NCBI RefSeq assembly: GCF_010093595.1
Contig: NW_022985445.1
Coordinates: 943,387-983,223 of the forward strand
Source of the DNA: Mytilinidion resinicola
Taxonomy: Eukaryota; Ascomycota; Dothideomycetes; Mytilinidiales; Mytilinidiaceae
Length of the DNA stretch: 39,837 nt
Direction: 5' to 3'
The translations under genes were made by a program, and so were the position numbers. The notes under the pieces are model-generated. The model was not told the DNA's origin. It saw only the letters and a list, made by a program, of their open reading frames with translations, and did no database searches. Positions 1-39,837 of this stretch are shown piece by piece (positions within the stretch are counted from its first letter, which is position 1; every line of letters begins with the position of its first letter).

Positions 1-300
1 CGTTCCTTTCAATCAGCAATTAAGAGGCGGCTATCTAGGCGCTTTCCGCTTCTAGACTAGCTAGAGTAGATGGAGTGAATAGACTGTTGTTGTTGTATAT
101 ATATACATCCTATGCAATTCGTGTATACATCCTTTCCGATTTGTATAGCCTTGCCGTTTTACGTATCTAATAAGCGAGTGAATATGATTGGTGGAACAAT
201 ATTAATACGGGCCGGCGCTAGGCTAGATGTAGGGGGGGTGGCAGGAAGAGAAAAGGGGGGTGATGCGGAGAGAATAGGGGGGTGGTAATTAAGCTCGTCC
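1..300 (+). mobile_element. Right end of a MULE-like DNA element (truncated by the window start)
   Basis: The segment ends at 300 with a terminal inverted repeat that reads inward from 300 as GGACGAGCTTAATTACC followed by C-rich blocks. The same terminal sequence, with C-rich blocks and a GGTGGAACAATATTAATACG-type stretch, bounds the complete element at 2488-3452, and a related version bounds the MULE at 21715-24550. The rest of the element lies left of the window. It interrupts the Fot1-like coding frame that resumes at 301, so it was inserted into that older transposon. It also supplies an LTR-free copy of the sequence interrupted by the solo LTR at 2884-3219. Assignment to MULEs rests on similarity to the transposase-bearing element. 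Confidence 0.75.
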
Positions 301-1469
301 TATAATATCCCTGAATCCACACTACGTTCCCGACGCGCTAGAACGCGTGCATGACGCAATTGCAAGCCTAACTCGAAGAAACTTACTATGCTTAAAGAGG
401 AGGCAATTATTAGATATATACTGGACCTAGATACGCGTGGGTTTTCGCCTACACTAGGCGCTGTACGCGATATAGCAGATTTACTGCTTGCTAAGCGCAG
501 TGCTGGCAAGGTTGGCTAGAAGTAGCTAAGGAACTTTGTTAACCGGATACCTAGCCTTATAACACAATTTAATTAACTATATAACTAGTAGAGGGCCCTA
601 TATAAAGATTCTATAACTATTAGGGCCTAGTTTAACCTAGTAGCGTGCACTAAAGCTATATATAGCGTTTTAGATATAAATACCTAGAACTTTAATAAGG
701 CTAGTTTTCTTTTTAGCAGGATATTATCTTAGCTTATTATTATAGGCTTAGAGAGGCGCAGCCGGCTAAAGGTAATATAGCCAGGCAATTATAAGTAGGC
801 TATAGCAATCTAGGGAGTTAATACTACTAGGTAGGTAATCCCGCTATTTATTATCTTTATAGTAAAGTACTACCTCTCTGCCTAGTATAAGGATAGAGAA
901 ATACCTAGCAATTAGGCTATTTTAGTAAGTAAGAATAGCTAGATAGCAAATAAGCTTAGTATTATATAGCTACAGCACTTTAATAAGTATATAAAGGGGA
1001 AAACTATAAGTACGCGCCGGCTGCTAATTCTAGAAAGCTATAATAGCTAGAATTTGCTAGAATTCTAGGCAATCTATAAAAAGAATAATATCTATACTCT
1101 TTATATACTGCTATATTTATTATACCTCCTATAGCTGTTTAATATAGGCTGCTTCTTACTATTAACGCGCGTGTATAGGTATTAGATTAATAGCCTAGTG
1201 CGCAACTCTATTAACTATATTACTAGGCTTAAGTTCTTACCAGCCTTTATATAGATACTGCCTAAGCTTAGACAGCTACTCTACTACTAGTATTTTTAAG
1301 CGTTGTTAAAATATATAGCTATAAAGATAGAAGATATTAGTAGGGTGCGCAGCTCGCTTACCTGCGCAGCTTGCTTACCACCTATATTAGTTACTTAATC
1401 TATTATTAAATCTAAATACTAAAGAAATATATTATACTTAGTTATATAAATTAAGAAAGTATATATTAG
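301..1469 (+). pseudogene. RIP-degraded Fot1/pogo-type (DDE_1) transposase, 5'-truncated
   Basis: Reading the frame from about 302 and ignoring stops gives the landmarks of fungal Fot1/pogo transposases. They include IPESTLRSRRAR, then LTMLKEEAIIRYILDLDTRG and the AVRDIADLLLAKRSAG block of the CENPB/Tc5-type helix-turn-helix. Further on are the first catalytic block as NFNKASF (expected NFDETGF) near 688, a LILESYNS block, and a third block ending NIGCF. About 25 in-frame stops occur, nearly all TAG at positions where glutamine or tryptophan is expected, and acidic catalytic residues became N or K. This is the CpA-to-TpA pattern of RIP. The 5' part is cut off by the element ending at 300 and the 3' part is displaced by the LTR at 1470. 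It cannot make a functional transposase. Confidence 0.85.
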
Positions 1470-2033
1470 TATTAAAGGTATAGAGTCGATGTATAGATAG
1501 AGAGATAGATAGATAAAAAGAAATTATATTAATTAAGTTCTATTCTATATTAACAGCAGCGGACTTATATATATATATATAGCATTATAAAGTGCTTATA
1601 AAACGTCCTCTAACGCTTCTATTATAAAGGTTGTATAGAAAGGATTAACAGATAGAGCGGTAGCAAAACAGAAGTAGAATTAACTAAATTAAATTTCTTT
1701 CTATTTTGTAGAGGTTGGGCCTCTATATACTTAAATATATACATACTAGAAGTTTCTTTATACTTATTAAAAGCATAGTTTATAATACTTATACTAGTAT
1801 ATTCTAGATACTTCTATATATTACAAATATAGTTAATTTATAAGAGAATCTTTCTATAAAATTCTATCTAGTTTTAGCTGGTTCTAGAAGCTTAGAAATA
1901 TAGCGCTTATTATATTCTAATATCTATAATATTTATCTAATGTTTCTTATAGTACACCTAAACGTGTATAGTTTAATAGTATTGGGAACATTATATATAA
2001 GGATATAACGCTTATGCTATTATACCTTTAATA
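1470..2033 (+). mobile_element. Solo LTR, family A (copy A1), interrupted by a family B solo LTR
   Basis: Without the insertion at 1623-1922 and its duplicated 5-bp target, this segment is about 259 bp and aligns with 19836-20101 and with the reverse complement of 18612-18874. Shared landmarks are GTATAGAGTCGATGTATAG near the start, a GATA microsatellite, TTCTATTCTATATTAACAGC and AACGCTTATGCTATTAT near the end. The better preserved copy A3 has TG...CA ends and a perfect 5-bp target duplication, which identifies the family as an LTR. Here the ends are decayed to TA...TA. The flanks ATTAG and ATTAC differ by one base. No retroelement coding sequence is attached. Confidence 0.7.
1623..1922 (-). 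mobile_element. Solo LTR, family B (copy B1), nested in LTR A1
   Basis: The 300-bp segment aligns in inverted orientation with 20278-20587. It is flanked on both sides by TCTAT (1618-1622 and 1923-1927), a perfect 5-bp target duplication as made by retroviral-type integrases. Its ends read TATAAAGG...CTAATA, the RIP-converted form of the expected TGTAAAGG...CTAACA. It splits the family A LTR between positions that are adjacent in copies A2 and A3, which confirms the junctions. Confidence 0.85.
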
Positions 2034-2487
2034 ATTACCTTTATTACCTAATATAACCTATATAATTAGACAGCCTATATATAATATATAATAGTATCCC
2101 TTATATATTCTATATTATACCTTCTTTTAATCTTTTTATATAATATATAGATATAGGCTTTCGCTATCTCTATACAGGACTTATAGATGCTATACTAACT
2201 TTTAATTAAAAGAATTATAGAATTATAACTAAACTAAATTATACTACGCCTAATAATATATTATATCTAATAGCTTTTTCTAGTAGTAGAAGTCTGCTAG
2301 TTATAAGCATATATTAGAGGTAGAGTTTACTAATAATAGGTAGATATCTTTAGAGTAGTAATAAGAGGAGATGTATATATAGCTAAGAAGGGATATATAA
2401 AGATGGCGAAAGGGACATATAACTAGTAGCCCCTGGAGAAGCATTACTTTTTAGAAGTTTATTTACTTTTTAGAGAGCGTTAAAAAA
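2034..2487. other. AT-rich decayed repeat, possibly the 3' remnant of the Fot1-like element
   Basis: No intact gene. The + frame around 2285-2440 reads, with TAG taken as Q or W, as a charged, glutamine-rich helix-like stretch ending in RRDIQRWRKGHITSSPW. That could be the C-terminal tail of the transposon interrupted at 1470, but I cannot match it to a specific family tail. The composition is strongly RIP-like. Confidence 0.35.
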
Positions 2488-3452
2488 GAACGAGCTTAAT
2501 TACCACCCCCCCTTTATCTCCGTGTTATCCCCCTTTTCTTTTCCTACTAACCCCCCTATATATTTAGCCTAGCTTCTGCTTATAATAACTTTGTTCTACT
2601 AATTAGGTTATAAGCAATAGTAGTGTTAAATAACGGTCTTAATTTACTAATACAGTACCGGACCTTTCTACCGGATAAGCAGGCCTAACGGCGATACAGG
2701 GCTCTATTTCCTTAGTCCCCGACAGTTAGCCAGCCCTTAAAGATAGCCCTCTGTCTACTCCTAAGAAGGAGGCTGTTTATAGTAAAGGAACCGGTGCAGC
2801 AAGAGGATCTTCGGGTGTAAGACCTTAGTATAATAGTGTATACAGTGTTCCTTTTCATTAGCAATAAAGAGTTGGCTATCTACTATTAGAATAAGAATAA
2901 GCGATATATTTTTTTATTCTATTATCTATATATATATATAGATACAAATCTATTTATAGATCCTTTATTCCTTTATTCTAATAAAGAACTCTTTATTCTA
3001 ATAAAGGACTTATTATATATAAAGAGGCTTTATCTTAATAAAGAGACGTTAACTCTTTATTATAACAAAGACTACGTTCTAATAAAGAACGACTAAGGTA
3101 TATTAAAACCGCTACCTTGCTCCGTAAACTCGATAATCTTAACCAGTTAATATACTAATTAGTAATACAACAGCTATTTAAACCTTACTATTTCACCACG
3201 TGCCTTATATACCTTTATATCTAGGAGCTTTCCGCTTCTTTACTAGCTAGAGTAAATAGAGTAAATAGAGTATTATTGCATATATATAAATTCTTTCCGA
3301 TTTATAGCCTTTCCAATTTATATAAGCGAGTGAATATAATTAGTAGAACAAAATTATTACCAGCCGAAGCTAGGCTAAATATAGGGGGGATGGTAGGAAG
3401 AGAAAAGGGGGGTAATGCGGAGAGAAAGGGGGGGTGGTAATTAAGCTCGTCC
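2488..3452. mobile_element. Non-autonomous MULE-like element (D), about 0.6 kb, carrying a solo LTR
   Basis: Long terminal inverted repeats of about 115 bp begin GAACGAGCTTAATTACC at 2488 and, on the reverse strand, GGACGAGCTTAATTACC at 3452. Both contain three C-rich blocks. The element is flanked by an 8-bp duplication, TTAAAAAA (2480-2487) and TTAAGAAA (3453-3460), which differs by one G-to-A transition. It has no coding capacity. Removing the LTR at 2884-3219 and its duplicated target leaves about 624 bp. The ends resemble those of the transposase-bearing MULE at 21715-24550, so D was probably mobilised in trans by a relative of that transposase. Confidence 0.8.
2884..3219 (+). mobile_element. 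Solo LTR, family C (copy C1), inside element D
   Basis: The 336-bp segment begins TATTAGAATAAGAATAAGC and ends ACCTTTATA, consistent with TG...CA ends changed by RIP. A second copy is at 19177-19524. The flanks are TCTAC and TCTAG. The related element end at 1-300 carries the uninterrupted form GGCTATCTAGGCGCTTTCC (28-46), so the insertion junction is well supported. Internally it holds repeated CTTTATTCTAATAAAG-type palindromes and a TA/GATA microsatellite. Confidence 0.75.
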
Positions 3453-3985
3453 TTAAGAAATGCTCTAGTATATGTATAACAGCTATAAAGTAAGTAGCAT
3501 GCAGTAAAGTATAAACATATAAGCGACTTTTTTAAAAGGCCATATAACAGGTTATATATGTGATTATTCTATGCTATATAATGTGTTATGGATATATCCC
3601 TTGTAAAGCATTAAGTCGTAAAGCCACTTGTAAATTTTCTTCTTCTAATACGAACAAAGCGATGAGAAATTAAAGCCTGTTCATGATTCCTACATCAGTG
3701 ACCAACCCACTCCTAAATTTAATAGGAAGCACCCTTTCAGGCCGCCCTTTTACCATCTTCGCTCCACGTCAACAAGTCTACCATTCATTCTAGTATAAGT
3801 TTGCGAATGCTAATAACATTGCGAAACCCCCTGCGAGAAAATTCTTAAGACTCGGCTTCTAATTGGATCAGCCGCTCCACGCTCCACGGGTTCGGGCTTG
3901 GCACACTCAGCTCATACGGTACTATCTCAGTATGCCCCAGGGAAGGCAGACTGTCGTTTATAGCATTTCAACCCCATGTTAGGAC
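3453..3985. other. Intergenic region, no gene seen
   Basis: Moderately AT-rich sequence between element D and the stop codon of the secreted hydrolase gene. It should hold the 3' untranslated region of that gene. No coding frame, RNA gene or repeat was recognised. Confidence 0.5.
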
Positions 3986-5553
3986 TCACGAAGGCTTAAA
4001 CCCATTCGCTACCAAGAACTCGCTAATCTCTTTGTACGCCGCAGTGGCGTTGTAATGCAGATTGATAGCATGCCCAGTGTTTGGTTGCAGGTAAGCGCTA
4101 AATGGCTTCGCATTCGGGAAGTATTTCCCCGCAGCGGCTGGAATCGAGGAAACATTGGGCAGGCCTGTGGCCATGCAGTCACCGCTACAGTAGATCGCAT
4201 CTTGGTTGCCAGTGACGATCTGGACGGGTCCACTGAATGACGAGACTTCAGGTGTTCCTCCGAGACTGAGTATCTCTCCGACCTAGAGTTTTGTGATCAG
4301 GATATGGCTGCAGGCTAAACTAGTGACTGCATACCGTATAGTGTTGCTTCTGTTGCTCTGAATAGTACAAGATCTCGGGATCAATGTTGGAAGGATAGAG
4401 GAACTGCAAAGCATAAGTCCACTGAAAGGTTGCATAGCGTACAGCGGCAAACTAACGGCGTATTGATTGGCCCATACGTCTGCCCATGTGATGTACCCTG
4501 TAGGCAAATCTTGAGGAGCCGCGGCTCCGGTTTCGTTGTATCCGGCGATAAAGTCCCAAAGCTCAGTCGTTCGCAAGATGTCCCTAGCCTCGCTAGAGGA
4601 TATGCTGAGATTACTAGCTGCAGCGCTAAACTTCTCGAGGTTGATGCCTATGCTATCAAACACAGCTTCAACCTCTTCGAACGTCGTGTTTCCGAACCGC
4701 AAAGGTTGGTTCTCGCGGGCAATCTTGGAGTTCCAGGAACTCAGAGTGGCAGCGAGGGCTGAGCCGTTGAATGAGAAGCCGGTCAGGATGATAGCATCTG
4801 TGCTGTCTGGATACATCGTTGCCAGCATGTACGATTGTTGGGAACCAAAGGAATGACCGACGTTGACGATTCTGTCGAAGGCGTGAGGAATTCCGTGCAC
4901 AGTTCCGTTGCGAAGCCCTGCGTTGATCTGATGGAGAGCAGATACTTCCGCAGGTGCCCTGAAAAGTCAGCACAGTGGGTTCTGAGGCATGTGTAGCCCT
5001 ATTCGTAGGCTTTTGGTTATTGATGGACACTTACTGGATCAAAGTGTAAGGATCGCCGTGTGAACTGTTGCCAATGCCAAATCGATCATAACTCAGGGTG
5101 CAGAAGCCGTACGAGTCTACTAGAACGTCGACATAGCTATAGTTGAAATTGTTGAAGGCGAGATCCCAATAACTAGGCATACCTGATCAGCATATGGGAT
5201 GCCACCATTGACTACACAACTTACGTTTTGTCAAAACCAATTCCATGGGTGAGCACCTGGATGACGGGCTGAGATCCGTTCATTACATCTGGTGTGCAGA
5301 ACTTGGCGCTGATATTGTACGAGCCTTCGACAGTTTGATAGCCCAGGAGTGCCGCCATTGGGTACTTTCCTCCATACTTAGCGTTGGTGTAATTCTGAGT
5401 AAACGTGGCAGCATCCTGGTTGCTAGTAAAAACTGGAACACTGTACATGAAATTCTTGGCAGATATGTCCACCGGAATGGTAATGTTCGTGCACTGCTTA
5501 GCAGCTGCAAGTCCAAAGAGAGTGAGAATAGCAAGTGACTGCATTTTTGCCAT
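3986..5553 (-). CDS. Secreted alpha/beta hydrolase (5 exons, 444 aa)
   Basis: Exons by phase and GT-AG sites are 5225-5553, 5035-5172, 4457-4958, 4335-4403 and 3986-4282; introns are 52-76 nt. The N-terminus MAKMQSLAILTLFGLAAA is a signal peptide, so the enzyme is probably secreted. The nucleophile elbow is GHSFGSQ (G-x-S-x-G) in exon 3. An aspartate in VTGNQDAIYC and a histidine in NTGHAINLHYNA complete a plausible catalytic triad in exon 5, and an HG motif (VLTHGIGFD) precedes the elbow as expected for an oxyanion hole. The substrate cannot be deduced; an esterase or lipase-like role is possible. Exons 3, 4 and 5 join in frame only if the 53-nt intron 4404-4456 and the 52-nt intron 4283-4334 are removed. 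The 3' end faces the transposon island. Confidence 0.85.
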
Positions 5554-6468
5554 TGCGATAGTCGACCTAACACAGATGATCGATCATGGAATCTGGGGGA
5601 ACGAGTTGATATAAGCCGGCCGGCGGAGAACGGCAACGCTTTACACAATAATCAGAGACCAACTATGAGTTCAATTGATCGTTGACGCGGGCATGACAGT
5701 TTGTTCTAGGAGACCCATTACCATAATAGTGAGCGGCTGAAACGTAGTTGGGCAAGCGTCAAACTAGGAGCTCCGGAAGGAGACTGATGACGCTGTGAGG
5801 GTCCAAGAATGACAATTAGCTTTGGTACCTTTCTCCGACGAGGCGACTCCGAGGAACACTCATGATTCGCGGGCCGCCGCTAAAAGCGGGAGATCGGCGA
5901 CTATCTCCGCGTCCATCAGTTGGTCAGTAAACAGTGGTATGCGTTGCCGGTCCGCTGCAGGTTCGCCTCTAAATTGTACAGCGTCAATAAACCTTGTATG
6001 TACATGAACAGAAGCGATGGAACTTGCACCTGATAGCACATAATGCCCAGGCGGGCAATATCCAATCTAATACCATATCATCATCAAAACTGAATTCTCG
6101 GGCGTTGGGCGTACTAGTGAGCAGTTGAGTTGTGGCAGGGCTCCAAAAGGAGTCGGAGCACCTGGTAGTTGTGTTATATGTGTAGTACTATGCGAGGGCG
6201 CTGTATCGTAAATGCCTGCCTTACTGGAAATCCAATCGCATAGACGTCGGGAACGGATTGCCTACCCTGCTACTAACCAGCAATGATGCCGCTGGGCTTA
6301 ACTCCACGCAGCTGGGTATCATGTAATAGCGTTCTGCGAATGTTCAACCGCCCTCTCGTCTTACCATCTGCTTATGCTAGCAGGTATTGGTACCAGGATT
6401 GCATTTGATTTTGTTCCTGGACAAAGTTCGACTATACTTGCTATCTCTCGAATCGTGGTATGTCATTC
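5554..6468. other. Intergenic region, no gene seen
   Basis: About 0.9 kb between the start of the secreted hydrolase and the end of the BEM46-type gene, both on the minus strand. It should contain the hydrolase promoter. Only short random-looking frames occur, and I recognise no repeat or RNA gene. Confidence 0.5.
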
Positions 6469-7733
6469 TCAATACTTGGCTCGTCGAATGGGTTCAGTTC
6501 GAAGGACGTGTTGTTTAAGAAACTCGTCGATGTACTCGAAATAACCAGGCTCAGCAACCGTGTCATTATGAGTGCCGTTTGGGAGATCTCGCCAGATCTT
6601 TGTGCTTGCCCGGCATGACTTATATAGCTGCGCCATATGCGAAGGCCTAAGTAGAGAAGTCAGAATGGTGCCTTTCTTGTCGTTTGACGTGATTCCATTT
6701 GCGTGCTGGTTGGGGGACAGTGGACGTGTCCATCATATTGGCGTTGACGCTGGATAAAGCCCGCGAGGTTGACTTGCGGCCCTATTGTCGGTGTACAAGC
6801 CTGCCTACGCACTTTTCAAGCGTTCCTATTCATGCACCGAAATGGGAGGCCTTGTGGAGCAGCTGACAGTTCTGTAGGAAGGACTTACGGTACAATCTCG
6901 TCCTTGAGGCCACTCAGGAACAATATAGGAATGCTGCTTATTTGTGGCAGAGTCTCTTCGCTAGGCCATATCTGATGGCATAGAGGCGCTAGGTACCGGG
7001 CTGGAGGAAAGGCACTGTACATGTGAGTTTTGCACAAACGTATTTCAAGTGATCGAAAACAATACCTTGGAATGAGTTTCCGGATCGAGAGAAATGTGTT
7101 TTCAAGAATCATTCCAGCAATGTCACCTTGCTTTTGGTTCTTCGCAGCGAGCCCAATGCTAACGGCACCTCCCAAGCTTTGCCCATACAACACAATCTTT
7201 GTCCCGCTTAGCTCGGCTCGCTTCCTGATATAGTCTATGCCTGTTTGTGCGTCTATCATGAGGCCCTTTTCGTTTGGAGTGCCTGTAGAGAGGCCATAGC
7301 CCCTGTATTGCAGCATCAGGACGTTACATCCCATGTCTTCTTCTAACACCTTAGCGATAGGCAGTCGATATCCAATGTTTCCTGCATTTCCATGAAACAT
7401 CAAGATGGTTGTGTGTATAGCAAGCTGTTTGTTGGATGGTCGAATGAGGAATGCGCTCAGTGATTCTCCGTCGGGGGTTGGAATCATCAATTCTTCGAAA
7501 TCAGATATTCCAAACTGTGGGGGCTTTGGTACATCGGTCCGCGAGCCAGCGGGGATGTTTCGAGGGTAGATTATCTCGCTGGTGGGTGTTAGAAAGGAAT
7601 ATATGAAGTACAGGCGTGGAAGTCATTACTTTTGCTTGAAGTAAAGGAGGCCACTGAGTACCGCCGCTAATCCAGAGGACGCCAGAACAGGGACGCGCAA
7701 ATACGACAGAAGGGTATCTATAGTGGACGACAT
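6469..7733 (-). CDS. bem46: BEM46/ABHD13-type alpha/beta hydrolase (4 exons, 306 aa)
   Basis: Exons are 7630-7733, 7066-7578, 6889-7014 and 6469-6646. The N-terminus has one hydrophobic membrane anchor followed by LLYFKQNEIIYPRN, a signature of BEM46 proteins. The fold motifs are FHGNAGNIGYR (oxyanion region), LQYRGYG, the nucleophile elbow GQSLGG, an acidic residue in LSGLKDEIVPP and a histidine in NGTHNDT. The length matches the family (about 300 aa). In fungi BEM46 is linked to endoplasmic reticulum or plasma membrane and cell polarity; its substrate is not settled. The last intron (6647-6888) is 242 nt, much longer than the other two (51 nt each). The gene is divergent from PRE3 across 461 bp. 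Confidence 0.9.
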
Positions 7734-8194
7734 CGCAGCTGTGGGGTTCTGTGCACTCTATTGAGAGTGCTGTCGGTGAACGAGAGGAAGCGGTGGACGA
7801 GTAGAGATACACCTGCATCGACCAAAAGCGGAGGTGCTAGCTCTATTTCGAGTAGGAAGATGATAGCTTTGCAGACACTCGCCCACGCACAGAGTCTTCA
7901 GGGGTTGGTGTCAAGAAAACTGCCAGTCAGTGCTCGACTGCATTTCACCACGCAGCCGCTGTGCGGCACAAGAGACGGACTGGAGACGAGGCTGGGGTTC
8001 CATGGTACTTGGTCACGTGCATGCGGAGCTTGGACCCACGGCCTTGTCGACCTCACGCAGACGCGCATGCTGCGTTGCCTGCAGACTCCAACCTTTCCAG
8101 TGACGACGACTTCCATCCTACTGCTCCTCCTCCTCCGCGACATACTACTCGGCAAACTGCCAATACAGCTATATCACCTAGGAGTTTCGTCGCC
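7734..8194. promoter_or_regulatory. Divergent intergenic promoter region of the BEM46-type gene and PRE3
   Basis: The start codons of two outward-facing genes lie at 7733 (-) and 8195 (+), so the 461 bp between them must hold both promoters and 5' leaders. I did not find a clear proteasome-associated control element (GGTGGCAAA). The call is positional only. Confidence 0.5.
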
Positions 8195-9097
8195 ATGCAG
8201 CCTACTGGCATGCTCGGAGAAGGTGAGCGTTGGTGCTACTTGGGAACGCCTGGAGCTCATAATGTGTAGATGGCATCCATGTCGATATGAACCACCTGAA
8301 GACAGGAGAGGTGAAGTAAGACATCACATCTCCTCAGCGGGGATAATTGTTGACCAGTGCTGTAGTCTAGGAACGTCCATGTAAGGCCAACTTTCGACCG
8401 CATCCGCCGTTTGCTTTCGCTCAGCACATTGACACTCGGATAGCATGGCCATCAACTTCAGAGATGGAGTCATATTAGGGGCGGATAGCAGAACGACCAC
8501 CGGCGCATACATCGCAAATCGAGTCACAGACAAGCTCACCCAAGTCCACGACACGATATGGTGCTGTCGATCAGGCTCCGCAGCCGACACTCAGGCCGTC
8601 GCAGACATTGTTCACTATCATTTGGGCATGTACGGCATCACAAACGACGAGCCCCCAACAACACAGACAGCCGCAGCAATGTTCCAAGAGCTGTGCTACG
8701 ACAACAAGGACCAGTTGACGTAGGTGGACCCCGAACATGTGTTCTGCGGGGCAGCAGGTGTTGATAATACTACAGGGCGGGCATGATCATTGCGGGCTAC
8801 GACGGTCGGCATGGAGGCCAAGTGTACTCGATACCGTTAGGCGGCTCCCTACACAAGCAGCCCTACGCCATTGGGGGCTCAGGTTCGACGTACATCTACG
8901 GATACTGCGACGCCAACTGGAAGGACAATATGACAGAGGCTGAAGGCGTGAACTTCGTCAAGGGTGCCCTGCAAGAAGCTATCAAATGGGACGGCAGCTC
9001 GGGAGGTGTGATTCGGATGGTAGTTCTGACGGCGAAGGGTGCGAACCGCCACCTGTACCTGCCGGATCAGCAGTACGAGGGGCCCGGAATGAACTGA
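8195..9097 (+). CDS. PRE3: 20S proteasome subunit beta-1 (PRE3), 5 exons, 228 aa
   Basis: Exons are 8195-8222, 8270-8315, 8366-8380, 8444-8719 and 8776-9097, all with GT-AG introns of 47-63 nt. The short propeptide [18 protein letters not shown] ends before the catalytic threonine in TSIMAINF, as in yeast PRE3. It is followed by [50 protein letters not shown] and [16 protein letters not shown], all diagnostic of the caspase-like beta-1 subunit. Beta-1 self-cleaves at the Gly-Thr junction during assembly of the nuclear and cytosolic proteasome core. That junction lies on exon 3, which is only 15 nt long. An in-frame upstream extension to 7961 exists but is far longer than known propeptides and was not used. 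Confidence 0.93.
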
Positions 9098-10376
9098 TGT
9101 AGCTGGGTGGCATGGGATGCGTTGCTCGGCTGCCACAATGGCGTCCTGGAGTCGGTATAGTAAATTAAGAAGACTCCAAATGCAAACGGTGCCTCAGCAC
9201 AGCTTTGTGTACACCTTGTTTGTCAACGACAAGGTGCTTTGACACGCTTCCATATCGAGAGAAAAAGACACTCGTTATTTCAAGCAACCTATAGACTCGC
9301 TGGGACACCTCAGAGGCGGTGTTTCTACTTATGGGATGATTCTAATACTTCTAGTAGGGTAAAAAGGCACTAGAAAGAGTGGCAGAAGAGTACACAGCAA
9401 GATAGAACGAGAGACTGTACTAGTCAACAGTGACTCGAGCTACCTTCGTCTGTGCCAAGCCACTGCCATGCTCCATACCGTGGTGTCTGCTATCGTGTAG
9501 CGCTTTATTACATCTTTAAACGAGGCAATTGGTGGGCTCGTAGGCCGACAGCTGCTCAGCCTCGCTGGCCATGCTCCGGGACGCCCCATATTGCCTAGTA
9601 ACAAAGGACTCCGCGTGGGGTGCGTTTTGCTTCTTCGTCGTCAACGCGAAGTATGGGCTCAGAATGGGCTTCAAGTGGGCTCAGAACAGGCGGTCTGACG
9701 CATTGTAGAAGCACTCGCTTTTTGCACAGGACGAAGCAGCGGGCAGGGACTGAGGTCGCATGGAGACAATAATAAGAGGGTCGTGGCTGGTGCTCGGCTG
9801 CTATCAGGAGCGATTCTTATGACGCGAGCCCCTCCAACCCGAAGTCGACTTGGACCGCACCCACGCCCGTCTCAACACCGCACTCCACATCGCCGGACAG
9901 AAGATCGCGCTTTTCACGTGCAGCCCGGCCTTGCCGTCCAATTCGCTTTGGCTACGGCAGCATCGGTCAAGGAGTGCTGTCCAGCAGCGGACGGGAGACG
10001 CCCCTCTTGCTTTCGTTCCAAGTTGCAGTGCGCAGTTCCGCCGTGGCGGCTCTTATCAGTATAGCATCACCAACAGCCTCCTCCCTCTCCTCGCCACCAC
10101 CGCCTCCGTCCAGGCGCCGACTCGATTCCACCGGCCTTGCCCTCCATTCCACCCCCGCCGCCGACCCGCGTCGCGCCCGCCCTGTCGCGTCGCCGTCTCC
10201 GCTGCTTTGATGCGAGCGCGATAGCAGTTTGCTCAACCTCCAAGTCTCCCCTCGACTTGCCATCGCCCGCTCAGTGGCCTCGTCGAGTCCACTCTCAACT
10301 TGCGCGAGCTGCGTAGCCGCCGCGTCGTGCACACGCTGACCATACTCCCCAATCTGCGCTGGACACCGCGGCTGGA
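9098..10376. other. Intergenic region / 5' leader of the cyclin gene
   Basis: This 1.3-kb stretch holds the PRE3 3' end and the upstream region of the cyclin gene. 10080-10200 is pyrimidine-rich (CCTCC/CCGCC runs), as in many fungal promoters and leaders. Overlapping open frames here have skewed, low-complexity composition and no recognisable domain. A short direct repeat GGGCTCAGAA occurs at about 9657 and 9678. Confidence 0.5.
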
Positions 10377-11923
10377 ATGGGATCCGTCGTGCTCAGCGAG
10401 GTTGGAGGACTCCACTTCCACAATACCATGTTTGGTGCCAACGCGCATCACCAGCCGCAGGAATCCCCCGCAGTCTCAATCCACCATCCGAAAGCACCGT
10501 TGCGTCCGTCGCCGCAAGCCACTGCAAACCCGCCGGCGGGGGTGACCGCAGACACCCCCATGGCAGAGCCCATAGGAGGCATATCTGGCCCAGAGACTCC
10601 CGCTTCTCACTCACAGCAGCATCGAGGTCCCGGAGACGTAGCACCACAGAGTGCCAGCACTCAGCAGTCACAGCAGCCGCCGCCCAGCCCGCGTTTCAGG
10701 CCTCACTCGCAGCAACAAACACCTACCTTTACTCAGAACGCGAATACGTTCGCCAATCCTCGGCCGGTACCTTCTACAACGCCCTCCTCCACCCAGCACT
10801 CCCCAGTGAATCCTCTCCGATCACCCAGTGAATCCATCTCCGCTTCTCCGCGGCGGATAAAAGTGAAAAGCCTGTCACACATCCAAAGCTTCGCAACCGA
10901 CGAATCGAGCCCCTTTTCACAGACAAGGTCGTTATCACGGCGACAGCGGCGAGACCCGAATGATGTTGGTCCGCAGTATGAAATCAGTGAAATGCCGGTT
11001 ACAGATATCATTGAGATGGTAGCCGGTTTATTAACAAAGATAACAACGACAAACGACAGGCAACATGAACATTTGCATCGACAGATCCCGCCTCCTGAAG
11101 GGACGACTGGCCTCAGCCCGCAGACCACGAGCGTGTTAGCTTTCCATGGGAAGAATGTGCCAAGCATCTCGATCTTGAGCTATCTAAGTCGGATACATAA
11201 ATATTGTCCGACGACTTACGAAGTCTTCTTAAGCCTCTTAGTGTACTTTGACAGGATGACAGAAAGAGTCAACTCCGGACCCATGCAAAGTCTACGACAA
11301 GCCAACCAACAGTCCTTGGAGCGTGTACAGGCCGGTGATGGTAGCCGACACAGCTCCATATCTTCCGCCCACTTGACAGGGCACTCTTCTCCACATGCCA
11401 GCTCACAATTAGCCCAAGCAGCCACGCCTCCACCATCAGGATCTCTGGGAAAACCTGCCGAACCCGGGCCTCAAGAAGCTCATCCACCATCTCCTCCCCA
11501 CCACATCGAGCCCGCACTGGAGTCTGACCCTTACAATCTATCACACTTCTTTGTGGTTGACAGCTTCAATATTCATCGGTTGGTAATTGCTGGCGTGACG
11601 TGCGCTAGCAAATTCTTCTCAGACGTCTTCTACACAAATTCCCGATACGCAAAGGCAAGCAACTCAGTTTCTACCAATATCTCTTCACTTATGCTTACGC
11701 CTTTTAGGTTGGAGGTTTGCCATTAATTGAGCTGAACCATCTCGAACTGCAGTTCCTTCTCCTGAACGATTTTCGGCTTGCCGTTCCTTTAGAAGAAATG
11801 GAGGCCTATGGCACGATGCTGGTTGAGTTTTATGCACGAGAGGTGGTCGCGCAACAGCATGCTCAACAAAGCGCATCTCGCGGCCATCCCCATGGAGGGA
11901 TTCACGCGGCTGTTTCGACATGA
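10377..11923 (+). CDS. PHO80-like (Pho85-type) cyclin, 2 exons, 497 aa
   Basis: Exons are 10377-11654 and 11708-11923. The first ~200 residues are low-complexity, rich in Pro, Ser, Gln and His. The cyclin box then begins around EISEMPVTDIIEMVAGLLTK and contains VPSISILSYLSRIHKYCPTT and SLLVYFDRM. A Ser/Pro-rich loop interrupts the box. It resumes at FVVDSFNIHRLVIAGVTCAS and SDVFYTNSRYAK, and continues in exon 2 with VGGLPLIELNHLELQFLLLN. These are the PHO80-family motifs; such cyclins activate a Pho85-type kinase in phosphate and nutrient signalling. The exon junction requires a GC donor (AAG|GCAAGC...TTTTAG, 11655-11707); reading through stops at 11726 and loses the end of the cyclin fold. 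Confidence 0.88.
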
Positions 11924-12912
11924 CGATGGCACCTTATTCCATCGACCCCTAAGGGTCATGATAGGAGGAAACCCTGGCGATGTTGCGGCGCTGCATAGGA
12001 TACCCTAATTGAGCCATTCTGGACAAGAGCGTAGATTGTTGTGCGTAGTAGTGCTGACTTTGTATGGACTGGTTGTCAACCTTGGGGGATCCGAGACGAT
12101 TGCGGCCCTCGGGGGGTTCTTCTCCCTTTGTTTCCACTCGAATTCTTATAGACCCATCTTCTAGAGCACGGACAGGATAGCACGATAGACTTTGATTTCC
12201 TTCGGCCCTACCGGGCCATATCAGCTCTATTCCCTTGCAGCCAATCAGCGATTGCATCCTCTTTCTTCCATGGGTGGTGTGGTGACTGTCTTCGAATTGT
12301 ATATTCGATTGATCGAAGCACGGGGTTCGTTGGGAACTACACTTCATACGGCTGCGACATTGATACCTAGATGTCTAGACGGGCAACAATAAAGTCAAGT
12401 GTTACGTAGCGGACTGGCTATGAGGTTCAGGCCTTTAGACTTGACGTTATAGATTGAGCCACTAAAGTATCCAAGCCGTAGAGAGTAGAAATTATGCCAA
12501 GAAAACTCTATTTAGCCACTATCCGTCATATAATATTTATAATTTTAGAGCCCTCGTTCTCGGCCGGGATAACTTACTCGAAATTACAGAGCGAACGCAG
12601 AATTTCGAAAAACGGCGGATAGGCGAATAGAGCCTAAGTAGTGCTTTTATTTTATATGGTCGTAGTCGTGGCGTGCGAGGCGGGTTTTCTACAAAGGTAT
12701 TCTAAGGCCACCAATACAAGGTTCCGCGCGCGTTGCCGAGTGTAGGGGTCCACAGGTCAGATAGTTTCGCCAAAATGATAGTCAGCATAATCCTCGGCTC
12801 TGGCCGGGCAGTCAACAGCTGTGTGAACCGCCTAGCGGGTCGTCGTTCTTCAGCATTTATACACTTCCCCCTCAGGTCGCTCCTTTGGTCCCCCTCCTCC
12901 AGCATCGGCGCC
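11924..12912. other. Intergenic region, no gene seen
   Basis: About 1 kb between the cyclin and the Zn2Cys6 regulator, both on the plus strand. It should hold the cyclin 3' end and the regulator's promoter. The part around 12480-12660 is more AT-rich than its surroundings. No gene or repeat recognised. Confidence 0.5.
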
Positions 12913-15900
12913 ATGGACGAGACGCCTCACCACAGCTCTAGCAGGATACCAGGCAAAAATCGTCGAACAGCAGCATGCAATTACTGCAGGGCGAAAAAGA
13001 TTCGATGTATGGCTGCACGCTGAAAAGCCGTGTGCTCCAATCAAGCTCATCAGGTCCATAGGTAATGGGAGCATCCCATGTGCCAACTGCCTCGATCGCG
13101 GCGAGGAATGCGTAGTTACGGCCCGGCGTCGCCCACGGATCCACGACAGCCAGGGCCATGATTCGGGAGACTTGTCTCGTCGTCTTCAGCACCTCGAAGC
13201 CTTGCTGGGGACTGCAGCCGAAGGCTCGAAAGTTCGGCATACGGGCGGGCGTGTAGCCAATGACGAATGCAGCCGTCCATTGACGCCTCTTGACCTCTCG
13301 GATTGCACATCAAGCTCGTCCCTAATCGATAGCCAAGGGAACCATCGAGGGACCCATGCAAATCTAGCTGTGAGTTCATGAGTGGTAGATATTGAAATGA
13401 TCTTTGCCCTTGATATGATACGCTGTCTTAGAGCCCAAAGGCTACGATAACAGGTCGTCAAGCACCAGTCTATACCTTAAAGCTGACGCGCCACAGGATC
13501 TCAGGCCCAGCATACCACAACCCACAGTCTTCATCCATCACCAATCAGGCCATCAAGCAGTCGCGCCTCTAGAAGACAGCAATCCATCCCCAAATGTAGC
13601 TGGTCCGCAAGACACAGAACAGGAGGACAGCAGTGTCTACGTTACGGAGACGGTAGGTTTGAGCCTGGAACCTACAATCGCATGCTGACACGATTCAACC
13701 AGCCTGATCTCGAGTACTACGGCAAATAATCCCTCCATTCTCTGAAGCCATGCTAGGTCTGACTAGAAATAGGTCCGCGAAGTCTCGTGTCGTTTTGCTC
13801 ACGACTCGGTGTGGACTGGGTTACCTCGAAGGTAAATTCCACCGAATACCGCAGCGTAGCATCACGGCTTGTTGCAGACGTAGCCCGAATGCTGAAGCTG
13901 AGTGGCCCGCTCGCGACCACCCGCGCACCAGAGCCCTCGCCTGAGGTTGCGTGGCAGTACACCAAAGGTACGCTCTCAAGGAACGTTGTGCATTGATCCT
14001 CGGCAACCGCTGATCTCCCTCTCTTCAAGCATACTTTGGGGCGTCACCCGATGAGACCACTGGCATTGTAGAGCGTCCTTGGTTTGAATCCCGGCTTCGC
14101 GCACATTTCAACGGCACGATGCCTGACGACATGGCCTATTACGCGTTGCGAAACGTCATCTGGGCCTATGGTTGTCGAATCGTGCTTTCGAAGACGGCAG
14201 GTTTTCGCCAAGTTTCGCAGGTGTCATGGCCCTTCTTCGAAAATGCGCTTTCCATCTACTCAGAGATTCTGTTCGTGCGTGCTTCTATGGTTGCAGTGCA
14301 AGCTCTCATTCTGATGGTAAGAACATCATTCAGCTAAGTTGCGGCACTGTGGCTCTGACATATTCCGCAGGCATATTACAGCGAGGGTTTGGGTAAGATC
14401 TCGCTGCAGTACATGCTGTGTTCAAATGCAATGCGGCTGGCCTGTTCAAAAGGATTACACAGACAGCCTGCTCGTTCGTGGAATCTTTCGCCGCGTGAAG
14501 TCGAGCATAGAAACCGGATGTTCTGGTCTATTTGTTGCCTGGAGAAACAAATCTGCTCTCGCTCGGGTCGCCCGTCGGTGTGTATTCTATCAATGCGCGG
14601 TTGACGGGTAAAGCTGACTATTCGTCAGGCTATGGATGACGACGAGATCAGCTGTCAGGTCCCACAAAGAGCCTTGAATGGACGGCCTGATGTTGCGAGT
14701 TACTGCCACATACTAATCGAACTGACGCGGCTCTCTTCTGCTGCCAAGAAACGCCTCTCAAGCGCGCACGCCCTGCGGCAAGCTCCTGGTCAACTGATCG
14801 AGACTGTTCGCGCCTTGAATAAGGAGCTTCACGATCTGAAATTCTCCATGCAGGACGAGTTCTGCCTTGATGCTCCATTAGAAGTTTCCGAGCTGCCAAA
14901 GGATATCACCATGCGGCAAGCGCAATCGCTCCAGTACCATTACTTCTGTCTTATAATGGATATCAATACGCCCTTAGCCTACCCCTGGTCGAGCATATGT
15001 ACATATGCGAAACGAGATATGGCTGCTTCGGCTCAGATCGACGCGTCATGGAATGCCGTAGCTCAGGCCTCACGATCCGCTATCCTTGCGACCAGACACA
15101 TACGTGTGGACGCCACATGCTCCGCAATGTAAGTATTGTTAATGCCTTCCATGCCTTCATTTCAGCCCATCCAGAGTCACGAGTGGTCACAGCCTGCTAA
15201 TAGAATATCAGGATCGCCCTGTATACTCCAACGTACAGCTTCATTAACCTATTCATTCACATTTTGCGGGATTCGAGTAGGAGTATGACCACAATTCAAT
15301 CAGATCTGGCGATTTTGGGTACGTATTGGGAAGCATCCTGCGTTCGGGCCCGCCCCATACAATGCAAGGAATTATGAGCGCTGTCGCGCAGCAGATCGCT
15401 TCCATGCTTATGTACGTCCTCTCACCTGCGAGTAGAAACGACTGACGGATGTTCAGATATCGCGGTTGGATATTTTTCCAGCGTCGAATTCGCGACCGAG
15501 TTTGAACTGAAGCTCTCATTCGCGAGAGAATTGTGCCACTATGCCCATCTCGCCGTAGACCAAAAAAAAAAAAGTCAACCAGCATGGGATCGACGAAATG
15601 AAAGACGAAACAGCCGGCCTGATTGCACCACCTGACGACCGAGCACTAGATCAGGCAGATTTAAACCGCCCGGCCACTCTTACTCAAACAGTATGTGCCT
15701 CCGGCCATCCAACAGCCACTCTTGAGCCGTTTTTGGTTTCATTCATGCATGAAACGAAAGTATTATGCATGTGTATCACTCTTGCATTTTAATTTAAGCC
15801 TGATCTAACTTCTCTCCCTCGCGCTTTGTATTCTTGTCATTGCTGCTTGTTTTGTATGCGCAACACGCTGACCCATATCTCATAGGACGAAGACTTCTTC

Positions 15901-15993
15901 GGATGGCTCCCGGACGACGATCTCGAGCTGTGGAGTACCTTGCTCCATTCTACAGAAGCTAGCGGCTCTACCCTTGCCTATGAGCACTGGTGA
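12913..15993 (+). CDS. Zn2Cys6 (Gal4-type) transcription factor, multi-exon, possibly damaged
   Basis: Exon 1 (12913-13006) and exon 2 (from 13062) join to give a perfect zinc cluster, C-x2-C-x6-C-x5-C-x2-C-x6-C, starting CNYCRAKKIRC and ending CANCLDRGEEC. Further exons are 13497-13652, 13703 onward, to 13967, 14030-14316, 14371-14577, 14629-15128, 15212-15318, 15457-15690 and 15886-15993. The middle region contains WVTSKVNSTEYRSVA, ERPWFESRLRAHFN, NAMRLACSKGLHRQ and RPSAMDDDEISCQVP, typical of the fungal-specific transcription factor domain; it therefore probably acts as a nuclear DNA-binding regulator. Two problems remain. In-frame stops follow LEYYGK at 13727 unless a 45-nt GC-AG intron (13722-13766) is removed. 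A run of 12 A at 15562-15573 puts the clean C-terminus (ending ALAYEHW-like STLAYEHW) one base out of frame. The target genes are unknown. Confidence 0.7.
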
Positions 15994-16519
15994 TACCCAT
16001 TTTTATTTCGGGAACTCACTCCATTGATGTAACGGAAGATAATGATGTACTTCTTGAGACCAAACTACGTCATGTCACGGCAATAATGAAGCGCTATCGG
16101 TCGATCCAACTTGTGAACTGCCAGACCAGAACATTGACAAACGTTGCTCTTTGTAGAGCTGCTAGTAAGTTGTTGACTCGACATGTCCTCAACATTTCTA
16201 TGCTAACAGTTTGGTTCCTGTGGCCTCCAACGGTACAGGTGTGCCTGTTACCATTAGATTACTAGCCATTGCCCCGTATTTAAAAGGAAGCAAACTTCCT
16301 GTTTCCAAAACCATGGTACGTAATTTCAATCAACATCATTGGAATCAAGACTAAATTGATTAAAGGAGTAAACTCCTGACGCTACTTGACTATGACGTTG
16401 CTCCTCCAGAAGCATGAGTTCCCCTGACACAAGATTGACCACGACAATATAGGGACGTGAAAGCCTGCTTACACTAACAGGACCGCAGGCCTCGACAGCT
16501 TAGCCCCTATTCAGATGTT
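15994..16519. other. Convergent intergenic region, no gene seen
   Basis: Lies between the stop of the Zn2Cys6 regulator (+) and the stop of the opsin-related gene (-), so it should hold two 3' ends. Only short frames without recognisable domains. Confidence 0.5.
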
Positions 16520-17457
16520 TTAAGAATCCGAGGTATCGTGGACTGGGACCGCCTCCTTGTCTGCAGAAAAAGCACCATGCCGGCCGCCGCGGTAATCACT
16601 GAAGGCGAGGCTCAGTTTGCCAAAGTCCCATTTGCGCCCCAGGATCGCAAAGGCAAAGCTCAGGACCGGCAGCGTTAGCACGTCGAGGATGCCAAAGAAG
16701 ACAAAGCTGCCAGTAACGCCGATGATATTGCCACCATCGGTTAGGGCGAACGCAACGGGGTACAGCAGCCATAGCAGGTTCAAATACCCGGCTAGCATGA
16801 TGTAGTCGCGACCGATACCAACGAGTTCCGCCGCTTCGCGACACTCGTTGAGCGTACTCATAGCGAGGATGATCCACGAGAAAGTGCCGAAGGCAAAGAA
16901 ACCCCATTTGTAGTTGGTGGTAGTGTAAGCAGCAGCAAGGTAGCTGAGGACCCAGAACCAGGAGATGAATATGTTGAGGACAACGGTGACCCACGAGATA
17001 CCCGATAACAGGCCGAGCCCCAGGGCGAACGAGGGAAAGGCGACGACCCAGTTTATGTACTTTGCGAAGAATATCTGGCGATACAAGCCGTGGTCGAGGT
17101 GATTGACCTGCTCAACGGCGCTCCAGCCCAGATCGGAAGCCTGCGCGAAATAGGTAACAGCGCCGACCAGGAGGGCCATGGTGTAGAGGTAATGGAAGAC
17201 TCTATCACTCTCGCGGGAGGTGAAACAGAGGACTAAGAGACCGAGCTACAAACAAGAAGAAAGTTAGTGCGTGAGCGTAACAATGGAGGCTATCATAAAT
17301 ATCACCCGTGAGAATTAAGCGCTTTACTTACAAAACAGACTATATAGATGGCCGTAACAACCCAAAGCCAGTCCGATCCATGCCGCGACAGAGCTTCGTC
17401 GACTCCGGCCGGCGGATTAATGTTAAGGGCGTCGTTTCCTCGTGGTAGGAACGTCAT
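16520..17457 (-). CDS. Opsin-related seven-helix membrane protein (HSP30/YRO2/ORP type), 2 exons, 283 aa
   Basis: Exons are 17332-17457 and 16520-17245, with an 86-nt intron in phase 0. The protein has seven hydrophobic helices in the microbial-rhodopsin pattern. Helix C reads RQIFFAKYINWVVAFPSFALG, so the proton-acceptor aspartate of bacteriorhodopsin (in YADW) is Asn107 and the donor position is Gly. Helix G reads FFGILDVLTLPVLSF, where the retinal-binding lysine of LDVSAKVGF is Leu234. It should therefore not bind retinal or pump ions as an opsin. This fits the HSP30/YRO2/MRH1 and opsin-related (ORP) group, plasma-membrane proteins often induced by stress. An in-frame ATG at 17490 would add 11 residues; I prefer 17457 because it leaves a usual N-terminal length. 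Confidence 0.85.
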
Positions 17458-17988
17458 CGTGATTCGAAAATTAGCTCGGCTTGGTCTCAAGTAACGATGA
17501 CCAAATGGCTACTATAATAGGAGCGAGAGAAGTGGTCGGTGTAAAGGAGGGCGTGAACCGGAAGTAAAAAGCCTTAAGTAGCTGTAGAGCAACAAATATT
17601 GTAGTCAATAGATCCATCTTATATGAAATAAAGTCCAGCCTATCTTCAAATGCTATTGTCGGTCAAAGGAGGTATCGGGCCGGGATGGCCCTTTGCCGAA
17701 TCTTTTGGGTTAGCGCTCGGTATTTTAGGCTTTGAATTTGCCCGCGCGAGCAAATGTATCAACAGTAAATTCCTCCGAGTCCGACAAGAATATGGACGTT
17801 TTGCGATATCGTTCTCCGAGGCCGTTTTCCCGTGAAGCCAACAATCTGCTTAGGCTTTCTTCAGCTGCGAGAAAGGAATACAGAGTGAGCCGGTTATAAC
17901 AGACCTACAATAACCCGGCAGGTTTCTGAGAACTTAGAATTATACTCAAGCACACTTGTTTAGTACATGAGAACCTTATATTTTGAGT
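17458..17988. other. Intergenic region upstream of the opsin-related gene
   Basis: About 0.5 kb between the opsin-related gene start and the first MITE-like element. It should contain the promoter of the opsin-related gene. I see no further gene. Confidence 0.5.
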
Positions 17989-18562
17989 GGACTACTAATT
18001 GTACACCCCCTTCTCACCACACGTACAACGCCCCTCTAATCTAATCTTCCAATTGGCTAGATCGGTCGCGCCAACTCTTCGGAGCTTCCTCTCGTGCTCT
18101 TATGCGAACGCAGATGGCGATACAGGTGGGCCAGGCTTAATGGAAAGGAGCCTCAATAAGGGGAGATTTCGATAGTTTCGGCGTTCTCCTTGGCACGTAG
18201 ACACGGCAAGTAGCAATGCAAGAAAAGAGAAAGACTGCATACCTACAGTTACGGCTATATATACAGCTGCGCGTATGGCTACTATATAGCTGCGCGTACA
18301 TGTGTATATATGCCATTACGTACGCATTATATATAGCCTCTTGTATAGCCCTATATACAGCCTTATACAGAGCATCACGTACAGCCTTATATACGCATAA
18401 GTGAGTTGGAACGGATACATGTGCGGACGCACGTGAGAACAGAGCTCCGGACAAAGTTCCGCACCGCGCTAGCCAATTAAAAGATTAGATGAAAGGGGGG
18501 TGTACATGCAGTGAAAAAGGGGTGTACGTCCAGGAAATAGGGGGTGCACAATTAGTAGTCCC
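17989..18562. mobile_element. MITE-like element F1 (574 bp)
   Basis: Terminal inverted repeats begin GGACTACTAATTGTACACCC at 17989 and, read on the reverse strand from 18562, GGACTACTAATTGTGCACCC. The subterminal region matches that of F2 (21051-21706): CCAATTGGCTAG and CTTCGGAGCTTC inside the left end, GAGCTCCGGA and TAGCCAATTA inside the right. The interior (18230-18400) is full of short palindromic CAGCTGCGCGTA and ACGTACG-like words. No transposase frame. Unlike F2, no matching 8-bp flanking duplication is visible (TTTTGAGT against CCATAGGA). Confidence 0.7.
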
Positions 18563-18611
18563 CCATAGGAAATAAAAGAAAAAACTGAAAGAATAGAAAG
18601 AATAGGAAGGT

Positions 18612-18874
18612 TGTAACGTTTATAATAGCATAAGCGTCATATGCTTAGTCATAATGCTCCCAACATCATCAAACTATACGCGTTTGGGCGTAATACAAGA
18701 AACGTTAGATAAACGTTACAGAAGCATTAGAGGACATTTCATAAGCACTTCACAATGCTATACGCATGTATATATACAAGTCCGCTGCTGTCGATGTAAA
18801 ATAGAACTTAAGCAATACAATTCCTTTCTATCTATCTATCTCTCGATCTATACATCGACTCTATACCTCTAACA
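18612..18874 (-). mobile_element. Solo LTR, family A (copy A3, 263 bp)
   Basis: The segment runs from TGTAACGTTTATAATAGC to CCTCTAACA and is flanked on both sides by AAGGT (18607-18611 and 18875-18879), a perfect 5-bp target duplication. TG...CA ends and the 5-bp duplication identify a solo LTR. Copies in the opposite orientation are at 1470-2033 (interrupted) and 19836-20101. Confidence 0.88.
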
Positions 18875-19176
18875 AAGGTAAGTAAGAGGAGGCAGGTCAT
18901 TTTTAATAGATTAGCACACTCCATGCTAATAAGGAGAAGGGCAGAGAATCCTGCTTGGAAAGAAGCTAGAGTATTAAAGGCCAATGAAATGGTATAGGGG
19001 CCTTTATTCGTGCCCCAGGACAGATTTAAGGCCCCTTATTAAAATTTCACTGTTTCTAGTAGGTACACACAAGACTACACTGCAGTGGGTGAGCAGAAGG
19101 TGAGCCAGGGCCCGACCCGAGCCACAGCAGCATATAGGCATGTGAGCAGAGGAGATTAAGAGGACAGAATGGCTAC
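18875..19176. other. Unassigned repeat-island sequence
   Basis: No open frame or recognisable element between LTR copies A3 and C2. It is less AT-rich than its neighbours (for example GGTGAGCCAGGGCCCGACCC near 19100), so it may be a fragment of unique sequence or of a retroelement leader. Not identified. Confidence 0.3.
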
Positions 19177-19524
19177 TATTGGAACAAGAATAAGCAATAT
19201 ATTTCTTTGTTCTATTATCTATCTATTTATGTATTTATCTATGTACCTAAATAGATAGATTCTATATATATATCCTTTAATCCTTTGTTTAGACATAGAA
19301 CTCTGTATTTCTTTGTTCTAATAGAGAGGATTTATTATAATAAGGAGACGTTAGCTCTTTATTATAACAAAGACTACATTCTAATAAAGAATATTCAAGG
19401 TATATACACGTCCGCCCTAGCATCCTCCTATACACCTACAGCGCACTTTATGCTTATGTAATCAATATATATTCACCTAAATTTATTAATTATTACTATT
19501 TCACGTGCCTTATATACCTTTATA
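19177..19524 (+). mobile_element. Solo LTR-like repeat, family C (copy C2)
   Basis: Aligns with C1 at 2884-3219: start TATTGGAACAAGAATAAGC, a GATA/TA-rich part, GAGACGTTAGCTCTTTATTA, TACTATTTCACGTGCC and end ACCTTTATA. Its flanks (GCTAC and ACTTT) do not match, so it may be a rearranged or internally recombined copy. Confidence 0.6.
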
Positions 19525-19835
19525 ACTTTCTTACTCTCTTAATGATAAAGTATATAGGCAGCATGTATTTATAATTTAGATGTTTAATAATTTCTTCTTA
19601 TATCTAATACAGTTAACTATTTTATGCCTTTAGCTTTTATAAAAATATATAGATACATAGATACATAGATACATAGATAACCTTATCTTCTATAGTGTAT
19701 AACCCTATGTGTTCTTTACTATTATGCGCAGCTATAGGGGATATATAGTGGCTCTATAAGCAGTAATACCTTATACAGCATTACAGTTTTGCTATATCTA
19801 ATTAAGCTAGTTTTCTTAAACTGATGTATGTTTTT
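19525..19835. repeat. AT-rich decayed sequence with an (AGATACAT)n microsatellite
   Basis: An 8-bp unit AGATACAT is repeated in tandem at about 19650-19679. The rest is AT-rich, stop-filled and unassigned. It lies between LTR copies C2 and A2. Confidence 0.5.
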
Positions 19836-20101
19836 TGTTAATAGTATAGAGTTGATGTATAGATAGAGAGATAGATAGATAGATAGAAAGGAATTGTATT
19901 GCTTAAGTTCTATTCTATATTAACAGCAGCGGACTTATATATATACATACGTATAGCATTATAAAGTGCTTATAAAACGTTCTCTAACGCTTCTGTAACG
20001 TTATCTAACATTTCTTATATCACGCTCAAACGCATACAGTTTAATGGTGTTGGGAGCGTTATGCGTAAGGATATAACGCTTATGCTATTATAAACCTTAT
20101 A
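19836..20101 (+). mobile_element. Solo LTR, family A (copy A2)
   Basis: Begins TGTTAATAGTATAGAG and ends ACCTTATA; it is the inverted equivalent of A3 over its whole length and contains the (GATA)n block and AACAGCAGCGGACTTATA. The 5-bp flanks (TTTTT and TGTCT) do not match convincingly. Confidence 0.7.
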
Positions 20102-20277
20102 TGTCTATAATATTTCCTGTCTAAGTGTATTTCTTCTAGGCTGTACTACTATAGTATAATGCTTTAATTTTTCAATTAGCAGTTCTGGTATTTATCTAGT
20201 TTGTACAGAATAAAATATTACTATATCTTAAGACTTAATATAGCTAGGCTACTGCTTACTACTACCCTAGTCCGCTT
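20102..20277. other. Short unassigned AT-rich spacer
   Basis: AT-rich sequence between LTR A2 and LTR B2 with no recognisable feature. Confidence 0.3.
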
Positions 20278-20587
20278 TGTTAGAATATAGTAAGCGCTAT
20301 ATCTCTAAGCTTCTAGAACCATCTAGAATTAGATGGAACTAGACGGAATCTTGTGGAAGATTCTCTTATAAATCAAACTGTATTTGTAATACATGGAAGT
20401 ATCTAGAATATGCTAGTGTAAGCATTACAAACTATGCTTTTAACAAGTATAGAGAAACTTCTAGTAGTTATATATTCGAGTATATAGAGGCCCAACCTCC
20501 ATGAGATGGAAGGTAATCTAATTCAATTAATTCAACTTCTATCCTGCTACCGCTCTATCTGTTGATCCTTCCTATACAACCTTTACA
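20278..20587 (+). mobile_element. Solo LTR, family B (copy B2, 310 bp)
   Basis: Runs from TGTTAGAATATAGTAAGCGC to ACAACCTTTACA and is flanked by CGCTT on both sides (20273-20277 and 20588-20592), a perfect 5-bp duplication. It is the better preserved copy of the LTR at 1623-1922. Confidence 0.9.
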
Positions 20588-21050
20588 CGCTTGCCAAGTT
20601 AAGCTACGCTATTTTCTTACTTTATAGAGGCTCTTACTAATAGCTTATATAGCTAATATAAGCCTCAGCTACCTCCTATAGTATAGTATATCTAATCCTA
20701 TTTCCCTTTTTTATAAAGTTAATAATTTTTAAAGTCTAAAATAAGGAACTACTACTATATATACCTACGCATACACCAACTTAGACTTATTAATATACTA
20801 TATAGAATTTACTTTACTAGGACTCTTAGTTTTAATCTAGCTAATTTAGGGGTCTCAGATAGGCTAGATAATGCTGGTCTCTTTAGTCTACTTATATAGA
20901 GGTGGCTATTATTAATAATATTTTAAATTATAGGGTCGTTATTATTTAGGTTGGAATAATCTATTAGAAGCCCTGTGCTATATTGCTACTAGGTAGTAGT
21001 AGCCCATCCATATATTAATTCCTTTTATCCTCTTCTATCTCATTCTTAAT
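20588..21050. other. AT-rich decayed repeat remnant
   Basis: Strongly AT-rich with TAG-rich frames on both strands, as in RIP-treated repeats. No element could be named. It ends with the octamer TTCTTAAT (21043-21050), the left target copy of element F2. Confidence 0.4.
21043..21050. repeat. First copy of an 8-bp target duplication TTCTTAAT (others at 21707-21714 and 24551-24558)
   Basis: The identical octamer stands at the left edge of F2, exactly between F2 and the MULE, and at the right edge of the MULE. Each element taken alone is therefore flanked by a perfect 8-bp duplication, of a length usual for MULE-type transposition. Confidence 0.92.
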
Positions 21051-21218
21051 GGGGAGGGATATTGGCACACCCCCTAATCACTCCGCGCACACCCCCCTTC
21101 TTGTTTGATCTTCTGATTGGCTGGAGCGGCTCGGAGCTTCGTCCGGAGCTCTATTCTCACGTGCATTTGCACGTGTAGCCTTTCTTATTCACTTAGCCGT
21201 ACGTGAGCTCATATGTGA

Positions 21219-21388
21219 GGCTATACAAATCGGCATAGCTATACAGCCTCTCTATTTTACAGTGCATTCTTTCCGATTCGTGTGGCCTTACATATGAGCT
21301 CACGTACGGCTGTATATACGGCTGCACGAATTGGAAAGAATGCACCGTAGAACGGAGAGGCTGTATAGCTATGCCGATTCGTATGGCC
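21219..21388. repeat. Imperfect palindrome inside F2 (69-bp arms)
   Basis: The left arm 21219-21287 and right arm 21320-21388 are reverse complements with a few mismatches. Both contain GCATAGCTATAC, a CTCTCTATTTTAC-like stretch and CTTTCCGATTCGT (or its complement). They are separated by 32 bp, so the strand could fold into a hairpin. Confidence 0.85.
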
Positions 21389-21402
21389 TTATGTATAGCC
21401 TT

Positions 21403-21530
21403 ACGTACGAGCTCACGTACAAGCTTATTTACGAGCTCACGTACAAGCTTACATGTGAGCTCATGTACGAGCTCACGTACGAGCTCACGTACAAGCTCAC
21501 GTACAAGCTCACGTACGAGCTCACGTACGG
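21403..21530. repeat. Tandem array of 12-bp GAGCTCACGTAC units
   Basis: About ten copies of a 12-bp word occur with variants AAGCTCACGTAC and AAGCTTACATGT. Each unit joins two palindromes, GAGCTC and a GTAC/ACGT core, so the array is nearly self-complementary in either orientation. Open frames across it on both strands are only repeats of short peptides and are not taken as genes. Confidence 0.85.
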
Positions 21531-21933
21531 CCTCGCGTATAGCATCACGTGCAGAGAGACGTAAAGGTGAATGCCCAGAGGAAGCTCCGCGTTGCTCCGA
21601 GCCAATTAGAAGGTGGTGAGGCGCCAAGAAGGGGGGGGGGTACGTGCGTGGAGTGAAAAAGGGGGTGTGCGCGGAGTGATTAGGGGGTGTGCCAATATCC
21701 CTCCCCTTCTTAATGGAGCACCTTAGTTATCACCCCCCCTTTCTTTGCGTATCACCCCCCTTTTCTCTGCGTGTCACCCCCCCTATATTAGGCCTAGCTC
21801 CGGCCCGTATAAATATTGTTCCACCAATCAAACTCACCCGCTTGCCCGCTCGTGCTCAATTCGAATTTACATTACCTGCGCACTTACTCTCGATGCATCA
21901 ACACCACTTCCTCTACATCATCACCTCAACACT

Positions 21934-23912
21934 ATGCCCCTCCGGCCGCCCCCTTGGGGCCGCCACGCCTCCGTAGAGGATGGCATGAAGTCAATCAACA
22001 CTTGGGCCAAGCAAGAAGGATACGCCATAGTTAAATACAACAAAAAAATGGACAAGCGCATGCCCCCCCAGGTGCGCAAGGTGCTGGTTCGATGCGAGTG
22101 CGCAGGAGAGTATGAGCCAGCTAATAGGAAGCGCCGCACCCGTACAAAGAAGACCAATTGCCTATTTAAAGGGGCCCTCTCAAGAGATTTACTGCAAGGT
22201 GATTGGTTCTTTGAGGTTGAGGTCTATGCTCACAATCACGAGCCGTACAATCCTGAGGATGGAACTCCTATTGCGCACCGAGATCTCGATAAGGATACCA
22301 TCCGAACTATATACAATCAGCTCAACGGAGGCACGCCCGTAGGTGCTATCTTCAACAACCTCCTAGCTGAGGGCAAGGATGTGACGATGCAGGACCTATA
22401 CAACAAGAGATGGGAGTGGAAGAGAATAAAGCTTAAGGGGCTTACTCCAACTCAGGCCATACTTAAGGTGCTTGAGGAACACGGCAACGACGACCCGGAC
22501 GCTCATTACCACTACAAATACGAGCTAGATGAAGTAAACCGAGTCAAGTACCTATACTTCATGCACCCGGAGAGTGTTCGGATGTTCCAGAAGAATCCTG
22601 ATGTTGTTCTTCTTGATTGCACCTACAAGACAAATAAGTTCAAGATGCCGCTCCTCTATATCAACGGCGTCAACAACCAGGGCAGGAACTACGAGCTAGG
22701 CTATTGTTTTCTCCCAGGGGAGGAAGAAGAGGACTACATCTTTGCCGTGCGGGAGCTTTACCTAGTGTGCCAGCGCCTAGGCGTTTCACCAGGCGTTTTC
22801 ATCACGGATAAAGAGCTCGCACTCAAGAATGCACTGGCTAAGTTCTTTCCTCTTGTTCCTTAGATCCTGTGCAAGTGGCACGTGCAGAAGAACATCGCCA
22901 GCAAGGCTGTCACTGTTTGGAAGGATAAGGAGCAAGCATTAGCGGATACAATAGATCTAGAGGACCCAGCACGTGCCTCTTAAGTGCTAACAGTAGCTGA
23001 GATTGATGTTATTCAGAGAGATCGGAAGAGGTTTATCAACGAGCTTAACTTCTGCCTATCAAAACCTACAGAGGCTGAGTTTGTAGCCGCTTGGAACAAG
23101 ATTCAATCGGATTATGCACACAAGGAAGCCCTGGTCGACTACCTCACCGAAGAGTGGTGGCCTTTTCAACAGCAGATTGCGACGTACCATACGGGCCTTC
23201 TGCCGCACTTTGGCAACACTACAACCTCGCGGCTAGAGGGCTCAAACGGCAGTATTAAGTCCTATCTTCAGATCTCGACAGGCGACCTCTACGACGTAGT
23301 CACCCTGCTATCTCAATACATTCACCGCCAAGGTGTTGAGAGAAAGAATCAGCTTGGCCGGCAGCGTAGAGCTCCTCAGCATGAGGTTAGGATTCCTGAG
23401 TTTGCTGGGGTTCTTCGGCAGGTTACTGAGCAGGGCCTGAGGCTACTCGCTGCCCAAGTCAAGAAGGCCAAGAAGGACGATTTCAATCCTATTTGCAATG
23501 GAACATTCAGGGGGACATACGGCATGCCTTGCTGTCACGAAATACACCGAAAACTGTACGCTACAGCGACATCTACGTATACTGTTGTCCTGGAGGATGT
23601 TCATCAGCACTGGTGGTTCAATCGTCCCGTTCCAAACGAGGTAAACCTTCCTATCGATCCTCTCCTCCTCATCGAGGCTCCGGCAATTGTACAGCGTCGT
23701 AAAGGCAGGCCAACGGGCCCTGCTGCACCTCGTCAATCAACCCGTGCCCGTGGCCGTGGCCGTGGCCGTGCTCGTGCACCTGCTGATGCAACTCGACGTG
23801 ATCCATCTCAATTCGAAATTGTTGATCAACAAGCTCCGGCGCAGCGAGCACGACGGCGTGGTGGAGGGCCAGGATCACGTGGAGGAACGTCGCATCTCCG
23901 GCGAGCTCATAA
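21934..23912 (+). pseudogene. MULE/FAR1-type transposase with two in-frame stops, 3' end in the assembly gap
   Basis: The frame from ATG 21934 gives, in order: a FAR1-like zinc-binding N-terminus (VLVRCECAGEY ... HNHEP), and a DDE core with D228 in VVLLDCTYKTNKF, D292 in FITDKELALK, the LCKWHVQKN motif (C-x2-H) and E435 in SRLEGSNGSIKS. A SWIM-like finger CNGTFRGTYGMPCCHEIH and an Arg/Gly-rich AT-hook-like tail (RARGRGRGRARAP) follow. TAG at 22861 (residue 310, in VP*ILCKWH) and TAA at 22981 (residue 350) interrupt it. Both fit CAG or CAA to stop by C-to-T change. The frame stays open beyond each. An earlier ATG at 21745 lies within the terminal repeat and is unlikely to be used. As assembled it cannot make the full enzyme, but most of it is intact. 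Confidence 0.88.
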
Positions 23913-24287
23913 NNNNNNNNNNNNNNNNNNNNNNNNNNNNNNNNNNNNNNNNNNNNNNNNNNNNNNNNNNNNNNNNNNNNNNNNNNNNNNNNNNNNNNNN
24001 NNNNNNNNNNNNNNNNNNNNNNNNNNNNNNNNNNNNNNNNNNNNNNNNNNNNNNNNNNNNNNNNNNNNNNNNNNNNNNNNNNNNNNNNNNNNNNNNNNNN
24101 NNNNNNNNNNNNNNNNNNNNNNNNNNNNNNNNNNNNNNNNNNNNNNNNNNNNNNNNNNNNNNNNNNNNNNNNNNNNNNNNNNNNNNNNNNNNNNNNNNNN
24201 NNNNNNNNNNNNNNNNNNNNNNNNNNNNNNNNNNNNNNNNNNNNNNNNNNNNNNNNNNNNNNNNNNNNNNNNNNNNNNNNNNNNNNN
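23913..24287. other. Assembly gap (375 N)
   Basis: A run of N inside element E. It hides the C-terminus of the transposase and part of the right subterminal region. The gap follows a GC-rich Arg/Gly repeat and precedes tandem CTAGAGTAGA words. Confidence 0.99.
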
Positions 24288-24550
24288 GTAGAGTAGCTAG
24301 AGTAGAGTAGCTAGAGTAGATAGAGCGAATAGACTCCTATTGGCCTAGATGATGCAGCCTATAATACAGCCTTTCCGTTTTGTGATGCATACTCTCCATT
24401 TTACGCAGTCGACACGGAGGCAAGCGGGTGAGTTTGATTGGTGGAACAATATTTATACGGGCCGGAGCTAGGCCTAATATAGGGGGGGTGACACGCAGAG
24501 AAAAGGGGGGTGATACGCAAAGAAAGGGGGGGTGATAACTAAGGTGCTCC

Positions 24551-24876
24551 TTCTTAATAGGCTATTGTCTGCATCTATAGATTATACACCTCCTCTTATG
24601 CTCCCTTGTGCCAACTAGCATAATTACTGGCTGTGGTTAGCGCCCTGTAAAGTGAACTTTAACTCGCAAGTTTCTACTATCTACTCTACTCTGTGCCTTG
24701 GTATTAGAGATAGATAGCTCCTGATTATACACTTACTTTACTGGTTACCTTTAACCATCATGCTTAGCACCATGCGTAAAGTAATCAAAGCTAGTACTGT
24801 TATCCTTTTGTTTATTATTAAACCTTACAAATTCCGCTTGCTCCCGCTATGAATGTCTAATCCAAAAGTGCCCCCG
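24551..24876. other. Intergenic region at the right edge of the island
   Basis: Starts with the third TTCTTAAT copy (24551-24558), then ordinary moderately AT-rich sequence up to the stop codon of the next gene. No feature beyond a probable 3' untranslated region. Confidence 0.5.
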
Positions 24877-27148
24877 CTACACGATCCCATCCAACAGCAC
24901 TGCCAGCCCTCCCACCTTCGCTAAGGTCCCCACCGCACTGCTCCCGACGCTCCTCCTTCCACTAGAACTTGGCCTTCGCCTGCTGCCGCTCGAGCTTCGC
25001 CGACTTTTTGGCTTAGCCGGCACATCACTATCGGAGGTAGTGGAGACGTCAAGATGAGACGTCGAGTACGATGATACATGATTATGCGTACTCGACCGCG
25101 GAGAATCATTGCTGAAGGACGTTCCCTGGTGCGCGGAACGGGGCGTTGGCGGTGCTTGGTTGTAGTGTGGTGCGTAAGGGGCTGGGTATGATTGATGCTG
25201 CACGTTCAGTGAAGCAGGACTGTATGAGAAGGGGTTGTAGTTCGGATTCGGCCCGGGGAACGTAGTTGCGCGGTCCAGTGGGGGTGGGTGTGTCTGGATT
25301 GGTGGTGGAAAAGGACGAGGTGTACGGTCTGCAGCGCTGGGAATCCGCGGTTGGACGGGGTAGTGCTGAGTATTCGAAGAGGAAGACGAGCGACGTTTGG
25401 GTGAACGGGGCCGTTGGCGTTGGCGATACATTTCTACTGTTCGCTCGACGAGATATTCGACTTCAGCCTTGAAACATCTATCAGCATTGCTTTAGTTTTA
25501 TAGGATAGGGGGTGGCTTACAAAGGTGAGTGGACGAGGAATTGAAAAGGCGGTCTCGAGTTTTGTGCGTCCTCCTTCATTCCGCTCCTTCTTTATCTGTG
25601 TGTAGTCGTATCCTCCTTCTTTTAAGGCTTCCTTACAAACCCAGGAAGCCAGAATCTCCGTCCAGGAATTTCGATCAGTGAAAGGCGTCGATGCTGGAAG
25701 CTCCGTGTTAGATCGTACAACCTTACCGTCGATATATTCCCAGTACAGTCTCTTTACACATATTCGCCACGGAATTTGCAAGTCTGCACTTTCGTCTTCG
25801 TCTTTCGCCGTCACTGCCGCAGCCGCACGAACGGGGAGACTCGATATACTTGTACGAGGGGATTGTGGAGATTGACTATGCAGACTGGGCGACGTTGCTA
25901 AGATCCCTGATGATCTAGGAGAAACGCCATATTGCGATGAAGGCGGAGATATAGGTGCTGTCGAGCCAAATCTGATATCCGGAACTGGTATCGGGAGTGT
26001 TGGTGAGTCCGGGAAAAGCGGCTGGATGCTGCTTGGCCGTTGAGGGATAGGTGCTGGGACTCGTCGTCCAGTGCGCTTGACGCCAGGCAATGCCCCGAGC
26101 TGGTCATCAGTGTCATCAGACTCGACTGTTGGTTGCTGATTTTGTCTTTGGTCGTATTGTTGCTGCCTTGTTTGCTCTTCAGCCTCGCGTTGCATGCGGT
26201 CCATTTCCTCCAAGATTTCCTGGAGCCGTGTCCATTTGGCAATCAAGTGATCAATGTGTCCAGTGGAAACAAGAAGCACTTGCGGCAACTCTTCGGGGTC
26301 CTTGTGTGGAAGCTGAGCCAGAGATGACTCCTGATACTGGACGAGACTAGTGGGTGTCATCGCGGAAAGCTTCGTTTGTTCCTCAATGACGATGATGCTG
26401 TTGGAGGTGTCATTGTTCTCTAGAAGACGTGGACTTGAAAACTCCTCGCTTCGTCGTAGCTCATCGTAAAGCTTTGATGCGGAAAATAAGGAGAGTTGCT
26501 GCTCTATAATGAGTATTTCCATTTGGAGTTTCTCATTTTGGATAGATTCGGCCATCCTAGCAGGCGAGATTGCTGGATGGGTCCTATAGAAATATTCATA
26601 AGCTGCAATAGTGTTGATATGGATAGAATGTATAGGCACCTGGTCCATCGGATTATTTTGGCCGTATACAACGACTGAAGCATGACCGAGAGTGTCAACT
26701 TGAGAGACTTAAGATAACCGACGAGATAATCTATCCGCGTCTTGGAGGTAAGAGACCATTTCCATGCTCGAATCAATCCCAAAGATGCTGAACTTTCTTC
26801 ATGCTTCTCATGAAGTTGATCCACAGGCACTAAAGCCTCGATTTCCCTAAAGATGTTCTGGCATTGATCGAGAATTTCTTCAATGGTTTTAGACGCCTAG
26901 AGCTGGTATGAGCATACGAGAATCATCTAAAGAGGAATGAAAGACCAACTAACCGCTAAAGAAGGCATGGAATCATCCTCTTTAAATGTTGCTCCAATAT
27001 GCTTCAGCGTTAAGGAGAATAGGCTCACATTCCTCGCGATGCGGTTCATGTCTCTCGTTACTGAAGATAGAGCCCCGAACCTGTAGAGAGCCAGCGAGAG
27101 CCGACAACCCCACGTGACATGGGATATTATAGACGTAATTTCTGCCAT
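24877..27148 (-). CDS. Large fungal protein of unknown function with Pro/Ser-rich C-terminus (4 exons, 701 aa)
   Basis: Exons are 26954-27148, 26640-26896, 25521-26583 and 24877-25467, joined in frame by 53-57-nt GT-AG introns. The N-terminal ~150 residues (MAEITSIISHVTWGCRLSLA ... VGYLKSLKLTLSVMLQSLYTA) form hydrophobic and amphipathic helices. They resemble the N-terminal helical domain found in many filamentous-fungal proteins, including some STAND-type proteins. A coiled-coil part around EILEEMDRMQREAEEQTRQQ follows, then a Pro/Ser-rich linker. A conserved block WRICVKRLYWEYIDGKVV and WTEILASWVCKEALKEGGYD comes before the splice at PLTF. The last exon is Pro/Ser/Arg-rich (RRSSSGSRRRPSSSGRRS) and likely disordered. 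I cannot assign a function. Confidence 0.75.
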
Positions 27149-27604
27149 AGTTGAAGCTGTAAGTCGAAGTCCCTAACATCCATCACTATCAAAACGAAAG
27201 AGAGCGCTGCGCGGAGAGATTATACACCGCAGGGCCAGTCAGGTGGAAACGAGCGGGCGTCATAGCCCTGCAGCATCACCGGCGAGCAAATAACGTCGTG
27301 AGCTCCAAAAGGTGACCGGATGCAAGCCATCGCGGCGATCGGGCGCAGGCAGCTAGCGGGACACAAGGCTGAAAAGATAGAACGAACGACGGGTGCAAGC
27401 TGACCCGTTTGCAGGGGAGCCTGACGTGCGCCACCCAAAAGACTGGAAATAAAGCACGCTGACCCGCCACCGAGATGCATGCCGTGGTGGTGCGGCCCGC
27501 AGAGAAGAACTGTCGAACAGTGAGTGGAGACTCCGCACTATGGGGTCTCAGCCTTACCTACCAAGTACATACTTACTGGGTTAGGCCCGATCCGTGAGGC
27601 ATTA
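27149..27604. other. Intergenic region, no gene seen
   Basis: Separates two minus-strand genes; overlapping short frames of no recognisable family. Confidence 0.4.
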
Positions 27605-28048
27605 TCAGCCATCAAGTCGAACATGGACTTTGCGCGAAAACATAACGTAATAGTTTTCTTGTTTCGCCAGTTCCAGCCCACCTCTGAATAGTCCATATTC
27701 TGTTTCTGTCTGTGTCATCTGGGAAGAGTCATCGAGCCTTCCCACAGGCTCCAGCGAAGTGCGCCTCTCGACCTTCAGCCTTACCGCGGCGCGCTCTACA
27801 ATGTCAGCGAATGTCCACCACTTGCACGCAAAGATCCATGATAGTCCAACACTTTCGTGGGGTCGGGCATCCATTCTGTCAAGGATCAGCCGTTGGCCTT
27901 AACGAGTGTCGTTGGGTGGTGGCTTAGACCATTGAGGGTCGTGCAGTACGTACCCAAAAGTCGACCAATAGCACTTCCTCGTTCTAGCCTGAAACTTTCC
28001 GGTGAACTGGTGGGTCTGTGGAGGCGCCCGGTTGTCGATATTGACCAT
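27605..28048 (-). CDS. Small protein of unknown function (2 exons, about 121 aa; 5' end uncertain)
   Basis: Exon 2 (27605-27875) and the upstream exon (to 27954) join in phase through a 78-nt GT-AG intron with donor GTACGT. The product reads ...RTRKCYWSTFG then MDARPHESVGLSWIFACKWW, VERAAVRLKVER and ENYYVMFSRKVHVRLDG. The frame upstream of the ATG at 28048 remains open to TAA 28103-28105 and continues in the same frame beyond it, so a further upstream exon is possible. No domain is recognised. The in-phase splice and amino-acid-like composition are the only support. Confidence 0.4.
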
Positions 28049-28667
28049 CTGCAGCTGCACCCTCGCATATTCCTCCACTCTATTGGACCAATGCAACAGT
28101 GCTTAAGACCCAGCACGATAGCCGAAAGAACAACTGTGAATAAAGAGCTGCGTACACCGGTCGACGAGAACCCACCGGTCACGACTATCTACGCCCGTGG
28201 AATGCATCATGCGGAAGGCTAGGAAACTAGATATTCGTGATGTCAACCTTTGATAAGAACATGAACATGGGTTATACCTTCGCTTCTCTAAGCAGAATCT
28301 TAGGTGACGGACGGCTAAGGCCCTGAATAGTTCATTTGAGAAATAGGCTAACAAGAAAATATACACATGAAACCCAAGGACAGGACCGGGCCCAGCCCAG
28401 AGCATTACGTAGATGTTAAAAGAGAAGAAAAGATTGCGACGACCTGATGAAACGCGAAAAAGAAAAAAGGAACACGAGTATGCGGCCGTATAATGTAGAG
28501 GCTGAGATGAGCTCTAATCCGCAACGTTCACCAAACCAAGCAGCTCGCCAAAGGAATCGGGGTATCATCCAAGTTCGAAGATCCGTCCACCCTTCCATCT
28601 CATGTGATCACCATCAACGTGGTATCAGACTCCGCCCCGAATGAGATAGAAAATCATGATGGTATCG
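28049..28667. other. Intergenic region, no gene established
   Basis: Between the small orphan and the 3' end of the LYAR-type gene. An open minus-strand frame at 28103-28405 may be a missing 5' exon of the orphan, but no splice junction could be supported. 28440-28470 is purine-rich. Confidence 0.35.
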
Positions 28668-30460
28668 CTAGACGAAGAGCACGATTTCCCCTCTGTCGTT
28701 CCGCTTCAACCGGAGACTCTTCCAGAGCTCCTTCTCCTCGTCAGGCTTGCTTAGCTCCCGATCCCAGCGATCGTAACGCTCGCGGTGATAACGTTTCAGT
28801 ACCTTGTTTACGCTACACCCACGCTCGGACTCGGGTCCTTTGTTGATGAATGACATGAAGAGCTCTGCGCGGGCACCCAAATCCTTGGGGAAAGCGTTGC
28901 CGTTGCTGTGTAGTACCACCGCTCCGTTGCCGTTGACTTCAGGCGCAGGCGACTCGGAGTCGGCACGGGAATACTCAATCGCTTTCATCGGCTTCGATTT
29001 GCGTTCAGGAGAAGGCGACGACGACGAGCGACGACGGCGACGGCGCTCTTCACGACCAGACTTTTCGCGCTTGCTACGAACAAGAGCCCTGGTCCCATTG
29101 ATCTCTTTAACAGTGCCGTTGGACGTCTTGCGAGGCTTGGGTTCGCGATCTCGGCCTCTCTCCCTCTGTCGCTCAAGCTTTGCTTCCCGCTCACGTTTCT
29201 CGTCTTCCTCGTACTGGCGCTGGGCGCGTGCAAGGGCTTTGGATGTACCCTGTTTTGCCCGTTTCATAGGGCTCAATGGGGAAGCTTCGGCACCGGAATA
29301 ATCGGGACTGGGAGGGAAATCCGCACGAGCCAGCAGCCTGTTGAGGCCTCCTGTGAGGCCCGAGTGAAGAATAGGAGGCGTACCCGCCATGGTCACATCT
29401 CGCTCAGCCTGCGCTCGGACGAGGGACATATCGAGTTGCCCGACATCCGACCTCTTGCGCTTCTTGTCGGACTGCTTGGACACAGTCGTCGTCTCTCTCT
29501 CGCGGGCCTGTTTGTGGTCGCGTTCTGGCTTGGGCTTGGGCGCAGGGGTGTAGTATGCCGAGTCGTGGAATACCGGTTCATGCTGAGGAGCATTGGCGTA
29601 CGAATCGTAGCGCCCAAATGTAGGAGGCACAGGCTCTGTGCCGTACGCAAAGCCATTTTCGACGTAGTGGTAGTCTCGGTCCTCGTCATCCATCTGGAAG
29701 TCAAGCGCATTCACGCGGACCAAGTCTGAGCTAGACCTGTGGTGCTCATCCCCCTGATGCTTGTTGTTCTCAATCATACGGGATTCTTCTGGCGGCGGCA
29801 AGGCGACCTTCGAAGCGTTGGGTGTGTCTGAATCGACGAGGAACTCGAAGACATTGACCGAAGGTAGAGCCCCCTGCTCGCCATAGTAGGCGGCTGGCGG
29901 AGGGCTTGGGGCGTGAGGAGGGGCGTCGACGATGGCAACGGCGCCGCTGTCTGGGTCAACGGCATCTTCGACGTATGCCTGTCGCGGCACGAGCGCCTGC
30001 GAGGCCTTCTGTTGTTGCTGCAGCTTTGCCTTCTTCTCCTTGTACAGTGCGCCCTGATATTTCTGCGCTTCGCTGATGCAGCTCTGTTTATTGGGCAGCG
30101 GATTAGCCCTGGCCACTCAGCGAATGCGGATTTGGCGGCAATGCAGGACCGTCGTTGTCGAGATTGTTGTTGTTGTTGTTTTCACAACCACGAGGTGAAG
30201 AGACTTCAGCGCGAGACTTACAGTGTGGGCGCGGTATTCGGTGCCGTAGAAGTGCACCATGCAGTCGATACAGGTAAAGGAGGCGCCACGACATTGGTTG
30301 CGGTGCGGGTCCAGCTTCTTCTTGGTGAGGACGTCTCCACAGTTCTATCCAAAGCGAGGGCTGGTCAGCTTCATGGCATTCCAGGAGGCGAGGGGCCAAT
30401 GGAGCGCGGAGAACGGATGGCCCGTGGGGAGCGGCATACCTCACAGGAGAACGAGACCAT
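28668..30460 (-). CDS. LYAR-type C2HC zinc-finger nucleolar protein (3 exons, 519 aa)
   Basis: Exons are 30440-30460, 30222-30344 and 28668-30083. The N-terminus holds the zf-LYAR signature: SFSCENCGDVLTKKKLDPHR with NQC, then a second finger FTCIDCMVHFYGTEYRAHTS, followed by CISEAQKYQGALYKEKK. The long middle part is charged and disordered, with Lys/Arg-rich segments (DKKRKRSD, EERRRRRRSSS) suited to nucleolar localisation. The C-terminus contains a conserved helical block, KVLKRYHRERYDRWDREL, and LWKSLRLKRNDRGEIVLFV. LYAR proteins act in pre-rRNA processing and growth regulation. The first exon is only 21 nt and its junction splits the first zinc finger. Intron 2 (30084-30221) contains an (AAC)n run. 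The gene ends in a GC-rich, low-complexity context, so reverse-strand open frames are shadows. Confidence 0.88.
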
Positions 30461-31377
30461 GATTATGCTTGCGGGAGTGGGCGAATGCAAATAAAGAGCG
30501 GTGTGCGGGTGGTGAGGAAGCAATGAGGCAGCGGTGAGGCCAGCGAAGGGATGGATGCCCCGTGTCTGGTCTTCTATCGATTGCGGCGGGGACGAGGGGG
30601 AGCTGTGGTTTGGGGACGTGTTGGTGTTGTTTCACGCTGGCCATGGGCGCCAGTCTATTTTGCGCCAGCAAGCCACACGCGCGCCAACTCCCCCTGGCCA
30701 AGGCAACGCGCCCTTGCTGCATGCGAGATCGCGTCGCCAGCATATCAGGGTTAATTATAGGTCACGAGAGACCGCGCGAGCTTGTGGGCGCGCCGAGGGT
30801 GTGCAGCCCCGGTCCGTGGCAGAGCCACTCAGCAGCTCCAGCAGTCTTGAGCAGTTGGAGGTCATCGCTAAGGGGAAGGCCAGCAAGATGCGCTTTGGGG
30901 ATACCGCATCGAGCTGAGGTACGGAGTAGAGAGCTGTATATTAGCCGCCTCGCGCAGACGGAGCACTACCCCTGGGGCTGCTGGTGTCGCAAGTTCATGG
31001 CCACATATCTCGAGGTATCGCCCTATTAACAGGAAGCCTGTCCCCCCCCCTAGTTCTGCTGCGGCTTGTTGGCCAGGCGTGCGGTTGTCTCATTCGCAGC
31101 TATAGCAGTGTCTCAGTTGGTGTGCGGCGGTGCCTCTGCCGCAATCCTCCCCACATCATTCATCACCCATCGCTGCATCTCAGAGCCGTATCTGGGAGAC
31201 CTGGCATGACCTATAACCTGCCGCGGGTCATCGGGACACTGCGGACCGCTGATCAATCAAATCATCCGCCGCCTTGCCCTCTGGAGCCGTATATTCCTGG
31301 GAATCGGTAGATACGGATTGCCCAGTCGATGCGCGGGCGCGACCACCCTCCACCAAGTTTTGCTTGAGATAGCGTCG
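30461..31377. other. Intergenic region, no gene seen
   Basis: About 0.9 kb between the LYAR-type start and the ERV2-type stop, both on the minus strand. It should hold the LYAR-type promoter. Several GC-rich open frames overlap on the plus strand, but none has a recognisable domain. Confidence 0.5.
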
Positions 31378-32089
31378 TTATTGATGTACCGGTGCTTGCT
31401 TCTTCTGCTCGCTCGATACCGGCTTCTCTGCAGAGTCCTGCTTCTCGTCGTCCGCGCATCCACAGTCGTACGCGTCCCCTATCTGCTCGCAATCATACTC
31501 GGGCTTGTGTAGTCGCTTGTTCACGATGTTGTGCACGTAGCAGCCCCATGTCGCAGCGGCGGACCGTGACGACACCTGGGGTGGGTATTTGGCAAGGACT
31601 TTGCCAAAGTGCTCGGCGCATTCTCCACTGCAGTCGTCTCATAAGCTAAGGTATTGCCCGCTGGGGAGGAAGACTACCATGGGTATAGTCTCTGGAAGAG
31701 ATGGACGTATTGCCGCAGCGCTTCGCTCTCGTCTTTTGTCGGCTTGACGGGGAACCGCGCAAAGGTGGTGTGCAGCACTTTCCAAGCGGCGCGACCCAGT
31801 TCTGCCCTGGAAGCCAAACACATTAGCATCGCAATCTGATCACGCGGAGGGTGTGGGGCGTTTTCGAGAGAAGTTTGCTGCTCTCGACGTACTTTGCGGT
31901 GGCATTGCCCAGCTTAGGTGCGATCGCATGACCACTGAGTATGGAGCTGTCTGCTGGCTCTAAATGTGCCGGGACAACTGTAGCAGGACTTCCGCTCCCG
32001 TTCGAGTCCCGAAGCGAAGTCAGAAACAGGATGGACAGGATGGCTGCCGCGAGCACCAGGAGGAGCGTGAAACGACGACTTGCGCCCAT
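31378..32089 (-). CDS. ERV2: FAD-dependent sulfhydryl oxidase, ERV2 type (3 exons, 191 aa)
   Basis: Exons are 31893-32089, 31678-31806 and 31378-31627. A single N-terminal hydrophobic segment (FTLLLVLAAAILSILFLTSL) is a signal anchor for the endoplasmic reticulum. The ERV/ALR domain follows: ELGRAAWKVLHTTFARFP, then LYPCGECAEHFGKVL with the redox-active C-x2-C pair, and CYVHNIVNKRLHKPEYDC for FAD binding. The tail carries YDCGC, matching the C-terminal Cys-Gly-Cys shuttle of yeast Erv2. The enzyme oxidises protein disulfide isomerase using oxygen in the secretory pathway. Intron 2 (31628-31677) splits the codon of the first active-site cysteine. An in-frame ATG at 32146 would add 19 residues before the anchor; I prefer 32089. 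The gene is divergent from the aminotransferase. Confidence 0.92.
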
Positions 32090-32460
32090 TTCAAGGACTG
32101 GTGGAATCGTGGGGTTTATCTGCCAGAGATGGAGGAAAGCTTCCAACGCAGTGTGGAAATGGCACGGCGGAGGTTATAGAGAAGGTTATTGCCGAGTTGT
32201 GGTCCACGGACCGAAGACAAAGAGCTCACCCTCGTGTCGCAGCATAGTCTCGCCATGCAGCGGCTCCAACACGGAATCTGGCCTGACGATTCGCGCTAGG
32301 GCACCCCGTGCCCCGGCATTCATGCAAGGGCTAGCTTTGGCCGCCGCCGATGTCGCTGTGCTTTTTACAACCCAAAATTACTGAGCACTTGTCGCGGAGC
32401 ACTACATATATCACCACGCATCCCTTCCGCTTGCACTCACACCGCTCCTCGAGAAGCACC
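32090..32460. promoter_or_regulatory. Divergent promoter region of ERV2-type gene and aminotransferase
   Basis: Start codons at 32089 (-) and 32461 (+) face away from each other across 371 bp. A TATA-like TACATATATC at about 32403 lies some 55 bp upstream of the aminotransferase ATG, and the ATG sits in a good context (CACCATGG). Confidence 0.5.
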
Positions 32461-33931
32461 ATGGCAGCCTCGTTTCCGCCCCCGCCCGTGGACACAATTG
32501 GTACGCAACAACCCTCCCGACTCGCATTGCCCCGCCGTCCCGTACCTTAAGAATTGTACTGACCACTCAATTCCTTGTAGACTGGAACAATGTGGGCTTC
32601 AAAGTTCGAGAAGGTGAGCAGACGTCCTTGCCATTCCATACTTCGTACAGCCCCGAACACGCGACCTCCAAAAGGCGACCATGTCGACCCTCAATCCTTC
32701 AGTCACGGAATAGGATGAGCGACATTCGAGATGGAAAGACGGAGACAATAACATTGGAGCGGTAGCCTCTGAACACCTCAGGCTGACCAATTACCTCAGT
32801 CAATGGCCATGTCGAGTCCCACTACAGCGTCAAGTCTGGCAAATGGACTGAGCCCGAGTTCATCCAGGACCCTTTCCTCCGCATCCACGGCATGGCGCCG
32901 GGTCTCAACTACGGCCAGCAATGCTACGAAGGCATGAAAGCGTTTCGCTCTCCCACCAACGAAATCAACATCTTCCGAGCCGTCCAAAACGCAGAGCGCA
33001 TGCAACACTCGGCCTCCTACATATCCATCCCAGGTGTCCCGAGCGATCACTTTCTAAAAAGCATCCATCTGGCTGTTGGGTTGAACGCGGCTTTCGTGCC
33101 GCCGCATGAGACCGGCGCTGCCATGTATATTCGGCCTCTGCTATTCGGATCAAGCGCTCAGCTAGGGCTGAACCCGCCTGAGGAGTATACTTTCTGCGTG
33201 TATGTCCTGCCTACTGGCGTATACCACGGCACAAAACCCGTCGATGCGCTCATCCTAGAGTCATTCGACCGTGCCGCTCCTGAAGGAACTGGGTCAGCCA
33301 AAGTTGGAGGCAACTATGCTCCAGTTCTGAAGTGGAGCGAGAAGGCGCATCATGACGGCTACGGAATCACACTCCATTTAGACAGCAAGACTAGGAGTGA
33401 GATCGATGAGTTCTCCACGTCTGGATTCATCGGTGTGAAGAAAGACGGTGAATCTTACACACTGGTCGTACCGGACAGTAAGAACGTCATCAAGAGTGTC
33501 ACAGCAGACAGCATCTGCGAGATTGCGAAGTCTCTCGGCTGGAAGGTTGAAGCTCGGTCGGTAAGCATTGTCCTGTCTATCGAGCGATTTGTGAGCAGTC
33601 TAGTCAGATAAGCTGACACGCTAAGATTCCATACGCCGAACTGCCCTCCTTTTCTGAGGTTTTGGCTGCCGGTACCGCTGCTGCTCTTGTGCCAATCAAG
33701 TCCATCACTATGGAGTCGAAGGGAGACAAGTTCGTGTATCGCGACGGGTCTGACGAACTAGGCCCTGTCTGCGTCAAGCTGCTTACTACCCTCAAGGGCA
33801 TCCAACAAGGCAAGATCGACGATACCTTCGGCTGGTTGGGTAAGGTCAATGAACCTAAGGGATACTCAAATGGCTCTGCCACCAATGGAGACGCCTTGGA
33901 TGGACCCAACACAGTCGGCAGGCTGCCGTAA
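32461..33931 (+). CDS. Class IV PLP aminotransferase, branched-chain-amino-acid type (4 exons, 379 aa)
   Basis: Exons are 32461-32500, 32581-32613, 32800-33560 and 33626-33931. The fold is that of branched-chain aminotransferases: LRIHGMAPGLNYGQQCYEGM at the N-terminus, MYIRPLLFGSSAQLGL, the PLP-binding lysine in GTGSAKVGGNYAPVL, then DEFSTSGFIGV and a phosphate-binding stretch IKSVTADSICEIAKSLGWKV. The last exon contributes ELPSFSEVLAAGTAAALVPI, the conserved active-site wall. The enzyme should transfer the amino group between a branched-chain (or related) amino acid and 2-oxoglutarate. No mitochondrial presequence is evident, so a cytosolic or secondary-metabolism isoform is likely. Exon 2 is only 33 nt and intron 2 is 186 nt. 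I see no neighbouring synthase genes that would indicate a cluster. Confidence 0.9.
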
Positions 33932-34239
33932 GAGGGACACCAGCGTGTGTTGATCCTGATCTCGCCCTAGCCATCATAGAGGGGCTTCCCACGTCGTGCA
34001 ATGCGCGCTATCCTCTGGAGTTTCGGTGTCGATGTCTATTTAGCGTTTCGTATAGAGAACCTCAGGCTGTAAATATGTGGATAGGACAAAAAGTTTGACC
34101 ATTCGACCCCTACATCTATATCTCAGCGGTTTCTTGTCAACAAGTTCCATTTTTGTATTCGCTGAACTGTCATAGAACGTTATACCGAAATGCTTCTATC
34201 CCGAAGTTTCATTTCCGCACCACGAAGCCGTCAACCGAC
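33932..34239. other. Convergent intergenic region
   Basis: 3' ends of the aminotransferase (+) and the broken secreted-protein gene (-). No other feature seen. Confidence 0.5.
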
Positions 34240-34855
34240 TCACAACCCCACAAGCTCATCCAACCTACACGGTCCCGCATGCAGTAACTCATGCGGTGGA
34301 ATCCTGTTCCCCTCCGTCGGAAATTGCAGAATCACCGTCTCATCCTGCCCCGGAAACTCGGTAATATGGCCCGCTCTCGGCGCTCTGTTAGGTGTGTCTG
34401 CTGCAAGCAAAAACCTATATTTCCCACCCGGATCCATGCCTCGGATTCAGAAGCTGGAAGTGTGGAGTTGGGGATACGGATGTGTGCGAGGCCGGAGAGG
34501 AAGATGGAGAACCTGGTGTAGGTGAGACTTGGATTACATGGTGGAGAGGCGAATGCATTTGGGGGAGGTAAATGGAGGAGGACGTACTGCACGACCGTCG
34601 CATGGCTTATTGTCGAGTTTGCGTAGGTTCGGGGTGGAAGAATGCCAATGAATGCGTTTGAGAAATTGCCTATGTCATAGTTTGCTGCACCTCGACCTAT
34701 CTTGGGAATCGAGTCGAGAGCCCAGCACTCCAGGCGCGATGCGCCGTCGAAGGCGGAGAGGGCGGTGAGTTTGAATTTAACTGAGCAGAAATTTTGAGGA
34801 TTGAAATTGCTAACAGGACGAAGAGGGAGTATATGAAAGAATTTTGGAGCTTCAT
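34240..34855 (-). pseudogene. Broken gene for a small secreted fungal protein
   Basis: A clear signal peptide starts at 34855 (MKLQNSFIYSLFVLLAISIL then KISAQ). The mature part is recognisable as a common fungal secreted-protein type: FKLTALSAFDGASRLECWAL, IGNFSNAFIGILPP, an in-phase intron with donor GTACGT and acceptor CACCAG, then FLSGLAHIRIPNS, DPGGKYRFLLAADTP and TEGNRIPPHELLHAGPC ending LVGL. These blocks lie in three different frames. One shift falls after KISAQ near 34780 and one near 34440 between SESEA and DPGGKY. No GT-AG intron repairs either, so the gene is probably inactive, unless the assembly has small errors. Function unknown. Confidence 0.6.
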
Positions 34856-35734
34856 TGTGCTGAATTGGGCTTGCATGCTACCTTCCGAAAACCCTACGCA
34901 ATCATGCAAGCCGGCTCCTATCCCGACACTGGCTTCAGAGAATTCAGCAGATCGCACCGGAGTTGGGAAATTTACTGAGGGGATATGCACCTAGTCGCCT
35001 AGTGCCACAGATCTCGGGCCGATCCGTGCTTCCCCGGACTCAGGTACCTCGATGTCCGGTACATAACGACCTTATCATCTTCCCATTGTCTCCTTGTTCT
35101 CTTTATACTCGCGCATCTTGCAATTCATGGCAGGGACATTTGTGGTTCACTCATGTCTACAGTGCATATGTAGTGGATGTCCATGTTCTATTATCATTCA
35201 CCTCAGTCGGATATATTTATCGGCTACGTACGGAGGAGCCTTTCAAAAGTTCTTGCCGCGCTAGTGAGCTTACCCCTGCAACCGACAGGAGCATCAAAAT
35301 ATCGTGCGATCCAATCATCCACAAATTGTCTCTTAAATAGCTTGCGGATACTCTTATATGTTGTAAAAGAGAGTCTGCCAAGTTTTATAAAATTTGAACA
35401 TCCTAAAAAGGAGTAGTCCTTAAACAGAGAGCCCTAATAGTCTCGCTTATACCCTTGGCGCTGCAGGGGTTGATCTTGGCGGGCAAAAACTTTTGAAAGG
35501 CTCCTCTGTAATACCGGCAGGACTGATCGATGTCGCGGTAGCTGAGAGGAATTCCGGTGTGCCGTGATCTTGAGAGTTGTGGGTCGGATTCAGGATGCTT
35601 ACACAGGTGCGGAGGATTTCGAACCAGGACACCAATGTTGAACCTAACGAGGAAGCTGATGTAGATTGGAGGGAGGTCTTGCTGATGCGCTCGGATTGAA
35701 ACTGCTCAGTCGGACTCTAGTAGCAGCCATTTGA
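34856..35734. other. Intergenic region with a short inverted duplication
   Basis: About 0.9 kb without a supported gene. It contains the inverted repeat 35229-35508. Open frames on the plus strand at 34963-35416 have no recognisable features. Confidence 0.45.
35229..35508. repeat. Inverted repeat, about 28-bp arms
   Basis: GAGGAGCCTTTCAAAAGTTC at about 35235 recurs in inverted orientation at 35481-35506 (read on the reverse strand as GAGGAGCCTTTCAAAAGTTT). Weaker similarity continues into CCCCTGCA on both sides. Both arms can be translated as TEEPFKS in outward-facing frames, so this may be an inverted duplication of a gene fragment. Confidence 0.7.
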
Positions 35735-36509
35735 CTACCTTTTAGCTGCCCGATAGAACGTATCTTCATCGTCGTCTCGACCACTATCCTCCCGCTGCGT
35801 GTCTTTTTCGCGCTCTTGGCGAGGCTTCGGCGTGGCCGCTCTGATGAATGTGGCCACACCAACGACTAATCTAGTCGCACCAGCAACAACTGAAGCGCCA
35901 TATCCCCCCATGGCGGCACTCTGCAATGTGGCAAACACGCCTCGGGCAGGAGTAGAGGCTGTTTGCAATGCAGCTGCTATAGAAGCTGAATGAGGACAGT
36001 CAGTGAAATGCACTGCTACAAAGCAAAGTTTTTCGGCGATTGTGGATATATACCTGCTCGGGGACCCATAGCACTCCATCCCAAGGTGCTTAGCACTGGC
36101 GTAGTCACTATGCTGGTACGAGCAATGCGACTCCGCTTACGACATGGAATCCTGTCTGGTGTGGATGCTCCCGAATCCAGCCGACTACTTCTCCAGAGGC
36201 AGCTCCCAAGTCGGCTTGCAAAAGCTGGCCTATCTTTTCTCCAACTTACTGTCCAACTTCTTGACCGAATTCATCAGCTGCCTTCCAGGCCTCTCCAATC
36301 GCAGATCCGACTCTTTTGCCCATTTCCTGTCCGAAGCCACCGGCGTTCTTCCAGGCCTCTTCAATAGCAGGGCCGACGTGCTTGCCGACTTCCTGTCCAA
36401 GGCCATCGGCTGCCTTCCAAGCATTTCCGAGCGCGGGTTCGACATGCTTGCCCATTTTTTGTCCAAAGCCGTCAAGCGAGGCCCACACCTGACCGAAGAA
36501 GTCACCCAT
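35735..36509 (-). CDS. ISG12/IFI6-like membrane protein with 22-residue N-terminal repeats (3 exons, 214 aa; possibly decayed)
   Basis: Splice-consistent exons are 36250-36509, 36054-36187 and 35735-35985. Exon 1 encodes about three and a half repeats of roughly 22 residues (FGQKMGKHVEPALGNAWKAA, LGQEVGKHVGPAIEEAWKNA, FGQEMGKRVGSAIGEAWKAA). Exon 3 has the glycine/alanine-rich ISG12 (IFI6/IFI27) block, IAAALQTASTPARGVFATLQ and SAAMGGYGASVVAGATRLVV, preceded by TTPVLSTLGWSAMGP in exon 2; these form hydrophobic helices, so it is likely a membrane (perhaps mitochondrial) protein. In animals relatives affect mitochondrial membranes; the fungal role is unknown. The unspliced frame across intron 1 encodes GWIREHPHQTGFHVVSGVAL, clearly related to the neighbour gene, but it contains a TAA and a one-base shift, so the gene may be damaged. 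Confidence 0.65.
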
Positions 36510-36810
36510 CTTTAGAGAATTCGATGAATGAGGTAGTTGTGGTGAATTGGCGAGTGAGGCTCGATAGGCGTGATGCTGTTGACGTGCTAAGCGGCTCCAG
36601 TCAGAGGAGTTGTTTGTCCGATAGCCCGCTAGCGAGCGGTGAATGCGACAAGATGGTGGTATAACTGAGCGGATAGAGGCGGACTAGCTCGACAAGGAGT
36701 GTTGTTTTCATGAAGCTCATTCCTCACGTAGACACAACAACACAACAGCAGAGCCAGCGGCTTTTCGGACTCACCGCCGCAGATAGCTCACCACCATCAC
36801 TCTCACCAAC
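36510..36810. promoter_or_regulatory. Divergent promoter region between two ISG12-like genes
   Basis: The 301 bp between the starts at 36509 (-) and 36811 (+) must serve both genes. The leader of the plus-strand gene is rich in CACAACAACACAACAGCAG and TCACCACCATC-type words. No defined factor site is claimed. Confidence 0.5.
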
Positions 36811-37258
36811 ATGCTATCTGTCGTCCGCCGCGCGTACAAAGCAGTGAAGAAGCGAGTAGTGAAAGCCTACCGCGCCACCACTACTCCGGTCGCAAGATAT
36901 GTCGTCGAACACCCAATCCGCACTACGGTTTACATCGCCAGAGCCGTCCTGATACTATACCCAGGCGCGATGATGGGACCCTTCTGGGTCCTCACATTGG
37001 GAATGAGCCGCACTCGAGCAAGTAAGACTTCAAAATATCCTTCCAGATGTCACCTATCTTTATGTGAGGCTATGTTCAATGCTGACACACACAGTGGTGG
37101 TTGCTTCTGCAATCCGCTCTTATGCGGTCCTTGGACCAGCGGGAGGACTATTCGCCATCTTGCAAACAGCGGCGATTGCAGGACCCCGTCAGGCGGCTCA
37201 GTATGCAGGGTTTAGGCTGCTCAACCAGATTCAGCAGGAGTGGGGGCTGTTACTCTAA
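36811..37258 (+). CDS. Small ISG12/IFI6-like membrane protein (2 exons, 124 aa)
   Basis: Exons are 36811-37021 and 37095-37258, joined through a 73-nt GT-AG intron in phase. The basic N-terminus (MLSVVRRAYKAVKKRVVKAY) could be a mitochondrial targeting helix. It is followed by YVVEHPIRTTVYIARAVLIL and YPGAMMGPFWVLTLGM, then MVVASAIRSYAVLGPAGGLF and AILQTAAIAGP. The EHP block and the GPAGGLFAILQTAA block correspond to WIREHPHQTGF and GVFATLQSAAMGG in the divergent neighbour, so the two genes are paralogues. The Gly/Ala-rich helices are those of the ISG12/IFI6 superfamily. Function in fungi is not established. Confidence 0.75.
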
Positions 37259-37641
37259 GCCTTGCGAAGAGGAGACGGGAAGGACTTCCGGGTGAGTATA
37301 CATTACAATCAGTGGAAGGGAACGTTACTGACCTTTGGTAGTGCGGCTCTGAGCCCAGTATTCTGACCGTATTTGGATTTATCTATATCGAGGATCAGAC
37401 GCACGTCGCGTATAGCCTTCGAACTGCCACATGGTTCAACATGCGATCGAGAGAACTTCACGTAGGTTTGGGACGGCCTACGCAAGTGTAGAGATGATCG
37501 AAGTACACGATAAATGTTCAAAAACACATTCACAATTGTGGGCGATGAGATTATGAGAAGAACATTGACATCATTATGGGAACACAGTGGTATTATTGAA
37601 GTTAGAAGAAGAGAAATATTGATGAAGAATCCAAAATGTCT
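37259..37641. other. Convergent intergenic region
   Basis: 3' regions of the ISG12-like gene (+) and the small secreted-protein gene (-). No other feature seen. Confidence 0.5.
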
Positions 37642-38049
37642 CTAATAGATGTCGCAAATGAAGCTCTGCGCCCTATCTTTCCAGCCCTGACCTAGTAAAT
37701 CAGGGTTACCTGGATAGACTAGGTTGATGTACGGGTTAGGATTTGCTGCGTCACCCGCTGTGCACTTATCATTGTCCCAGAACCAGCAATGTGTCGTGGG
37801 ATTTGGGCCAATAGAGGAGGTCGATCGGTAGAATGGAGGCTCTAGAGGGTGGCACTGCCCTGGAATGGATTGAACATACTGGCACTGTCCCGACCAATTG
37901 GAGCCAGTGCACATATACACTCCACCAGGCGGACCTGGGGCTTGGGACTTTTGAGGAGGTCCAGCCTGTCCAGCTGCACATGTTGGATCCGCCGTGCTGA
38001 TGCTGAACAACGCAGCTAAGGCGGTAAAGACTAAGTGGTTGGTATACAT
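37642..38049 (-). CDS. Small cysteine-containing secreted protein (single exon, 135 aa)
   Basis: The signal peptide is MYTNHLVFTALAALFSISTA. The mature part has seven cysteines, in PTCAAG, VYMCTGSNWSGQCQY, IPGQCHPL, THCWFW, NDKC and SFICDIY. The pattern CTGSNWSGQC ... PGQCHPL ... SSIGPNP ... CWFWDNDKC resembles a small secreted fungal domain with a beta/gamma-crystallin-like layout. Such proteins are exported and can be effectors or wall-associated; neither role can be read from the sequence. The frame is open upstream to 38226, but the signal peptide fixes the start at 38049. No intron is needed. Confidence 0.75.
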   Translation of the reverse strand: MYTNHLVFTALAALFSISTADPTCAAGQAGPPQKSQAPGPPGGVYMCTGSNWSGQCQYVQSIPGQCHPLEPPFYRSTSSIGPNPTTHCWFWDNDKCTAGDAANPNPYINLVYPGNPDLLGQGWKDRAQSFICDIY

Positions 38050-38586
38050 TATCAGCGTGGTGGGTGAGAACGATTGGAGAATTGTCGTGAAACGTGTAGC
38101 TGTCGAAGGTTGAAGTGAGTGGTGTGGTCGTATCTTCGGAAAGATAGGTGTGTGGAAGAGACACACGTTAACTAAATATGTGAGTTCAAAGATCAAGTAA
38201 CAACTTGTTTGTTCGACTTTCTGCATTTTCTTTCACGTATGCTTAGTAATGAGCATGGCTCAAAGAATCGCACAATCGTAGTGTTTAGTCTTATTGGTTA
38301 GAATGGGTATCAATTTAACTTCCTTTGTTTTGTCTAGAGGCCTTCCCTTTCATGCCAAAGACAATACCAACGGCAAGGCTTTGGCGACTATCATTCGTGG
38401 GACCGAAAGACGTCGAACGCAGGCTTGCTGCAAAGCTATAGATCGCAGGCACAGGTGATGCTACCCGACGTTTCAATCGACCAGCATACGTTCGCCAGAT
38501 CCTGAACAATGCAGCTGGTAATCTTCGACTGGGTATCCTAGGTGACATGGAGCAGTGTTGCTATGCTTGATCGGATTGATAGCCGA
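38050..38586. other. Intergenic region with a doubtful small frame
   Basis: A 77-residue minus-strand frame at 38315-38548 (MSPRIPSRRLPAALFRIWRT...) has a basic, mitochondrial-presequence-like start, but nothing else supports it. The remainder is the promoter of the secreted-protein gene. Confidence 0.35.
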
Positions 38587-39558
38587 TCAGACGGAGATAG
38601 TTCCGTTTGTCGAAGGTTGCGTGAAGGGTTTGACGTCCTTGGACATAATCAAATAGTCCGGCGGCTTTTCTAGACCGTTCCTTAGAACTCTTGGTTCTGG
38701 ACTTGTCCCGTCCTTCGAGAAACCTAGCTTTTGATAGAACTTGGCAGCGGCGACGTTGCTCGTGAAAACTGTGAGCATGACCTCCGCGAGGCCAATTCCT
38801 TGCGCGATTGTTTCTGCAATGTGCATCAGGTGAGCTCCAACTCTGCAGCCCCGGAGGCTTTCCGACAAGTGGATTTCGTATATATAGAGAACGGCATATT
38901 CGTAGTCATCATCGTGAGTGATCATAAAGGAAAGAAAGCCATTGACAGGAAGATTCGAGTGGGCTGAGAAAGAAGCATCGTGGCGCGGATCTGCCACGCG
39001 GACGATGAGATATCGCATATCTGGATCTCGCATCTCTTCTTTCTTCGCCTTGGGCCTCCAACGGACGACGGACTTCCTATAGGCTTCTGAAGACGTCTCT
39101 TCAACCAGTGAAAAGCAACCTTCAAGGTCTGCGTCGCTCATCTCCGACGACGCTTTGAATGATATTGTGAGATTGTTTGCTGGTTTGTCTAGTCCTACCC
39201 CGGCGTGGGGGGTAAAGCTGAGGAGACGTGATTCTTGGGGCAGAAAACGAGACTGGAAATCTGATGTAGACAACGCGTTGGTGCTGCGCACTAGATCCAT
39301 ATGGTCGATTCCTTGCGCCATCTGCGTTTCTTCTGGGCGCGCTTGCAATATCGCACGTTTCTTTCGTGGTTGGATTTGGGATCGTTCTTCGCCAGTGGGC
39401 ACTCTTTCAGAAAGGCTTTCCAACCTGGAAACTTCTTCGTGTCAGAAGGGTAAATTGAAAACTCCATCTACAAGGAAAACGGAGCTATCTTGTTAGGAGT
39501 CAGGCTCACCCTCGGCATTATGATTCTGGTCTGCGCTATCCTCGATGCGTCGCTTCAT
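38587..39558 (-). CDS. NAA40: N-alpha-acetyltransferase 40 (NatD) type GNAT enzyme (2 exons, 297 aa)
   Basis: Exons are 39510-39558 and 38587-39431. The start MKRRIEDSADQNHNAE joins in phase through a 78-nt intron (acceptor GAAGAAG) to a charged segment with RKKR. The GNAT core follows: SSEMSDADLEGCFSLVEETS, RWRPKAKKEEMRDPDMRYLI, a hydrophobic strand VNGFLSFMITHDDDYEYAVL, YIYEIHLSESLRGCRVGAHL with the acetyl-CoA-binding R-x-x-R-x-G-A-type loop, and LTVFTSNVAAAKFYQKLGFS. The order WRxxxKxxEM ... YEIHL ... NxxAxxFYxKLGF is that of NAA40, which acetylates the N-terminal serine of histones H4 and H2A. The first junction is the least certain part because other acceptors exist nearby. Confidence 0.82.
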
Positions 39559-39837
39559 GCTCCAAGCTTCGGTATGCAAATAGACTCTGTAGTAGCTTAG
39601 AACTGTCACAACCTGATAACGACTTGACGGGAGCTGGCGCTTCTTGCGTTGTTGGCCGGGTGTTTTGCAGACGAGATATGCAGCAGAAGTCGAGGAGACG
39701 CGCAGGTGGGTTATCTCAGGTGCCTCAGACCCTCTACGAGGATATTACCCTGCCTGAGTGCGTGTGGTTGGTGTTGGGCGTTGTGCATGTTGTGCAGAGA
39801 ATTCTGCCAAAAAGGCGGTTCACGTGACGGGCAGGCC
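39559..39837. other. Upstream region of the NAA40-type gene, end of window
   Basis: Probably the promoter and leader of the acetyltransferase. A plus-strand frame (39624-39827) shows no recognisable domain. Confidence 0.4.

What the first reader, a model, noticed from the sequence alone, without database searches (positions are those of the whole stretch)
21043..24558. Two different DNA transposons inserted end to end, with three copies of the same 8-bp target word
Seen directly: TTCTTAAT, F2 (21051-21706), TTCTTAAT, MULE E (21715-24550), TTCTTAAT. Each element taken alone has a perfect 8-bp target duplication, and the middle copy is shared. Two insertions therefore hit the same octamer, the second using the duplication made by the first. 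F2 and E have different terminal sequences but both carry CACCCCC-rich blocks. This suggests a very strict target preference, or recognition of an existing element end as a landing site, rather than chance.
Basis: seen in the sequence. Interest (0 to 1): 0.75.

Follow-up and report, generated by a model that had tools for sequence, protein, structure and literature searches.

The report
Two jumping genes reusing one target
Two related fungal jumping genes landed end to end in the same eight-letter DNA word, and a genome-wide count shows that such elements land within about 100 letters of each other far more often than chance, although the word itself is not special.

Summary
TTCTTAAT occurs three times, around F2 (21051-21706) and E (21715-24550), each with clean inverted repeats. 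The "strict target word" reading is refuted: 51 related elements with verified 8-bp duplications show 42 different octamers, alike only in A/T-richness (6.9 of 8, background 4.2); among them TTCTTAAT belongs to F2 and E alone.

It is not an isolated coincidence either. Among 416 mapped element ends, 16 outward-facing neighbour pairs lie under 100 bp apart and one between 100 and 1000 bp. Shuffling positions by up to 3 kb gives 0.63 on average, never 16 in 2000 trials. An A/T-weighted model expects 0.1-0.2. Five of the 16 fall within the neighbour's duplication (offsets 0, 0, 1, 2, 4). Given this clustering, exact reuse is expected about once in 16.

F2 and E are two branches of one MULE (Mutator-like) group: same terminal plan, CACCCCC blocks at a 22-bp period, MULE transposases in both branches. 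Most likely two cut-and-paste insertions used one short A/T-rich hot spot, the second hitting the duplicated octamer. Attraction by the element end itself remains open. Plant MULE MITEs form similar clusters, but in microsatellites.

The parts
21043..21050 (+). target word copy 1, TTCTTAAT (outer left duplication of F2)
21051..21706 (.). F2: 656-bp non-coding element (MITE-like), TSD exact
   Evidence: aligned with eight other copies (91.4-98.6% identity)
21051..21099 (+). F2 left terminal inverted repeat; ACCCCC blocks at 21069 and 21091
   Evidence: block spacing
21658..21706 (-). F2 right terminal inverted repeat
21198..21409 (.). internal imperfect inverted repeat of F2 (97-nt arms, 81%)
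21707..21714 (+). target word copy 2, TTCTTAAT, shared by F2 and E
21715..24550 (+). E: 2836-bp MULE, TSD exact
   Evidence: Pfam MULE
21715..21846 (+). E left terminal inverted repeat, 132 bp; ACCCCC blocks at 21732, 21754 and 21776
24419..24550 (-). E right terminal inverted repeat
21745..22863 (+). open frame with MULE transposase domain (PF10551, E 4.7e-17); the frame ends at a stop here
22984..23912 (+). downstream open frame, probably the rest of the transposase (inference); no Pfam hit by itself
23913..24287 (.). masked stretch inside E (reads N)
24551..24558 (+). target word copy 3, TTCTTAAT (outer right duplication of E)

Best explanation
F2 and E are two members of one large MULE group in this fungus. 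One of them inserted by cut and paste into an A/T-rich octamer, duplicating it. The other later inserted into one of the two copies, duplicating it again, which leaves X-F2-X-E-X. The octamer is not a fixed recognition word: it only fits the group's A/T preference. The two met because these elements pile up in short (under 100 bp) A/T-rich hot spots in otherwise ordinary DNA; once one has landed, its duplicated A/T octamer is the best target nearby. Shown: letters, repeats, duplications, the A/T logo, the excess of neighbours under 100 bp, the common terminal plan. Inferred: cut-and-paste transposition, the order of events (E perhaps later, weak), and that the hot spot was there before the first element.
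For: Structure. Target logo: 51 TSD-verified elements (0-1 mismatch) of 82 with both flanks read, 42 distinct octamers; mean 6.87 of 8 A/T in the 46 of these with 60-bp flanks, against 4.21 in 20512 background windows taken from the fetched loci and the window. Clustering: gaps under 100 bp in 16 pairs, expected 0.63 after jitter of up to 3 kb and 2.56 after up to 0.3 kb, 0 of 2000 trials reach 16 in either. The offsets of the 16 fit the A/T-weighted expectation (KS p 0.77; d=0 expected 0.93, observed 2, P 0.24). Interiors of the 11 gaps of 29 bp or more are more A/T-rich than flanks of lone elements (0.78 against 0.62 in 35 flanks; p 0.0009; two of the 11 are pure (TTA)n). F-type and E-type elements both carry a MULE transposase frame, 38% identical over 331 aa. 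Read by eye: none of the 16 pairs joins two ends of one TIR subfamily and no pair type repeats, so they look like independent insertions, not copies of one tandem unit. In 14 of the 16 pairs at least one member has a duplication with 0-1 mismatch, in 3 both members are exact (counted).
Against: The measured A/T preference alone predicts only 0.12-0.22 close pairs, so the hot spots need a hidden cause (for instance open chromatin) that I could not see. Close pairs are F-F 14, F-E 2, E-E 0, fewer with E than random mixing gives (P about 0.012; the E list is incomplete), which a general hot spot does not predict. 6 of 22 pair members with both flanks read lack a matching duplication, so plain sequential cut and paste does not account for every member. 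Only one F2-E joint was found (exact pattern, control 2 against 9).
Confidence: 0.62

Rival explanations
1. The element end itself attracts the next insertion: transposase bound to the CACCCCC array of a resident end steers an incoming element into A/T-rich octamers within about 90 bp outside that end.
For: The excess is confined to under 100 bp (16 pairs) with 1 pair in 100-1000 bp; the A/T-weighted model falls short about 70- to 130-fold; 5 of 16 newcomers fall within the 8 bp next to the resident (offsets 0,0,1,2,4); F-F pairs dominate; shared CACCCCC blocks at about 22 bp.
Against: Offsets fit plain A/T weighting with no extra peak at the end (KS p 0.77); gaps are unusually A/T-rich, as pre-existing islands would be; three of 16 pairs sit in poly-T or (TTA)n tracts.
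Confidence: 0.27
2. Pure coincidence: two unrelated insertions into one octamer.
For: TTCTTAAT fits the A/T logo, and only one F2-E joint was found.
Against: Expected d=0 joints with A/T weighting are 0.007-0.013 for the whole genome, two were found, one of them in poly-T; 14 further close pairs.
Confidence: 0.06
3. Strict sequence-specific target TTCTTAAT, as for site-specific transposons.
For: Three copies here.
Against: 42 distinct octamers in 51 verified duplications; among them this word only at F2 and E.
Confidence: 0.01
4. F2-X-E moved as one composite, or the array was made by tandem duplication.
For: None found; it would explain adjacency.
Against: The middle copy would match the outer ones only by chance; no pair type recurs among the 16 pairs (by eye), and one F2-E joint was found.
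Confidence: 0.03

Closest known systems
SaTar elements, non-autonomous MULEs of guayule and rice (PMC5907723, passages seen)
   Same: MULE type, mixed-family arrays of intact un-nested elements joined by short spacers, many copies without matching TSD
   Different: There the arrays are joined by microsatellites and the TSD-bearing members are said not to be in arrays; TSD 10 bp. Here 13 of 16 pairs lie outside pure simple repeats (by eye), 14 of 16 pairs have a member with an 8-bp TSD of 0-1 mismatch, and target octamers are shared or overlap
Ac-mMITEs of pineapple (PMC8449440, passages and section 8)
   Same: Adjacent un-nested insertions within 100 bp, no identical clusters, Mutator-derived
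   Different: 46.1% of full-length copies clustered, mostly linked by (TA)n; the TSD-bearing Mutator-like copies stand alone there
MuTAnT of Medicago, and AhMITE of peanut as mentioned there (PMC4486113, passages seen)
   Same: MULEs; a passage names GGGG/CCCC as terminal nucleotides of the TIRs; AhMITEs use A/T-rich non-microsatellite sites
   Different: 9-nt TSD and TA microsatellites in MuTAnT; the three passages seen say nothing on reuse of a TSD
Hop of Fusarium oxysporum (recalled; no paper on it opened)
   Same: fungal MULE with long TIRs (recalled)
   Different: not compared here

Membership tests
MULE (Mutator-like) DNA transposons - E | MULE transposase domain | tested here: met
   PF10551 E 4.7e-17 in 21748-22860; 18 database relatives, all listed with PF10551
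MULE (Mutator-like) DNA transposons - E | TSD of 8-11 bp | tested here: met
   8 bp, exact at E; exact in 17 of 29 E-type copies read, 0-1 mismatch in 21 of 29
MULE (Mutator-like) DNA transposons - E | long terminal inverted repeats | tested here: met
   132 bp, 100%
MULE (Mutator-like) DNA transposons - E | intact DDE catalytic triad and activity | not tested
   the frame is interrupted in the window copy and part is masked; no repair attempted
MULE-derived MITE - F2 | TIRs and TSD of the MULE type, no coding capacity | tested here: met
   49-bp TIR, exact 8-bp TSD; the one frame of 120 aa or more inside it is 144 aa, on the - strand, start TTG, made of the element's own repeats; not scanned for domains
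MULE-derived MITE - F2 | autonomous partner with the same TIR | tested here: inconclusive
   An F-type element with a different 16-bp end (C2:1075906-1079080) holds a 455-aa MULE frame; no long element with F2's own end among the paired ends; unpaired ends were not followed
Microsatellite-targeting SaTar / mt-MITE class | insertion into simple repeats | tested here: not met
   3 of 16 pairs in poly-T or (TTA)n; the rest in A/T-rich sequence that is not a pure simple repeat, judged by eye
hAT transposons (considered for the 8-bp TSD) | hAT transposase | tested here: not met
   only MULE and RNaseH-like ZSWIM domains found

The most novel reading that the evidence does not exclude
Resident element ends of this MULE group act as landing pads: transposase docked on the 22-bp-spaced CACCCCC array directs newcomers, also of sister subfamilies, into A/T-rich octamers within about 90 bp outside the end, so that fresh duplications are reused and mixed arrays grow from one founder.
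Probability: 0.25. Interest if true: 0.65.

Novelty: new variant of a known kind. Interest (0 to 1): 0.42.

Why it matters
It gives a genome-wide, countable case of transposons landing next to each other at a range of about 100 bp, mostly outside simple repeats. It separates two questions that are easily merged: sequence preference (weak, measured here) and short-range clustering (strong, cause unknown). That makes self-targeting against chromatin hot spots directly testable in a filamentous fungus.

Tried and rejected
Strict target word: rejected by 42 distinct octamers in 51 verified duplications. Composite transposition or tandem duplication: no recurring pair type among 16 (by eye). hAT membership: rejected by the transposase domain. 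Sequence preference as the full cause of clustering: insufficient in the A/T-weighted model (0.12-0.22 expected). A special peak exactly at the element end: not seen (KS p 0.77). C19:885035/885052 (gap 16) was dropped from the pair count, because the two flanking units are 1609 bp each and face each other, so it looks like a palindrome or an assembly product. Empty sites in other strains could not be looked for: no relatives of this genome are held. Jiang and Wessler 2001 on nested MITEs, seen only in a reference list, is not held. Paper searches: (no result); several lists were cut (for example 20 of 28 and 20 of 35). No listed title or abstract opening spoke of adjacent insertions of fungal MULEs or of reuse of a TSD outside microsatellites; apart from four papers searched for passages (one section) none was opened. 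That is a statement about these searches only.

Limits: the end list is incomplete. Of 308 exact F-type ends 304 were listed (in full, 100 of 101; three have a fifth/sixth letter that my sub-patterns did not cover), and 100 of 135 E-type ends. Twelve ends beyond the exact pattern were added by hand: eleven (up to 3 mismatches) and C1:2758258, which I already knew to be in a pair (a thirteenth, C22:529500, was already in the list). Two of the 16 pairs (C1 gap 9, C11 gap 83) rest on added ends; 14 do not. TSDs were read for 82 of 137 elements with both ends listed, chosen by availability and not at random; a few of these 82 join ends of different subfamilies and may not be single elements, which inflates the mismatch class. 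The background for the A/T model comes from the fetched loci and the window, not from random genome positions.
Full report
What is there. The window lies in a 47.1-Mb genome of 44 contigs. One coding piece of the window (32892-33608) is 98% identical, over 94% of its length, to a branched-chain aminotransferase of Lophium mytilinum, so the host is probably that fungus or a close relative (Mytilinidiales, Dothideomycetes).

What the elements are. E carries a MULE transposase domain (PF10551, E 4.7e-17), a 132-bp TIR and an 8-bp TSD. The window copy has an interrupted frame and a masked stretch. Against five other full-length copies, the C5 copy is 99.5% identical (12 substitutions in 2449 compared bases), while the other four differ at 277-489 positions, nearly all C to T or G to A, the pattern of repeat-induced point mutation (name recalled). 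So the window copy looks young and almost spared. F2 is 656 bp, non-coding, 91.4-98.6% identical to eight other copies aligned, and differs from their majority at 7 of 631 columns. By this crude measure E (0.5% from its nearest copy) may be the later arrival; this is weak.

F2 and E are related. The F2-type terminal pattern occurs at 308 places with 0 in the reversed control and breaks into many subfamilies by the first 16 bp. The E-type pattern, with up to 3 mismatches, gives 135 places, control 3. Where 86 bases inside the end were read: in 25 E-type ends the first ACCCCC block is at offset 17 in 24, and successive blocks are 22 bp apart in 31 of 33 intervals; in 61 F-type ends the first block is at offset 18 in 55, and 54 of the 68 intervals listed are 22 or 23 bp. 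An F-type element, C2:1075906-1079080, holds a 455-aa frame with a MULE domain (PF10551, E 8.2e-26) that is 38% identical to E's over 331 aa. So the two sit in one group with one terminal plan, though perhaps served by different transposases. F2's own autonomous partner was not found.

Target choice. Flanks were read for 82 of 137 elements with both ends listed. Duplications are exact in 17 of 29 E-type and 27 of 53 F-type copies; three or more mismatches in 6 of 29 and 21 of 53 (difference between the types p 0.09). In 51 copies with at most one mismatch there are 42 distinct octamers (both strands merged), and TTCTTAAT belongs to F2 and E alone. The symmetrised logo (46 sites) has A or T at the first two positions in 90 and 96%, weaker inside, and G/C-leaning bases at positions 2-4 outside. 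The octamer holds 6.87 A/T against 4.21 in 20512 background windows; the 60 bp around it are only slightly A/T-rich (0.588 against 0.526). Beyond about 100 bp the flanks are ordinary, 0.51-0.52 A/T (111 flanks at 100-150 bp, 56 at the farthest bin).

Neighbours. I placed 416 ends (316 F-type, 100 E-type) and measured gaps between a right end and the next left end. Seventeen are under 100 bp (8, 8, 9, 10, 12, 16, 29, 29, 29, 35, 43, 50, 56, 69, 83, 93, 96), one lies between 100 and 1000, seven between 1000 and 3000. I drop the gap of 16 (C19, facing units of equal length), leaving 16. Moving every unit at random by up to 3 kb gives 0.63 pairs on average, by up to 0.3 kb 2.56, and no trial of 2000 reaches 16. 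A gap of 8 + d means that the target octamer of the newcomer began d bases outside the resident: d = 0, 0, 1, 2, 4, 21, 21, 21, 27, 35, 42, 48, 61, 75, 85, 88. Independently, a junction pattern (facing GGGGGTG and CACCCCC, 30-60 bp between) gave 9 places against 2 in its reversed control; by eye five of the nine are two facing element ends 8-16 bp apart, C19 among them. In pairs, 16 of 22 members with both flanks read have a duplication with 0-1 mismatch and 6 do not.

The other exact case is C6:331445-333482: nine T, element, eight T, element, ten T. There a poly-T tract makes the identity cheap, so the window's pair is the only exact triple copy found in complex sequence. C21 shows a clean GTTAGTAA duplication around the first element with the newcomer's octamer starting two bases further; C1 shows CTAAGTAA with an offset of one, its second element lacking a matching duplication. 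C3 has three elements in one (TTA)n tract.

How far does sequence preference explain this? A logistic model on octamer and context A/T gives relative weights of 7.8 at d=0, 2.5 at 1-7, 2.1 at 8-30 and 1.05 at 31-88, averaged over 35 lone flanks. It predicts 0.12-0.22 close pairs in the whole genome (208-279 elements), against 16. Yet within the close pairs the offsets follow these weights (KS p 0.77; d=0 expected 0.93, observed 2; d under 8 expected 3.0, observed 5, P 0.17). The interiors of the 11 longer gaps are more A/T-rich than lone flanks (0.78 against 0.62, p 0.0009). So something brings elements within 100 bp of each other, and inside that range the A/T preference is enough to place the exact octamer; the duplicated word of the resident is simply the best one. 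The model was trained on few sites and cannot see chromatin.

Hot spot or landing pad. Pre-existing A/T-rich, perhaps nucleosome-poor, hot spots explain the short range, the A/T-rich gaps and the simple-repeat cases. Attraction by the resident end explains the short range, the reuse of duplications and the shortage of E in pairs (14 F-F, 2 F-E, 0 E-E; P 0.012 if ends mixed freely; the E list is incomplete). Neither is excluded; I favour hot spots at about 0.6 to 0.27.

What is known. Passages of PMC5907723 describe guayule and rice MULEs assembled into arrays through microsatellites, often without TSDs, while TSD-bearing members are not in arrays. PMC8449440 (passages and section 8) reports pineapple Mutator-derived MITEs with 46.1% in clusters of neighbours within 100 bp, un-nested and never identical, mostly linked by (TA)n. 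PMC4486113 (passages) describes TA-microsatellite MULEs with 9-nt TSDs and mentions peanut MITEs in A/T-rich non-microsatellite DNA. The case here is thus a variant: clustering of MULE elements, most with clean TSDs, in A/T-rich sequence of a fungus that is mostly not a simple repeat, with reuse or overlap of target octamers.

Verdict. Observation confirmed; strict target rejected; single coincidence made unlikely; double insertion in a clustered MULE group supported; the cause of the clustering open.

Noticed in passing
27 of 82 related elements with both flanks read, e.g. C15:1238216-1238901, C11:1282984-1283647: No matching duplication (3 or more mismatches) although the flanking octamers are A/T-rich like real targets (0.84). 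Suggests exchange or collapse between copies, or insertions without a TSD as reported for SaTars; a few may be wrongly paired ends.
   Followed up: partly
G000 C34:28559-29126: Flanking octamers TTTACTTA and TAAGTAAA are exact reverse complements, as if one flank had been inverted; the only such case in 82.
   Followed up: no
G000 C19:883427-886660: Two 1609-bp units with different TIR subfamilies at their two ends face each other across 16 bp: a large palindrome or an assembly product (from coordinates; the arms were not read in full).
   Followed up: no
E copies on C16, C39 (two) and C9:48540: 277-489 differences each from the window copy, nearly all C-to-T/G-to-A, typical of repeat-induced point mutation, while the window and C5 copies differ at 12 sites only.
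   Followed up: partly
G000 C3:451740-453100: Three elements of three subfamilies in one (TTA)n tract.
   Followed up: partly
window 2488-3452 and an end at about 300: Further E-type elements of the GGACGAGC subfamily in an A/T-rich stretch; the first has a TSD with one mismatch.
   Followed up: no
G000 C29:525792-526776: An F-type element that seems to sit inside the terminal repeat of an E-type element (read from the matched letters), one of few signs of insertion inside an element end.
   Followed up: no
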